Source: a bacterium | GTDB lineage: Bacteria > Patescibacteriota > Minisyncoccia > UBA6257 > 2-01-FULL-56-20 | Reading direction: 5' to 3' | Assembly: GCA_027310625.1 (NCBI GenBank) | Contig: DAIDAM010000006.1 | Location: forward strand, 1-47,014 | Length of the DNA: 47,014 bases | Program-made: the position numbers and the translations under genes | In this document: positions 1 through 47,014 of the stretch, piece by piece | Position numbering within the stretch: the first letter of the stretch is position 1 | Layout: every line of letters starts with the position of its first letter | Notes under the pieces: generated by a model | Told to the model about the DNA's origin: nothing | Databases searched by the model: none | Seen by the model: only the letters and a program-made list of their open reading frames with translations

Positions 1-50
1 GGCCCGAGTTCCTTATGGTCTCTTTCCTTCGGATTTTCGTCAGCTTTCAT
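1..50 (-). CDS. 5' end of a gene running off the left edge, possibly threonyl-tRNA synthetase
   Basis: Reading leftwards from an ATG at 50-48 gives 16 residues, MKADENPKERDHKELG, and stays open to the window edge. The DHKELG stretch resembles the start of the core of threonyl-tRNA synthetases, which commonly read DHRxLGxxLDLF. The gene diverges from serS, and a TATAAT lies about 12 bases upstream of the ATG on its strand. So few residues are visible that the assignment is only a suggestion, and a chance reading frame is possible. Confidence 0.35.
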   Translation of the reverse strand, partial: MKADENPKERDHKELG

Positions 51-133
51 TAAATGAGATTATAGCCCCTTCCTCCGTTTTTTTGAAGTTTTTATTCTTA
101 ACAAATGTTTTTGTCTGGTGTAGTATTTTTAGA

Positions 134-1420
134 ATGCTCGATATAAAACTTCTTCGCGAGGAGCCGGAAAAAGTTAAAAAAGCGATAAAGCTTAAGGGCT
201 TTTCGCCGGAACTTGTGGACAGCTTCGTTAAAATTGACGTCGCTTGGCGGAAAACGACGGCGGAGCTTGAAAATTTGCGGCGCGAACAAAAAGAACTCTC
301 CGACGAGCACGACATTGACGCCGCCAAAGGCGTCAAAGAAAAAATAAAGATCAAGGAGAAGGAAATATCCTCGCTGGAAGGAGAACGGCTTGCCGTTTGG
401 ATGCAAATTCCGAATCTTTCGAGCGATGATACTCCCGTCGGTCCCGATGAGACGCACAACAAAGTTCTTCGCTCTTGGGACGGGTCGAGAAAATTGTCCG
501 CTGTAGGCGGAAAGCCGAAGGACCACCTGGAACTCGGCGAGTCGCTCGGGATAATTGACGTCAAAAAAGCAGCCGAGGTCTCGGGAACAAGATTCAATTA
601 TTTGAAGGGCGAGGCGGCGCTTTTGGAATTCGCGCTCATTCAGCACGGTTTGAAAATTCTCACCGACGGAAAAGTTCTAAAAAAAATCGCCGACAAAATT
701 AAGAAGGGATACAATCCGAAGCCGTTCGTTCCCGTCGTGCCACCGGTCTTGATAAAGCCGGACGTTTTCCAAAAAATGGCGCGGCTTGAGCCGACGGAAG
801 AACGCTATTATATTCCAACGGACAATATGTATCTCATCGGCAGCGCGGAGCACACGCTCGGGCCGCTGCACATGGACGAGACGCTGAAGGAAAGCGATTT
901 GCCGCTTCGCTACGTCGGTTTTTCCGCCGCTTTCCGCCGCGAAGCCGGTTCCTACGGCAAAGACGTCAGAGGAATTTTGCGCGTTCATCAGTTCGACAAA
1001 CTGGAAGCGGAGTCGTTCACTCTGCCCGAAGATTCGTTGACCGAACAGGAATTCATCGTCGCCGTGCAGGAATATCTCATGCAGACGCTTGAACTTCCTT
1101 ATCAGGTGATAATTTGTTCTACCGGCGACCAGGGCGGTCCCGATTTCCGGCATATCGACATTGAAGCGTGGTTGCCGGCGCAAAATAAATATCGGGAAAC
1201 GCATTCCGCGGACTTAATGAACGATTACCAGTCGCGGCGGCTGGGAACGAAAGTTAAAAGGAAAAGCGGCGAGATGGAGTTTGTACACATGAACGACGCC
1301 ACTATTTTTGCAATCGGGAGGACGATTATCGCGATTCTTGAAAATTATCAGACCGAAGACGGCAAAGTTGAAATCCCGAAAGTTCTTCAGGAATATGTCG
1401 GCAAGAAAATCATCGGCTAA
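134..1420 (+). CDS. serS: Seryl-tRNA synthetase
   Basis: Class II aminoacyl-tRNA synthetase that charges tRNA-Ser with serine in the cytoplasm. The protein opens with MLDIKLLREEPEKVKKAI, the standard SerRS N-terminus, followed by the long antiparallel coiled-coil arm (about residues 25-105). Class II motif 2 is visible (FRREAGSYGKDVRGILRVHQF), and motif 3 lies in the FVHMNDATIFAIGRT to ENYQTEDGKVEIP region. The length of 428 residues is normal. I start at 134 because the preceding 17 in-frame residues do not belong to the family. The usual serine-site segment ELSSCSNCxDFQARR is replaced by THSADLMNDYQSRR, a notable divergence. The 3' end overlaps alr by 26 bp. Confidence 0.95.
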   Translation: MLDIKLLREEPEKVKKAIKLKGFSPELVDSFVKIDVAWRKTTAELENLRREQKELSDEHDIDAAKGVKEKIKIKEKEISSLEGERLAVWMQIPNLSSDDTPVGPDETHNKVLRSWDGSRKLSAVGGKPKDHLELGESLGIIDVKKAAEVSGTRFNYLKGEAALLEFALIQHGLKILTDGKVLKKIADKIKKGYNPKPFVPVVPPVLIKPDVFQKMARLEPTEERYYIPTDNMYLIGSAEHTLGPLHMDETLKESDLPLRYVGFSAAFRREAGSYGKDVRGILRVHQFDKLEAESFTLPEDSLTEQEFIVAVQEYLMQTLELPYQVIICSTGDQGGPDFRHIDIEAWLPAQNKYRETHSADLMNDYQSRRLGTKVKRKSGEMEFVHMNDATIFAIGRTIIAILENYQTEDGKVEIPKVLQEYVGKKIIG

Positions 1421-2567
1421 GGGAAATTTCGTCAAGAATGGCGCAAGGACATGGATAGAAATTGACTCCGGCGCCGTCAAGCGGAATGTAAAAACTTTCA
1501 AAAAATTAATCGGACCAAAAACGAAACTTTGGTCGGTCGTGAAATCGAACGCCTACGGGCACGGCTTGCCGGTTTTCCCGAAACTCGCGGACAAGTCCGG
1601 CGTTGACGGATTTTGTGTGGATTCTCTGGTGGAGGGCTTGCGTTTGAGAAAAGAAGGAATCAAAAAGCCGATTATAGTTTTGGGGTTCACGCTTCCTTTC
1701 CGGCTGGAAGAAGCTGCGGAAAACGGCATAACCGTCACGATTTCGAACTTTGATTCGCTGAAAGCGCTGCAAAAAGCCAAAAAGAAGCCGTTTTTTCACT
1801 TGAAAGTGGACACGGGAATGCACCGGCAGGGATTTTTCATTGGAGAACTTCCAAGAGTTGTTCATTCACTAAGCTCTAAGCTCCGAGCTCCAAACCCCAA
1901 ACTTACGGGCATCTACAGCCACTTTGCTTCCGCGAAAGACCCGCGGCACGCTCTTCAGTCCTCTTACACAAAGAAACAATTCAGGGATTTTATGAATGCG
2001 GTGGAATTTCTCTCGGCGCGGGGATTCAAAAATCTTACGAAGCACATTTCCGCGACCGCCGGCGCGATTGTCAATCCCGAATATCGTCTGGACGCCGTCC
2101 GCGTCGGCATCGGGCTTTACGGATTTATGCCTTCAAGAGAACTTGAAAAGGCATTTTCAAAAAAGGTGAAACTGGAACCGGTCCTTTCGTGGAGAACGAT
2201 CGTCAGCGAGGTGAAAACCGCGAAGCCCGGCGGTTACGTGGGCTACGACCTGACGATGAAAGTGAAAAAGCCGGTTAACTTTGCGCTTCTTCCCGTCGGC
2301 TACTGGCACGGCCTTTCGCGGGCGCTTTCAAACAAGGGATATGTTTTGATAAAGGGGAAAAGAGCGAAAATTCTCGGCAGGGTCTCGATGGACATGTGCG
2401 TGGTCAATGTTTCAGAAATCAATTGCAAGTCCGGCGACATTGCGACGCTGATAGGCCGCGATGGAAAAAGCGAAATTTCGGCGATGGACATTGCCGAGCT
2501 TTCCGGGACGTCGCATTACGAATTTCTCGCGAGATTGAATCCGTTGATGGAGAAGGTGATAATTTAG
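1395..2567 (+). CDS. alr: Alanine racemase
   Basis: PLP enzyme that converts L-alanine to D-alanine for peptidoglycan. The PLP lysine is in KSNAYGHG near the N-terminus, and the second catalytic base is the tyrosine in VGYDLT. Both the TIM-barrel and C-terminal beta domains appear complete at 390 residues. The start at 1395 has AGGA just upstream (CTTCAGGAAT) and overlaps the end of serS by 26 bp, which suggests translational coupling. Around bases 1866-1905 the frame carries a short repeat-like phrase (AAGCTCTAAGCTCCGAGC) encoding SLSSKLRAPNPKL before TGIYSHFA. It looks like an in-frame insertion in a surface loop. Confidence 0.93.
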   Translation: MSARKSSAKGNFVKNGARTWIEIDSGAVKRNVKTFKKLIGPKTKLWSVVKSNAYGHGLPVFPKLADKSGVDGFCVDSLVEGLRLRKEGIKKPIIVLGFTLPFRLEEAAENGITVTISNFDSLKALQKAKKKPFFHLKVDTGMHRQGFFIGELPRVVHSLSSKLRAPNPKLTGIYSHFASAKDPRHALQSSYTKKQFRDFMNAVEFLSARGFKNLTKHISATAGAIVNPEYRLDAVRVGIGLYGFMPSRELEKAFSKKVKLEPVLSWRTIVSEVKTAKPGGYVGYDLTMKVKKPVNFALLPVGYWHGLSRALSNKGYVLIKGKRAKILGRVSMDMCVVNVSEINCKSGDIATLIGRDGKSEISAMDIAELSGTSHYEFLARLNPLMEKVII

Positions 2568-2610
2568 GGGACTTGTCCCCCACATAACGCCGGGAAGGAT
2601 AAACATTACA

Positions 2611-2682
2611 ATGAAAGTTTTGAAATTCAAGGTCAATCTAATTTTCAAGGGCTGGATACAGCTCTTGTTGTGCGGGGGATGA
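2611..2682 (+). CDS. Possible 23-residue leader ORF upstream of ftsQ
   Basis: An ATG at 2611, preceded by GGAAGGAT about 11 bases upstream, opens a 23-codon frame rich in hydrophobic and lysine residues. Its TGA overlaps the ftsQ ATG at 2679 as ATGA. This is the usual layout for translational coupling, and ftsQ itself has no well-spaced ribosome-binding site. Conservation cannot be judged here, and a chance ORF is possible. Confidence 0.2.
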   Translation: MKVLKFKVNLIFKGWIQLLLCGG

Positions 2683-3554
2683 AAGACGAAACTCCATCAT
2701 TGTGGCGCGAAGCGTATTTGCGCGAAAGGCGCGGAAAACGCTGGCTTCTAATCTCGCTTTCGGCTTTGTCCGTTCTTCTGGTTCTCGGCGCTATCGGATG
2801 GACAATTTTTTATTCGCCGCTTTTCAGGATTAATGAAGTAAAAGTTGTCGGAAACGAGGTTGTTTCAACCGGCGAAATCACGGATTCTCTCAAAAAGAGC
2901 GTTCTTTCAAATTCTTTCTTCAGCCGCTATTTCGGCACGTCCAACATTCTTTTTTGGCCAGACAGTTTTCCTTCAGGTGAACTTGTTAAGTCAGCTCCGG
3001 AATTGAAATCGGTTTCAATGGAGAAGGACTATAAAAAGAGGGAAGTGAAAATAATTGTTGAAGAAAGGAAACCGTTCGGCGTCTGGTGCCTGCGAGGAGC
3101 GCAGACAGACGCGGGCAGCAAAGATAATTTTACAGGCAACAGCAGTGAAAATCCGCGTTCGTCCGCGACAAGTTGTTTTTGGTTTGATTCCGAAGGATTT
3201 ATTTTCAGGAACGCCGTGGACGTTGAGGGAAGCGTTATTACGTCGGTGAGCGATTATTCGCAGAAAGATATCGGGATAGGCTCAAAAATTCTTCCCGAGA
3301 GGTTCGTTGAAAACGCTTTTTCCGTTTTCCGGGCGCTGTCTCAAAACTCCGTAGGAGTCAAGGAAATACGTCTCAACGACATTGCGCTTGAAGAAATTGA
3401 AGTCGACACTTACGAGGGACCGAAAATTTATTTCAGTCTTCGTTTTCCCCTGGTCGGTTTCTCAGAAGTGTTTTCTTCGCTTGCGAAAAATTCCACCCTT
3501 AAAAACCTCCAGTACATAGATTTCAGGGTTTACAACAGGGCATATTACAAATGA
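2679..3554 (+). CDS. ftsQ: FtsQ/DivIB-like cell-division membrane protein
   Basis: Bitopic divisome protein. A short basic cytoplasmic tail is followed by one membrane helix (LLISLSALSVLLVLGAIGW, about residues 24-46) and a POTRA-type segment beginning RINEVKVVGNEVVSTGEI, then a beta domain containing VEERKPFGVWC. This order, and the position directly before an FtsA-like gene, supports the call. GTG at 2670 is an alternative start. A Ser/Asn-rich loop (GSKDNFTGNSSENPRSSATS) interrupts the usual PFGVWC to WFDSEGFIF transition and may be a repeat-derived insertion. The stop overlaps the next start by 4 bp (ATGA). Confidence 0.8.
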   Translation: MKDETPSLWREAYLRERRGKRWLLISLSALSVLLVLGAIGWTIFYSPLFRINEVKVVGNEVVSTGEITDSLKKSVLSNSFFSRYFGTSNILFWPDSFPSGELVKSAPELKSVSMEKDYKKREVKIIVEERKPFGVWCLRGAQTDAGSKDNFTGNSSENPRSSATSCFWFDSEGFIFRNAVDVEGSVITSVSDYSQKDIGIGSKILPERFVENAFSVFRALSQNSVGVKEIRLNDIALEEIEVDTYEGPKIYFSLRFPLVGFSEVFSSLAKNSTLKNLQYIDFRVYNRAYYK

Positions 3555-4660
3555 TGTTCGGTTTTTTTGGGAAAAAAGAAAAATTTTTGTTGCTGGATGT
3601 TTCTAGTGAAAAAATTGGCGGGATTTTAATGTCCCTTGATGAAAAGAAAAAAATAAAGAAGGAAAAATCTTTTGTGTACAAGGACGATGGAATTTCTTCA
3701 GGTTATAAACTGCCGAAAATTTCCGGCGCAAAGGTAATAGTTTCTTCTCCTCCCGAGTCGGCTGTGAAGATTTACATCCGCCTTCAGGGGAAAAGGGAGA
3801 ACTCGGGCGCGCCTTTGGACAAAATTGAACTTGAAAACATTCTTTCGCAATCTATAGGGAGAACTTTTAATCGCTGCCGCAATGAAGCCGCGGGATTTCT
3901 CGGAGTTGACGACCTTGATGTCATTCTCGTCGGGAGCGGCATTTCGGGCTTTGAGCTGGACGGTCATAAAGTCGTAAATCCGCTCGGATTTGAGGCGGAG
4001 AAAATTGAAGCGGCGATGGAAATGACTTTCACGACGAGAGAAATTTTTGAAAAGGTAAAACCGCTGAGGAAAGGTTCGGTTTTTTTCTTTACCGAAAGAA
4101 GCTATGCGGAGGCCGCGGCGATCGGAAAAATTATTTCACAGAAGGTGAACTTTCTGTCCGTCGGAGCCGGGAAGAGCTATTTTTACCACTCGGAAAAAGA
4201 CAACATCGCCCTGCTTCGCACCGAAATCAAATGGTCAACGGGCGATATAATCGAGAAAATCGCCGGCAATTGGTCTTTAAAAAAGGAAACTGCCGGGAGA
4301 ATTTACGAATACTATGAGGGGGAAGGATTTTCTCCGCGCCTTGAAAAATACATAGGGAAAGCTGTCTCCAAGGAGGTTAAAAACATACGTTTGCAGGCCG
4401 AAAGAATGAGAACGTCCCCGAAAATCTACGCTCGAGGCATAAATCCGAGAATAATCGGCGGAAAGCCGTTTCATAAACCGCCGGCGGCCGATTTTTTTGA
4501 TAAGTCTGGTTTTACAATTGAGAGAGGAAGCTTCGGCTCGCTCGGCGAGGCGCTTTTTAAACTCGCGCCTTTCTTTGAATTTTATTATGATAGTAATAAG
4601 GGCGGCGAAATAAACAGCTGGCTGAAAAGGCGTCTTCATTGGCTGGGGTTGGCTATATAA
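3551..4660 (+). CDS. FtsA-like actin-fold cell-division protein (divergent)
   Basis: The gene overlaps the ftsQ-like gene by 4 bp, which is where ftsA normally sits. The N-terminus (KFLLLDVSSEKIGGILM) resembles the phosphate-1 strand of the actin/FtsA fold. A segment near residues 130-165 (VILVGSGISGFELDGHKVVNPLGFEAEKIE) resembles the FtsA SHS2 subdomain, where the family has GYxxDGxxVxNPxG. The last 15 residues (INSWLKRRLHWLGLAI) can form an amphipathic helix like the FtsA membrane tether. At 369 residues it is slightly short, and the nucleotide-binding motifs are not clear. PilM is the main alternative, but the ftsQ neighbour favours FtsA. Confidence 0.65.
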   Translation: MMFGFFGKKEKFLLLDVSSEKIGGILMSLDEKKKIKKEKSFVYKDDGISSGYKLPKISGAKVIVSSPPESAVKIYIRLQGKRENSGAPLDKIELENILSQSIGRTFNRCRNEAAGFLGVDDLDVILVGSGISGFELDGHKVVNPLGFEAEKIEAAMEMTFTTREIFEKVKPLRKGSVFFFTERSYAEAAAIGKIISQKVNFLSVGAGKSYFYHSEKDNIALLRTEIKWSTGDIIEKIAGNWSLKKETAGRIYEYYEGEGFSPRLEKYIGKAVSKEVKNIRLQAERMRTSPKIYARGINPRIIGGKPFHKPPAADFFDKSGFTIERGSFGSLGEALFKLAPFFEFYYDSNKGGEINSWLKRRLHWLGLAI

Positions 4661-4663
4661 GTC

Positions 4664-4779
4664 GTTGCTCATCAGCATAAATCCGTTAAATCAGCATTTA
4701 TCAGCGTTTGTGCTCCGGATTAAATTTAATAACGCTGATTTATACGGATAACTGCTGATTTATGCAGATACGAAACAAC
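4664..4779 (+). repeat. Palindromic leader repeat, ATCAGCATTTATCAGC type, copy 1
   Basis: The gap before the next gene consists of two inverted halves built from the same phrase. The left half contains CAGCATAAATCCG and ATCAGCATTTATCAGCGTT. The right half contains AACGCTGATTTATACGGAT and CTGCTGATTTATGCAG. A related copy precedes lysS at 11595-11707, again ending just before a start codon. Confidence 0.7.
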
Positions 4780-6435
4780 ATGGAAAAAATTTCAGTAAAT
4801 AAGAAAGATTCCGTGCCGCGGATAGTCGAGAAAATTCTTGAAAGCGGCGAGGAAAGCATAGTTCTTGTCATTCCTTACGACGCGGAATTTGATAAAAAAC
4901 TTTCCAACTTCGAGCTTATAAGAAGGGAGGCAGAGGCGGCGGGAAAGAGCATCTCTGTTGTTTCCGAAGACGAGGAAACAGAGGACTTGGCGCGAAGGGC
5001 GGGGATTATGATAACGGAGTCCCGCACCAGAAGAAAAAAAGGCGAGCCGGTCGTGTCGGATATAATCCCGGTTGGGCGCGGTGAAAGGAGGAAAGCGGAA
5101 GTTGTACCGAGTTTAAGGAAGGGGGAAGACGAGGAGGAAATTAAAACGGAAGAGTCCAAAACGTCTTTTTGGGACAAGGTTGAGGAAGAATCCGGCTCCA
5201 GAAAAAAGTTCGGCGCGGAGATTATGGAGCAGATTCCGAAGCTGAAATATGAAAGGCGCGAAGAGAAAAAAATCGGCAGGAGATTTTATTTCCGGAGCAG
5301 AATAGTAAAAATTGCGGTTTTGACTGTTGTCGGTTTTGCTTTAGTTGCCGGTTCATTTTTGGTCTTCGGAAAATTTTTTGACAAGGCGGAAGTTTCCCTC
5401 ACTTTCAAAAAGAGCCAGTGGCAGAATAGCGTCAGCGTAACGGCGAGCAAAACTTTTTCGAAGATTGACGGAGTGAAGGGTTATCTGCCTGCGGAAGTTT
5501 TCAAACAGCAGAAAAACGAAGTCCGCCTTTTTCCCGCCTCGGGCGTTTCAGAGGTTTCCGAGAAGGCAACCGCCAATATCGTTATCTACAATTCCTATAG
5601 TTCGTCGAAGCAGACGCTCGTCGCGGCGACGCGTTTTTCCACCCCCGACGGAAAAATTTTCCGGCTTGACAGCCAAGTTGTCGTTCCCGGAGCGGTCGTG
5701 AAAGACGGCAAGATAACTCCCTCAAGCATTGAAGCGTCGTTGACTGCCGATAAAGCCGGAGCGGAGTACAATGCCGGCCCATTTGAAAAATTGACGATAC
5801 CCTCGTTCAAGGGCACGCCGAGATACGACGGCTTTTACGCCTCCATGTCCAAAGCGGCAAGCGGCGGATTTGTGGGCACGAAAAAAGTTCCCACGGACGC
5901 CGACATTTCTTCCGCGAAAGAAAAAGCGGGCGAAAATCTGAAAAACTATTTCGCCACCGTTTTTCTCAAGGACATACCTCAGGGATTCAGAATTTTGGAG
6001 GGAGCGTCTTCTTTCAACCTAACAAAAATCTCCGTTAACAAAACCACGGACGAGGGCGGAAATTTCAGCGTTTTCAGCGAAGCGTCTTTTCAGGCAATAG
6101 GATTCAAGGATGATGATATGAAATCCCTTTTGAACTCCCTCGCGTCCAAGGATTATCCCGACATGGATTTAAACGATTTGAAAATTGATTACTCAAAAAT
6201 CAAAGTCGATTTTTCCGCCGGTCAAATCACTTTCTCGGCGTCGTCGTCGGGAATCTTGAACCCGCGCTTCTCAGAGAATGACTTTAAGTCAAAAATTGCA
6301 GGAAAATCTTTGAACGAATCCCAATCAATAATATCGCCTTTGCCGTATCTTGAAAGCGCGAAGGTTTCTCTTTGGCCGTTCTGGGTAAGCGGCCTCCCGG
6401 AAAATGTGAACAAAATAAAAGTGACTTGGAACTGA
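4780..6435 (+). CDS. Membrane-anchored baseplate J-like protein
   Basis: A 551-residue protein with three parts. A charged cytoplasmic region (1 to about 170) is rich in Glu/Lys/Arg. A single transmembrane helix (VKIAVLTVVGFALVAGSFLVF) follows at about 180-200. The rest is a large extracytoplasmic domain containing NIVIYNSYSSSKQTLVAATRF and FRLDSQVVVPGAVVKDG. That last pattern is typical of proteins annotated as baseplate J/gp47-like in CPR genomes, where no tailed phage is implied and function is unknown. The ATG at 4780 is chosen over 4762 because MEKISVNKKDSVPRIVEKIL begins a folded segment. The gene lies downstream of the ftsQ/ftsA-like pair, so an envelope role is plausible. Confidence 0.65.
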   Translation: MEKISVNKKDSVPRIVEKILESGEESIVLVIPYDAEFDKKLSNFELIRREAEAAGKSISVVSEDEETEDLARRAGIMITESRTRRKKGEPVVSDIIPVGRGERRKAEVVPSLRKGEDEEEIKTEESKTSFWDKVEEESGSRKKFGAEIMEQIPKLKYERREEKKIGRRFYFRSRIVKIAVLTVVGFALVAGSFLVFGKFFDKAEVSLTFKKSQWQNSVSVTASKTFSKIDGVKGYLPAEVFKQQKNEVRLFPASGVSEVSEKATANIVIYNSYSSSKQTLVAATRFSTPDGKIFRLDSQVVVPGAVVKDGKITPSSIEASLTADKAGAEYNAGPFEKLTIPSFKGTPRYDGFYASMSKAASGGFVGTKKVPTDADISSAKEKAGENLKNYFATVFLKDIPQGFRILEGASSFNLTKISVNKTTDEGGNFSVFSEASFQAIGFKDDDMKSLLNSLASKDYPDMDLNDLKIDYSKIKVDFSAGQITFSASSSGILNPRFSENDFKSKIAGKSLNESQSIISPLPYLESAKVSLWPFWVSGLPENVNKIKVTWN

Positions 6436-6548
6436 AATTTTCGCCCAGCAAATATGTTTATCGTCCGCCGGTCGGTTAGGGAAGAAAGTTTGAAGTGAAA
6501 GCGTCAAATAAAAAAAGGTCGGTTTATCGTTAACGATATTCAAAAACA

Positions 6549-6749
6549 ATGGCTCAAAATTTAGGGAAACTTGACAGAGTTCTCCGTTTCGCGCTCGCTT
6601 TCTGGTGGCTGGGACCATGGGCGCCGCAATACGGCGCTGATTGGGCGAATTTGGTCGTCGCCGTCATCGGCTGGATTGCGCTTGTTGAAAGTTTTCTCGG
6701 CTGGTGTTTCCTTCATAAGCTCTTCGGCATAGACAACAAAAATCAATAA
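6549..6749 (+). CDS. DUF2892-like small membrane protein
   Basis: A 66-residue protein with N-terminal MAQNLGKLDRVLRFALAFWWLG and a second hydrophobic stretch (NLVVAVIGWIALVESFLGWCFLHKLFGI). The pattern NxGxxDRxxR followed by a helix, and a Cys in a second helix before HKLFGI, matches the DUF2892 (YgaP transmembrane-type) family. Members are inner-membrane proteins of unclear role, sometimes linked to rhodanese sulfur chemistry. No rhodanese domain is present here. Confidence 0.75.
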   Translation: MAQNLGKLDRVLRFALAFWWLGPWAPQYGADWANLVVAVIGWIALVESFLGWCFLHKLFGIDNKNQ

Positions 6750-6900
6750 TTTGGGCCGGCGCCGACGGCGCCGCTGATGTCATCCTCAGCGCTCTTTTGC
6801 TCGGGCGAAAGGAACTTTGGGTTCCGTCGTGGAATTTTTTTTCTGTTGGTGATATGATGCGGAGGCGTATATTTTTCCGCCTGAGCGGATTTTTTAACTG
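6750..6900 (+). other. Intergenic gap with hairpins, upstream of adk
   Basis: The gap contains a GC-rich hairpin (GGCGCC-GAC-GGCGCC), a second one (GGAACTTTGGGTTCC) and a third, weaker inverted repeat (GGAGGC ... CCGCCT) near 6860-6880. The first may terminate the upstream gene, although no long T-run follows it. I see no convincing promoter. Confidence 0.4.
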
Positions 6901-7569
6901 ATGTCCAAAAAAGCGATTATTCTGATAGGCGTTCCGGGCAGCGGCAAAGGCATGCAAGCCGACTTGCTCGCCGACAATCTCGGAGTGGTGCATGTGGATA
7001 CGGGAAAAATCTTGCGCGCAATACTTTCCGACAAATCGGTCAAAAGCGACCTTGTTTTAAATCGCGAACGAAAATTAAACGACGCCGGAATTCTCAATAC
7101 GCCGAGCTGGGTGCTTTCCATTCTAAAAAAGCGGGTGGGCGCTTTGGCCAAGCTGGGTTACGGGATAACTTTCAGCGGCTCTCCCCGCACTCTTTACGAA
7201 GCGGAAGGACTCGTTCCTTTTCTTGAAAAGCATTACGGCAAGAAAAACATTTATGTTTTCAATCTCAAAGTGCCGTTTTCAGAAGCCGCCAAGCGCAACG
7301 CCAAACGTCTGGTTTGCACAACCTGCAATCGTCCGCTTCTTGCCGCCTTTTATCCTTCCAAAAATCCGAAACATTGTCCGGTATGCGGCGGAATTCTTAA
7401 GCGGAGAGTGGACGACAGTCCGCAGAAGTTCAAAACGCGCACCGAACAATATGAGAAGCGGACAATGCCGATTTTGGCCTACCTCAAAAAGTGCGGCTAC
7501 GCCATAATTAAAATTGACGGCCGCTCCGCGCCTTATCTGGTGTTCAAAAAAATAAGGGCCTATTTCTAA
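6901..7569 (+). CDS. adk: Adenylate kinase
   Basis: Catalyses AMP + ATP to 2 ADP. The P-loop is GVPGSGKG near the N-terminus. The AMP-site DTGKILR follows, and the zinc-type LID domain is marked by the cysteine pairs CTTC and CPVC around residues 139-162, with the LID arginines in RRVDD and KTRTEQYEKRT. The family is usually 180-220 residues, so 222 is full length. The final six codons lie inside the left arm of an inverted-repeat element (7555-7828), so the native C-terminus may have been replaced by element sequence (KKIRAYF). The next gene, map, is the usual neighbour of adk. Confidence 0.92.
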   Translation: MSKKAIILIGVPGSGKGMQADLLADNLGVVHVDTGKILRAILSDKSVKSDLVLNRERKLNDAGILNTPSWVLSILKKRVGALAKLGYGITFSGSPRTLYEAEGLVPFLEKHYGKKNIYVFNLKVPFSEAAKRNAKRLVCTTCNRPLLAAFYPSKNPKHCPVCGGILKRRVDDSPQKFKTRTEQYEKRTMPILAYLKKCGYAIIKIDGRSAPYLVFKKIRAYF

Positions 7570-7828
7570 ATATATCCTGCTCGCGATATGTACCAATTTT
7601 TGAAAAATCTAGGAGCAAGAACGAAGGTGTACCCTCTGCGGTACATCGAGTTTGAGGCGACAACGATTTTACAAAAATTGGCCATATCCCTTCGGGTTGC
7701 GGCAGTTTCACCCGTCTCCTTTGTTGCTCCTCCTCAATGTAGCGCAGTGGCTACACTTTCGTCGTCGCGCCTAGGATACGGTCGAAACTACCAGCAACGC
7801 GGGCTGGAGATATTTGGAAATAGGCCCT
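7555..7828 (+). repeat. MITE-like 274-bp inverted-repeat element between adk and map
   Basis: The terminal inverted repeats are 31 bp: 7555-7585 (starting AGGGCCTATTTCTAAATAT) and 7798-7828 read on the minus strand (starting AGGGCCTATTTCCAAATAT), with 27 of 31 positions identical. Inside each arm is a hairpin, TGTACC-CTCTGC-GGTACA at 7628-7645 and TGTAGC-GCAGTG-GCTACA at 7738-7755. The second is an inverted version of the first, with a compensatory C-G to G-C change. No credible protein is encoded. I cannot identify a target-site duplication. The left arm encodes the adk C-terminus, and the right arm ends one base before the map ATG. Confidence 0.72.
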
Positions 7829-8608
7829 ATGTTCATTTTAAAAACCGAAAAAGAAATTGAAATTATGGCGGAAGCCGGCAGGCGGCTCGCCGTCATCCTC
7901 GATTTTTTGGCGAAGAGCGCGAAGCCGGGAGTAAAACCGGCAGATTTGGATAAAACGGCGCTGAAAATGATAAAAGACGCCGGCTGCCAGCCGGCTTTTC
8001 TCGGCTACAAATCCCGCGGCTCTAAGAAAGGATACCCGGCGACGACATGCATCTCCGTCAACGAAAACGTCGTTCACGGCATACCCTCGAACATTCCAAT
8101 TAAAGACGGTGACGTCGTAAAAATAGACATCGGCCTCGTGCACAAAGGTTTTTGCGTTGACCACGCCGTTACGGTCGGCATCGGAGAAATCAGGCCGATT
8201 GACGAAAAACTTATTGAGATTACGAGGAAGGCGATGGAACTCGGCACCGAAGAAGCGCGGCCGGGAAATACCCTCGGAGACATCGGTTTTGCAATCGAGC
8301 AATGCGTGAAATCGGCGGGATTTTCCATAGTTGAAAAACTCACCGGGCACGGAATCGGGCGCGAGCTCCACGAAGACCCGCACGTTTACAATTTCGGCAA
8401 ACGCGGCGAAGGGGAAAAACTTGTCGCGGGAATGGTGATTGCGATAGAACCGATGGTCGCCGTCGGCAGCGGCAAGGTAATTCAAAACGGAGACGACAGC
8501 TTCACGATGGCCGACGGCTCGATGTCGGCGCATTTCGAGAACACGGTTGCGATAACGGAAAACGGTCCGCGAGTGCTAACGGAAATTTTTAACTCCTTTC
8601 TTGTATAA
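7829..8608 (+). CDS. map: Methionine aminopeptidase, type I
   Basis: Removes the initiator methionine from nascent proteins. The metal ligands of the pita-bread fold are visible: the two Asp in DIGLVHKGFCVDHAVTV, His in GHGIGRELHEDP, Glu in AIEPMV and Glu in AHFENTVA. The length of 259 residues is typical. The start at 7829 begins MFILKTEKEIEIMAEAGR, the normal family N-terminus; the five codons upstream are element sequence. The ATG abuts the inverted-repeat element, so translation signals may be supplied by it. A TATAAT at 8604-8609 overlaps the stop codon and may serve the next gene. Confidence 0.95.
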   Translation: MFILKTEKEIEIMAEAGRRLAVILDFLAKSAKPGVKPADLDKTALKMIKDAGCQPAFLGYKSRGSKKGYPATTCISVNENVVHGIPSNIPIKDGDVVKIDIGLVHKGFCVDHAVTVGIGEIRPIDEKLIEITRKAMELGTEEARPGNTLGDIGFAIEQCVKSAGFSIVEKLTGHGIGRELHEDPHVYNFGKRGEGEKLVAGMVIAIEPMVAVGSGKVIQNGDDSFTMADGSMSAHFENTVAITENGPRVLTEIFNSFLV

Positions 8609-8638
8609 TGGGCTTAATTGCTAAGATATCATGAAGTT

Positions 8639-10249
8639 ATGAAAGAAAGTTTGCCCGAAAAATCAGAATATACCGAAGAAGAAGCACTTACAGAGGCCGA
8701 GCGCTTGTCTAAGATAGTTAAGGGTAGTAGGGGAACAAAAGATTATGCCGATGCCGAGCGATGGTTAAAAGAAATAAAACATGAAGTGCGGCCAATGTTT
8801 GATGAAAAAGAATTTAGAGAGACCCAAGATACACTCCACGGACTTTTTTCTTGGGATTGGGAAAGTAAGCCTGAAGATGAGCGGAGAGCTGAAATTGCGA
8901 GAGATTTACCAAAATTGCTGGGAAGGAAGGCTATTTTTATAGAAGCATATGAATACAAATATAAAAGAGGATTGCTCTATGATATTGCGCGGATGGCTCA
9001 GGGTAGAATAGAGGGCGGTGAAGATAATGACAGAGAAAAAATGAAGAAATTTGGAATGGAAGTAATATCGGAATTATCGCAGAAAATTGTAAGAGATTTA
9101 CAAAAGGGTAGGTCAGATCCATGGGCTCTTAATTCAATTAACCTACTAGCTGAAAGCCCTGACGATGCACAACAAAAAACTGGAGTTGATGCGCTTGACG
9201 CATTGCAAGGCGTCATTGAAAAAGGACTCTCTGATAAAAATGATTGGCGGAAATATTTTAAATTACTTGAACTAATAAGAGAAAAGGGTACTACTGAACA
9301 ACAGCAAAGAGCTACCGAAACCGCTGTTAGAGCTGCTTCAAGAATTGAGAATAAACAGATTTACGGTAAACTCATCACTTTTTTATTAAAAGATCAACCT
9401 CCCGAAATAACAGAGCGTGGATTGACGATGTTAAAATTAGAGTTGGCAAAGCATCATTTGCCAGCCGAAAATATATTAAATCTTTGGAAGAAAAGTGGGC
9501 CTCGGATTGAAGAAATTGTTGATAAAAATATATCCGCTATCGTCCAACTCGAAAGTGAGAAGCCCGGGATCTGCGAGTTTTTATATAGAGAATTTGGCGT
9601 TGCTGATTTTGGAAGATATCCTGTTGATTTACTTCTTAAACAATATGATGAAGTTAACAATTTAGAGAATCCTTATGGAGTCATCCTCTTTCCACGCAAT
9701 GACTGGAATGGAGCTTTTTATCAGGACAACTTTGCATTGGGAGAGTTTTTCCAAAAGCTAGAGGGTGAATTTAGTCTTAGAGTTTTTGAATGTGATGGTA
9801 AGATAGGTCTGGCTCGTGCCCTAATAAGACTTAACAGAAAATATAATCCTCCTAATAAAAAAGGACATAAAATTTCTCTTGCAATTGTAGGCGGACACGG
9901 AACAGAGAATAGCATTCGTTTCGGAGGGAACGAAGAAAGAGACACCCTATATCTGAAAGATCTAATGGGAAAAGGCGCTAAACGAACAAGCGAATTTTTT
10001 GAAGAAAGCCCAACTATAATTCTAATTTCTTGCTCTACTGGTGTCGACAGGGGTATAGGACAGAAGTTATCGAAGGTCATGGGCGCAAAAGTCATAGCCC
10101 CACGAGTACCCACAAACATTCAAGAAATTCAGGTTGGCAGACGGCGGAAAGGAAAGTTCCGGTTTAACGCCAAATATGAAAGCGAGGAAAAAGACACAAA
10201 AAGTGTCTATGTCGCAGGAGCAGAAATGCAGAAACATAGTAATCAGTAA
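8639..10249 (+). CDS. Large protein with a C-terminal His/Cys peptidase-like (clan CD-type) domain
   Basis: A 536-residue protein I do not recognise as a whole. Residues 1 to about 300 are charged and predicted helical, possibly repeats. The C-terminal part has AIVGGHGTENSIRFGG (His420) and IILISCSTGVDRGIGQKLSKVMGAKVIAP (Cys465). The spacing and hydrophobic strands before GHG and SCSTG are those of the caspase/gingipain/CHAT/C80 group of cysteine peptidases. ATG at 8639 is preferred over an in-frame TTG at 8618. The gene is clearly more AT-rich than map and the glycosyltransferase around it, suggesting transfer. Substrate unknown. Confidence 0.55.
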   Translation: MKESLPEKSEYTEEEALTEAERLSKIVKGSRGTKDYADAERWLKEIKHEVRPMFDEKEFRETQDTLHGLFSWDWESKPEDERRAEIARDLPKLLGRKAIFIEAYEYKYKRGLLYDIARMAQGRIEGGEDNDREKMKKFGMEVISELSQKIVRDLQKGRSDPWALNSINLLAESPDDAQQKTGVDALDALQGVIEKGLSDKNDWRKYFKLLELIREKGTTEQQQRATETAVRAASRIENKQIYGKLITFLLKDQPPEITERGLTMLKLELAKHHLPAENILNLWKKSGPRIEEIVDKNISAIVQLESEKPGICEFLYREFGVADFGRYPVDLLLKQYDEVNNLENPYGVILFPRNDWNGAFYQDNFALGEFFQKLEGEFSLRVFECDGKIGLARALIRLNRKYNPPNKKGHKISLAIVGGHGTENSIRFGGNEERDTLYLKDLMGKGAKRTSEFFEESPTIILISCSTGVDRGIGQKLSKVMGAKVIAPRVPTNIQEIQVGRRRKGKFRFNAKYESEEKDTKSVYVAGAEMQKHSNQ

Positions 10250-10251
10250 AA

Positions 10252-11049
10252 ATGAAACCTTTCCTGTCGGTGATAATTCCCGCCTACAACGAGGCCGAAC
10301 GTTTGCCGCTTACGCTCGTTGATATGGATAAACGTTTGAGCGGCGCGAAGTATTCGTACGAGATACTCGTCGTCAACGACGGCTCGACGGACAACACCGC
10401 GGAGATAGTTCAAAAAATAGCGCCGGCGATAAAAAATCTGAAGCTGATAGACAACAAAGAAAACCAGGGAAAGGGCGGCGTCGTCAAGCAAGGCATGCTT
10501 CTTGCAAAAGGGGAGTACCGGCTTTTCACGGACGCTGACAACTCTACGACCATTGACCATTTCGAAAAAATGCTGCCGTATTTTAAGTCATCACTTCGCG
10601 CCGGCTCACGAATGAACACTAATGAAGGCGCTTCGCGCGACACGAAAGTACACGAAAAATACGATGTCGTCATCGGTTCGCGCGCCGTGAGGGGAAGCAA
10701 ACTGGAGCCGCCGCAGCCGTTTTACCGACAGCTTCTCGGAAAATTAAGCAACATCATAATTCAACTTACCAACGTTCCGGGAATCTGGGACACGCAGTGC
10801 GGATTCAAGGCATTCACCGCCGAAGCGGCGGAAAAAATTTTCAGCGTCTCGAAAGTGAACGGTTGGGGATTTGACATCGAGGCGCTCGCGCTCGCCAGAC
10901 ACTTCGGCTATCGCATCAAGGAAATTCCCGTCCACTGGGTGAACGACGCGAAATCGCACGTGAAATTATCCGCTTACTTGAAAACTTTCGTCGAAGACAT
11001 TAAAATTCGATGGTGGATAATCAGCGGCGCATACGGCCGCAGTAACTAG
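10252..11049 (+). CDS. GT2 glycosyltransferase, dolichyl-phosphate glucosyl/mannosyltransferase-like
   Basis: Transfers a sugar from a nucleotide sugar to a polyprenyl phosphate, by analogy with ALG5/DPM1. The GT-A fold motifs are SVIIPAYNEAERLP, VNDGSTDNT and the metal-binding DAD in LFTDADNSTT. The acceptor-loop region includes WDTQCGFKAFTAEAAEKIF and GWGFDIEALALARHFGY, both typical of this subgroup. No C-terminal membrane helices are present. Between LPYF and YDVVIGSRA there are about 24 extra residues (SSLRAGSRMNTNEGASRDTK) encoded by a CACGAATGAACACTAATGA-type repeat phrase, apparently an in-frame insertion. The start lies 2 bp after the upstream stop. Confidence 0.85.
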   Translation: MKPFLSVIIPAYNEAERLPLTLVDMDKRLSGAKYSYEILVVNDGSTDNTAEIVQKIAPAIKNLKLIDNKENQGKGGVVKQGMLLAKGEYRLFTDADNSTTIDHFEKMLPYFKSSLRAGSRMNTNEGASRDTKVHEKYDVVIGSRAVRGSKLEPPQPFYRQLLGKLSNIIIQLTNVPGIWDTQCGFKAFTAEAAEKIFSVSKVNGWGFDIEALALARHFGYRIKEIPVHWVNDAKSHVKLSAYLKTFVEDIKIRWWIISGAYGRSN

Positions 11050-11127
11050 ACATTAGTCAATAGACATTAGGGTTTTTTACGAATAATTTTTCTGATTACT
11101 GATGTCTGATAACTGATTACTATAGCG
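11050..11127 (+). repeat. Leader palindrome before greA
   Basis: The gap has an imperfect inverted repeat. The left half is AGACATTAGTCAATAGACAT and the right half is CTGATGTCTGATAACTGATTA. It ends just before the greA ATG, as do the other leader repeats in this window. Confidence 0.5.
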
Positions 11128-11589
11128 ATGGATAAATACTACCTTACAAAAGAACGCTTTGAAGAATTGAAAAAGGAACTCGAGACGCTTAAAGGACAAA
11201 AGCGTTTGGAAGTTGCCGAGCGTTTGAAGCAGGCGAAAGAATTCGGAGATTTGTCGGAAAATTCGGAATACAGCGAGGCGCGCGAGGAGCAGAGCCGCGT
11301 GGAGACGCGCATATCGGAGCTCGAAGACATTTTGAAGAAAGCGGTGATGATTAAAAACGAAAAGACGGCGACGAGCGGTGTCGTCATCGGCTCCACTGTT
11401 TCGGTGAAGAAAAACGGCCAGGTTTTCACGTATAGAATCGTCGGCTCGAACGAAGCCAAACCTGAAGAAGGAAAAATCTCCAACGAATCGCCGCTCGGCC
11501 GCGCCTTTCTTGACAGGAAAGTGGGTGAAAGCGTGACCGTCACGACTCCGGGAGGTCAAGCGGATTATCAAATAATGAAAGTTGAGTAA
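11128..11589 (+). CDS. greA: Transcription elongation factor GreA
   Basis: Binds the RNA polymerase secondary channel and stimulates cleavage of backtracked transcripts. The N-terminal coiled coil (YYLTKERFEELKKELETLK to SRVETRISELEDILKKA) carries the tip acidic residues in FGDLSENSEY. The C-terminal FKBP-like domain contains GSTVSVKKNGQVFTYRIVG and ISNESPLGRAFLDRKVGE. The length of 153 residues is normal. Immediately upstream of lysS, separated by a palindromic repeat. Confidence 0.95.
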   Translation: MDKYYLTKERFEELKKELETLKGQKRLEVAERLKQAKEFGDLSENSEYSEAREEQSRVETRISELEDILKKAVMIKNEKTATSGVVIGSTVSVKKNGQVFTYRIVGSNEAKPEEGKISNESPLGRAFLDRKVGESVTVTTPGGQADYQIMKVE

Positions 11590-11594
11590 CTTTG

Positions 11595-11707
11595 AAACAT
11601 CGGCATAAATCCGCCGCAATCAGCATTTATCAGCGTTTCGAGGTGTGTTTATGAGTTATTACGCCGATTTATGCTGATGACTGCTGATTAATGCGGATTA
11701 CGAAAAT
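11595..11707 (+). repeat. Palindromic leader repeat, ATCAGCATTTATCAGC type, copy 2
   Basis: Related to the repeat at 4664-4779. The left half has GGCATAAATCCG and ATCAGCATTTATCAGCGTT, as in copy 1. The right half has CGCCGATTTATGCTGATGAC and CTGCTGATTAATGCGGATTA. It ends at the lysS start codon. Confidence 0.7.
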
Positions 11708-13204
11708 ATGTTAAACGATATCATCCAAGAGCGGCTCAAAAAACTTTCGCGGCTGAAAAAAGCCGGCGTTAATCCCTATCCGTCGGAGGTAAAGGTTACG
11801 CTCTCGATTGGCGAAGCGAGAAAAAAATTTTCCGCTAAAGGCGGATCCCTGCCCGACGGCGGGCGCGGCGCCTCGGGCGGAGGGGCGCTCGAAAAATCCG
11901 GCAAAAAAATATTTTTGGCGGGACGGATTGTCGGCTGGCGCGACCAGGGGAGCGTGGTTTTTGCCGACGTCGCGGATGAAAGCGGGAAAATCCAGCTCGT
12001 TATCAAAAAAGACAATTTGAAGGATTTCCAGCTTTTCAAGGACAATCTTGACCGCGGCGATTTTGTTTCCGCCGGCGGGACGCTTTTCAGAACAAAGAAA
12101 GGCGAGGAAAGTTTGGAAGTTAAAGAATTGAAACTGCTTGTAAAGTCGCTCCGTCCTTTGCCGAGCGAATGGTACGGCCTCGAGGAAACTGAAACGCGCC
12201 TCCGCAAGCGCTACATTGACATCATTTTGAATCCGGAAACGAAAGAAATGTTCCGGAAGAAAAGCGTTTTTTGGGAAACGCTCCGCGAATTTCTCCTGAA
12301 AGAAGGATTTTTGGAATTGGAAACGCCGGCGCTGGAACTGCTTCCCGGCGGCGCGGAAGCCGAGCCGTTCAAAACGAGGCACAAGGCGCTCGACGTCGAT
12401 TTTTATCTCCGCATTTCGCTGGAATTGCCGCTCAAAAAACTTTTGGTCGCCGGCTACGAAAAGGTTTTTGAAATCGGGCGCGTGTTTCGGAACGAAGGCA
12501 TTGACCGCGAGCATCTGCAGGATTACACGCAGCTCGAATTTTATTGGGCTTACCGCGATTATAACGACTTAATGGAATTCGTAGAAAAAATGTACAAAGA
12601 CGTCGTCAAAAAAATTATCGGCGGACTGAAGACAACTTTTCAAAGGAAAACAATCGACTGGGGAAAGAAATGGCCGAAGCTGGAATATGTTGCGGTATTT
12701 GAAAAAGCGAACAAACTTAATCCGCTTTCGGCGTCGCGAGAAGAACTTTTTTCGCTCGCAAAAAAACTTGGCCTCGAACCGGAAAAACACGCCGGCAAAG
12801 GGCGGTTAATTGATTTAATTTTCAAAAAGACCGTCAGACCGAATTTGATTCAACCGTGCTTTTTAGTGAACCCGCCGGTGGAAATCGAGCCGCTCGCGAA
12901 ACGCTCCGAAAAAGACCCGCGAATCGTGGAGCGGGTGCAGGTCATCGCCTGCGGCACGGAACTCGGCAAAGGATTCTCGGAACTTAACGACCCGCTCGAC
13001 CAGCGCGCGCGCTTTGAAGAGCAGATGAAACTCCGCGCGGCGGGGGACAAAGAAGCGCAATTTTTGGACGAGGAATTTTTGGAAGCGCTGGAATACGGTA
13101 TGCCTCCCGCCGCCGGCTTTGGTTTGTCGGAGCGTTTGTTTGCGGTTTTGATGGACAAACCCGTTCGCGAGACGGTTATCTTTCCATTGATGAGACCCAA
13201 GTAA
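11708..13204 (+). CDS. lysS: Lysyl-tRNA synthetase, class II
   Basis: Charges tRNA-Lys. The N-terminal OB-fold anticodon-binding domain (about 60-165) starts at IFLAGRIVGWRDQGSVVFADV. The class II core has motif 2 (YEKVFEIGRVFRNEGIDREH), TQLEFYWAYRDYNDLM, and motif 3 (PAAGFGLSERLFAVLMD, then RETVIFPLMRPK at the C-terminus). The length of 498 residues is typical. Just before the OB fold the protein carries a Gly-rich stretch (SAKGGSLPDGGRGASGGGAL) encoded by hairpin-forming sequence (GCCCGACGGCGGGC at about 11850-11863). This looks like an in-frame repeat insertion. Confidence 0.94.
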   Translation: MLNDIIQERLKKLSRLKKAGVNPYPSEVKVTLSIGEARKKFSAKGGSLPDGGRGASGGGALEKSGKKIFLAGRIVGWRDQGSVVFADVADESGKIQLVIKKDNLKDFQLFKDNLDRGDFVSAGGTLFRTKKGEESLEVKELKLLVKSLRPLPSEWYGLEETETRLRKRYIDIILNPETKEMFRKKSVFWETLREFLLKEGFLELETPALELLPGGAEAEPFKTRHKALDVDFYLRISLELPLKKLLVAGYEKVFEIGRVFRNEGIDREHLQDYTQLEFYWAYRDYNDLMEFVEKMYKDVVKKIIGGLKTTFQRKTIDWGKKWPKLEYVAVFEKANKLNPLSASREELFSLAKKLGLEPEKHAGKGRLIDLIFKKTVRPNLIQPCFLVNPPVEIEPLAKRSEKDPRIVERVQVIACGTELGKGFSELNDPLDQRARFEEQMKLRAAGDKEAQFLDEEFLEALEYGMPPAAGFGLSERLFAVLMDKPVRETVIFPLMRPK

Positions 13205-13219
13205 TATCAAATAATCTCT

Positions 13220-13732
13220 ATGATTTCACAGAGAGAAAGAAATAGAAAAAGCGATGAGGTTGAAACAAAATTCCAGCAGTGGCTTGATAAAAATGAAATA
13301 CCGTATTGGTATATCCAGCAAGACGTAAAAACTTTTTCTCCTGCGCTTAGGAAATATATGACTAAAAGACCAGATTTCATGATTCTAATTCCTCACGTGG
13401 GATTTATTTTGGTTGATGCTGAATATAAAAAACCTGCGGAGAAATTTGATGCATTCCAAATAGACGAAAAAGAGACAGAAGAGTATTGCAACCTCCAAAA
13501 TTATTTTAATCTGCAGGTGTGGTATGTGTTTGCTAATGAAAACGAGCATTTCAACAACTGGTATTGGATACCAGTTTCCAAGGTATTGGAGTTTTCTAAA
13601 AAAGAAAAGACAATTTTCCCGAGCTCAAAATTTGGCGGCAATTACTGCCAAGTATCTATGAAAAAATTCATTCAGGTTTCTCAATCAGATAACATTGGTC
13701 GTCTTTTTTCGGAAATTTCCAAGTTTTATTAA
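13220..13732 (+). CDS. PD-(D/E)XK nuclease-like protein
   Basis: A 170-residue protein of unknown family. Residues 50-75 read KRPDFMILIPHVGFILVDAEYKKP. A PD motif on one strand, then a hydrophobic strand ending in D-A-E-Y-K, is the arrangement of the PD-(D/E)XK nuclease core. An upstream Glu (SDEVETKFQQWLDKN) could supply the first helix residue. The gene is AT-rich compared with lysS and the cytidylyltransferase that flank it, and it has no clear ribosome-binding site, so it may be a transferred gene. Substrate and partner are unknown; no methyltransferase is adjacent. Confidence 0.5.
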   Translation: MISQRERNRKSDEVETKFQQWLDKNEIPYWYIQQDVKTFSPALRKYMTKRPDFMILIPHVGFILVDAEYKKPAEKFDAFQIDEKETEEYCNLQNYFNLQVWYVFANENEHFNNWYWIPVSKVLEFSKKEKTIFPSSKFGGNYCQVSMKKFIQVSQSDNIGRLFSEISKFY

Positions 13733-13738
13733 ACATCT

Positions 13739-14146
13739 ATGAAGAAGGTAATGGTCTTCGGCGTTTTTGACGGCATTCATCAAGGACACAAACATTTTTT
13801 GAAGGAAGCGAAAAAGCTCGGCGACAAGCTGATCGCCGTCGTCGCCTCGGATGAAGTCGTGCGAACTCTCAAAGGCAGGCCGCCCATGAAAAACGTTCAC
13901 GAAAGAATCGAGCATGTTGAAAAGGAGGACGGCGTTGACGAAGTGATTGTCGGCGACGATGAGCTCGGCTCGTGGGATATCGTCAAAAAAGTCCGTCCGG
14001 ATGTCGTGGCCGTGGGTTACGACCAGAAAACATTAAAAAATGACCTGGAGAACTCGCTCGGCGAGTTCGGATGGCATTTGGAAATAGAAACGATTTCCGC
14101 CCACGAACCGCACAAGTACAGGAGTTCGCTGTTGAACGGAAGGTGA
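13739..14146 (+). CDS. Cytidylyltransferase-family nucleotidyltransferase (TagD/RibL-like)
   Basis: The nucleotide-binding signature GVFDGIHQGHKHFLKEAKKLG contains the HxGH pair. The second motif is HEPHKYRSS near the C-terminus, equivalent to the RTEGISTT/S loop. The length of 135 residues and single-domain layout match glycerol-3-phosphate cytidylyltransferase (teichoic acid precursor) or archaeal-type FAD synthetase RibL. Sequence alone does not separate the two. No teichoic acid genes are nearby, so I leave the substrate open. Confidence 0.8.
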   Translation: MKKVMVFGVFDGIHQGHKHFLKEAKKLGDKLIAVVASDEVVRTLKGRPPMKNVHERIEHVEKEDGVDEVIVGDDELGSWDIVKKVRPDVVAVGYDQKTLKNDLENSLGEFGWHLEIETISAHEPHKYRSSLLNGR

Positions 14147-14231
14147 CGCATCAGCGAATAGCGAATTAAAAACGAATTTGCGAATTTATAAATTCGTTCA
14201 TTCGCAACAGATTCGTTATTCGTTGATGACG
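14147..14231. repeat. Palindromic repeat between convergent genes
   Basis: The gap is filled by an inverted repeat made from the phrase GCGAAT: CAGCGAATAGCGAATT on the left and ATTCGTTATTCGTTG on the right, with an inner pair (AATTTGCGAAT and AATTCGTTCATTCGC). It could act as a bidirectional terminator between the cytidylyltransferase and dnaE genes, although T-runs are weak. Confidence 0.55.
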
Positions 14232-17200
14232 CTATAACTTCACCGCTTTCTCGCAAACCAAATTCGGCTCGCCGTTCCGCCAGGACATTTTTCCTTTGAC
14301 GGCGACGACGTTGCTTTCCTTCCAGACGTCCATCGTTTTCGAGAGCGTGTCGTTGAAAACGACGACTTCCAGCGGTTCTTTGGAAAAATCCTCAATCTTC
14401 ACGAAAAGCATCGGTTGGCCGTTTTTCGTCAGTATCTTTTTTATTTCCGAAATGCACCCCGCGGTTTTCACAACTTGACCTTTTTTATCTTTGGAACACG
14501 CTTCCTCAATCGTGGAAACGTTCAGCTTTTCTAATTTTTCTTTCTGGAAATCAAGCGGGTGAGCGGAGAGATAAAATCCGAGAAGTTCTCTTTCCCAGGC
14601 GAGTTTTTCGGTGAAGGACGCCGGCTCGGTTTGCTTCGTCATCTTAAACGCGGCGCCCGCCGCTGATTCGCCGAAAAGCGTCGGACCGGTTTGCGGCGCT
14701 CCTTTTCTGACGATGGAGCTAAAACGAAGCATCTCATCCATGTTTTCAAGCGCCTGTTTCCGCTCCGTTCCGAGCGAATCAAGCGCCCCGCTTTTGATTA
14801 AACTTTCAAGCGATTTTTTGTTGAGGTCTTTGTGCTGAACGCGGTTCAAAAAATCGCTCAGATTTCTGAATGCTCCGCCCCTCGTTCTTTCGTCAATTAT
14901 CGCCTGCACCACCCCGCCGCCGACGTTTTTTATCGCAAGGAGGCCGAAACGTATCCTGCTTTCCCAGGTTTCGCCGCTTGCCCCACTAAATTTGCTTGGC
15001 AAATTTTGAGGGGTGAACGAAATTTGGGAGGGTGAACTCTCCGGCGAAAAATTCGCCGAACTTTTGTTTACGTCAGGCGGCAAAACTTTTATTCCTTTTT
15101 GCTTCGCCTCGGCCGCAAGGAAAGATATGCGGTCAATGTCGTTCGTTTCGGCGTTGAAAAGCGAGGCCATGAATTCTTCGGGATAATGCGCTTTAAGATA
15201 CGCCGTTTGGTAGCCGACGAGCGCGTAGCAGACGGCGTGGCTTCTGTTGAATCCGTAGCGGGCGAAGGGCTCAAACCATCTCCATATTTCCTTCGCCATT
15301 TTTCTGTCGATGCCGTTTTTAATCATTCCTTTCACCATTTTTTCCTCCTGCTCAAGAAGAAGCGATTTTATCTTTTTACCCACCGCTTTTCGCAGAATGT
15401 CCGCTTCCGAAAAACTGAAACCGGCGAGGTCGCGGGCAACTTGCATCAACTGCTCCTGATAAAGCATGATGCCGTAGGTTTTTTCCAGAATCGGTTCCAG
15501 CTTCAGATGAAGATAAGCCACTTTTTCTTTTTTGTGTTTGCGGGCGATGTAGCGGGGGACCATCCCCGTTTCAAGCGTTCCCGGGCGGTAAAGGGAAATC
15601 ATAGCGACGATGTCTTCAAACTCCGTCGGTTCAAGTTCCTTCAAGTAGCGCCGCATGCCGTCGCCTTCAAGCTGGAAAACGCCCGTCGTGTCGGCGCGCT
15701 GGAGAAGTTCGAATGTCTTTTTGTCGTCCATCGGCAGTTCGGAAAGTTTTATTTCTTCGCCGCGGAGTTCTTTGACGAGGCGGATGGTTTCTTCAAGGAT
15801 GGTGAGATTTTTGAGGCCGAGGAAATCTATTTTCAGGAGGCCGAGGTCTTCAATGCTGTGCATTTCGAACTGCGTGATGATGGTGGTTTTGTCCTGCGGC
15901 GCGAACTGGAGGGGAACGTGCTCCGTCAACTCGTCTTTTGAAATGACCGTTCCGCAGGCGTGAACGGAGGCGTGCCGCGCGACCCCTTCAAGGTGCATGG
16001 CGGCGTCAATCAATTTTTTCGCATCCTCGTTTTCCTCGTATATTTCCCTGAAATCGGCGACGCTTTCAAGACATTTTTTGAGCCATCCCTCCTTCATTCC
16101 CTGTGTAGGGTTGAAGGGAATGAGTTTCGCGACCTGGTCGCAGAAGCCATAGGGCAGTCCCATTGCGCGCCCCGCGTCTCTTATTGCCGCGCGCGCCGCC
16201 ATTGTTCCGAAAGTTATTATCTGCGCCACTCTTTCTTCTCCGTATTTTTCACGGACATAGGCGAGCACTTCGTCCCTTCGTTTGTCGGCGAAATCAATGT
16301 CAATGTCGGGCATTTGAATTCTTTCGGGATTGAGGAATCTTTCAAATATCAATTCGTATTTCAGCGGATCAACGTCCGTTATTCCGAGGATGTAGGAAAC
16401 CAAGCTTCCGGCGGCCGAGCCGCGTCCCGGGCCGACGGCGATGCCGTGCTTTTTCGCCCAGGAGACGAAATCTTCCACTATCAAAAAGTAGTCGGCAAAG
16501 CCGGTTTTCGTTATGACGCCCAGCTCGTATTCCAGCCGTTCCTTGAGTTCCTTTGACTCCGCTTTTTTCGGATATCTTTCGTTTATTTTTTCGTCGATGA
16601 GCTTTCGGAGATAATTGTTTGCCGATTCGCCGCTCGGGGTGGGAAAATTCGGCAGAAGAACTTTATTCAATTCCAGCTCAACCTTGCATTTCTCGGCGAT
16701 TTTCGCGGATTCTTTCACGGCTTCGGGAATTTCTTCGAAAATTTCTTCCATTTTTTCGGGCGACGTCAGCGAAAAATCGTCCAGCTTCATCGTCATCCGC
16801 CCGTCGTCATCCAGTTTGTTCCCGGTTTGAACAGCAAGAAGTATTTCGTGGTATTGTGAGTCCTCCGGTCTCAAATAATGGCTGTCTTGCGTGGCGACGA
16901 GAGGCGTGTTCGTCTTTTCGCTCAATTCAATGAGCTTGCCCCAGACCTTTTTGTGCCATTCGGGATTGAAATTCGGGTGATGACCGATTTCGATGTAGTA
17001 ATTTTCCGGGCCGAAAATTTCTTTGTATTCGCTGATTACTTTTTCCGCATCCTTGTTATTCAAAATCGCCTGCGCGAGTTCTCCCGAATAACAGGCGGAC
17101 AGCGCGATTAATCCTTCGTGATATTCGCGCAGCAAATCCTTGTCAACGCGCGGGCGGTAATAAAATCCTTCGAGATGCGCTTTGGTGACGAGCTTGATGA

Positions 17201-17498
17201 GATTTTTCCAGCCGGCGTTGTTTTTGGCGAGGAGTATGAGGTGATAATATTTTTCATTCGGCTCGCGGCTGAATCTGTCGCGCGGCGCAACGTATGTCTC
17301 CACGCCCAATATCGGTTTTATGCCCGCCGCTTTAGCTTTTTTATAAAACTCCACCGCGCCGTAAAGCGTTCCGTGGTCGGTGAGTGCAAGCGAGTCCATC
17401 CCGAGTTCTTTCACGCGCTCGACGAGTTCGTCTATCTTTGATAGTCCGTCGAGCAGGGAATAATGACTATGAGTATGAAGATGAGTGAATTTCGGCAT
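14232..17498 (-). CDS. dnaE: DNA polymerase III alpha subunit
   Basis: Replicative polymerase catalytic subunit, 1088 residues. The N-terminal PHP domain begins FTHLHTHSHYSLLDGLSKIDEL. The active-site aspartates are in PDIDIDFADKRRDEV, and GPGRGSAAGSLVSYILGITDVDP is the conserved C-family palm segment. The fingers include RSHAVCYALVGYQTAYLKAH. A C-terminal OB fold (VKTAGCISEIKKILTKNGQP) completes the protein. A palindromic DNA insertion at 14981-15012 and its flank encodes a low-complexity Ser/Pro/Gln stretch (SPESSPSQISFTPQNLPSK) between NKSSANF and the RIRFGLLAIKNVG segment. The ATG at 17498 faces a tRNA gene, with a shared promoter gap of about 85 bp. Confidence 0.96.
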   Translation of the reverse strand: MPKFTHLHTHSHYSLLDGLSKIDELVERVKELGMDSLALTDHGTLYGAVEFYKKAKAAGIKPILGVETYVAPRDRFSREPNEKYYHLILLAKNNAGWKNLIKLVTKAHLEGFYYRPRVDKDLLREYHEGLIALSACYSGELAQAILNNKDAEKVISEYKEIFGPENYYIEIGHHPNFNPEWHKKVWGKLIELSEKTNTPLVATQDSHYLRPEDSQYHEILLAVQTGNKLDDDGRMTMKLDDFSLTSPEKMEEIFEEIPEAVKESAKIAEKCKVELELNKVLLPNFPTPSGESANNYLRKLIDEKINERYPKKAESKELKERLEYELGVITKTGFADYFLIVEDFVSWAKKHGIAVGPGRGSAAGSLVSYILGITDVDPLKYELIFERFLNPERIQMPDIDIDFADKRRDEVLAYVREKYGEERVAQIITFGTMAARAAIRDAGRAMGLPYGFCDQVAKLIPFNPTQGMKEGWLKKCLESVADFREIYEENEDAKKLIDAAMHLEGVARHASVHACGTVISKDELTEHVPLQFAPQDKTTIITQFEMHSIEDLGLLKIDFLGLKNLTILEETIRLVKELRGEEIKLSELPMDDKKTFELLQRADTTGVFQLEGDGMRRYLKELEPTEFEDIVAMISLYRPGTLETGMVPRYIARKHKKEKVAYLHLKLEPILEKTYGIMLYQEQLMQVARDLAGFSFSEADILRKAVGKKIKSLLLEQEEKMVKGMIKNGIDRKMAKEIWRWFEPFARYGFNRSHAVCYALVGYQTAYLKAHYPEEFMASLFNAETNDIDRISFLAAEAKQKGIKVLPPDVNKSSANFSPESSPSQISFTPQNLPSKFSGASGETWESRIRFGLLAIKNVGGGVVQAIIDERTRGGAFRNLSDFLNRVQHKDLNKKSLESLIKSGALDSLGTERKQALENMDEMLRFSSIVRKGAPQTGPTLFGESAAGAAFKMTKQTEPASFTEKLAWERELLGFYLSAHPLDFQKEKLEKLNVSTIEEACSKDKKGQVVKTAGCISEIKKILTKNGQPMLFVKIEDFSKEPLEVVVFNDTLSKTMDVWKESNVVAVKGKMSWRNGEPNLVCEKAVKL
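14981..15012. repeat. Perfect hairpin inside dnaE (palindromic insertion)
   Basis: CCCC at the left pairs with GGGG at the right, and inside them AAATTTGC (14988-14995) pairs with GCAAATTT (14999-15006) around a 3-base loop. The adjacent bases (GAACGAAATTTGGGAGGGTG) repeat parts of the same phrase. It lies in the coding frame of dnaE at a family-variable linker. Confidence 0.7.
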
Positions 17499-17583
17499 AT
17501 CAGTACTCGTAGAGTTTACGGCAAAATTTTCGCCATATCAATTTACAGTCGGCTGTTTTTCTGCTAAATTTTTATAGCCGAAT

Positions 17584-17656
17584 GCCACCCTAGCTCAACA
17601 GGCAGAGCAGCCGCTTTGTAAGCGGCAGGTTGTCGGTTCGATTCCGACGGGTGGCT
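17584..17656 (+). tRNA. tRNA-Thr(UGU)
   Basis: A 73-base cloverleaf. The acceptor stem is GCCACCC/GGGTGGC with discriminator T. The D arm is GCTCAACAGGCAGAGC. The anticodon stem is GCCGC/GCGGC with loop TTTGTAA, anticodon TGT. The T arm is GTCGG-TTCGATT-CCGAC. CCA is not encoded. The Nudix gene starts 2 bases after the 3' end. Confidence 0.95.
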
Positions 17657-17658
17657 CA

Positions 17659-18078
17659 ATGGCAAAAGACGAACTATTTTGCATTGGACAGAAAGCCGTA
17701 ATCGATAAAGGCAGCGAAGTTTTGGTTTTATTCGATATGCGAGGGCAACTCGACATGCCCGGCGGCAAAATAAAGGAGGGCGTTACAGATTTCACGGCGG
17801 AATTGAAAAGAGAAGTCGAAGAAGAGGCCAATCTCGAAATCGAGGTCGGCGAGCCGTTCTCAATCGGCTATTTCGAAGAAATGGACGGCAAAAGCAAGAA
17901 TTTCGGTAAAAAAGTTTATTTGGTATTTTTCAAGTGCCGATACATTTCCGGTGAAATAAAACTAAGCGAAGAACACTCCGGTTATAAATGGGTAAACAAA
18001 AATATCTGCAAAGAATTTAGCTCGGCCGGTCGGGAAGATTATCGCCGTGCGCTTGAAAAATATTTCTCAAAAAGTTAA
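17659..18078 (+). CDS. Nudix hydrolase
   Basis: Hydrolyses a nucleoside diphosphate linked to another moiety; the substrate cannot be predicted. The Nudix box is present as GGKIKEGVTDFTAELKREV followed by EEEANL, fitting Gx5Ex7REUxEExGU with Ala in place of the last Gly. The fold starts at ELFCIGQKAVIDKGSEVLVLF, and 139 residues is normal. The ATG is 2 bases after tRNA-Thr, so there is no room for a separate leader. It must be translated from a processed tRNA-mRNA transcript, or the true start is internal. No Met codon further in gives a complete fold. Confidence 0.88.
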   Translation: MAKDELFCIGQKAVIDKGSEVLVLFDMRGQLDMPGGKIKEGVTDFTAELKREVEEEANLEIEVGEPFSIGYFEEMDGKSKNFGKKVYLVFFKCRYISGEIKLSEEHSGYKWVNKNICKEFSSAGREDYRRALEKYFSKS

Positions 18079-18094
18079 TCTCTAGCAGTTAAGC

Positions 18095-18168
18095 GCCGGG
18101 ATAGCTCAGTGGCAGAGCATGCGCATGGTAAGCGTAAGACCCGAGTTCGATTCTCGGTCTCGGCTCCA
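18095..18168 (+). tRNA. tRNA-Thr(GGU)
   Basis: A 74-base gene including the encoded CCA. The acceptor stem is GCCGGGA/TCTCGGC (one G-T pair). The anticodon stem is TGCGC/GCGTA with loop ATGGTAA, anticodon GGT. The T arm is CCGAG-TTCGATT-CTCGG. It is the second threonine isoacceptor here, about 0.5 kb from tRNA-Thr(UGU). Confidence 0.93.
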
Positions 18169-18235
18169 CTAGAACTCGCTTAGCGAGCGACGCGAGTTTA
18201 GCGGTTCTTGTGCCTCGTCTCCGGCGGGAAAACTT

Positions 18236-18264
18236 TTGCAAAATCCGACGGCTTCGGATATACT
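18236..18264 (+). promoter_or_regulatory. Sigma70-type promoter upstream of rpmG
   Basis: The -35 TTGCAA (18236-18241) and the -10 TATACT (18259-18264) are separated by exactly 17 bases. Downstream lies a leader of about 170 bases containing two perfect palindromes, then rpmG. A 29-codon ATG frame at 18272 in the leader is not convincing as a gene. Confidence 0.55.
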
Positions 18265-18327
18265 TTTTTCGCTATGCCGGGTAGTGTCGTGCCTGAGGCA
18301 AATCCGCCTCTGGCGGAAAAATTCGAC

Positions 18328-18365
18328 TGTTGTGCTATAGCACAACACTATGATGTATCATAGTG
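18328..18365. repeat. Two adjacent palindromes in the rpmG leader
   Basis: 18328-18347 is the 20-bp perfect palindrome TGTTGTGCTATAGCACAACA. 18346-18365 is CACTATGAT-GT-ATCATAGTG with 9-bp arms. The arm ACTATGAT recurs in the palindrome after efp (20539-20574), and its complement ATCATAGT too. Confidence 0.75.
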
Positions 18366-18438
18366 CTTGGATTTATCACCATCGGGCTAATCGCGAAAAG
18401 TTATAGGATAAAAATTAGTCGAATTTCTACTACATGGT

Positions 18439-18618
18439 ATGGCCAAATCCAAATATTCCGAAAATTTAATAGGGTTGAAATGTTCCGTTTGCGGCTGCCG
18501 CAATTACTACACGCGCAAGAACAAGAAAAAAGTTGAGCGGAAAATCGAGTTGAAAAAATACTGCAAGAGATGCCGCAGACAGACGGTTCACAAGGAAACG
18601 AGGATTACCGGCAAGTAG
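18439..18618 (+). CDS. rpmG: 50S ribosomal protein L33
   Basis: A 59-residue protein starting MAKSKYSENLIGLKCSVC. It has the L33 zinc ribbon with cysteine pairs CSVC and CKRC, basic segments (YYTRKNKKKVERKIELKKYC) and the ending HKETRITGK, which resembles the family ending HxExK. It is of the cysteine-containing, zinc-binding type. It sits between tRNA genes and ahead of tRNA-Trp, as is common for rpmG in bacteria. Confidence 0.92.
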   Translation: MAKSKYSENLIGLKCSVCGCRNYYTRKNKKKVERKIELKKYCKRCRRQTVHKETRITGK

Positions 18619-18692
18619 CAAATAGCTAATCGCAAATTGCTCGGCTTGCGTTGAAATTAATTTCAATTAGCCATAAACTATGAGCGGAGCTT

Positions 18693-18765
18693 GGGGGTGT
18701 AGCTCAACTGGCAGAGCACTCGTCTCCAAAACGAGCGGTTGTAGGTTCAAGTCCTGCCGCCCCCG
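18693..18765 (+). tRNA. tRNA-Trp(CCA)
   Basis: The acceptor stem is GGGGGTG/CGCCCCC with discriminator G. The D arm is GCTCAACTGGCAGAGC. The anticodon stem is CTCGT/ACGAG with loop CTCCAAA, anticodon CCA. The T arm is GTAGG-TTCAAGT-CCTGC. The 3' CCA is not encoded (CCT follows). A membrane-protein ORF starts 5 bases after the end. Confidence 0.95.
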
Positions 18766-18769
18766 CCTG

Positions 18770-19099
18770 ATGAGAAAAATACAACTCATTTTTTTGAACG
18801 CAGTTCCGACGCTGCTGATGATAGGGTTGATACCTTTTATTCTCAACGATTATGCCCTTCTTTTGCTTTACGTTTTGATAGCAGCCGCGGCGTTTTGGAT
18901 AAAAAAAGAAAGAAACGATTTACTATTTTTCGCTTTCGGGTTTTTCGCGATGGTTTTGTCGGAATATCTTTTTGTAAGCACGGGCGTTGAGACATTTGTG
19001 CGTAACAGCTTATTTGGCGTTATGCCGGTTTGGCTCCCGGTTTTATGGGGCTATGGATTTGTAGCCATCAAAAGAGCATCGGAGATACTGAAGTCGTAA
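18770..19099 (+). CDS. Small integral membrane protein, unknown function
   Basis: A 109-residue protein with about four hydrophobic helices: IFLNAVPTLLMIGLIPFIL, YALLLLYVLIAAAAFWI, LLFFAFGFFAMVLSEYLFV and VMPVWLPVLWGYGFVAI. I do not recognise the family. The frame extends upstream through tRNA-Trp, but those residues are antisense-type noise, so I start at ATG 18770, 5 bases after the tRNA. In many bacteria secE follows tRNA-Trp and rpmG, but this protein is not SecE-like. Confidence 0.6.
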   Translation: MRKIQLIFLNAVPTLLMIGLIPFILNDYALLLLYVLIAAAAFWIKKERNDLLFFAFGFFAMVLSEYLFVSTGVETFVRNSLFGVMPVWLPVLWGYGFVAIKRASEILKS

Positions 19100-19151
19100 A
19101 GTACTGATTTGCAAAATTAAGTACGCCGTGTTATCTTAATCTGACTTTAAA

Positions 19152-19517
19152 ATGCTTGTTATCAGACTCAAGCGCGTCGGCAAGAAGCACCAGCCGGGCT
19201 ACAGGTTAGTTGTTTCGGAGCGCCGTTCGAAAATCGGCAGGCCTCCGGCAGAGGACTTGGGTTCTTACAATCCGTTCACGAAGCTCGCGGTTTTCAATCA
19301 GGAAAGAGTCCGTTACTGGCTCGGGGTCGGCGCAAAACCGACGCCGACGGTTCATAATCTCCTCGTTAAACTCGGGGTTATCGGCGGGCCGAAAGTTAAG
19401 ATTTATATGAAAAAAGCGGAAGCGAAACCGGTTGAACCGGCGGCGTCTCCCGAAAAAGCGCCGGCTGCCGAACAGGCAGTGCAGGCCGAGAAAGCGGCGG
19501 AACAGATGGCAACATAG
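19152..19517 (+). CDS. rpsP: 30S ribosomal protein S16
   Basis: The N-terminus MLVIRLKRVGKKHQPGYRLV and the segment LGSYNPFTK are diagnostic of bS16. The core ends near residue 82, and a 40-residue Ala/Glu/Lys/Pro-rich tail (EAKPVEPAASPEKAPAAEQA) follows, an extension seen in many divergent bacteria. The next gene is the KH-domain protein, the conserved rpsP-khpA pairing. Confidence 0.95.
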   Translation: MLVIRLKRVGKKHQPGYRLVVSERRSKIGRPPAEDLGSYNPFTKLAVFNQERVRYWLGVGAKPTPTVHNLLVKLGVIGGPKVKIYMKKAEAKPVEPAASPEKAPAAEQAVQAEKAAEQMAT

Positions 19518-19572
19518 AAACTTTCCGTAACGCAGAAAAGAAAGGTCGAAAGAAATCAGAACGAAAGAATAA

Positions 19573-19863
19573 ATGACGCAAAACGATCAGGAATTCCTGG
19601 AGTACGTCGTGAAATCGCTCGTTGACCACCCCGATGACGTGAAAGTTGCGAGGAAAGTTGACGAGATGGGAGTTCTTCTCTCTTTGCGGGTTAATCCTCA
19701 GGACATGGGGCAGGTTGTCGGCCGACAGGGCGCGACGGCAAAAGCCATCCGTTCGCTTTTGAGAATTGTCGGCGTGAAAAACAACGCCCGCGTCAATCTC
19801 AAAATAGAGGAACCCGAAGGTTCAACGCGCGCTCCGCGACCGATGCGAGAAGAAAACGCTTAA
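19573..19863 (+). CDS. khpA: KH-domain RNA-binding protein KhpA
   Basis: A 96-residue single KH-domain protein. The GxxG loop is GRQG in MGQVVGRQGATAKAIRSLLRIVG, preceded by the family start EFLEYVVKSLVDHPDDVKV. KhpA proteins (YlqC family) bind RNA, often with KhpB, and affect cell size and small-RNA function in Gram-positive bacteria. The gene follows rpsP and is followed by a strong terminator. Confidence 0.9.
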   Translation: MTQNDQEFLEYVVKSLVDHPDDVKVARKVDEMGVLLSLRVNPQDMGQVVGRQGATAKAIRSLLRIVGVKNNARVNLKIEEPEGSTRAPRPMREENA

Positions 19864-19879
19864 CCGATTTGCACTCGGA

Positions 19880-19907
19880 CCGCCCCGATGCAAGTCGGGG
19901 CGGTTTT
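19880..19907 (+). terminator. Rho-independent terminator after khpA
   Basis: A 9-bp perfect stem (CCGCCCCGA / TCGGGGCGG) with a 6-base loop, followed by TTTT. It closes the rpsP-khpA unit. Confidence 0.88.
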
Positions 19908-19947
19908 CGATTCATATTGCATATTTGCTTAATTGTATTTACTTACT

Positions 19948-20520
19948 ATGTTATCTTACACCGAACTTAAAAAAGGAACGATTTTTTCAATGGACGGCCA
20001 GCCCTACGAGGTTTTAGAGGCGAATTTTTTGCGCATGCAGCAGAGAAAAGCCGTTATGCAGGCAAAAATAAGAAATCTTATTTCGGGAAGAGTCGTTGAT
20101 AGAAATTTTCAGCCGAGCGACCAGCTGGAAGAGGTTGAGCTCGAAAAAAAATCCGCCGTTTTCATTTATCAAAATCGCGGAGAGTTTTGGTTTCACGAAA
20201 AAGGAAATCCGAAGAACAGGTTTTCCATCCCCGCCGAAGTCGTCGGCGAAGCGGGAAATTTTTTGACGTCAAACACCGCCGTCACCGCCGTTTATTTCAG
20301 CGGAAAGCCGATAAACGTGAGCGTGCCCATAAAAATGGATTTGAAAGTCATCGAGGCGCCGCCCTCCATAAAAGGGAACACGGCGCAGGGCGGGACGAAA
20401 GTCGTCACGCTGGAGACGGGCGCGAAAATTTCCACTCCGCTTTTCATAAACACGGGAGATGTAATTCGCGTGAATACCGAAAAAGGAGAGTACGTTGAGC
20501 GCGTGGAGAAAGGTGTCTGA
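19948..20520 (+). CDS. efp: Elongation factor P
   Basis: Relieves ribosome stalling at polyproline. The three beta-barrel domains are recognisable: LSYTELKKGTIFSMDGQPYEV, then VVDRNFQPSDQLEEVELE and the C-terminal GNTAQGGTKVVTLETGAKI with NTGDVIRVNTEKGEYVERV. I start at ATG 19948 because the family begins near LSYTELKKG. The loop that carries the modified Lys or Arg in other bacteria (KPGKG) reads LRMQQRKA here, so the tip position aligns with Gln or, shifted by one, Arg. This argues against lysyl-type modification; no epmA or earP gene is in the window. Confidence 0.93.
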   Translation: MLSYTELKKGTIFSMDGQPYEVLEANFLRMQQRKAVMQAKIRNLISGRVVDRNFQPSDQLEEVELEKKSAVFIYQNRGEFWFHEKGNPKNRFSIPAEVVGEAGNFLTSNTAVTAVYFSGKPINVSVPIKMDLKVIEAPPSIKGNTAQGGTKVVTLETGAKISTPLFINTGDVIRVNTEKGEYVERVEKGV

Positions 20521-20538
20521 AAAATATTATTGTTTATT

Positions 20539-20574
20539 ACTATGATTATATCACAATTGTGATTTAATCATAGT
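20539..20574. repeat. 36-bp near-perfect palindrome after efp
   Basis: The outer arms are ACTATGATTA (20539-20548) and TAATCATAGT (20565-20574), and the inner core is the perfect 14-bp palindrome ATCACAATTGTGAT. It lies between convergent efp and the lamin-tail gene, so it may act as a terminator, but no T-run follows. Its outer arms match a palindrome before rpmG (18346-18365). Confidence 0.75.
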
Positions 20575-20603
20575 GGAGGAAAAGTTGCTGCAATCGCCGA
20601 TTT

Positions 20604-22133
20604 TTATTTTATTTCAAAATCGTTTTCATTGTTGTCCGTATCCTGCAAAACTCCGTTGACCGATTTTCTTGAAAGAATTTGATTCGCTCCGGGATTGGCT
20701 GGGTAGGGAGAGATTTCCGCAAACGGGCTTGAATGTCCGGAGCCCCAAGCGACGGCGTCAATCAAATTTCCCGAATTATCAAAGAGAGCAACGCTGTTGT
20801 TATCAGAAAGATATTGGGTGCTTGAGGTATTTGCTCCGATTGTTGAAGCGAAGCCATTTTCGGAGTTGGCCCACGTGAAATATACTTGATTAGCGACTAC
20901 AGAGCCGCTTGAAAACAACTTTACTGAGGACTCTGTTCCTGACACGTTTCTTTTCTTCAGCTGCCAGCCGCTGATATCCGTTGGCCCGCCGCCGGCATTA
21001 AAAATCTTGATGAAATCGTTGTCCGATTTGCCGCTGCCGCCCGTTATCTGGATTTCGGCGATGAGTATGCGGCCGCTTCCGTTATTTTCTTGGTTTTGCG
21101 TTCCGGGGTTGTTCTCATTTTCGGAAGAGGAATTTTCGTTTTGATTCTCGCTCGTCATTTGTCCGCCGGGCGCCGCAAAAATCATATTTTCTTTCACGGC
21201 AAAAGCCGCCGAATTTTCTTTTTTGGGCGTGCCTCCCTCGGACGCGCTCGTGTGCCAGCTGAAATCAACGTAACTTCTTTCCATTGTTTTCCTTGAAGAT
21301 GAATCGCCGGCGGGCCATTTTGATGAGGCGTCGATTTCGTCCGACAGGTTGCACTCCGAGTCGAAAATTTTCATAACTTCTCCGCTGTTTGAGAGAGCGC
21401 CCGTGTAAATTTTATCCGCGGGGACGTTCGGAGCGGAATAATCGTCCGTTCTTTCCAAAAGATAAAGCGAGCCCTGTTTTATTTTGTCTCCGGGTCCGAA
21501 AGTTATTTTTACGTTTCTGTCTCCCGAGATAATTTGCCAGCCGTTCAAGTCGGTTTCTTCTCCGGAATTATTTTTTATTTCAATCCATTCGTCGCCGGCG
21601 CTCGTTTTGCTTCCCATCCAGTTTATTTCGCTGAAGATTATTTTGTGATTCGAATTTCCTGTTTTGGAAATGTCGCACTCGGGAATTTTTTTCTGAACCG
21701 ATTCGGTTGCAGCCGGAGAAAATTTTTTATTTTCGCTTACCGTTGGAGAAGGAAGGTTTTTCACTTCTGCCGCACTTTTATTATCTTCCGGCGAAGTTTT
21801 TTCTTCTGCGGTTCCAACGGAGACCTTTTTAATTGCATTTGTATTTTTCTCTTGCGCGTTGTTCAAATCGATTTCAAAAAGAGGTTTCTTTTCGCCTGAC
21901 GAAAAAATATTCCCGAAAGTTTTTGAAATTGCCGCCGTCGTTCGCGAAAAAAAGTTTTCTCCGGAGTTCTTGCCGGAAAATTTGAACGAAACAAGCGAAA
22001 GAGAAAGAAGGGTGAAAATTCCCGCGAACAAAACGAGCGCAAGCAACGACTCGCCGCTTCGTGAGTTTTTTGAAAGTTTTTTCCCCATTGCCTTGTGCGA
22101 TTTTTTCCCAAAAGTGCGAAGTTTTATTCCCAT
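20604..22133 (-). CDS. Secreted or membrane-anchored protein with two lamin-tail-like domains
   Basis: A 509-residue protein. A basic N-terminus is followed by one membrane helix (SLLALVLFAGIFTLLSLSLV, about residues 29-50). A Ser/Lys/Glu-rich linker leads to a first lamin-tail domain (IIFSEINWMGSKTSAGDEWI ... LNGWQIIS, about 165-275). A second, after an Asn/Glu-rich linker, has ILIAEIQITGGSGKSDNDFI ... ISGWQLKK (about 355-485). The pattern EIxxxG...DxxIEIxN...LxGWxL is that of LTD domains, beta-sandwiches found on surface proteins and nucleases in CPR bacteria. Probably exported with the bulk outside the membrane. Confidence 0.75.
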   Translation of the reverse strand: MGIKLRTFGKKSHKAMGKKLSKNSRSGESLLALVLFAGIFTLLSLSLVSFKFSGKNSGENFFSRTTAAISKTFGNIFSSGEKKPLFEIDLNNAQEKNTNAIKKVSVGTAEEKTSPEDNKSAAEVKNLPSPTVSENKKFSPAATESVQKKIPECDISKTGNSNHKIIFSEINWMGSKTSAGDEWIEIKNNSGEETDLNGWQIISGDRNVKITFGPGDKIKQGSLYLLERTDDYSAPNVPADKIYTGALSNSGEVMKIFDSECNLSDEIDASSKWPAGDSSSRKTMERSYVDFSWHTSASEGGTPKKENSAAFAVKENMIFAAPGGQMTSENQNENSSSENENNPGTQNQENNGSGRILIAEIQITGGSGKSDNDFIKIFNAGGGPTDISGWQLKKRNVSGTESSVKLFSSGSVVANQVYFTWANSENGFASTIGANTSSTQYLSDNNSVALFDNSGNLIDAVAWGSGHSSPFAEISPYPANPGANQILSRKSVNGVLQDTDNNENDFEIK

Positions 22134-22563
22134 ACATTTTATTACCGGCGTTGTAAATTACAAAAACAGCCCGCAAGCCGAGGTTTTCAGTGTCTGCATC
22201 GAATTTTGGACAGAACCCTGCCTTTGTCTATGCGGCTTGTTCTGCCGGAGCCCGTCTTATCCGCGGATTTTTTTCACAGCCGCCATATCCCTTCTTCCGC
22301 AACCATATTATAAGGAGCGAGGCCGGAAAAATTTCCTCAAAAGCCGAAAAGTTTTTCTGCGAGCACGACGCAAACCCGCTCTTTCTCAATTTTTCCCTTT
22401 ATTTTTTTCTGCCGATGTGAAGGCCGAAGGCAAGTTGCTGGGAAATTTGCCAAAAAAATTCAAAAATGTTTTTTTTCGGGTTTTTGGGGATAAGCGGACA
22501 CTTGCGTGCGATTGCCTGCAGGTAGAAAATTACACGGCGAGAGTCAAAGGCGAAAATTTTTTG
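22134..22563 (+). other. 430-bp gap between divergent genes
   Basis: The gap lies between the lamin-tail gene and nrdJ. It contains an inverted pair (CAAGCCG near 22172 and CGGCTTG near 22222), a palindrome with a T-run (ATCCGCGGATTTTTTTC near 22258), and AT-rich stretches suited to promoters. The nrdJ frame stays open through it, but the translation is low-quality and antisense to the neighbour. I looked for a cobalamin riboswitch box and for an NrdR box and did not find either by eye. Confidence 0.35.
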
Positions 22564-25101
22564 ATGGCACCGATGAAACTAATGAAAAAAACCGAAAAAA
22601 ATCCGAGCGCAACAAGCATGGCTGGTTGCGATCTTATTTCTGAGACGGAAAAGGAGAAAGCCAATGCTTCGTTTTCGGAAAACGCGCTGCGAATGATGAA
22701 AAAGCGCTATCTTGCCGAAAAGGAGGACGGAACGCAGGAAACCCCCGCGGAAATGTTTCACAGAGTCGCGCACGCGCTTTCCGAAATTGAAAGAAATTAC
22801 GGACACGGCGAGCGTTTCAGAGAAAAAACGGAGAGAGATTTTTGGGAAGTTCTCTCAAAGAAGGAATACACTCCTGCCGGAAGAACTCTGACAAACGCGG
22901 GAACGGGAACCCCGCTCATCGCCAATTGCATCGTGCTTCCCGTGCTGGACTCGATGGAGAGCATTTTCCAGACCTTGAAGGATGCGGCGCTTCTTCAGCA
23001 GGCCGGCTCGGGTCTCGGTTTTGATTTTTCGCACTTGCGCCCCGCGATGTCGCTGACAAAAAAGTCGCGCGGCGTCTCCTCGGGGCCGGTTTCGTTTCTC
23101 CGCGTTTACAATCACGCTTTCGGAGTGATAAAGCAGCAGGGAAGACACGGAGCGAACATGGCGATGATGGAAGTGACGCATCCGGACATTTTGGATTTCA
23201 TCGGCGCGAAAAAAGTTGAAGGCGACATCAGGAATTTCAATATTTCGGTGAAAGTCACGGATGAGTTTATGAAGAAACTTACGGAAAGTCCGGACGAAGA
23301 ATGGCTCTGCGAATGGAACGGGCAGAAAATGAAACCGCGGAAAGTTCTCCGCGCGCCGAACGGTTCCGTAATCGGTTCTGAAGAAACGACGATAACGGTA
23401 AAAGAACTTTTCAACGAGCTTGTTGAGCATGCGTGGCTGAACGGCGAACCGGGAATAGTTTTTATAGACGAGGTGAACAGAACGAACCCTCTGCCGGGAC
23501 TCGGTCCCATTGACTGCTCCAATCCCTGCGGCGAGCAATTTTTGCATCACTACGACAACTGCAACCTCGGCTCCGTCAATCTCGCGGAGTTCGTGACCGA
23601 TTCGGCGGGCTCCGGGCAAGGGGCGAAGGTTGACTGGGCGCGCCTTCGGAAAGTGACGAAAATTTCCACGCGCCTGATGGACAACGTGATTGACCTTTTT
23701 GATTTCCCCGTGAAACAGGTGACCGACCTTGCGAGAAAGAATCGCCGCGTCGGTCTCGGCATCATGGGTTTCGCGGACATGCTCTACCAGCTCGGCGTCG
23801 CCTACAACTCTGAAGAAGGTTTCAAACTTGGAGAAAAGGCGATGAAGACCGTAACCGAATCGGCTCGGGAAATGTCTGAGGAACTGGCGAAGGAAAAGGG
23901 AGTTTTCCCGAACTGGGATTTGAGCGTTTTTGCGGGGAGAAAAGAGGCAAAACTGCGTAACGCTGCCCTTACGACCGTCGCGCCCACTGGCTCAATTTCC
24001 ATGATGTTTGACGCTTCCTCAGGGGTGGAGCCGAATTTCGCGCTGTCGTTCGTCAAGCAGGACAAGGACGGGCACAAGTATCACTATTTCAACAAATACT
24101 TTGAAAAAGTGCTTGCGGACTTGAAATTGAGCGAAGAAAAAGTGAAAGAAGTGAAGGACGAGATTATAAAAACAGGAAGTATTCAAAATACTGATTTGCC
24201 GGAAGACATCAAAAAGATATTCGTCGTTGCGATGGACATTTCCGCCGAAGACCACATAAGAATGCAGGCGGCGTTTCAAAAAAATGTCGACAATTCCATT
24301 TCAAAAACAATCAACTTCCCGAACAGCGCAACTAAAGAAGACGTTTTCAACGGCTTCGTGATGGCCTGGAAAATGAAATGCAAGGCATGCACGGTTTACA
24401 GGGACGCGAGCCGCGAAGTTCAGATTTTGAATCTCGGCACAGGAGAAAATTTGAAGGCGCCGAGCGAAGTCGGAACGAGCGGAGCAAAAAGAACGGAGAC
24501 GGCGCACGCGGGGCTTAAAGTTGACAAAGGGAGAATCGAAGCGAGAAGACGTCCCGAAATTTTGACCGGCAAAACATACAAGATAAAAACCGGCTACGGA
24601 AATCTTTACGTTACCGTCAATAATGACGAAAACGGCGTGCCCTTCGAGGTTTTCGCCGCCATCGGCAAGAGCGGCGGATTTTTCCAGGAGCAGAGCGAGG
24701 GAATTTGTCGTCTGATTTCCGTCGCGCTCCGCGCCGGCGTGAAGCTCGAAGAAATCATCGACAATTTGAAAGGCATTCGCGGACCGATGCCCATGCTCAC
24801 CGACAAGGGAACGGTTCTTTCTCTGCCGGATGCAATCGGTCAGATTCTTGAGGAGCATGTCCGCGCGAACGGCTACCACAATCCGCTTTTGACGGAGCAA
24901 GGGAGTAATGAAAAAGTTTCTGTAAATGAAAATGAAAAAGAACCTGTGGCTGTCAGCACTTTTTCTGCGGAAGGCAGCGTTCAGAAAAAATCTCTTGCCG
25001 ACTACGGACTGATGCCCGGCTGTCCCGACTGCGGCGCGAATCTCATCGTCAGCGAAGGATGTTTATCGTGCAGGAGTTGCGGATTCTCGCGTTGCCTCTA
25101 A
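22564..25101 (+). CDS. nrdJ: Adenosylcobalamin-dependent ribonucleotide reductase (class II)
   Basis: Reduces ribonucleotides to deoxyribonucleotides. About 845 residues from ATG 22564; the start is uncertain because the frame is open upstream. Conserved motifs: RTLTNAGTGTPLIANCIVLP (first active-site Cys), the loop GSGLGFDFSHLRP, SNPCGEQFLHHYDNCNLGSVN (radical-site Cys and catalytic Glu), and TTVAPTGSISMMFDASSGVEP. The segment KCKACTVYRDASREVQ is the class II second-Cys region. The C-terminal zinc ribbon MPGCPDCGANLIVSEGCLSC is typical of NrdJ. A B12 supply must come from outside or from genes not seen here. Confidence 0.94.
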   Translation: MAPMKLMKKTEKNPSATSMAGCDLISETEKEKANASFSENALRMMKKRYLAEKEDGTQETPAEMFHRVAHALSEIERNYGHGERFREKTERDFWEVLSKKEYTPAGRTLTNAGTGTPLIANCIVLPVLDSMESIFQTLKDAALLQQAGSGLGFDFSHLRPAMSLTKKSRGVSSGPVSFLRVYNHAFGVIKQQGRHGANMAMMEVTHPDILDFIGAKKVEGDIRNFNISVKVTDEFMKKLTESPDEEWLCEWNGQKMKPRKVLRAPNGSVIGSEETTITVKELFNELVEHAWLNGEPGIVFIDEVNRTNPLPGLGPIDCSNPCGEQFLHHYDNCNLGSVNLAEFVTDSAGSGQGAKVDWARLRKVTKISTRLMDNVIDLFDFPVKQVTDLARKNRRVGLGIMGFADMLYQLGVAYNSEEGFKLGEKAMKTVTESAREMSEELAKEKGVFPNWDLSVFAGRKEAKLRNAALTTVAPTGSISMMFDASSGVEPNFALSFVKQDKDGHKYHYFNKYFEKVLADLKLSEEKVKEVKDEIIKTGSIQNTDLPEDIKKIFVVAMDISAEDHIRMQAAFQKNVDNSISKTINFPNSATKEDVFNGFVMAWKMKCKACTVYRDASREVQILNLGTGENLKAPSEVGTSGAKRTETAHAGLKVDKGRIEARRRPEILTGKTYKIKTGYGNLYVTVNNDENGVPFEVFAAIGKSGGFFQEQSEGICRLISVALRAGVKLEEIIDNLKGIRGPMPMLTDKGTVLSLPDAIGQILEEHVRANGYHNPLLTEQGSNEKVSVNENEKEPVAVSTFSAEGSVQKKSLADYGLMPGCPDCGANLIVSEGCLSCRSCGFSRCL

Positions 25102-25129
25102 TTGCTGACAGCTAACAGCCAACTGCGAA

Positions 25130-25153
25130 CCGCCGACTGCCGGCGGATTTTTT
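25130..25153 (+). terminator. Rho-independent terminator after nrdJ
   Basis: CCGCCG (25130-25135) pairs with CGGCGG (25141-25146) around a 5-base loop, followed by ATTTTTTT. Confidence 0.8.
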
Positions 25154-25253
25154 TACTTCCCGATTTCTTCGTTGCTTCGTTTTCAATCTCTTTCTCACCC
25201 GTTACTCTGTCTTTGGTCTCTGACTTCTATTTTCTGATTCCTGATGACTGATG

Positions 25254-25286
25254 ACTATCATTAAGTCACAATTATTATTTCATAGT
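25254..25286. repeat. Degraded copy of the ACTATGAT palindrome
   Basis: The sequence starts ACTATCATTAAGTCACAATT and ends TTTCATAGT. It aligns with the palindrome at 20539-20574 but has lost perfect symmetry. It lies in the leader of the next gene, preceded by a CTGATGACTGATGAC phrase. Confidence 0.45.
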
Positions 25287-25375
25287 GAGCGATTTTGCCG
25301 TTTGTGTTTGACACGACGGGGAAAATATAGCATTTTTACTTTGCAGCAGATTTGCATTTACATACAGGGGTGCGG

Positions 25376-25663
25376 ATGAGAAAACACTATTTTTGGTTCC
25401 TGATGGCGGCGATTCTCTTCGTCGGGGCGCTGATGCCCGTCTTTGTCTTCAAATACGGCGAGCGTGAGATGGTGGGTTTCGTCGTTCTCGCGGCATTCGT
25501 CGCCGCGGCGAGCGGGTTCTGCGTGATGGCGGGGTTCTACCACTGGTTCATCAACGGGAGCGGGGTGAAGCCGTATCTGAAGCCCGGAGGCGAAGAAGAA
25601 GAAATTCTGATGGGATCGTCTGTCAGCAGTCCGAACTTCCCTCAGCTGGAGAAAACCGACTAG
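25376..25663 (+). CDS. Small two-helix membrane protein, unknown function
   Basis: A 95-residue protein starting MRKHYFWFLMAAILFVGALM. Two membrane helices are visible (FLMAAILFVGALMPVFVF and VGFVVLAAFVAAASGFCVMAG), followed by an acidic soluble tail (GGEEEEILMGSSVSSP). The start at 25376 places MRKHYF directly before helix 1; an in-frame ATG at 25352 would add eight residues. No family recognised. It is the last host-like gene before the integrative element. Confidence 0.55.
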   Translation: MRKHYFWFLMAAILFVGALMPVFVFKYGEREMVGFVVLAAFVAAASGFCVMAGFYHWFINGSGVKPYLKPGGEEEEILMGSSVSSPNFPQLEKTD

Positions 25664-25743
25664 CCGACGGCGAAGGTGTATCCTTTCAATTTCAATCGCA
25701 GGTGACCAAGCCGTACGGCCTCTCGGCTGAAAAGAACAAAGCG

Positions 25744-25777
25744 CAGGCGGAGCATTGCTCCGCCTGATGTTTTTTTA
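25744..25777 (+). terminator. Strong terminator at the left edge of the element
   Basis: A 10-bp perfect stem (CAGGCGGAGC / GCTCCGCCTG) with a 3-base loop, then GATG and a run of T. It separates the host gene from the res gene on the opposite strand. Confidence 0.88.
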
Positions 25778-25896
25778 CAATTTGCTCCGAATTGTGGACA
25801 ATGTTAGAACGATAATTGAGCAACAAAATGAGTATATCTACATACCCGATTTGAGAAATTTCGCTAACTCCTAAACTTACCCTACCGCACTACTCA
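25778..25896. other. Probable left boundary zone of the integrative element
   Basis: This AT-rich gap lies between the host terminator and the res stop codon. It contains TTACCCTACCGCACTA (25877-25892), exactly repeated at 35859-35874 inside the primase gene. It also has an inverted pair GAGAAAT/ATTTCTC around that repeat. I could not find a copy of the tRNA-Asn 3' end here, so the exact att site is not established. Confidence 0.4.
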
Positions 25897-28425
25897 CTAT
25901 TTCTCAACGCCTCGGATTGTCTCGTATAGCTCCTGCTGGCGTTTTTGGAGCGAGGCGTCAAAGATAATGCGGTATTCAAAGTTTTTGTTTGCCTGCTGGA
26001 ACTCCTTAAAACCGATTTCTTTGGCAAACACTTCATTAAACAGGTTTTCAATTTTGCCTTTGTATTCCTGCTTGTTTTTTTCGTAAGCCGCTTTTTCTTT
26101 GTTGGCTTTTACCTCAACCACTAAAAATCTGCCCTTTGTCGTTTCTACCAGAAAATCTGGGAAGTAGCGGGCAATCCGTTTGTTTTCTGGGCTGTAATAC
26201 TCAAAATAAAAATCGTTATGGGTGGGGTCAGTAGCTCCGCCTGTAAAATAAACATCAACAATCGCCTCGTCTTTATCCAGCACATCCCGCAAATACTTAA
26301 ACAGGTCTTTTTCGTCCGTGCTGTCAAAGTTGTATGGGTTGATGTGAAAACCAATGCGGCTTTTGCCGTGGGCTTTCTCCATCTGCTCCCGTGAGACAAC
26401 GAGGATGTTTTTGCCCTGCTCAATGCTTATCTTGAAGGGATACATCTTTGCCAGCTCAATTTCTTCCTCAACCGCCTCGGTCTTTTCTTGATACTGATAA
26501 GCGTTTGCCAAAATGCCACTGATAATAAACGGCACGAGTGCCATATTTTCATTTACCTTTTTTACCAGTTCTTTGCGGGACAAGCCATTTTTCTCCAAAA
26601 CTTCCTCAACATCCAAACAGGATAAGTGAGTGTAGCGATTGATAAGCTCAACAATTTCATAAAAAGTAAGATTGCCGTTTTCTTTAAGCTCCCGTGTCGC
26701 TTGTGCTCTGCGGTATCCCGCTTGCCCCTCGGTCAAAAATATCCCGCCTTCGCCCACGAGCGATTTGTAATCATCAACTTTGAAGGTTTTTACATCAATT
26801 TTGATGTTATCCAAATCCTGATTTTGAATAGCCAGTATTTCTTTGAGCAACTTCGTAACTTTGAGCTTTTTCTTTTTCTCAATTTTAAGCGTATGCTCAA
26901 AGCTCTTTGTTTCTTGTGCTGACAGCTCCTCAATCGTGGTAGCAAAGTTGTTTTTCAATTCCTTATCCAATATGCGGTAGTTCTCCTCTGACAAGAAAAT
27001 TGAGCCGAGCGTTGTGTTATCGCCAATGCTCCGCAAACAACGGGTGGACGATTGAAGCACGAAAATTGCACTCTTGGGCTTTCGGTAAAGGGCACAGGCA
27101 ACAAGCGAGCGGCAATTCCACCCTTCCGTGCCTTTGCCAACAAGCAAGATAAACTGCTTTTTGCTATCGGCGGTATCACAATTCAAAAACTCCTCTTTGT
27201 TTTCTTCCGCCTCGGTGTGATATTCCAGCACCTTATCCAAAGAAATATCCTGCTCCGCCAAAACCTTCTCAAGTTTTGGTCTTAACTCTTTTCGCAGGTC
27301 ATCAATGTTCGCCGCATAAAAAGCAATTTTCGGCAATCGGCTTTCAACCCTATTTTCGCCGTATTCGTCCCAGAACTTCTCCACGACATCTTGGATAAAC
27401 TTGCCACTTCTTACCTGTGAGTATTCAAAAAATCTTACCTGCTTCAAAATGCCTTTTTCTATGCCTTGCTTCAATCCGAAGTGATAAACGACATCGGCAA
27501 TCATTTTGTTTGCCACATACGGCGTCCCCGTAAGGTTTATGACGCCCACAAGCGGAGTGTTGCCGTGCAGATAGTTGATGGTTTGCCTCGTCTTTTTCAA
27601 AGTGCCCTCAAGCGTTTTGCCGTAAGAGTGATGGGCTTCATCAACGAACACAACGAGATTTGAAAGCCCACGGATTGCGGCGAGGCGGCGGTTTTCAATT
27701 TCTTTTTTCTCCAGCTCGCCCCAATCGCCGAAAAGCCGTTTTGTCCCGTTTTCGGTTCGCCTCGTTTTCAAAATGATTTTCTGCGAGTTAGAAATGATGA
27801 TATTGTAGTTGCCAATCGGCGAGAGTGGTGTTTCTGGACTTTCCAGATAGTGATACTTAACATTGAGCAAAATGTTCTGATATTCTTTCGGGACAACCCG
27901 TGTGTAATCAAAAGTTTTAACCTCTTTCAAGCTCTCAATTATGGTGGTGTCGGGAGCGAATACTAAAGCGTTTTTGGCGAAGCGTTTGTCGTCTGGATGA
28001 TAAAAAGACAACACGAAATCGTAAGTTGCCATCACTGCCATTAAAATCGTTTTGCCCGCTCCCATCGTAAGGGCATACACTTGATTTGGATAATCCGAGA
28101 CGCCGAACCTGTCCGCCATCAGCTCCTCAATCTTTTCTTTGTTGCCGAGCAAATCAAACGCTTCGTCTCGTGGGACGCCAAGCCCCAAGAGCATATCCTT
28201 TTCGTTGTCAAAAAGGGACTTAAAAACTTCCAGCGAGGATTTATTGCCGACAATTTCTTTGAGATAGATATAGGTTTCTAACGCCTCAACCTGCGGCTTA
28301 TGCAAAAAGCCCACTCGCTTAATGTGGGTCAAAATGTTTTGCGTCTCCCGCTCAACGCCCTTATAGTTATCGCTTCGCCAATCGGCGACTTTCTGCTGGA
28401 TGTGTTGTAAAAAAGGATTTTCCAT
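25897..28425 (-). CDS. res: Type III restriction enzyme, Res subunit
   Basis: ATP-dependent translocase and endonuclease that cleaves unmethylated DNA with Mod, 842 residues. It is a superfamily 2 helicase with Walker A MGAGKT (about 121-126), motif II DEAHHSYGKT (about 262), and the late helicase segment LVGKGTEGWNCRSLVACAL with a motif VI-like stretch SSTRCLRSIG. The C-terminal nuclease is the PD-(D/E)XK type: FPDFLVETTKGRFLVVEVKANK near residue 770. All key residues are present. It starts 4 bp after the mod stop, so the two are co-transcribed leftwards. Confidence 0.93.
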   Translation of the reverse strand: MENPFLQHIQQKVADWRSDNYKGVERETQNILTHIKRVGFLHKPQVEALETYIYLKEIVGNKSSLEVFKSLFDNEKDMLLGLGVPRDEAFDLLGNKEKIEELMADRFGVSDYPNQVYALTMGAGKTILMAVMATYDFVLSFYHPDDKRFAKNALVFAPDTTIIESLKEVKTFDYTRVVPKEYQNILLNVKYHYLESPETPLSPIGNYNIIISNSQKIILKTRRTENGTKRLFGDWGELEKKEIENRRLAAIRGLSNLVVFVDEAHHSYGKTLEGTLKKTRQTINYLHGNTPLVGVINLTGTPYVANKMIADVVYHFGLKQGIEKGILKQVRFFEYSQVRSGKFIQDVVEKFWDEYGENRVESRLPKIAFYAANIDDLRKELRPKLEKVLAEQDISLDKVLEYHTEAEENKEEFLNCDTADSKKQFILLVGKGTEGWNCRSLVACALYRKPKSAIFVLQSSTRCLRSIGDNTTLGSIFLSEENYRILDKELKNNFATTIEELSAQETKSFEHTLKIEKKKKLKVTKLLKEILAIQNQDLDNIKIDVKTFKVDDYKSLVGEGGIFLTEGQAGYRRAQATRELKENGNLTFYEIVELINRYTHLSCLDVEEVLEKNGLSRKELVKKVNENMALVPFIISGILANAYQYQEKTEAVEEEIELAKMYPFKISIEQGKNILVVSREQMEKAHGKSRIGFHINPYNFDSTDEKDLFKYLRDVLDKDEAIVDVYFTGGATDPTHNDFYFEYYSPENKRIARYFPDFLVETTKGRFLVVEVKANKEKAAYEKNKQEYKGKIENLFNEVFAKEIGFKEFQQANKNFEYRIIFDASLQKRQQELYETIRGVEK

Positions 28426-28428
28426 ACG

Positions 28429-30270
28429 CTATGCCGCAACCTTAAATGTCTCAAAGTATTCCTCGCCAAGCACATCAACGATTTTCACCGCAACCTTGTA
28501 TTCGCCCTTTTTCGGATACTCCCAGCTATACTTTGCTTTGATGAGTTCTTTCTTTGTCGGCAAATCCATAATCTCGGCGTTGAAAAGGTTGCCGTTGTAG
28601 TCAACATCAACCGCCACGCTGTCTATGATTTGCTTAAAGTCCATCACTTTGGCTTGGTGTTCTTTTTTGAGCACTTTGCCGTTTTCAACTTCCAGCTTTC
28701 TCATCAAAATCGGCGAGTAAAACTCTTTCAGTTCAACCGATAGCTTTTTATCTTTAGCTCTTACTTCAATCTTGGCTTCGGGCTTTTTCTTGAAAATAAG
28801 ATTTTTCTTGTCGGTCAAAATGTCTCTGATTTCAACCTTAACCCCCGACTTGTTTTCCTTTTTCAGAAAATCGGCAACATCCAGCTCAACGCCAGAAGCG
28901 ATAATCAAAACGCCTTCCTCATACACTGGCTCACCCGTCTTTGATTTTTTCTTTACCGAGAAGGTATCAATTTTATCCTCAATGCTCTTGAGCACTTGCC
29001 GTATATCCATTTTGTTGAGCACTCGGTTTATCGGCATTACTTTCACAAAATTGTTGTCCAAAACGCCATCAAAATAGCTCCGCTTTATCGGCTCTACACC
29101 ATACATCTCCATCACGATTTCTTTTGCCTCAAGTTCGTTTTTGAAAATGTCGTAATCGTTCACATTGTAGATTTTGAAACCGAAAGACATTTTGCTTTTT
29201 GCCTCTTTCATTTCTTTTTCGGACAGAAACCACGCAGAAGTATCTTTTTTACCAGAAACTTGGGCTTCAATGATTTGATTAAGCCGTTTGGTAGAGATTT
29301 GAACTGCACTTAAGTTAATGTCGCAAGCAATCCAGTGTCTGCCGAGTTTTTGAGCAACTGCTGGAGTTGTGCCTGCACCAACAAAGAAATCGGCAACCAA
29401 ATCACCTTCGTTTGATGACGCTTTGATAATTCGTGTTAGCAGGTTTTCATTTTTTTGAGTTGGATAATCTTTCTTTTCGCCACTAAAACTCATAATTTGT
29501 ATGCTATCCATTTTATCCAGCTCGTTGCAGTTCCAAGTATCCTCAATCGCATATCCTTCTCCTTCTGGCTTCGCCCCGTCTCGTCTGGCGTAATCTTTCG
29601 GATAGGATATGTATTCCTTGTTGAAAACGAAGTGATTTTTGTTTTTGGCATAGTAAAGAATGTTGTCGTGGTTTCTTATCCAGTTCTCCGTTGCCGTCTT
29701 ATATCCAGAAACCCACCCTATCCGCCAGATGATTTCTCGTAAAAAGTTTTCCTCGCCAAAAACTTCATCCATTATCGTTTTCAGATAATGAACTTTTTGA
29801 GGGTCAAGATGAACATAAATGCTTCCGCTATCCGCAAGCAGTTCTCGCATAAGCAGGAGACGCTCATACATAAACTGCAAATACTCGTCTCGTCTCCAAA
29901 TATCTGTATATTGTTTTTCTTCCAGCAAACCTTGTGGTTCACCCTCAACTTTTTCGCCCCGTAGTTTTACTTTTCTTACATACTCGGCTTCGCTGGCAAA
30001 AGGTGGGTCAATGTAAATCAAATCAATCTTGCCTCGGTATTCTTTGAGGAGATGGGCTAAAACTTGGAGATTGTCGCCCCAGAAAAGTTTATTGAAATCT
30101 TTTGAGTTTTTGTCGCCATAGACCTCTTTCTCTTGGGCTGGATAGTATTCCACTTTGTCCAAAGGTCTTTTGCCAACCCATTGGAGCATTGGTCTGCCTT
30201 TGGCTTTTTCAATATCAAAACGATAACTTTTAGCTTTCGCTACGGATTGTAATTCTAATTTTCTGCTCAT
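28429..30270 (-). CDS. mod: Type III DNA methyltransferase, Mod subunit
   Basis: Recognises the site and methylates adenine, protecting host DNA and guiding Res. 613 residues from ATG 30270 (MSRKLELQSVAKAKSYRF); the upstream in-frame extension is leader sequence. Motif IV is YIDPPFASEAEYV (about 86-98), and the SAM-binding motif I is VADFFVGAGTTPAVAQKLGR (about residue 295). Motif IV precedes motif I, which is the beta class. The long C-terminal part after about residue 330 is the Res-interaction region. Upstream lies a structured leader (30271-30463) that may control translation. Confidence 0.93.
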   Translation of the reverse strand: MSRKLELQSVAKAKSYRFDIEKAKGRPMLQWVGKRPLDKVEYYPAQEKEVYGDKNSKDFNKLFWGDNLQVLAHLLKEYRGKIDLIYIDPPFASEAEYVRKVKLRGEKVEGEPQGLLEEKQYTDIWRRDEYLQFMYERLLLMRELLADSGSIYVHLDPQKVHYLKTIMDEVFGEENFLREIIWRIGWVSGYKTATENWIRNHDNILYYAKNKNHFVFNKEYISYPKDYARRDGAKPEGEGYAIEDTWNCNELDKMDSIQIMSFSGEKKDYPTQKNENLLTRIIKASSNEGDLVADFFVGAGTTPAVAQKLGRHWIACDINLSAVQISTKRLNQIIEAQVSGKKDTSAWFLSEKEMKEAKSKMSFGFKIYNVNDYDIFKNELEAKEIVMEMYGVEPIKRSYFDGVLDNNFVKVMPINRVLNKMDIRQVLKSIEDKIDTFSVKKKSKTGEPVYEEGVLIIASGVELDVADFLKKENKSGVKVEIRDILTDKKNLIFKKKPEAKIEVRAKDKKLSVELKEFYSPILMRKLEVENGKVLKKEHQAKVMDFKQIIDSVAVDVDYNGNLFNAEIMDLPTKKELIKAKYSWEYPKKGEYKVAVKIVDVLGEEYFETFKVAA

Positions 30271-30463
30271 AATGTGGTTGGGATTTTGTGCTCGTGGAAA
30301 CAGAAAGCTCCCCACGAGCGATGACCTTGCGGCCACCCAGCAGTATTCCTACTACTGACCCAACCACGAGTGCTCAATGAGGAGCTTACTATCGTGGTTG
30401 GGAATTTGATTGCCACTACTTAAAATAAGTGTTGGGCAATTACTAAATTGTAAAAATTTTATG
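30271..30463 (-). ncRNA. Structured leader of mod with alternative pairings
   Basis: In the mod transcript three segments can compete. A is CCCAACCACGA (30402-30392), B is TCGTGGTTGGG (30369-30359), and C is ATCCCAACCACA (30284-30273), the last ending 2 bases before the mod ATG. B pairs perfectly with A over 11 bp, or with C over about 9 bp. Between B and C is a further hairpin with stem GCTCGTGG/CCACGAGC (30319-30312 and 30297-30290). This A-B-C layout resembles attenuators and riboswitch expression platforms. No ligand-type motif is recognised. Confidence 0.55.
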
Positions 30464-30664
30464 TCATCTTTTCTTTTGATTTAATAACTTCAAAATATCT
30501 TCCTTCCGATAACGCATTACTCTTTTGACGCCGATACGAATAGCAGACAAAATTCCTTTTTTATCCCATTGCCGTAAAGTGTTTGGGTGGCACTTCAAAA
30601 TCTCACACGCTTCTTTGAGCGTAAGCAATTCTGGAATTTGTTTATTTTTTCGCTTTTTAATCAT
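30464..30664 (-). CDS. Excisionase/MerR-like helix-turn-helix protein
   Basis: A 66-residue basic protein. The segment LLTLKEACEILKCHPNTLRQWDKKGILSAIRIGVKRVMRYRKEDI is a complete winged-helix HTH_17 (excisionase family) domain, with the conserved N-T-L-R-x-W recognition helix and R-Y-R-x-x-D wing. Such proteins direct recombinase excision or regulate element genes. It is transcribed away from the 611-residue gene, and the 58-bp gap holds an inverted repeat that it might bind. Confidence 0.85.
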   Translation of the reverse strand: MIKKRKNKQIPELLTLKEACEILKCHPNTLRQWDKKGILSAIRIGVKRVMRYRKEDILKLLNQKKR

Positions 30665-30701
30665 TGATTTTCTACCTCACATTTGATAACATAAGTATAT
30701 C

Positions 30702-30720
30702 GCAGATATTTTTAATCTGC
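30702..30720. promoter_or_regulatory. Candidate operator between the HTH gene and the 30.7-kb gene
   Basis: GCAGAT (30702-30707) and ATCTGC (30715-30720) are perfect 6-bp arms around ATTTTTA, ending 2 bases before the next ATG. Its place in a divergent gap next to an HTH gene suggests regulator binding. Confidence 0.45.
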
Positions 30721-30722
30721 AA

Positions 30723-32558
30723 ATGAGTATGAGTAAAAAGAATGAAAAACGAGAAATCAAGAAAGACCAGCTCCTACAAGAATGGGGCTTCCTTCGCTTT
30801 TGTAATGAAGACCCCGCTAACAGCTATGTTGGTGGCCGAATGGAGATAAACGAACCATTTTTGCGAGCGGCAGAAAAAGACAATTTAATAAAACCTCTCT
30901 TTCAAGAAAATGGGCAGGTAAGGCAAACTGATGGCACGATAAAGGATGGGGTAGTAAATTACTATAGTCCTCACCAAATCTATCTACTTACTGAACTAAA
31001 AGATAATGTATTAACCGAGAATGGATACCTTTGGGGTGGCGAAAAAGCTATTGGATGGATGTATGGTGCTGGAGAGCCAAAAAAGTTGAGAATGGTAGCG
31101 TGGGGCAAATCTTGGGTTAATTCAGAAAGTTTAGGAAAGGCATTTAGCGATGAGTGGTCAAGTGTTCTTGAGGTTTCAAAGAACTTACATAGTTTTTTAG
31201 AACTTCTACATAGTTTAGAGCCGATACCTCGGCATTATGGGGCAGAAGAAAAGCAGAGGTATTGGAGCAACGCTTCAATTCTGGAATACAATTTTGAGCC
31301 ATTAAAAATTGGTGGAAAGAAGTTATTAAAAACTTATGATTTAGATGAAAAAAAATTGATTATACTCCGCCGAAATGTCGGGCAAATTGCTGAAATGACA
31401 GACCCACTTGCTCACTGGTATTACTACATCAAAAGACATCCCGAATGGAAAAAAGATTTGCTCAAAGGAGACGCTTCGCTGGCTCAAGAAATTTATCGCT
31501 TGTATGATTTGCTAACTGAAGTATGGGAAGTTGTTGCAAAAGAAAAGTCCGAGCCGATTTTTGAGTTTTTGCATAAAGATTTTGGCGCTCCGTTTTATGC
31601 TCCAAAAACTGAATACTTGCACGGAGAAGATATTAAGGCGTTGAAATATGCGATTGAACAATTCAAAAAATGGAAGCGAAAAAAGGATAATAAATCGTTC
31701 GTAAACGATGAGGCTGCAAAGAAAATGGCCGATGTTGAGAAAGAGCTGAACGAATACGAAAAGCGATACGGCGATAGAACCTATGCAGGCAATGTTAGGT
31801 GGTATCACGAAGAAGAAAAAATAAAACTTGAGGATTTGGATGAAAAGACAAAGTGGTATGTTAATAACACTCTGGCTCAAATAAAAGACGCAAAAGTAGA
31901 ACACGAAATCCCTCGTGCGATAGAAAGTCGGCTGGGCGACTTAAAGCGAGAGTTACGGCAAATTTTCTGGAGCATAAGCCAGCAATTCAGCGAGAAAGAA
32001 AACACCGCTTGGCAGGAGATAAATAGCAATAATCTATGGATGAAACTTGCACGGGAAGGAAAATTTGAAGGGCTTGACCACGCTCAACAAGTCCAACTGG
32101 CAAATACAGAACGGAAAAAGATTGAGGCAGTAGCTAAAGGATGGAAAGAAAAATCAAAAGAATTTGGCCAGACCGTTTCGTGGTTTGCAGACCTTACATT
32201 TTGCAAAGTTTGCCGAGCAAAACCTGTAAGATTGCACATTGAAAACACCTCTCGCAATATGTGGCAGGTTGCCCTCTCGGTTATTTGCGATGATTGTTTT
32301 GCTAACATAAACCATAATTCTCTTACCGCCGATGATGAGTGGTGGAAAAACAACAATCAGGCCGAGTGGCGATGTGAAAGGTGCGACAAACTGCTATACA
32401 AATTCGCCTATGGGAATATGTTAAGTGCGAAGACGCTTAACAATGTCCCCGTAAAAATTGAGGTAGCTTATGGCCGAGCAACAATGAAAGCCAAATGCCC
32501 AAATCCTGAATGCGGAGCAACGAATGAGCGGTTTATTGATTGGGGCTGGTTGCCCTAA
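30723..32558 (+). CDS. Large element protein with a C-terminal Com-like zinc finger
   Basis: A 611-residue protein, not recognised as a whole. It is rich in Trp and charged residues, with a predicted helical middle (about 330-470, KKMADVEKELNEYEKRYG onwards). The C-terminal 120 residues hold paired cysteines: FCKVCRAKP with ICDDCF (about 500-540), then RCERCDKLLYKFAYGN and KCPNPECGATNERF. That last pair matches the Com zinc finger of phage Mu (CxxCxKLL ... CPxC...N), which binds RNA to control translation of the mom methylase gene. It starts ATGAGTATG like two other genes of the element. Confidence 0.55.
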   Translation: MSMSKKNEKREIKKDQLLQEWGFLRFCNEDPANSYVGGRMEINEPFLRAAEKDNLIKPLFQENGQVRQTDGTIKDGVVNYYSPHQIYLLTELKDNVLTENGYLWGGEKAIGWMYGAGEPKKLRMVAWGKSWVNSESLGKAFSDEWSSVLEVSKNLHSFLELLHSLEPIPRHYGAEEKQRYWSNASILEYNFEPLKIGGKKLLKTYDLDEKKLIILRRNVGQIAEMTDPLAHWYYYIKRHPEWKKDLLKGDASLAQEIYRLYDLLTEVWEVVAKEKSEPIFEFLHKDFGAPFYAPKTEYLHGEDIKALKYAIEQFKKWKRKKDNKSFVNDEAAKKMADVEKELNEYEKRYGDRTYAGNVRWYHEEEKIKLEDLDEKTKWYVNNTLAQIKDAKVEHEIPRAIESRLGDLKRELRQIFWSISQQFSEKENTAWQEINSNNLWMKLAREGKFEGLDHAQQVQLANTERKKIEAVAKGWKEKSKEFGQTVSWFADLTFCKVCRAKPVRLHIENTSRNMWQVALSVICDDCFANINHNSLTADDEWWKNNNQAEWRCERCDKLLYKFAYGNMLSAKTLNNVPVKIEVAYGRATMKAKCPNPECGATNERFIDWGWLP

Positions 32559-32562
32559 TGGG

Positions 32563-32745
32563 TTTGTCGTCTATTGTAGTAGAGAGAGCTGATTGAGCTT
32601 TCAACGGCTTGACGGGTCGGTTCAGCTCGCCTAAAATAAAGATACAAGTCAGCTACGGGCTGACCCAAGTAGCGATAAAAAGGGCTACTAATGTATATCC
32701 AGTGCCATACTGGGTGTCCGTTAGTAGCCCGTTTTGTTTACTAAC
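32563..32745 (+). ncRNA. Structured RNA candidate, copy 1
   Basis: It begins with a 22-base phrase (TTTGTCGTCTATTGTAGTAG plus AG) shared exactly with copy 2 at 33083. P1 is GTCAGC/GCTGAC (32648-32653, 32659-32664) with loop TACGG. P2 is GTAGC/GCTAC (32669-32673, 32684-32688) around GATAAAAAGG. P3 is GGGCTACTAA/TTAGTAGCCC (32682-32691, 32721-32730), followed by GTTTTG. P4 is GTTAGTA/TACTAAC (32720-32726, 32739-32745). P2 and P3 share a strand, as do P3 and P4, so folds are mutually exclusive. It lies upstream of the sigma-like gene. Confidence 0.75.
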
Positions 32746-32780
32746 CCACTCGTATTGGTTGCTGGAAATAAGTAATCAAT

Positions 32781-33080
32781 ATGAGTATGAGTTTATACAA
32801 TTCCAAATACCAAGATGACATTCTTGGAAAGGCCAAAACATCCCGTATTCCGAATATGGAGTGGCAGGATGTCGCTCAAGAACTTGATATTGCCCTCTGG
32901 CAAAAGCTGGACAAGTTTCAGGGTCGCAATAACGCCAGCGAGCGGACTTTTGCGGTAAAGGTAATGCGAAATACCATTCTTGATTTGGTTAAGTTCGCAA
33001 ACCGACAAAAGAGGCAAATTGACAGTTACCATCTTTCGCTTGATGAGATAATGGAGCGAGAATACGCCGCCGAATACTAA
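32781..33080 (+). CDS. Sigma-70 region 2-like protein
   Basis: A 99-residue protein. MEWQDVAQELDIALWQKLDKF followed by FAVKVMRNTILDLVKFANRQKRQ closely follows sigma region 2 (DLxQEGxIALWxALxKFDxxxxxxFxTFAxxxxRNxIxDxLR). The domain ends at DSYHLSLDEIMERE with no region 4, so it is shorter than a working sigma factor. It may be a sigma-like regulator or a phage-type transcription factor. Start ATGAGTATG at 32781. It is preceded by structured RNA copy 1 and followed, 2 bases after its stop, by copy 2. Confidence 0.6.
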   Translation: MSMSLYNSKYQDDILGKAKTSRIPNMEWQDVAQELDIALWQKLDKFQGRNNASERTFAVKVMRNTILDLVKFANRQKRQIDSYHLSLDEIMEREYAAEY

Positions 33081-33082
33081 CA

Positions 33083-33237
33083 TTTGTCGTCTATTGTAGT
33101 AGAGGTTAAAAATTTACAGGTAGCTATGGGCTACCCCCGATAGCAATAAAAAGGGCTATCAATATCACTCTGCGATTAAGGTCGTGGGGCGTTATTGATA
33201 GCCCTATTTTCATTAACGCCCAGCCGCAGAGCTGGGC
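33083..33237 (+). ncRNA. Structured RNA candidate, copy 2
   Basis: It starts with the same 22-base phrase as copy 1. P1 is GGTAGC/GCTACC (33119-33124, 33130-33135) with loop TATGG. P2 is GATAGC/GCTATC (33139-33144, 33155-33160) around AATAAAAAGG. P3 is GGGCTATCAATA/TATTGATAGCCC (33153-33164, 33193-33204), followed by TATTTT. P4 is GGGCGTTA/TAACGCCC (33187-33194, 33214-33221). Stems differ from copy 1 by paired changes, while loops are conserved. A last hairpin (GCCCAGC/GCTGGGC, 33218-33237) with ATTTTT looks like a terminator just before the DUF5659-like gene. Confidence 0.75.
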
Positions 33238-33246
33238 ATTTTTCTT

Positions 33247-33531
33247 ATGGCTAAAACAAAGACAACCAAACAAGACGATAGATACTTCCGCATAAGCAGT
33301 TTTTATGCGGCGGCCTTCTTATTCGCAAAAGGGCTGGAGCTGGTGAATGTAGATAAAATAACTGACCCCAAACGGGCACAATTTGTCTTTCGTGATACGG
33401 CAGAACGAGAGATGTTTTTGGATAACTATAACTTCGGGAAAGAGGACGCCCCCGAAGCAATGGTGGACGCTCGCAAACTTGTTACGGCAATAAAAATGCT
33501 CAAGGACAAGCTCTACCAAGACAAGTTTTAA
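33247..33531 (+). CDS. DUF5659-like protein
   Basis: A 94-residue protein. RYFRISSFYAAAFLFAKGLELVNVD followed by AQFVFRDTAEREMFLDNYNFG matches the DUF5659 pattern (a predicted DNA-binding-like alpha/beta domain common on CPR and phage elements). Function is unknown. It lies between structured RNA copy 2 and a short gene, 2 bases before that gene's start. Confidence 0.65.
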   Translation: MAKTKTTKQDDRYFRISSFYAAAFLFAKGLELVNVDKITDPKRAQFVFRDTAEREMFLDNYNFGKEDAPEAMVDARKLVTAIKMLKDKLYQDKF

Positions 33532-33533
33532 CT

Positions 33534-33737
33534 ATGGTTCTGGACGATGAACAAATTACAAAATTCCAAACGCTTTATAAAAGTCGCTTCGGCAAGGAAA
33601 TCAGCCGAGAGGAAGCGTATGAGAAAGGTATAAAACTTATGCGGCTCGTTGAGTTGATTTACCAACCGATGACCGAGGCGGAATACCAGCAGTTGCAGGA
33701 ACGCCGCCGACAAACTGGCGATTTACAAACCCAATAA
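33534..33737 (+). CDS. Small element protein, unknown function
   Basis: A 67-residue protein: LDDEQITKFQTLYKSRFGKEISREEAYEKGIKLMRLVELIYQPMT. The segment from KFQ to VELI looks like a ribbon- or helix-type small DNA-associated domain often found next to DUF5659 genes. I cannot assign a function. It starts 2 bases after the preceding stop, suggesting an operon. Confidence 0.6.
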   Translation: MVLDDEQITKFQTLYKSRFGKEISREEAYEKGIKLMRLVELIYQPMTEAEYQQLQERRRQTGDLQTQ

Positions 33738-33753
33738 AACCTAACAAATAAAA

Positions 33754-35988
33754 ATGAGTATGGACTTACAAACAATTTCTCCAAAAGAATATCTCACCCG
33801 CAAGGGCATTGCCTTTCGTGAGAGCGGAAAAGAAATCATAACGCATTGCGTTTTCAACGGCTGTGATAAAGACAGCAGAAGCGGCGAAGCTCACTTATAT
33901 TTTGACGCCGAGACGGGACAATACGAGTGCAAAAAGTGCGGCGAGAAAGGCAACATTGTAACGCTCGCCAAGCATTTTGGAGACAGCATAAACGAGATTG
34001 CCCTTAACCCAAAAACACCTGCCGCAAATCCACGAAAATCCACGAAGTTTGACGCTGAATTGGTAGAAACCTGCCATTTAGCCCTTCCACCCAACATTCG
34101 CCAGTATTTGAACGCCAGAGGCGTTTTTGACGCCGTTATAGACGCTCACAAGCTCGGCTGGGGCAAGTTCTACGGCAAGAATTGGATAACTATACCCATA
34201 CCTGACATCTATGGGGCTTTTCGGTTTTTCAAATTACGCCAAGACCCGAACGCTGGCGATGAAAAAATAACTTATCCAAAAGGCGTTGAAGCCCAGATTT
34301 ACGGGTGGGACACGCTAACAAAAACTAACAATCAGCTCTTTATCTGCGAGGGCGAGCTGGACAGGTTAGCTCTGCTCTCAAAAGACATTGACGCCATCAC
34401 TTCAACGCACGGGGCGATGACCTTCAAACAGGAATGGAGCGAAAAGGTAGGAAAAGGTAGGAAAATCTATATCTGCTACGACAATGACGAAGCTGGCAGA
34501 AAAGGAGCAGAGAAGGTGGCAAAAATGGTGGAAATTGCTGGAAATGAGACCTACATTGTTTCGTTGCCAAAAGAGGTTGGCGAAGGCGGCGACATAACTG
34601 ATTACCTCATAAAACTTAACGGCAACCCCGATGATTTATTTGGTAAATACGCAAAAGCATATCCAGAAAAAATTGACACCTCGCAGTTCAGGCCACTCTC
34701 CTCGCAGGATTTAGTTGAAATACTGGGGCTGACAATAAAACAAGATGAGGAAAATAAAATCGTAACCTTCTTATGCGAGTTATCCGCTTATACCGAAAAC
34801 GCACAATTTAACATCAGCTATAACGCCCCAAGCTCCACTGGCAAAAGTTATATCCCAACCGAGATTGCCCGCTTGCTCCCAGAGGAAGATGTGTTGGAAC
34901 TGGCTTATTGTAGCCCTACCGCATTTTTTCACGATGTCGGCGAGTGGAATAAAGAGATGAAAGGATATGTGGTGGATTTGTCCCGAAAGATTTTGATTTT
35001 TCTTGACCAACCACATACTCAACTTTTGGAAAGGTTGAGACCACTGCTATCCCACGACAAAAAAGAGATAAGCGTAAAGATAACTGATAAAAGCCAGAAG
35101 TTCGGATTAAAAACCAAAAATGTTTTGCTCAAGGGATACCCCGCCGTTATTTTCTGCACGGCAGGTTTGCGGATTGACGAACAGGAAGCAACACGCTTTT
35201 TGCTTTTAAGTCCAGAGGTCAATCACGAAAAAATCAGACAGGGTATTTTGGAAAGTATTAAAAAAGAGGCAGACGCCGAGAGCTATAAGGGGTGGCTTGA
35301 TGAAAACCCCGAAAGGAAACTCCTTAAAGAACGGATACGGGCGATAAAACTGGAAGGTATCCGAGAGATAAAGATTGCGAACCACCAGAAAGTCATAGAC
35401 CGATTTTTGACCGAGAATAAGGTGCTCAAGCCACGACACCAGCGAGACATAAAACGCCTTACCTCGCTCATCAAATCTTTTGCCCTCATCAATCTTTGGT
35501 GGCGAGAAAAGAACGGCACAACGATTGCCGCTAATGAGGATGATATTGAGCAAGCGTTTAAGATTTGGGACACCATCTCTGTAAGCCAAGAGCTGAACCT
35601 GCCGCCGTATATCTACAACCTCTACCAAGAAGTCATTTTGAAGGCGTGGGACGAAAAGAACGGCAAAAGAAGCGAGGGCTTTGAGGAAATAACAGGTAAG
35701 CTCGGATTATCACGCCAAGAAGTGCTACAAAAGCATTTTGAAGTGTATGGCAGGATGTTGGACACGAACCAGCTCCGCCAGCAGATTTTGCCAATGCTTG
35801 AGACCGCAGGGCTTATCGTGCAGGAAGCAGACCCCAGCGATAAACGCAAAATGCTCATTTACCCTACCGCACTATCCACTAAATCTCCCGAACAGAGAAA
35901 TGGTGAGAGCGGGGGTGGGGTAAAAACCGATGAGGAAAACAATAGTGAAATGAGCGGTGGGGTAACTCCAGATTTAGGAGTTTTCTGA
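33754..35988 (+). CDS. Primase-helicase fusion (zinc finger, TOPRIM, P-loop ATPase)
   Basis: A 744-residue replication protein. The N-terminal CHC2-type zinc finger is visible at HCVFNGCDK and YECKKCGEKGNIVTLAKHFG. The TOPRIM domain has LFICEGELDRLAL and IYICYDNDEAGRKGAEKV (about 205-255). The ATPase has Walker A SSTGKSYI (about 357) and Walker B ILIFLDQP (about 410), with ATRFLLLSPE following as an arginine-finger-like element. The C-terminal region looks like winged-helix segments (GLSRQEVLQKHFEVYG). It would prime and unwind element DNA after excision. Its 3' end carries inverted TTACCCTACCGC / GCGGTGGGGTAA motifs. Confidence 0.8.
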   Translation: MSMDLQTISPKEYLTRKGIAFRESGKEIITHCVFNGCDKDSRSGEAHLYFDAETGQYECKKCGEKGNIVTLAKHFGDSINEIALNPKTPAANPRKSTKFDAELVETCHLALPPNIRQYLNARGVFDAVIDAHKLGWGKFYGKNWITIPIPDIYGAFRFFKLRQDPNAGDEKITYPKGVEAQIYGWDTLTKTNNQLFICEGELDRLALLSKDIDAITSTHGAMTFKQEWSEKVGKGRKIYICYDNDEAGRKGAEKVAKMVEIAGNETYIVSLPKEVGEGGDITDYLIKLNGNPDDLFGKYAKAYPEKIDTSQFRPLSSQDLVEILGLTIKQDEENKIVTFLCELSAYTENAQFNISYNAPSSTGKSYIPTEIARLLPEEDVLELAYCSPTAFFHDVGEWNKEMKGYVVDLSRKILIFLDQPHTQLLERLRPLLSHDKKEISVKITDKSQKFGLKTKNVLLKGYPAVIFCTAGLRIDEQEATRFLLLSPEVNHEKIRQGILESIKKEADAESYKGWLDENPERKLLKERIRAIKLEGIREIKIANHQKVIDRFLTENKVLKPRHQRDIKRLTSLIKSFALINLWWREKNGTTIAANEDDIEQAFKIWDTISVSQELNLPPYIYNLYQEVILKAWDEKNGKRSEGFEEITGKLGLSRQEVLQKHFEVYGRMLDTNQLRQQILPMLETAGLIVQEADPSDKRKMLIYPTALSTKSPEQRNGESGGGVKTDEENNSEMSGGVTPDLGVF

Positions 35989-36048
35989 CGCCATAAAAAA
36001 GAGGTCGTATGCCTGATAAACAGGCAAATAACAGGCAATAACAAAACT

Positions 36049-36576
36049 ATGAGCGAAGTATCACAAAAACAACTTGAGGCAAATCGCCAAAACGCAAAGC
36101 TCGGCGGCGTAAAGACCGAGGAAGGCAAAGCGGTAAGCAAATACAACGCCCTAAAGCACGGGCTGTTGAGCAAAGAGGTTTTGCTTGAGGGCGAGGACGA
36201 GAAAATGCTTGTTGAGGTCGGCAAGAAGCTACGGGCGGAGTTAGAGCCGCAAACGGAGCTTGAGCTGGTGCTGGTGGATAGGATAACCGCAAATGTGTGG
36301 CGGTTGAGGCGGGTAATGCAGATTGAGCGGGAAATGATGGATGACGACATAAACGATACACTTTTCGCTTTGAGCGACAGCAAAAAGACGCTCGGCGGAG
36401 CAGTAAGCCACGATTTCGCCAATGCTGACACCTATGGCAAGCTCACCCGCTATGAAGCGAGCATTGAACGGGGTATTTACAAAGCCCTGCACGAATTACA
36501 GCGTATCCAAGCCGCACGAATGGGAGAAAAACCGCCCGCACCGATAGCGGTTGATGTAGATGTGTCAAAGGATTAA
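36049..36576 (+). CDS. Accessory mobile-element protein of the NALKHG type
   Basis: A 175-residue protein. ANRQNAKLGGVKTEEGKAVSKYNALKHGLLS is a signature found in many bacterial hypothetical proteins linked to transposons and phages (the usual form is NAxxSTGPxTxEGKxxSxxNAxxHGL). It is followed by ELVLVDRITANVWRLRRVMQIEREMM, a helical pair. Function is unknown. It follows the primase-helicase by 60 bp. Confidence 0.65.
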   Translation: MSEVSQKQLEANRQNAKLGGVKTEEGKAVSKYNALKHGLLSKEVLLEGEDEKMLVEVGKKLRAELEPQTELELVLVDRITANVWRLRRVMQIEREMMDDDINDTLFALSDSKKTLGGAVSHDFANADTYGKLTRYEASIERGIYKALHELQRIQAARMGEKPPAPIAVDVDVSKD

Positions 36577-36791
36577 GAACGCAACGGCAATGAGATTTGG
36601 TCAAATAAATTACCAATTTACGCCAAGATTAAAAATGGGTTCGTTTCGCAAAATTATCGGAAAATATCGGATTTAATCAAAACTGGAATTAAAACGAAAA
36701 AGTCCTTTATTTACCGATAAAAATTGTGTCTAAACTCAAAAAATAAACCCAACAATCCTTAATGATTTCGGCGGATTTTTGAGAAAAAAGT
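36577..36791. other. AT-rich 215-bp gap, candidate replication origin
   Basis: The gap follows the primase-helicase and NALKHG-type genes and is strongly AT-rich, with a repeated TATCGGAAAATATCGG phrase near 36653-36672 and TTACCGATAAA near 36712. No gene is seen. An origin is possible from context only. Confidence 0.25.
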
Positions 36792-37406
36792 ATGGCAAAA
36801 CAAGAGGCAGAATGGAGTAATAGATTGAGCGTCCGCTTTCTGAAAAAGCACGGCTATCTTGAGGGCGGCTGGCGATACGGCGGGATTAAATGGACTTACG
36901 GAATGAGCGGCAATGAAAGCAGTATCGGCTTCAATGTGAATATAGGCGGAGACGAGGGCGATTACATCAAGTTGCAATATACGCACACGAACAGAGGAAC
37001 AGATGAAAAAGAAAGTATGGATTTCAGAGTTGAACTGACTACCACCCCCTGCAATTATGGCGGCAAGCGTTACTGGTTTATTTGTCCGCTCTCCAAAAAT
37101 GGACGATACTGCGGCAGGCGAGTTGGCGTGCTTTTCAGCATAGGCAAGTGGTTCGGTTGCAGGCATTGTGGAGAGATTGCTTATGCCGCCCAAATGCGAG
37201 GCGGAAAATATAGGGGCAGTTCTGTTTGTTTGCCAGACATTGAACGGGCGGAGCAAGAGGTTAAGCGGTATTATTACAATGGCAAGCCAACCAGAAAATA
37301 CAGACGGCTCATACGATTAAATGAGAAGTTTAACCAGAGTTTTATGCTGATGGCGGCAGGGCTGGATAAACGATTTGCCCGCTTTGCTGACTTTAAGAAA
37401 AAGTGA
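36792..37406 (+). CDS. Zinc-binding mobile-element protein, unknown function
   Basis: A 204-residue protein. The centre reads CNYGGKRYWFICPL, then RYCGRRVGVLFSIGKWFGCRHCGEIAYAAQ. This cysteine pattern (CxxGGxRxWFxCP...CGRRVxxLY...FxCRxCxxLxYxSQ) occurs in a family of uncharacterised proteins on integrative elements in Proteobacteria and CPR bacteria. It suggests one or two zinc ribbons. It lies just before the recombinase leader. Confidence 0.7.
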   Translation: MAKQEAEWSNRLSVRFLKKHGYLEGGWRYGGIKWTYGMSGNESSIGFNVNIGGDEGDYIKLQYTHTNRGTDEKESMDFRVELTTTPCNYGGKRYWFICPLSKNGRYCGRRVGVLFSIGKWFGCRHCGEIAYAAQMRGGKYRGSSVCLPDIERAEQEVKRYYYNGKPTRKYRRLIRLNEKFNQSFMLMAAGLDKRFARFADFKKK

Positions 37407-37419
37407 TATGATACAAGTG

Positions 37420-37537
37420 TTGCCCAGTTGCCCACAATCCCGAAGTTTTTTATTGCTTTGTTGCCCTAAAGGGGCGGCTATGCCAATAAAGCAATCCTTC
37501 GGGAAAGCGGAATTGGGCAACCATAGCCGTCCCTTTA
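37420..37537 (+). ncRNA. Pseudoknotted leader of the recombinase gene
   Basis: The stems are nested. GTTGCCCA (37427-37434) pairs with TGGGCAAC (37514-37521), CCCGAAG (37439-37445) with CTTCGGG (37497-37503), and ATTGCTTTGTTG (37452-37463) with CAATAAAGCAAT (37484-37495). The loop segment TAAAGGGGCGGCTATG (37467-37482) pairs with the downstream CATAGCCGTCCCTTTA (37522-37537) at 15 of 16 positions plus a G-T, forming a long pseudoknot. The start codon lies 7 bases after it. Confidence 0.7.
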
Positions 37538-37544
37538 AGTTTTT

Positions 37545-39527
37545 ATGAAGCAAGAGCAAAACAAAATTAAATACTTTATCTATGCCAGAAAGTCGTCCGA
37601 GAGCGAAGATAGACAGGTGCAATCTATTGACGACCAAACAAATCGGCTGAAAAAACTTGCGGCAGATTTAAGTTTGGATATTAAAAAAATCTATACCGAA
37701 GCGAAGTCGGCAAAGAAGCCAAACAATCGCCCCATCTTTGACGAGATGATACAACGAATTGAAAACGGCGAAGCGGGCGGGATTTTGTGCTGGCAGATAA
37801 ATCGCCTCTCCCGTAATCCGATTGATAGCGGTAAGTTAAGCTGGCTTTTACAGCGAGGAGTGCTCAAATCAATCCAGACGATAGACCGCCAATATCTCCC
37901 AGAGGACAATGTGCTTTTATTCAGCGTTGAAAGCGGCGTTGCCAATCAATACATTTTAGATTTAAGCAAAAACACCAAGAGGGGTATGCTTTCAAAGCTG
38001 GAGAAGGGCTGGCAAACAGGAGTAGCACCGCTCGGCTATCTCAACGACAAAGAAAATAAAATCATCATCAAAGACCCAGAGCGTTTTAATCTTGTCCGCA
38101 AGATGTGGGATTTAATGCTTACTGGCAACTATACCCCGCCAAAGATTTTGGATATGGCGAATAAAGAATGGGGCTTTAAGACAAGAAAGTTTAAGAGGAT
38201 GGGCGGCAACGAATTATCACGAAGCGGTATTTACAAGATTTTTACCAGCTTGTTTTACGCAGGAATTATAGAAAATGCAGGAGTTCAGTATGAGGGGCAA
38301 CACGAGCGAATGATTACGCTTGAGGAGTATGACCGAGTGCAAATGCTTCTTGGTAGAAAGGGTAAGCCAAGACCAAAACACCACGAGTTTGCTTTTACTG
38401 GCTCAATGCGATGTGGCGTATGCAACTGCCTTTACACCGCCGAGACAAAGCAGAAGCTCCTCAAATCTGGCGAGATACGAAATCACACTTATTATCACTG
38501 CACGAGAAAAACCACCAAGATTAAGTGCAACCAGCGAAAAAATATCCCAGTGGACGATTTGGAAGTGATGATTGAAAAAGAAATTGAAAAATACACCATC
38601 CTGCCAGAGTTCTTGCAGTGGGCATTGGAAGGTTTGAATAAAAAGAACGATACCGAAATTGAGGATAGGACAAAAGTTTATGAAATGCGGCATAAAAATC
38701 TGGTGGAAACTCAAAAAGAGCTGGATGAGCTTACAAAAATGAGATACCGCCAACTCATTGATGATGAAACCTTTATCAAAGAAAAAAATATACTCCAAAG
38801 CAAAATCGCCCAAATGAAAGAAAATCTGCGGGAGACGGAGACACGAGCCGAGAAGTGGCTGGAGCTTACCGAAAAAACTTTTGCATTTGCTACTTATGCA
38901 CGAGCCGCTTTCCTGCGAGCTAACAAAATGGGCAAAGCAGGGTTAGAACTGAAGAAGGAGATTTTGCTGGCTCTTGGAAAAGTGCCGATAATTAAAGACC
39001 TAAAGCTCTTTATTGAACCGAATGAGTGGTTTGCGGAGATAGAAAATAGCTATCCTGCCCTTGAGCAGAAATACTTAAGGTTAGAACCGACAAAAATGCC
39101 GATAAATAAAGCAAAAACAGAAGCTCTCGCTTCTGTTCGTGCACACTGGCTCCGCAGGCAGGACTCGAACCTGCAACCTTGTCCTTACATTTGTCCCAGA
39201 GTTTCCTTTGGGGATGGACTATATCATCACCCTCTGCAGGGGCGAGGCGCTTCCCGTGGCACAAAAATTTTTGTGTGCTCGGTACTCCTTTTCAGGATAG
39301 TCTCTACACCTTCTCCGCTTTTATGCCGGAGCTTGGCTCGGGGTTGCCCTCCGCTTGCGCGGTCGGGGTTCTCCGATTTCACCTCGTGTTTCAACCCGAA
39401 TTACTTCGGGAAGCTGCGTTTAGTTCCACAGGGACCCGCTCTACCGTTGAGCTACTGCGGAATAGAAAAATTTTACCAATTAATCGGGAAAAATCAAACG
39501 CCCTACCCGCCCCGGGCGTGGTTTTGA
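37545..39527 (+). CDS. Large serine recombinase (integrase of the element)
   Basis: Catalyses integration and excision by a serine-phosphodiester mechanism. The N-terminal resolvase domain has YARKSSESEDRQ with catalytic Ser17, and ILCWQINRLSRNPIDSGKL. A recombinase domain follows (GVAPLGYLNDKENK ... LSRSGIYKIFTSLFYAG). The zinc ribbon is MRCGVCNCLYTAE with YYHCTRK, and a coiled coil spans about 385-470. Native sequence ends near residue 525; the frame then runs antisense through a terminator, tRNA-Asn and its intron to a stop at 39527. WLRRQDSNLQP is the classic tRNA-antisense tail, so the true C-terminus is uncertain. Confidence 0.88.
   Translation: MKQEQNKIKYFIYARKSSESEDRQVQSIDDQTNRLKKLAADLSLDIKKIYTEAKSAKKPNNRPIFDEMIQRIENGEAGGILCWQINRLSRNPIDSGKLSWLLQRGVLKSIQTIDRQYLPEDNVLLFSVESGVANQYILDLSKNTKRGMLSKLEKGWQTGVAPLGYLNDKENKIIIKDPERFNLVRKMWDLMLTGNYTPPKILDMANKEWGFKTRKFKRMGGNELSRSGIYKIFTSLFYAGIIENAGVQYEGQHERMITLEEYDRVQMLLGRKGKPRPKHHEFAFTGSMRCGVCNCLYTAETKQKLLKSGEIRNHTYYHCTRKTTKIKCNQRKNIPVDDLEVMIEKEIEKYTILPEFLQWALEGLNKKNDTEIEDRTKVYEMRHKNLVETQKELDELTKMRYRQLIDDETFIKEKNILQSKIAQMKENLRETETRAEKWLELTEKTFAFATYARAAFLRANKMGKAGLELKKEILLALGKVPIIKDLKLFIEPNEWFAEIENSYPALEQKYLRLEPTKMPINKAKTEALASVRAHWLRRQDSNLQPCPYICPRVSFGDGLYHHPLQGRGASRGTKIFVCSVLLFRIVSTPSPLLCRSLARGCPPLARSGFSDFTSCFNPNYFGKLRLVPQGPALPLSYCGIEKFYQLIGKNQTPYPPRAWF
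39112..39136 (-). terminator. Terminator of tRNA-Asn, inside the recombinase frame
   Basis: On the minus strand ACAGAAGC-GAGA-GCTTCTGT is an 8-bp perfect hairpin followed by five or six T, starting 10 bases downstream of the tRNA CCA. Confidence 0.85.
39147..39461 (-). tRNA. tRNA-Asn(GUU) interrupted by a group I intron
   Basis: The 5' exon is 39461-39428 and the 3' exon 39187-39147. Spliced, the acceptor stem is TCCGCAG/CTGCGGA with discriminator G and encoded CCA. The D arm is GCTCAACGGTAGAGC. The anticodon loop is CTGTTAA with anticodon GTT, and the T arm is GCAGG-TTCGAGT-CCTGC. The intron lies between anticodon positions 35 and 36. The anticodon stem is GGTCC/GGACA, with a G-A mismatch at 27-43. 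The recombinase frame runs into its 3' end, so the element probably used this gene as its target. Confidence 0.9.
39188..39427 (-). ncRNA. Group I self-splicing intron in tRNA-Asn
   Basis: The 240-nt intron begins GGAACTAAACGCAG and ends with G. P1 forms between exon CTGT and intron GCAG, with the required U-G pair at the splice site. The core elements are readable on the minus strand: CCGAGCCAAGCTC (Q/R region, about 39342-39330), AAGGTGTAGAGACTA (S region, 39312-39298) and GATATAGTCC (39226-39217), where GACTA and TAGTC form P7. This resembles the IC3 introns of bacterial tRNA genes. It encodes no homing endonuclease. Confidence 0.9.
39470..39497 (-). promoter_or_regulatory. Promoter of tRNA-Asn
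   Basis: On the minus strand the -35 TTGATT (39497-39492) and -10 TAAAAT (39475-39470) have a 16-base spacer, ending 8 bases before the mature tRNA 5' end. Confidence 0.6.
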
Positions 39528-39552
39528 AAATCCGAACAGGGAAAAGTAGGAT

Positions 39553-40587
39553 ATGGAGACCGTTTTTGAAAAAGACATGAAACCCAAAAGAAAAGTCAGC
39601 GCTAATTTAGGTCGCACTCAGTATTTTCAAAGGGAGCGATTATATAAAGAGATTAGAAAACGTCTTGGTCCAGTCAGGCGTTGCCCTTTCTATAACGGTA
39701 AAAAATATCCTCAATTTGATAATAAAAGTCACAATGTTTTAAATCCGAAATTTCTAAACCCAGCCGTTCCTATTGAAGAGTTTGATTTTGCAAAAAAATC
39801 AAACGACAAATGGGGTCTCCAAGCTTACTGCAGAGTTTGCTACAAAGCTTATAGAGATGCTCGAATAGGAAAAGCTCGTGAGACTTGGATTCGAAAGAGC
39901 GGTGCTCCCATGACAGATGACAAAATCAGGAGCTGGTATCGCAAAAACGTAGGTCCGACAATGGCATGTTCGGTATGTAAACGCGAACTAGACCCTAAAA
40001 ATTTTGCCATTTCCAGAAGCATGGAAAAGGGACTCCATAATGAATGTTTTGATTGTCAGGCAGCACGAGGAGGTTCTGTACGAGAACAGGAGTGGCTCTC
40101 GGACGGAGATTGGTCATCTTGGACAAAGACCGTGTTGAAAATGAGAAAAATGAAGAAAGTGAGGTGTGCGGGTTGGTCTCGTTCTGTGACAATGGGTTGG
40201 TGCCTTAAGTTTGGTAACGGTAAAAATATGCACGCTGACCACTATATTCCACTGCGGGCTGGCGGAATACATGATGTAAAAAATTTCCAGCCGCCCTGCG
40301 ATAGTTGTAATAGTAAGAAAAGCGATCAAATCGATCAGAAAACACCAATAAGTAAAATTATCAAACTCGTAGGCAATCCGTATAAAAATGTTATTAAATC
40401 GAAAGATTCAGTTTCCACGATTGAACGGAAATTGAAAGCCGCATTGCTCAAACGCATAGCTAACCTTGTTGACTCCAGTAAATACCTTGAGGCAATTCGT
40501 GCAAAAAAGAAAGAAGTTAATGGACAGTGGGATATAAACCGTGTCTATAAAAAAGGTGTTGAATGGCTAGACAGAAACCTTTCTTAG
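39553..40587 (+). CDS. HNH endonuclease, probable restriction partner of the LexA-methyltransferase
   Basis: A 344-residue protein. The N-terminal half has zinc-type cysteine pairs (YCRVCYKAY, ACSVCKREL, ECFDCQAAR). The nuclease is a classical HNH: GKNMHADHYIPLRAGGIHDV with the His-Asp-His start, Asn in VKNFQPP, and PCDSCNSKKSDQ with its Cys-x-x-Cys. It is AT-rich. ATG 39577 (MKPKRKVSANLGR) is an alternative start. The 3' end overlaps by 21 bp the 3' end of the convergent LexA-methyltransferase gene. An HNH gene paired with an orphan methyltransferase is a common type II restriction layout, which is why I infer restriction; a homing function is the alternative. Confidence 0.75.
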   Translation: METVFEKDMKPKRKVSANLGRTQYFQRERLYKEIRKRLGPVRRCPFYNGKKYPQFDNKSHNVLNPKFLNPAVPIEEFDFAKKSNDKWGLQAYCRVCYKAYRDARIGKARETWIRKSGAPMTDDKIRSWYRKNVGPTMACSVCKRELDPKNFAISRSMEKGLHNECFDCQAARGGSVREQEWLSDGDWSSWTKTVLKMRKMKKVRCAGWSRSVTMGWCLKFGNGKNMHADHYIPLRAGGIHDVKNFQPPCDSCNSKKSDQIDQKTPISKIIKLVGNPYKNVIKSKDSVSTIERKLKAALLKRIANLVDSSKYLEAIRAKKKEVNGQWDINRVYKKGVEWLDRNLS

Positions 40588-42213
40588 ACGTCCATGGCTG
40601 ATCTTTTCTGCCATAGGGTTAATATCAATTAAAGTAGATTTCCTATTCAGAAGCGAAGCGGCAACTCCCGTAGTTCCACTACCAGCTACTGGATCTAAAA
40701 TCCAATCTCCTTCACCCGAAGAAAGTTGTACTAATCTTTTCAAAAGTTCCAAAGGTTTTTGGGTTGGATATAATCTCTCATCCTTCGTAGTTCTTGTGAT
40801 ATAAGAGATATCATCCCATAGGTTTGAGAGAGGTTTGCCCTTACATTCGTGTTTATATAATTTCTTGTAAAGCATGGCTTTATTGTCACCATTCTTTGGT
40901 TTTGCGAAATGAATTCTATTTAATTTCATTAATTTTTCCAATTGATTTTTTGATATTTTCCAACCGTAGGGAGCTTCATAAACAATTCCATTTCTCTCTA
41001 TTTTATAGAAATGACCCCTCCGTGTTTTATCGTGTTTAATAGAGCCTAGGGCATAAAAACCAACCTCGTCTTTATTTTTGTACGAATTCTCAAAATAGTA
41101 CTGATCAAGCGGAACGTATAAAACATTGAATTTTGAACCATTGTCACTAGCTTTGTAGATAATATCAACCACAGAGCCGAGTTTGTTTTTAACCGTGTTC
41201 TTTCCGTGAGCTTTTTTCCAAAATATAGGTTCTACTTTTTTAAAATGTTTTGATAAAACCTTTTGCGGGATAAAAGAGAGTTCCGCGCTTATATGGAAGA
41301 ACAAGGAGCCGTTTTTATTAAGTTTTTCTTTGCAAAGGTATATTAAGCGGTCAAGCCATTGCTCGTATTGTCCGTCTTCCCATGTATCTTTAAAAATGTG
41401 GTCACTATCGTCAGCGGCGTATTTGTAATTTCTGTTTGAGTTAAAGGGAGGATCAAGATAGATTGTTGCATACTTGCGCTCAAGTTGTTGTAAAATCTGT
41501 AAATTGTCGCCTAAATAAAACTCGCACCCCTTTATAATCCATTCCGGCTTGGATGGTTTCTTTCTTTCTTGAGATTTTTTTATAGGCGCCTCTATGGTGT
41601 CTGTTGTTGAGAAATAATCACTTTTAATAACGTCTAGTACGATTCCTTTTATTTCAATCTTTCTGTCATTGTTTCTTATAATTATCGGTTCGAAATTCTT
41701 ATTCGCCGGCTGTAAACGAATTTGACCGCGCTCCTTATAAAATTTTTTCAGAGTTGCTTCGTAATTGTCAATTAAAGCCACTACTTTTTGCCCGTTTTCA
41801 GCTGTTTCTTGATGACGCACCAAAACGATATCGCCATCATTTATATTTTCCTCGATCATGCTGTTGCCTATGACGCGGAGCGCATAAATTTCGGACGATG
41901 GCGGTATCTTATTTTTAGGGACCGCTATGGTTTCGCTTGGTACGTCGAATAAAGTTATAGGTGAGCCGGCGGCGATTGTACCGAGCAGAGGAATTTTAAC
42001 CATTGGCGCCGAATCGAGAATTTCTATCCCGCGGCGCTGATTTTTGTTTAATCGTACAAAGCCGCCCTCTTCAAGTTTTCGCAGGTGTTCGTGAATAGTT
42101 CCGACCGCGCGTTTGAGCCCTTTAGATATTTCCGGAATGGAAGGGGAGTATCCTCGTTTTTTTGAGTACGACTTTACGAAGTCAAAAATTTCTTTCTGTT
42201 TTTTTGTGAGCAT
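40567..42213 (-). CDS. LexA repressor fused to a DNA methyltransferase
   Basis: A 548-residue fusion. Residues 1-65 are the LexA winged helix (LTKKQKEIFDFVKSYSKKRG to GFVRLNKNQRRGIEIL). Residues 72-200 are the S24 domain, with the Ala82-Gly83 cleavage site in LLGTIAAGSPI, Ser118 in VIGNSMIEE and Lys156 in ATLKKF, the complete self-cleavage apparatus. After a charged linker, residues 225-548 are an amino-methyltransferase of the beta class, with motif IV YLDPPFNSNRNY (Asp254) and motif I LDPVAGSGTTGVAA (about 506-519). Expected behaviour, by analogy with LexA, is self-repression relieved by RecA-stimulated cleavage, which would separate the DNA-binding domain from the methylase. Confidence 0.9.
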   Translation of the reverse strand: MLTKKQKEIFDFVKSYSKKRGYSPSIPEISKGLKRAVGTIHEHLRKLEEGGFVRLNKNQRRGIEILDSAPMVKIPLLGTIAAGSPITLFDVPSETIAVPKNKIPPSSEIYALRVIGNSMIEENINDGDIVLVRHQETAENGQKVVALIDNYEATLKKFYKERGQIRLQPANKNFEPIIIRNNDRKIEIKGIVLDVIKSDYFSTTDTIEAPIKKSQERKKPSKPEWIIKGCEFYLGDNLQILQQLERKYATIYLDPPFNSNRNYKYAADDSDHIFKDTWEDGQYEQWLDRLIYLCKEKLNKNGSLFFHISAELSFIPQKVLSKHFKKVEPIFWKKAHGKNTVKNKLGSVVDIIYKASDNGSKFNVLYVPLDQYYFENSYKNKDEVGFYALGSIKHDKTRRGHFYKIERNGIVYEAPYGWKISKNQLEKLMKLNRIHFAKPKNGDNKAMLYKKLYKHECKGKPLSNLWDDISYITRTTKDERLYPTQKPLELLKRLVQLSSGEGDWILDPVAGSGTTGVAASLLNRKSTLIDINPMAEKISHGRLRKVSV

Positions 42214-42321
42214 AACTTCATTATAACATCCGACCCGAAAGAAACCCGAAAGTTATGCACAGTTTGTTAAACTGGCAATTTGAAAGTTGTGAAAGATTAA
42301 GATAAAATTGAAAGCACTTCA
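42214..42321. promoter_or_regulatory. Divergent control region of the LexA-methyltransferase locus
   Basis: For the fusion gene, TATAAT (42225-42220) ends 7 bases before the ATG, implying a leaderless or very short-leader mRNA. Two direct repeats of ACCCGAAAG (42233-42241, 42244-42252), 11 bp apart, cover its -35 zone. Further on is the palindrome CAGTTT-GTT-AAACTG (42260-42274). For the protease gene, -35 TTGAAA (42280-42285) and -10 TAAAAT (42303-42308) have a 17-base spacer. The repeats or the palindrome are the likely LexA-type operators; neither matches the Escherichia or Bacillus consensus. Confidence 0.6.
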
Positions 42322-43347
42322 ATGGATAGGAAACAACTTGTACAACAGATTGAAGCATTGCGGAAGTCGCGGGTAATTGCGTACCTAACAAGCGATAGGC
42401 AGGGACCCTTTAATGCTCGAATTGCGACCGATGTTATACCACTTGTAAGTAAGCAACTTCAAACTATAGGCAAAGTCCAAAATATCGACTTGTTTCTATA
42501 TAGTGCTGGTGGAGATACTATGGTTCCATGGCGTTTGGTTTCTATGATTCGTGAACATTGTGATAAGTTCTCGGTGCTTGTGCCATATAAAGCACACAGC
42601 TCCGCGACAATGATCGCTTTAGGCGCAGACGAGGTCGTAATGAGTAATTTGTCAGAACTCTCGCCAATTGATCCATCAACGGCTAATATTTTTAATCCGC
42701 AAGATCCGCAGAATCCTCAAAATAAAATCGCGATTTCTGTTGAGGATGTGATGGCATATTTCGATTTGGCGAAAAATAAATTCGGAATCAAAAATGACGG
42801 AGAGCTGACTAAGATTTTCAATAAATTTGTTGAGTCTAGTCCACAAATTCATCCATTAGCGCTAGGTAATGTTAACAGAATCCATAATCTTATTCGGATT
42901 TTAGCCAGGCGGTTATTGAGGAGTCATAAGACGCCACTTAAGGACGACGAAGTTGACAAAATCGTGGATTTTTTCACAGAGAAACTATATTCTCATCAAT
43001 ACTTCATTGGTAGGAGAGAGGCGAAAGAAGACTTAAGTCTAAAGACAATTGTTGAAGCACAAGATTTACTTGTAAAAGCTATGACTGGTTTGTATGAGGA
43101 ATATAATAAAGAATTAGAATTCGGGAAAATTTGGAATCCCGAGAACGAGCTTGGCCCGAATGCGGTTCAAAACAGGAAAAATTATAGAATTGCTTATATA
43201 GAAAGTTTGCAACTTTCAAATTATTACGACATTTCTGTTGAATACAGGAAGCAACAGACAAATATAGTTCAACAAACGCCTCAAGGGCCAATTCAAATTC
43301 CTCAAGAACAAGTTGTTTTCAGAATCATTGGGCAGGGATGGAAATGA
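42322..43347 (+). CDS. ClpP/SppA-fold serine protease (SDH_sah-like)
   Basis: A 341-residue soluble protein. FLYSAGGDTMVPWRLVSMIRE is the crotonase-fold oxyanion segment (SxGGD). PYKAHSSATMIALGADEVVMS carries the candidate nucleophile serine, and LSELSPIDPS follows in the pattern of the serine dehydrogenase proteinase family (SDH_sah, PF01972). No signal peptide or membrane helix is visible, so it should act in the cytoplasm. The C-terminal 150 residues are helical and unrecognised. It is divergent from the LexA-methyltransferase and shares its control region, so it could be co-regulated, for example clearing LexA cleavage fragments. That role is inference. Confidence 0.75.
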   Translation: MDRKQLVQQIEALRKSRVIAYLTSDRQGPFNARIATDVIPLVSKQLQTIGKVQNIDLFLYSAGGDTMVPWRLVSMIREHCDKFSVLVPYKAHSSATMIALGADEVVMSNLSELSPIDPSTANIFNPQDPQNPQNKIAISVEDVMAYFDLAKNKFGIKNDGELTKIFNKFVESSPQIHPLALGNVNRIHNLIRILARRLLRSHKTPLKDDEVDKIVDFFTEKLYSHQYFIGRREAKEDLSLKTIVEAQDLLVKAMTGLYEEYNKELEFGKIWNPENELGPNAVQNRKNYRIAYIESLQLSNYYDISVEYRKQQTNIVQQTPQGPIQIPQEQVVFRIIGQGWK

Positions 43348-43384
43348 ATTTGCTAAAAATTAATTTTTTATTAAAGTTTATAAC

Positions 43385-43963
43385 ATGACTAATAACAGGA
43401 TAATAATCATCGGCACAGAAAAAACAATTCAGCCTTCGTCATCTTGGTGGGGAGCAGAGGATAGCAGCGTTTTCGTAGTATCTGCATATGGATATAGCTC
43501 TCGAGTCGCGGGCAAGTATAAAGCAGAATACTTTGTTGAATCATGCAGTGTTGTTAACTCCCGAAGCGGCTGTGTAAACGAGTTTAATCCTTTTAAAAAT
43601 TCGGTTGATTTTGAACAAGATTTTCTATACGAAGATATTTGTAGATTTAGATTTGCTGAGAGTTCTGTAGATAAAGTTCATAATTCTTTTCTCGGTTCTG
43701 GTTTCCATTTAGAAGGAAGTGAGTTCGCGGTTGCATTTACTGCATACGTTTCGGAGCAAATGGGGTACAGCCCATGGGTTGTAATCCAACCGGATGAGAG
43801 TAATCTCATAGAATTCTGCAAAAGCAGAGGATGGACATTCACGGTTCTGGGTGACGCAAAATGTGGAATTTCTAGAAGCGTGCAGAAAATTATAAATGAT
43901 ATAGTATCCACCAAAACTAACGCAAAAATTTACCAAATTTCTAGCAGAGATTATTTTTCTTGA
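43385..43963 (+). CDS. Unknown protein downstream of the ClpP-like protease
   Basis: A 192-residue soluble protein. The N-terminus NRIIIIGTEKTIQPSSSWWG begins with a beta strand and a possible loop. Later segments include FAVAFTAYVSEQMGYSPWVVIQP and LIEFCKSRGWTFTVLGDAKCG. I do not recognise a family. It starts 37 bp after the protease and shares its AT-rich composition, so it probably belongs to the same transferred locus. Confidence 0.55.
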   Translation: MTNNRIIIIGTEKTIQPSSSWWGAEDSSVFVVSAYGYSSRVAGKYKAEYFVESCSVVNSRSGCVNEFNPFKNSVDFEQDFLYEDICRFRFAESSVDKVHNSFLGSGFHLEGSEFAVAFTAYVSEQMGYSPWVVIQPDESNLIEFCKSRGWTFTVLGDAKCGISRSVQKIINDIVSTKTNAKIYQISSRDYFS

Positions 43964-44264
43964 ACCCTCTACTCTCAAAAATCAAACTGACAGGTTTTTA
44001 TCTCTAACCCAATCTGGCTGCCGTCGGGATTAGTGTATCCTTTGCTGTTTACCCGAAATGTTGCTTCCCGGTCGGTAGTGCCGCGCTCCGCGCGGCACTA
44101 AGAATTATCGTCCGGGCTCCGAAGTATCCGCCCCCAGCGGGACTACGGGCTAAAATTTTCGCGGAGAAAGGTCCCACCTCCGCTAAAGCATCTAACAGGT
44201 GGGGATTTCCCGTCAGAGGCGGGCAGGCGTTCAGTATATAGAGCCGGGACTGGTAATTTATCGT
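43964..44264. other. 301-bp non-coding gap with repeats
   Basis: The gap holds a gene remnant (43975-44097), a GC-rich hairpin (TAGTGCCGCG-CTCCG-CGCGGCACTA, 44076-44100) and GC-rich phrases of the type seen elsewhere in the window (CCCGTCAGAGGCGGGC near 44209). It marks the return from AT-rich island DNA to host-like DNA. No intact gene is seen. Confidence 0.5.
43975..44097 (-). pseudogene. Possible 3' remnant of a truncated gene
   Basis: On the minus strand an open stretch of 40 codons ends at a TGA (43977-43975) and includes EATFRVNSKGYTNPDGSQI followed by GLEIKTCQFDF. It has protein-like composition but no start codon, and its upstream end runs into a hairpin with an in-frame TAG. It may be the tail of a gene cut by rearrangement. 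The parent is unknown. Confidence 0.3.
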
Positions 44265-44303
44265 TTGACAACCTATAACGCTAAATTATAATGAAATTAT
44301 AAT
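44265..44303 (+). promoter_or_regulatory. Sigma70-type promoter and tandem repeat before the AbrB/Doc pair
   Basis: TTGACA (44265-44270) and TATAAT (44287-44292) have a 16-base spacer, close to consensus. The phrase AAATTATAAT occurs twice in tandem (44283-44292 and 44294-44303), giving a second -10-like site. The repeats are a likely binding site for the AbrB-type antitoxin. Confidence 0.7.
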
Positions 44304-44309
44304 CTGACT

Positions 44310-44549
44310 ATGACTCAAAAAGTTTTGAAAGTCGGTTCGTCTGCTGCCGTCACCATTCCCAAAAAATCTTTGGAGGAACTGAACTTGCGTCCCGGAGACA
44401 GAGTTATTGTCGAGGTTGATAAAAAAACCCGCTCCGTCTCTATTCGTCCTTCAAAAGGGACATCAAGCCGCGAGCGGCGAATTGCCGAGCTCACCTATAA
44501 CTTTATTGAGCGTTACCGCAGCGATTTAGAAGCACTGGCGAAAAAGTAA
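44310..44549 (+). CDS. AbrB/SpoVT-type antitoxin
   Basis: A 79-residue protein. The N-terminal swapped-hairpin domain reads KVLKVGSSAAVTIPKKSLEELNLRPGDRVIVEVD, the standard AbrB/MazE-type fold that binds its own promoter. The C-terminal helix (RRIAELTYNFIERYRSDLEALAKK) is the part expected to wrap the toxin. It is followed after 4 bp by a Doc-type toxin gene. Confidence 0.85.
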   Translation: MTQKVLKVGSSAAVTIPKKSLEELNLRPGDRVIVEVDKKTRSVSIRPSKGTSSRERRIAELTYNFIERYRSDLEALAKK

Positions 44550-44553
44550 GCTC

Positions 44554-44949
44554 GTGAAGTACCTATCGGCGACAGAAATTCTCCAGATTCATTCTATGCT
44601 CGTTGATGAGACGGGAGGTATCCATGGCATACGTGACCGGCGCGCCATTTTAAGCCTGGAAAACGCACCGAAACAAAATGTTTTCTGGAAAGAACTTTAT
44701 CCCAATGTCTTTGAAAAAGCTGCCGTGTATGCAAGAGACATCATTATGAATCACCCATTCGTTGACGGAAACAAGCGGACTGGCATGACTGTCGCTTCTG
44801 TGTTTCTTGAAGACAACGGCTACAATATTGAAACAAAGAGGGGAGAAATAGAGAAATTCGCCTTAAAAATAATCAGAGGAAAACTTGAGATAAAAGCAAT
44901 CGCCGCCTGGTTCGAAAATAACTCGCGGAAAACAAAGAGTAAAGCTTAG
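44554..44949 (+). CDS. doc: Doc/Fic-type toxin
   Basis: A 131-residue protein with GTG start. The Fic motif is HPFVDGNKRTGMT (HxFx[D/E]GNKR), with the typical Doc N-terminus YLSATEILQIHSMLVDETGG and IRDRRAILSLENAP. In phage P1, Doc phosphorylates EF-Tu and blocks translation; other Fic proteins transfer AMP. The antitoxin here is AbrB-like rather than Phd, a known variation. All catalytic residues are present, so it should be active. The stop overlaps the first base of the next open frame. Confidence 0.88.
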   Translation: MKYLSATEILQIHSMLVDETGGIHGIRDRRAILSLENAPKQNVFWKELYPNVFEKAAVYARDIIMNHPFVDGNKRTGMTVASVFLEDNGYNIETKRGEIEKFALKIIRGKLEIKAIAAWFENNSRKTKSKA

Positions 44950-44993
44950 TGGTAAAGCTAATGCCGGGAGAGTCATCAAAAATAGAAGTACCC

Positions 44994-45818
44994 ATGAAAA
45001 AACTTTTGCCCGTCGTAATCACTCTTCTTGTCGTCGCGTTTGCGGCAGACAGAATGTATATCCGCGGCGGGAAGGTTGCCGAAAATGTTTCCGTGCCGGC
45101 TGAATGGAAGTCGTTTACTAATGCCGCTGGCGTGAGTTTCCGTTATCCGGAGACGCTCGGCACGAAATACATTGATGTCCAAAAGTGGCCGCCGGAGGTT
45201 GAAATTAAAATCGCGCAGATTTTCTGCGCCGAACCGTTGCGGGAAATAAACGGCAATAAATATTGCGTCGGGAGTGAAAGCGAAGGCGCGGCGGGCAGTA
45301 TATATACGACCTACACGTACAACGCGATGAAAAACAATCGGTTGGTTACGTTGCGCTTTATACTTCGCTACGTTCAATGCGGAAACTACGGCGAGCCGCA
45401 AAAATCGGAATGCGAACGGGAACGGGCCGATTTCAATCTCGACAATCTCGTTGACCGCGTAGCGCAAACCGTCGCGTTTTCATCCGCCGGCTCCGGCAAC
45501 GGAGCGAGCGGTATCAAAGGAACAGTTCTTCTTGGTCCGATTTGTCCCGTGGAGAGAATTCCGCCCGACCCGAAGTGCGCCCCCAAACCGTACGCGGCAA
45601 AACTCGTTTTGACCACCGCCGACCAATCCCGCGCGATAATCGAATTTGATTCCGACGCGGACGGGAAGTTCGGCGTGCAAATTTCTCCCGGCGAATACGC
45701 CATCCGTTCCGCGGCCGCCTCGAATATCCGGCCTTATTGTTCCTCGCGGGAAACCGTAAAAGTTTCCGCCGGACAATTTATCGAGACGACGGTTTATTGC
45801 GACACCGGCATACGCTAA
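44994..45818 (+). CDS. Membrane-anchored or secreted protein, unknown function
   Basis: A 274-residue protein starting MKKLLPVVITLLVVAFAADR, an N-terminal signal or anchor. A PsbP-like beta segment follows (WKSFTNAAGVSFRYPETLGTKYID). The C-terminal domain from GIKGTVLLGPICPVERIPPDP has cysteines and the pattern of CPR carboxypeptidase-regulatory-like domains (GxKGTVxxGPxCPV). The start at 44994 is chosen because it begins at the signal; the 15 upstream residues are not family-like. Probably extracytoplasmic, perhaps disulfide-bonded. Confidence 0.6.
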   Translation: MKKLLPVVITLLVVAFAADRMYIRGGKVAENVSVPAEWKSFTNAAGVSFRYPETLGTKYIDVQKWPPEVEIKIAQIFCAEPLREINGNKYCVGSESEGAAGSIYTTYTYNAMKNNRLVTLRFILRYVQCGNYGEPQKSECERERADFNLDNLVDRVAQTVAFSSAGSGNGASGIKGTVLLGPICPVERIPPDPKCAPKPYAAKLVLTTADQSRAIIEFDSDADGKFGVQISPGEYAIRSAAASNIRPYCSSRETVKVSAGQFIETTVYCDTGIR

Positions 45819-45834
45819 AATATACGGAACCGCC

Positions 45835-46389
45835 GTGGAAATTCATCGCCGCAATTTGACGAAAGATTTCTTATTCATCGCTCTCAGCGTCCTTTTTGCC
45901 GTTCTGATTGTAAAAACGGGAGCGCTTCAATTTATTTTCGAGTCCACGCAGGAGATGAAATTCATCGGTAGCTTCGTCGCGGGAATGTTTTTCACCTCCG
46001 CATTCAGCACGGCGCCGGCGGTAGTCGCGCTCGGGCAGATTGCGCAGTCCGGTTCGGTTTTTTGGACGGCGGTTCTCGGCGCCGTCGGCGCCCTCATCGG
46101 CGATTTTCTTCTTTTTCGTTTCGTGGAGGATAGATTGGCGGAGGATTTCGGCGAGCTGATAAAAGAAGCGAAGGCGGAAAGATTTGTGCACATTTTCCAC
46201 CTGCGGCTTTTCAGGCGGCTTGTTCCCTTCGTCGGCGCGCTCATTATCGCTTCTCCGCTTCCTGACGAGCTCGGCATCGCGATGATGGGGCTCTCGAAAA
46301 TGAAAACGTCGCTTTTCGTGCCCGTTTCTTTCCTTATGAACTTTCTCGGAATTTTGTTGATAGGTCTTGTCGCAAAGGCGTTCTCCTGA
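45835..46389 (+). CDS. Multi-pass membrane protein, unknown function
   Basis: A 184-residue protein with GTG start. Hydrophobic helices are at FLFIALSVLFAVLIVKTGALQFIF, FIGSFVAGMFFTSAFSTAPAVVAL, FWTAVLGAVGALIGDFLLFRFV, FVGALIIASPLPDELGIAMMG and FVPVSFLMNFLGILLIGLVA. The features GAxGALIGD and ASPLPDELGIAMMG resemble the SNARE-associated/DedA-type small transporter fold, but the match is not secure. It lies 16 bp after the preceding gene. Confidence 0.55.
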   Translation: MEIHRRNLTKDFLFIALSVLFAVLIVKTGALQFIFESTQEMKFIGSFVAGMFFTSAFSTAPAVVALGQIAQSGSVFWTAVLGAVGALIGDFLLFRFVEDRLAEDFGELIKEAKAERFVHIFHLRLFRRLVPFVGALIIASPLPDELGIAMMGLSKMKTSLFVPVSFLMNFLGILLIGLVAKAFS

Positions 46390-46521
46390 TTTTTCCACGG
46401 AATCCGTTTTTGATGTGCTAAAATAAAAACATGCGCGGCGTTCGCCGGGCAGTTTGCGGGGACGATTAAAAGGGCGAATCGTTTAATCTATTTTATGATG
46501 AATCTCGGAGGATACGAGCAA

Positions 46522-46638
46522 ATGATGGAATGGGGTGGCGGCTGGTTCGGAAGTATTTTCTTCCTCGCCTGGATTGTCTGGCTGGTCGTGGGGATTCTGC
46601 TCGCCGTATGGCTCTGGCAGAAAATCACCAAAGAATAA
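46522..46638 (+). CDS. Small single-helix membrane protein
   Basis: A 38-residue protein starting MMEWGGGWFGSIFFLAWIVW with one membrane helix and a basic end. GGAGGA at 46507-46512 is well spaced for ATG 46522; the earlier in-frame ATG at 46495 has no ribosome-binding site. The WGGGWFG-then-helix pattern occurs in many small CPR and SHOCT-like membrane proteins of unknown role. Confidence 0.5.
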   Translation: MMEWGGGWFGSIFFLAWIVWLVVGILLAVWLWQKITKE

Positions 46639-46639
46639 A

Positions 46640-47014
46640 TTATTTCCTCCTCCTGAAAAAATTTCTCGCCCTGCCGAGCTGGGCATCTATTTTTGACGTT
46701 GTTTTCTGGTGCGCTTTTTCCTGCCCCTCTTTTCTTTTTTGTTCCCATTCCTCCATTTTTTTAAGGAGCATCTCGCGATGCTTCCCTTTTTCTCCCAATC
46801 TACTTTTCATATCCAAAGCTGCCTTGGGAAGCTCCAATCTTTCTCTAATCTCCGCAAGACGCTTGACTACCTCGTCAACGCTTATGTCTTCGTTTTCAAT
46901 TTGATTTGTTTCCTCCGCGATTTCTTCCAAAAATTTGTAAATCCGCCTGTAATCAATTTCCCTGATTTCTCCGCCGTCCAGCGCCTCGTTCGTCGCCGTT
47001 TCCGCTTTATCCAG
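46640..47014 (-). CDS. C-terminal part of a charged helical protein, cut by the window edge
   Basis: The frame stays open to the right edge: 124 residues plus stop, ending in RNFFRRRK. The composition is almost entirely Glu/Lys/Arg/Gln with heptad-like hydrophobics (VDEVVKRLAEIRERLELPKAA), predicting coiled coil. I do not recognise the family. It converges with the small membrane gene, leaving a 1-bp gap. Confidence 0.55.
   Translation of the reverse strand: MDKAETATNEALDGGEIREIDYRRIYKFLEEIAEETNQIENEDISVDEVVKRLAEIRERLELPKAALDMKSRLGEKGKHREMLLKKMEEWEQKRKEGQEKAHQKTTSKIDAQLGRARNFFRRRK

What the first reader, a model, noticed from the sequence alone, without database searches (positions are those of the whole stretch)
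40567..42213. A complete LexA fused to a DNA methyltransferase in one polypeptide
The protein has the LexA winged helix, the Ala82-Gly83 scissile bond, Ser118 and Lys156, then DPPF and DPVAGSGTT methyltransferase motifs. R-M controllers known to me are separate small C proteins or autoregulating methylases; I know of no described S24-methylase fusion. If self-cleavage works, DNA damage would separate the repressor from the enzyme, linking modification directly to SOS. It could alter methylase activity, targeting or stability, as well as de-repress the locus.
Basis: partly seen in the sequence, partly recalled or inferred. Interest (0 to 1): 0.92.

Follow-up and report, generated by a model that had tools for sequence, protein, structure and literature searches.

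The report
DNA methylases fused to LexA repressors
A DNA-modifying enzyme that protects a bacterium from its own DNA-cutting enzyme is built in one piece with LexA, a repressor that is destroyed when DNA breaks; this occurs widely in tiny uncultured bacteria (Patescibacteria) and suggests that their restriction systems sense the damage they cause and respond by making more of the protecting enzyme.

Summary
The fusion is real, but lies on the minus strand (42213..40567, 548 aa): a complete LexA (winged helix, Ala82-Gly83 bond, Ser118/Lys156) followed by a beta-class DNA methyltransferase. It is not a one-off. About 100 fusions were found, nearly all in Patescibacteria, with the LexA residues invariant in 82/82 heads checked. 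One head type is joined to many methylase bodies (N6/N4, MT-A70, D12, C5-cytosine). The gene at the fusion's 3' end is usually convergent and overlapping, and in many loci is a recognisable Type II restriction enzyme (TaqI, BglII, MunI, HindIII, PvuII); here it is an HNH protein. Almost every fusion has an 11-bp-period direct-repeat operator at its own promoter and none at the convergent restriction gene's. One recognition-helix residue predicts the operator type in 77/77 loci. Most fusion promoters carry a DnaA box. In this genome the fusion is the only LexA found and its operator occurs once. Best reading: an autorepressing methylase that self-cleaves when RecA signals breaks, giving a methylase burst that limits self-restriction. 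Operator control is strongly supported by sequence; cleavage and burst are inferred. Cleavage would remove the winged helix, not separate LexA from the methylase. A relevant 2017 paper could not be read.

The parts
40567..42213 (-). LexA-DNA methyltransferase fusion gene, 548 aa, single intact frame
42028..42210 (-). LexA winged-helix DNA-binding domain (residues 2-62); recognition-helix residue Glu42 (codon 42088-42090) belongs to the class that goes with TTTCGG half-sites
   Evidence: residue-operator table
41965..41970 (-). Ala82-Gly83 scissile bond
   Evidence: sequence; invariant in 82/82 heads
41638..41991 (-). Peptidase S24 domain (residues 75-192) with Ser118 (41860-41862) and Lys156 (41746-41748)
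   Evidence: both residues invariant in 82/82; model resembles LexA C-terminal domains, target TM about 0.8
41563..41616 (-). linker, residues 200-217, predicted disordered
   Evidence: pLDDT below 50
40600..41466 (-). N6_N4 (beta-class) DNA methyltransferase domain, residues 250-538: DPPF at 41443-41454, DPVAGSGTT at 40669-40695
42235..42252 (-). operator: direct repeat CTTTCGGGTTT CTTTCGG (11-bp period, TTTC-N7-TTTC) just upstream of the -10 element
   Evidence: only copy in the genome within 2 mismatches
42220..42228 (-). extended -10 element TGTTATAAT, 6 nt before the ATG; a leaderless transcript is predicted from the spacing
   Evidence: sequence; inference
42253..42261 (+). DnaA-box-like TTATGCACA abutting the operator (TTATCCACA in most relatives); the only TTATNCACA in the window
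39553..40587 (+). convergent HNH protein, 344 aa, probable restriction endonuclease partner
   Evidence: Pfam HNH E 2e-7; position matches the restriction enzymes of related loci; function inferred
40567..40587 (.). 21-bp overlap of the 3' ends of the methylase and HNH genes
   Evidence: 53 of 64 convergent relatives also overlap

Best explanation
This is the modification half of a Type II restriction-modification module whose methylase carries a complete LexA as its N-terminal head. The head binds a direct-repeat operator at the methylase promoter and represses the fusion's own synthesis (strongly supported by sequence, not measured). When host DNA becomes under-methylated and the restriction enzyme cuts it, or other damage occurs, RecA filaments should trigger cleavage at Ala82-Gly83. 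The winged helix is lost, the operator is freed, the S24-methylase fragment and newly made fusion raise methylation, and further self-cutting is limited (inferred). Because most restriction genes are convergent, overlap the methylase 3' end and lack the operator, the switch acts on modification only; read-through antisense transcription may also lower restriction (inferred). A DnaA box beside most operators suggests an added link of methylase synthesis to replication (inferred).
For: Intact fusion. Operator-type site within 150 bp upstream in 75 of 82 loci, against 0.018 expected per 150 bp, and in 0 of 65 convergent restriction-gene upstreams. Period-11 tandem units in 52 of 80 upstreams, other periods 1-6, shuffles about 2. 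Recognition-helix residue 42 is E/Q/D in 17/17 loci with CGG half-sites and F/Y/H in 60/60 with CTA or CGA, Fisher p 2e-17; both traits switch about ten times or more on a tree built without the DNA-binding domain, and all 4 independent pairs on well-supported branches agree. Ala82, Gly83, Ser118 and Lys156 invariant in 82/82. RecA in this genome and 38 of 41 genomes searched. Only one LexA and one operator in this genome. Neighbours that Pfam identifies as restriction enzymes: TaqI, BglII, MunI, MamI, HindIII, AlwI, PvuII. Published: SOS is induced during post-segregational killing and unbalanced activity of Type II R-M systems; methylases with N-terminal HTH domains repress their own gene (PMC3874152).
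Against: No experiment. Self-cleavage, repression and methylation are all inferred. In 13 of 77 loci the downstream gene is co-directional, so the 'modification only' rule is not universal. The HNH partner in this window has only weak similarity to known nucleases and few relatives. The head could be kept intact for reasons other than cleavage.
Confidence: 0.6

Rival explanations
1. The head is only a dosage controller. It autorepresses the methylase through its operator, like M.SsoII-type methylases or C proteins, and the S24 domain serves for dimerisation; cleavage has no role.
For: Operator, promoter overlap and residue-operator covariation need no cleavage. Autorepressing methylases with N-terminal HTH domains are known (PMC3874152).
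Against: The scissile Ala-Gly and the catalytic Ser and Lys are invariant in 82/82 heads of about 56-77% identity, which dimerisation alone does not require.
Confidence: 0.22
2. The main role is establishment in a new host. With no repressor present, methylase is made at full rate first; cleavage during entry-related DNA damage prolongs this.
For: The module looks mobile: the same kind of head sits with many methylase and restriction partners across many lineages. Autorepression gives this timing automatically.
Against: It does not explain why a break-sensitive repressor was kept rather than a simple HTH. It can act together with the best explanation.
Confidence: 0.12
3. The head targets the methylase to particular DNA sites, so the fusion methylates near operators or is held inactive there, and cleavage frees it.
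For: Head and enzyme share one chain; the linker is predicted flexible.
Against: In this genome there is a single operator, so targeting could matter only at its own promoter. Attachment to chemically different methylases speaks against a shared steric mechanism.
Confidence: 0.04
4. Assembly or frameshift artefact joining two genes.
For: The genome is a draft.
Against: Single open frame; about 100 independent fusions in other assemblies.
Confidence: 0.01

Closest known systems
Autorepressing Type II methylases with an N-terminal HTH (M.SsoII / M.Ecl18kI type)
   Same: The modification enzyme carries an N-terminal DNA-binding domain and the operator overlaps its own promoter (PMC3874152).
   Different: The N-terminal part here is a whole LexA with a self-cleavage domain, on beta-class and other methylases, with an 11-bp direct-repeat operator and usually a convergent rather than divergent restriction gene.
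LexA of the SOS response
   Same: Domains, scissile bond, Ser/Lys dyad; direct-repeat operator of the same geometry as GTTC-N7-GTTC of Alphaproteobacteria (PMC8565304; PMC9578287).
   Different: Fused to a methylase; a single operator in this genome, at its own gene, so no regulon is seen.
Stand-alone patescibacterial LexA
   Same: Closest non-fused relatives; several also show direct-repeat sites upstream. Direct-repeat LexA motifs have been noted to arise several times, citing work on Patescibacteria (PMC7739468).
   Different: About 200-250 aa without methylase; the ordinary ones examined (L131, L133-L138) lack the DnaA box.
C (controller) proteins of R-M systems
   Same: Dedicated transcription control of one R-M module.
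   Different: C proteins are separate small HTH proteins; here control is fused to the methylase and is potentially damage-responsive.
Restriction alleviation of Type I systems
   Same: Restriction is reduced relative to modification after DNA damage (PMC12707154).
   Different: That acts on the restriction complex, by ClpXP for EcoKI; here the proposed action is derepression of modification in Type II systems.

Membership tests
LexA family (sequence) | LexA winged helix plus S24 domain, above the curated cut-off | tested here: met
LexA family (sequence) | Ala-Gly scissile bond and Ser/Lys dyad | tested here: met
   82/82
LexA family (sequence) | RecA-stimulated self-cleavage | not testable with these tools
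   residues conserved; RecA present
SOS master regulator | operators at several DNA-repair genes | tested here: not met
   one operator within 2 mismatches in the genome, at its own gene; weaker sites not excluded
Beta-class N6/N4 DNA methyltransferase | motif IV (DPPF) before motif I (DPxxGSGT), matching fold | tested here: met
Type II R-M system | methylase next to a restriction endonuclease | tested here: inconclusive
   family: met in many loci. This window: HNH protein in the right place, nuclease function not shown
Autorepressing methylase (M.SsoII type) | N-terminal DNA-binding domain with an operator overlapping its own promoter | tested here: met
Autorepressing methylase (M.SsoII type) | repression of its own transcription | not testable with these tools
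C-protein-controlled R-M | separate small HTH controller gene | tested here: not met
   control domain is part of the methylase chain

The most novel reading that the evidence does not exclude
Type II R-M modules in Patescibacteria carry a private LexA on their methylase and so form a closed loop: self-cutting or other breaks load RecA, RecA cleaves the head, methylase synthesis rises, self-cutting stops; a DnaA box at the same promoter additionally ties methylase supply to chromosome replication. An R-M system would thus sense its own autoimmunity and the cell's replication state.
Probability: 0.45. Interest if true: 0.92.

Novelty: new variant of a known kind. Interest (0 to 1): 0.83.

Why it matters
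How restriction-modification systems avoid killing their own host when methylation lags is a long-standing question. Known answers are controller proteins, autorepressing methylases and, for Type I systems, proteolytic restriction alleviation. A methylase that carries its own break sensor would be a direct feedback from autoimmune damage to protection, and it is simple to test in vitro. The conserved DnaA box beside the operator raises a separate testable idea: that methylase supply is tied to replication. It also shows LexA used as a portable switch on a defence module, on several chemically different methylases.

Tried and rejected
Artefact or split gene: rejected. Branch of a host SOS regulon: not supported, one operator and one LexA in the genome. 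Operator at the convergent restriction gene: none in 65. Palindromic LexA operator: first dyad scan picked up TATA-type dyads at the -10 region; the direct repeat was the real signal. First covariation test used a wrong residue number (45) and gave a weak result; the middle residue of the H-x-H motif is 42. The window was at first missed by the box and operator counts through a coordinate slip, corrected. Plasmid hit in Enterococcus: a Type III Mod gene, not a LexA fusion. Marinitoga phage hit: separate CI-like repressor and methylase genes. Relatives of the HNH protein in viral contigs: none. Reports of the fusion in the literature: nothing found in ten searches; a 2025 review of R-M biology does not mention LexA. 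The most relevant paper (Sanchez-Osuna, Barbe and Erill 2017, doi 10.1111/1462-2920.13826) is not held, so prior notice of the fusion cannot be excluded. L056 (Ignavibacteria) and L062 (Legionellaceae) are short MAG contigs and may be mis-binned.

Full report
Observation. The ORF is on the minus strand, 42213 to 40567, 548 codons, with no frame break. Domains in order are LexA_DNA_bind (2-62), Peptidase_S24 (75-192) and N6_N4_Mtase (250-538), all above Pfam cut-offs; TIGR00498 lexA is also above its cut-off. A predicted structure has a confident LexA winged helix, an S24 domain that matches LexA C-terminal domains (target TM about 0.8), a disordered linker at 200-217, and a methylase core that matches M.BceJIV, a rotifer N4C methylase and MboIIA (target TM about 0.65-0.7); the middle of the methylase (about 338-462), where a target-recognition part would lie, is low confidence.

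Spread. The same architecture occurs in at least 8 of 41 near genomes. A scan of one genome per species with the head alignment gave 394 confirmed relatives; of the best 80, 77 continue into a methylase in the same frame, two are stand-alone LexA (L063, L069) and one is cut by a contig end. Nearly all records are Patescibacteria. In 380 genomes sampled across the phylum at least 20 have fusions of about 490-630 aa; most other hits are ordinary LexA of 200-250 aa. One fusion lies on an IMG/VR contig (L089). The phage and plasmid collections gave no convincing fusion.

Modularity. In 76 fusions scanned, all have LexA and S24 domains, 74 an N6_N4 methylase, 2 an MT-A70 methylase. Further loci carry the head on C5-cytosine methylases (L123, L127, L128) and D12 methylases (L120, L132). 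Of 77 loci with a gene at the fusion's 3' end, 64 are convergent and 53 of these overlap it by 4-26 bp. Pfam recognises TaqI-type enzymes in 18 of 73 neighbours, BglII in 5, MunI 2, MamI 2, HindIII, AlwI and PvuII 1 each, plus endonuclease VII, MutH and HNH types; other neighbours have no match. Restriction families are shared between loci with different head/operator classes (for example clusters 1, 3, 6, 13), so head plus operator exchange as a unit relative to the methylase-restriction cargo. In this window the neighbour is an HNH protein of 344 aa (39553-40587, +) that overlaps the fusion's end by 21 bp; its nuclease activity is inferred.

Operator. Upstreams of the fusions share two units of about 7-8 bp with an 11-bp period lying against or over the -10 element, e.g. 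ACTTTCTATTTTCTTTCTATTATAAT and, in the window, ACTTTCGGGTTTCTTTCGGGTCGGATGTTATAATGAAGTTATG. A site of this type is within 150 bp upstream in 75 of 82 loci against 0.018 expected, and in none of 65 convergent restriction-gene upstreams. A general test without a motif gives 52 of 80 upstreams with at least 7 of 8 identical bases at period 11, 1-6 for other periods and about 2 in shuffles. Two of the seven loci that lack the strict pattern begin too near a contig end to judge; the others show tandem units of divergent sequence by eye (L062, L072, L084; near-matches in L050, L087). The geometry equals the GTTC-N7-GTTC LexA site of Alphaproteobacteria. Residue 42 of the recognition helix is E, Q or D in all 17 loci with CGG half-sites and F, Y or H in all 60 with CTA or CGA half-sites (p 2e-17). 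Relatedness inflates that p value, but the traits switch about ten times on a tree built from the S24 part alone, and the 4 independent pairs on well-supported branches all agree (four pairs cannot reach significance on their own). This is the strongest sign that the heads bind these sites.

Private switch. In this genome (766 kb, 97% complete) the fusion is the only match to lexA and the operator occurs once within two mismatches. RecA is present here and in 38 of 41 genomes searched. So the head is not acting as a visible SOS master regulator; it appears to control its own gene.

DnaA box. TTATCCACA lies within 200 bp upstream of 62 of 80 fusions against 0.022 per kb elsewhere in the same loci, and upstream of 0 of 65 restriction genes; it usually sits 10-12 or 20-25 bp before the operator. 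The window has the variant TTATGCACA abutting the operator, the only TTATNCACA in 47 kb (26 in the genome). Ordinary stand-alone patescibacterial LexA genes examined lack it. That DnaA binds there is an inference.

Mechanism. Shown by sequence: intact LexA and methylase in one chain, invariant cleavage residues, conserved operator at its own promoter, matching recognition-helix changes, restriction partner without the operator. Inferred: repression, RecA-stimulated cleavage, release of an 82-residue winged helix from an S24-methylase, and a rise of methylation that limits self-cutting. Type II systems are known to induce SOS during post-segregational killing or unbalanced activity (PMC3874152), which supplies the signal. 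In 13 of 77 loci the downstream gene is co-directional, where both genes may be derepressed together.

Comparison and novelty. Autorepressing methylases with N-terminal HTH domains are known (PMC3874152), so the principle of methylase self-control is not new; a self-cleaving LexA as the control domain, exchangeable among methylase classes, was not found in any paper searched. The 2017 study of the SOS network of Patescibacteria could not be read. Hence: new variant of a known kind.

Noticed in passing
window 42253-42261 and upstreams of 62 of 80 related loci: Exact or near DnaA box beside the LexA-type operator of the methylase gene, absent from restriction-gene upstreams and from ordinary patescibacterial lexA upstreams examined.
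   Followed up: partly
window 39195-39496 (-): Group I intron (RF00028, 51 bits) antisense to the C-terminal part of the serine recombinase ORF 37545-39527; that part of the ORF reads like non-coding sequence. A tRNA-His with intron proposed by ARAGORN there is doubtful.
   Followed up: partly
window 37545-39527 (+): Serine recombinase with zinc ribbon next to the R-M module, a possible means of mobility.
   Followed up: no
window 25897-30336 (-): Second R-M locus: Type III-like methylase (28429-30336) and ResIII helicase (25897-28425).
   Followed up: no
window 44310-44949 (+): MazE-type antitoxin followed by a Fic/Doc protein, a probable toxin-antitoxin pair.
   Followed up: no
L063 5001-6384: Stand-alone LexA of the fusion clade followed 14 bp later by a 244-aa protein without Pfam match; a possible LexA plus nuclease pair without methylase.
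   Followed up: partly
L070 5001-8390: LexA head on a 1129-aa protein that continues well beyond the methylase, perhaps a combined methylase-restriction enzyme.
   Followed up: no
L033, L034, L039-L041, L048 upstreams and similar: Some operators contain TCGA (ACTTTCGATTT...), so methylation of the operator by a TCGA-type methylase is conceivable in loci with such enzymes.
   Followed up: no
L147 (Marinitoga phage MPV1) 1156-3411: CI-like S24 repressor gene directly followed by a separate DNA methylase gene, an unfused analogue.
   Followed up: no

Follow-up and report, generated by a model that had tools for sequence, protein, structure and literature searches.

In type II restriction-modification (R-M) systems, modification must stay ahead of restriction, and to our knowledge the controls known for these systems, i.e., C proteins, helix-turn-helix (HTH)-fused methyltransferases (MTases), and antisense RNA, sense no DNA damage. 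The nearest known class to the locus described here is formed by the HTH-fused regulatory MTases M.SsoII, M.Ecl18kI, and M.EcoRII, with which it shares an N-terminal DNA-binding regulator on the MTase, autorepression (predicted here), and a paired restriction endonuclease (REase); the review of regulatory MTases does not mention LexA (PMC12707154). Further comparisons are offered by C-protein systems such as PvuII, by LexA and the SOS response, and by the damage-linked restriction alleviation known for type I systems such as EcoKI, in which HsdR is proteolyzed through ClpXP (PMC4231737, PMC11109961). Direct-repeat LexA motifs have been described as GTTC-N7-GTTC in Alphaproteobacteria (PMC8565304) and, as cited in PMC7739468, in Patescibacteria. 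LexA-MTase fusions were not found in the literature searched, but a 2017 study of the Patescibacteria LexA network (Sanchez-Osuna et al.) could mention them.

The window, by which we mean the whole 47,014-nucleotide stretch analyzed, is one of the 21 contigs of a 766-kb genome, the relatives of which belong to the CPR/Patescibacteria. A sequence-only reading of it had described four adjacent AT-rich genes, with a nuclease converging on and overlapping a LexA-methylase fusion by 21 bp. All four genes are present with the domains described, the overlap is real, and the GC content of the segment is 0.37 to 0.40 versus 0.45 to 0.52 in most flanking kilobases. The genes are as follows.

39553..40587, plus strand: ORF for an HNH nuclease (PF01844/PF14279), predicted restriction endonuclease and convergent partner
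40567..42213, minus strand: LexA-DNA methyltransferase fusion, a single open frame of 548 aa
40567..40587: tail-to-tail overlap of the nuclease and fusion genes, 21 bp
42322-43347, plus strand: ORF for an SDH/ClpP-like protease
43385-43963, plus strand: orphan ORF with no domain match

The fusion protein itself comprises the following parts, in which the counts refer to 95 aligned fusions.

Residues 1-62: winged HTH (wHTH) of the LexA half
Residues 75-192: S24 autoprotease (Peptidase_S24, PF00717, 3e-29)
Residues ~200-221: disordered linker (mean AlphaFold pLDDT of 68)
Residues 250-538: beta-type amino-MTase (N6_N4_Mtase, PF01555, 2e-32, 114 bits)
41965..41970, minus strand: Ala82-Gly83 codons, predicted autocleavage site (A82 in 94/95, G83 in 93/95)
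41860..41862, minus strand: Ser118 codon, predicted catalytic serine (94/95)
41746..41748, minus strand: Lys156 codon, predicted catalytic lysine, aligned with LexA structures (94/95)

It has the hallmarks of the LexA family, namely, a wHTH and an S24 domain with the Ala-Gly, Ser, and Lys residues, together with a LexA match to TIGR00498 (179 bits over a 111-bit cutoff) and matches to LexA structures in the PDB. Its MTase retains the SAM-binding and catalytic motifs of a type II R-M enzyme, with DPPF (motif IV) ahead of DPVAGSGTT (motif I), and, as in the regulatory MTases, an HTH is fused to its N terminus. The AlphaFold model is confident for the LexA and MTase cores and of low confidence for the linker between them, and Foldseek matched these parts to LexA (3k2z) and to CcrM-type MTases (CcrM, 6pbd). 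Unlike M.SsoII, M.Ecl18kI, and M.EcoRII, which have a bare HTH, the fusion has a full LexA with its autoprotease. It is also the sole LexA of the host genome; the other S24 match, considered as a second LexA, proved to be a signal peptidase. RecA is encoded in the host, as it is in 96 of the 101 genomes searched.

Such fusions recur. A search of 200 relatives recovered 36 LexA-MTase loci, the window's own included, and a GTDB genome scan found 66 fusions among the best 80 relatives of LexA. The GTDB hosts are mostly CPR, with scattered metagenome-assembled genomes labeled Omnitrophota, Elusimicrobia, WOR-3, and others; binning errors may account for some of these labels. In a phylum survey of 379 genomes, at least 21 of the best matches had fusion-length frames, most LexA matches being standalone. 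Matches in a plasmid database consisted of the MTase alone or of S24/MTase remnants at 27% identity; the fusion itself was not found there. Across the family, identity to the window's protein is 42 to 77% in the LexA half versus 14 to 30% in the MTase half, and the latter spans the N6/N4 (beta-type), D12, C5, and Eco57I families. Judged by these alignments, the LexA half is conserved while the MTase half is swapped. The family consists mainly of beta-type and D12 amino-MTases, with C5 enzymes in 3 of the 36, which sets it apart from the SsoII-like regulatory MTases.

The 3' end of the fusion gene is regularly met by a second gene, usually with an overlap of a few bases. With a tight partner defined as a convergent gene of at least 100 aa at a distance of -60 to +30 bp, one was present at 78 of 92 fusions (deduplicated) versus 1 of the 15 LexA genes that stand alone and 40 (7%) of the 548 other genes of the same loci, while 14 of the 92 fusions had none; the Fisher P value of 4.5e-55 overstates the significance because loci and genomes share phylogeny and are not independent. 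Among 71 partners, 13 Pfam families were matched, all of them nucleases and including MvaI/BcnI, TaqI, EndoVII, Bsp6I, MamI, BsaWI, MunI, BglII, Tsp45I, NgoFVII, and HNH; PADLOC labels most of the matched partners REase_II, i.e., type II REases. Pfam leaves about half of the partners unassigned, and a LexA-MTase gene with a convergent ORF offers a simple marker for unrecognized restriction enzymes.

By position, the HNH protein of the window occupies the REase slot of the other fusion loci, and its domain (PF01844, 2e-7) has an intact HADHYIPLRAGG..N..PPCDSCNSKK motif. The database search returned no REase-level score for it, and neither viral nor close relatives were found beyond weak matches of the HNH core to phage EndoVII/HNH proteins. 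No homolog was found in the 200 relatives, which, like the missing REase-level score, weakens the R-M reading, although rapid turnover would be expected of an R-M specificity. Membership of this protein among intron homing endonucleases, which would have undermined the defense reading, was considered and rejected: its gene starts at 39553, beyond the group I intron match at 39195-39496 on the minus strand (Rfam), and converges with the MTase at the REase position. As in the C-protein systems, the nuclease gene is directly preceded by a C-like XRE gene (~70 to 90 aa) at 30 of 81 loci; however, the fusion MTase has its own LexA control, and the window locus has no C-like gene.

The control region upstream of the fusion contains three candidate elements.

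42220..42225, minus strand: -10-like sequence TATAAT, 12 bp ahead of the fusion ATG
42235..42251, minus strand: predicted LexA-type direct-repeat operator TTTCGGGTTTCTTTCGG, period of 11
42253..42261, plus strand: DnaA-box-like site TTATGCACA, 1 bp from the operator

The predicted operator resembles the alphaproteobacterial direct repeat, and since direct-repeat LexA motifs are already known, the box at the fusion promoter fits LexA. Searches with the pattern TTTC[GT][AG]-N5-TTTC[GT][AG], with one mismatch allowed, found it in 30 of the 36 fusion promoters of the relatives set (1.3 expected) and in 53 of the 66 of the GTDB set (about 3.6 expected), two sets that overlap in some loci. The core TTATNCACA, which occurs in the window only once, in the DnaA-box-like site, is present in 27 of the 36 (0.4 expected) and 39 of the 66 (1.1 expected). 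Of 57 nuclease promoters, one has the operator and none has the TTATNCACA box. In the SsoII and Ecl18kI systems, the operator lies between the promoters of the REase and MTase genes; here the two genes converge, and the operator is not shared. The 766-kb genome has two exact operator matches, the second of which lies inside a coding ORF, so that the only exact intergenic box is that of the fusion promoter; none was found upstream of recA. A LexA regulon accordingly seems unlikely, and the fusion is probably not an SOS master regulator because further perfect intergenic boxes and a recA box were not found. In the confinement of the exact intergenic box to its own promoter and in its attached MTase it departs from the classical LexA, with which it shares its domains and a predicted autoregulated promoter.

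On the basis of these features, the HNH nuclease and the LexA-MTase probably constitute a type II R-M cassette in which the MTase would be an SOS-cleavable autorepressor acting as a damage-sensing homeostat. The steps that we infer are operator binding, cleavage, induction, and restriction alleviation. The intact fusion would bind the TTTC-N7-TTTC direct repeat and repress its own gene, holding the MTase at a just sufficient level. RecA filaments on single-stranded DNA (ssDNA), arising from lesions or from cutting of undermethylated host sites by the nuclease, would trigger cleavage at Ala82-Gly83. This would shed the DNA-binding head (residues 1 to 82) and leave the S24 dimer domain attached to the MTase; with the operator freed, MTase synthesis would rise, and its transcription would run convergently into the nuclease gene. 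Damage should raise modification over restriction because nothing but the repressor head would be lost by the cut, the operator is on the MTase side only, and the nuclease promoter is box-free. The ratio would climb until the damage ends, making the device either a homeostat or a restriction alleviation switch. Upon entry into a new host, where the repressor would be absent, the MTase would be made first. Relief of self-restriction linked to damage would be shared with the type I alleviation, which differs in working through HsdR rather than, as predicted here, through MTase induction in a type II system.

Fusion to LexA, a repressor inactivated by DNA damage, probably lets a cell of these tiny and mostly uncultured CPR/Patescibacteria make more protection while its DNA is being cut. 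If true, DNA breaks and protection would be linked in a closed loop, type II systems would have a restriction alleviation of their own, and it would be easier to understand how CPR genomes, small as they are, can harbor and exchange lethal nucleases. An advantage to the cell is not self-evident because an SOS-induced MTase could help a phage during infection. With two genes, the system is directly testable in E. coli.

A simpler account, which we regard as rather unlikely, is that LexA gives the MTase feedback only, with an autoprotease that is vestigial or serves dimerization and is not triggered in vivo. The established HTH-fused regulatory MTases (PMC12707154) provide a precedent for it, as do the confinement of the operator to the MTase promoter, the failure to find another perfect intergenic box or one at recA, and one fusion that keeps the LexA HTH alone without S24; because of this last protein, autocleavage cannot be indispensable everywhere. 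Against it, the cleavage site, serine, and lysine are kept in 93 to 94 of 95 diverse fusions, and a dimerizer alone would not need all four residues; RecA is also present in the host. The sequence-only reading had proposed that LexA cleavage changes protection, which is compatible with an altruistic role in which cleavage inactivates or dilutes modification so that the REase would kill a heavily damaged or infected cell. R-M pairs can indeed act as addiction modules (PMC3874152), but the predicted cut takes only the head, leaving S24 and the entire MTase joined, and would derepress the MTase gene, which points toward more protection and makes such a role very unlikely. More improbable still is a guiding function, in which LexA would place the MTase at LexA boxes, where it would mark the DNA epigenetically instead of protecting the whole genome: a DNA-binding domain joined to an MTase via a flexible linker would suit it, but the genome has a single exact intergenic box, and a cognate nuclease, which demands genome-wide methylation, adjoins the fusion in most loci.

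The earlier proposal went further and joined all four genes in one SOS-responsive defense circuit in which the protease takes part. Their adjacency and similarly low GC speak for it, as does an IMG/VR contig on which a ClpP-fold gene and a LexA-MTase diverge. However, co-occurrence of the four in other genomes, the check it had named, was not found, and we consider the full circuit highly improbable. The protease (SDH_protease, PF01972, 7e-12) has homologs in 12 of the 200 relatives, and in the three of these genomes that also have a LexA match (G009, G029, and G130) the two genes are on different contigs. Six further genomes of this order have it at 74 to 81% conservation, never beside the fusion. 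The 59 upstream neighbors of fusions that were examined are a heterogeneous mix with one SDH protease, the window's own, and one Clp. No relatives of the orphan were found, and in other genomes it neither follows the protease nor is linked to the fusion. What holds of the proposal is the R-M pair of HNH nuclease and LexA-methylase as a candidate damage-sensing module, seen at ~100 loci with many recognized type II REases in the slot; the circuit should be reduced to these two genes and the operator. The same reading had placed the genes next to a recombinase-targeted tRNA. The tRNA is real and is interrupted by the group I intron, but the serine recombinase lies beyond it, on the side opposite the four genes, and an att site was rejected since the 16 nucleotides of the tRNA 3' end have no second copy within the window. 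The tRNA, intron, and recombinase are neighbors only.

In the LexA tree, fused proteins are intermixed with standalone ones, as are the lineages of their hosts; it needs 11 label changes, at least four of them forced by well-supported branches, with the bootstrap not settled. We tentatively entertain, at somewhat less than even odds, a modular R-M class widespread among CPR bacteria in which LexA autocleavage would directly sense self-restriction, cuts made by the nuclease would induce the protecting MTase, the DnaA-like box would supply a second, replication-linked input, and the LexA head would have been recombined repeatedly onto unrelated MTase-REase pairs. Pairwise comparisons indicate that the MTase and nuclease are inherited together while LexA is exchanged, and this co-inheritance indirectly favors a recognition site common to the two enzymes. 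Thus, two loci (L047 and L099) have LexA halves that are 97% identical, MTases that are 42% identical, and unrelated nuclease partners, and in another pair (L053 and L162) the LexA halves are 44% identical, the MTases are 75% identical, and the nuclease family is shared.

The window carries the following features at the fusion promoter and around the AT-rich four-gene segment:

39143-39496, minus strand, tRNA gene split by a group I intron (51 bits to Rfam RF00028)
42253-42261, DnaA-box-like site TTATNCACA, adjoining the LexA box
44310-44949, AbrB/MazE-like antitoxin and Doc/Fic toxin pair, immediately after the AT-rich segment

The DnaA-box-like site is also found upstream of most LexA-methyltransferase (MTase) fusions, where it occurs beside the LexA box and may point either way; the spacing between the two is often about one or two helical turns. 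The site is common at fusions; of the standalone lexA promoters in the GTDB set, 2 of 13 possess it.

About half of the convergent partners, the genes tail-to-tail with the fusions, have no Pfam match (e.g., those of comparison loci L033, L036, L038, L057, and L063); because of their position, we consider them candidate new restriction endonucleases. In a natural variant of the fusion, at L067 (6432-7499), the LexA winged helix is joined to an MTase without the S24 autoprotease, and the convergent partner belongs to a family common to the partners at L036, L043, and L065. At L063 (4561-6403), a LexA head (64 aa) and an S24-MTase (547 aa) are encoded by two adjacent ORFs, resembling a precleaved fusion or else reflecting an assembly frameshift.

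The SDH/ClpP-like protein (window 42322-43347) has counterparts with 74 to 81% identity in six other genomes (L179 to L184) from several families of the order and is missing from most relatives. Its neighbors vary between genomes, none being constant, and the gene is possibly mobile. On an IMG/VR contig (L191), a ClpP-family gene (106-660) is divergent from a LexA-MTase, in the same relative placement as the protease in the window, and the far side of that fusion carries the usual convergent partner (305 aa).

A small GIY-YIG-like protein recurs as a 98-aa ORF divergent from the fusion at L037, L045, L053, L054, and L056, and likewise lies upstream of the standalone LexA at L068.

ARAGORN missed the tRNA gene, probably because the group I intron interrupts it. 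The reading frame of a serine recombinase ORF (37545-39527) enters this gene.
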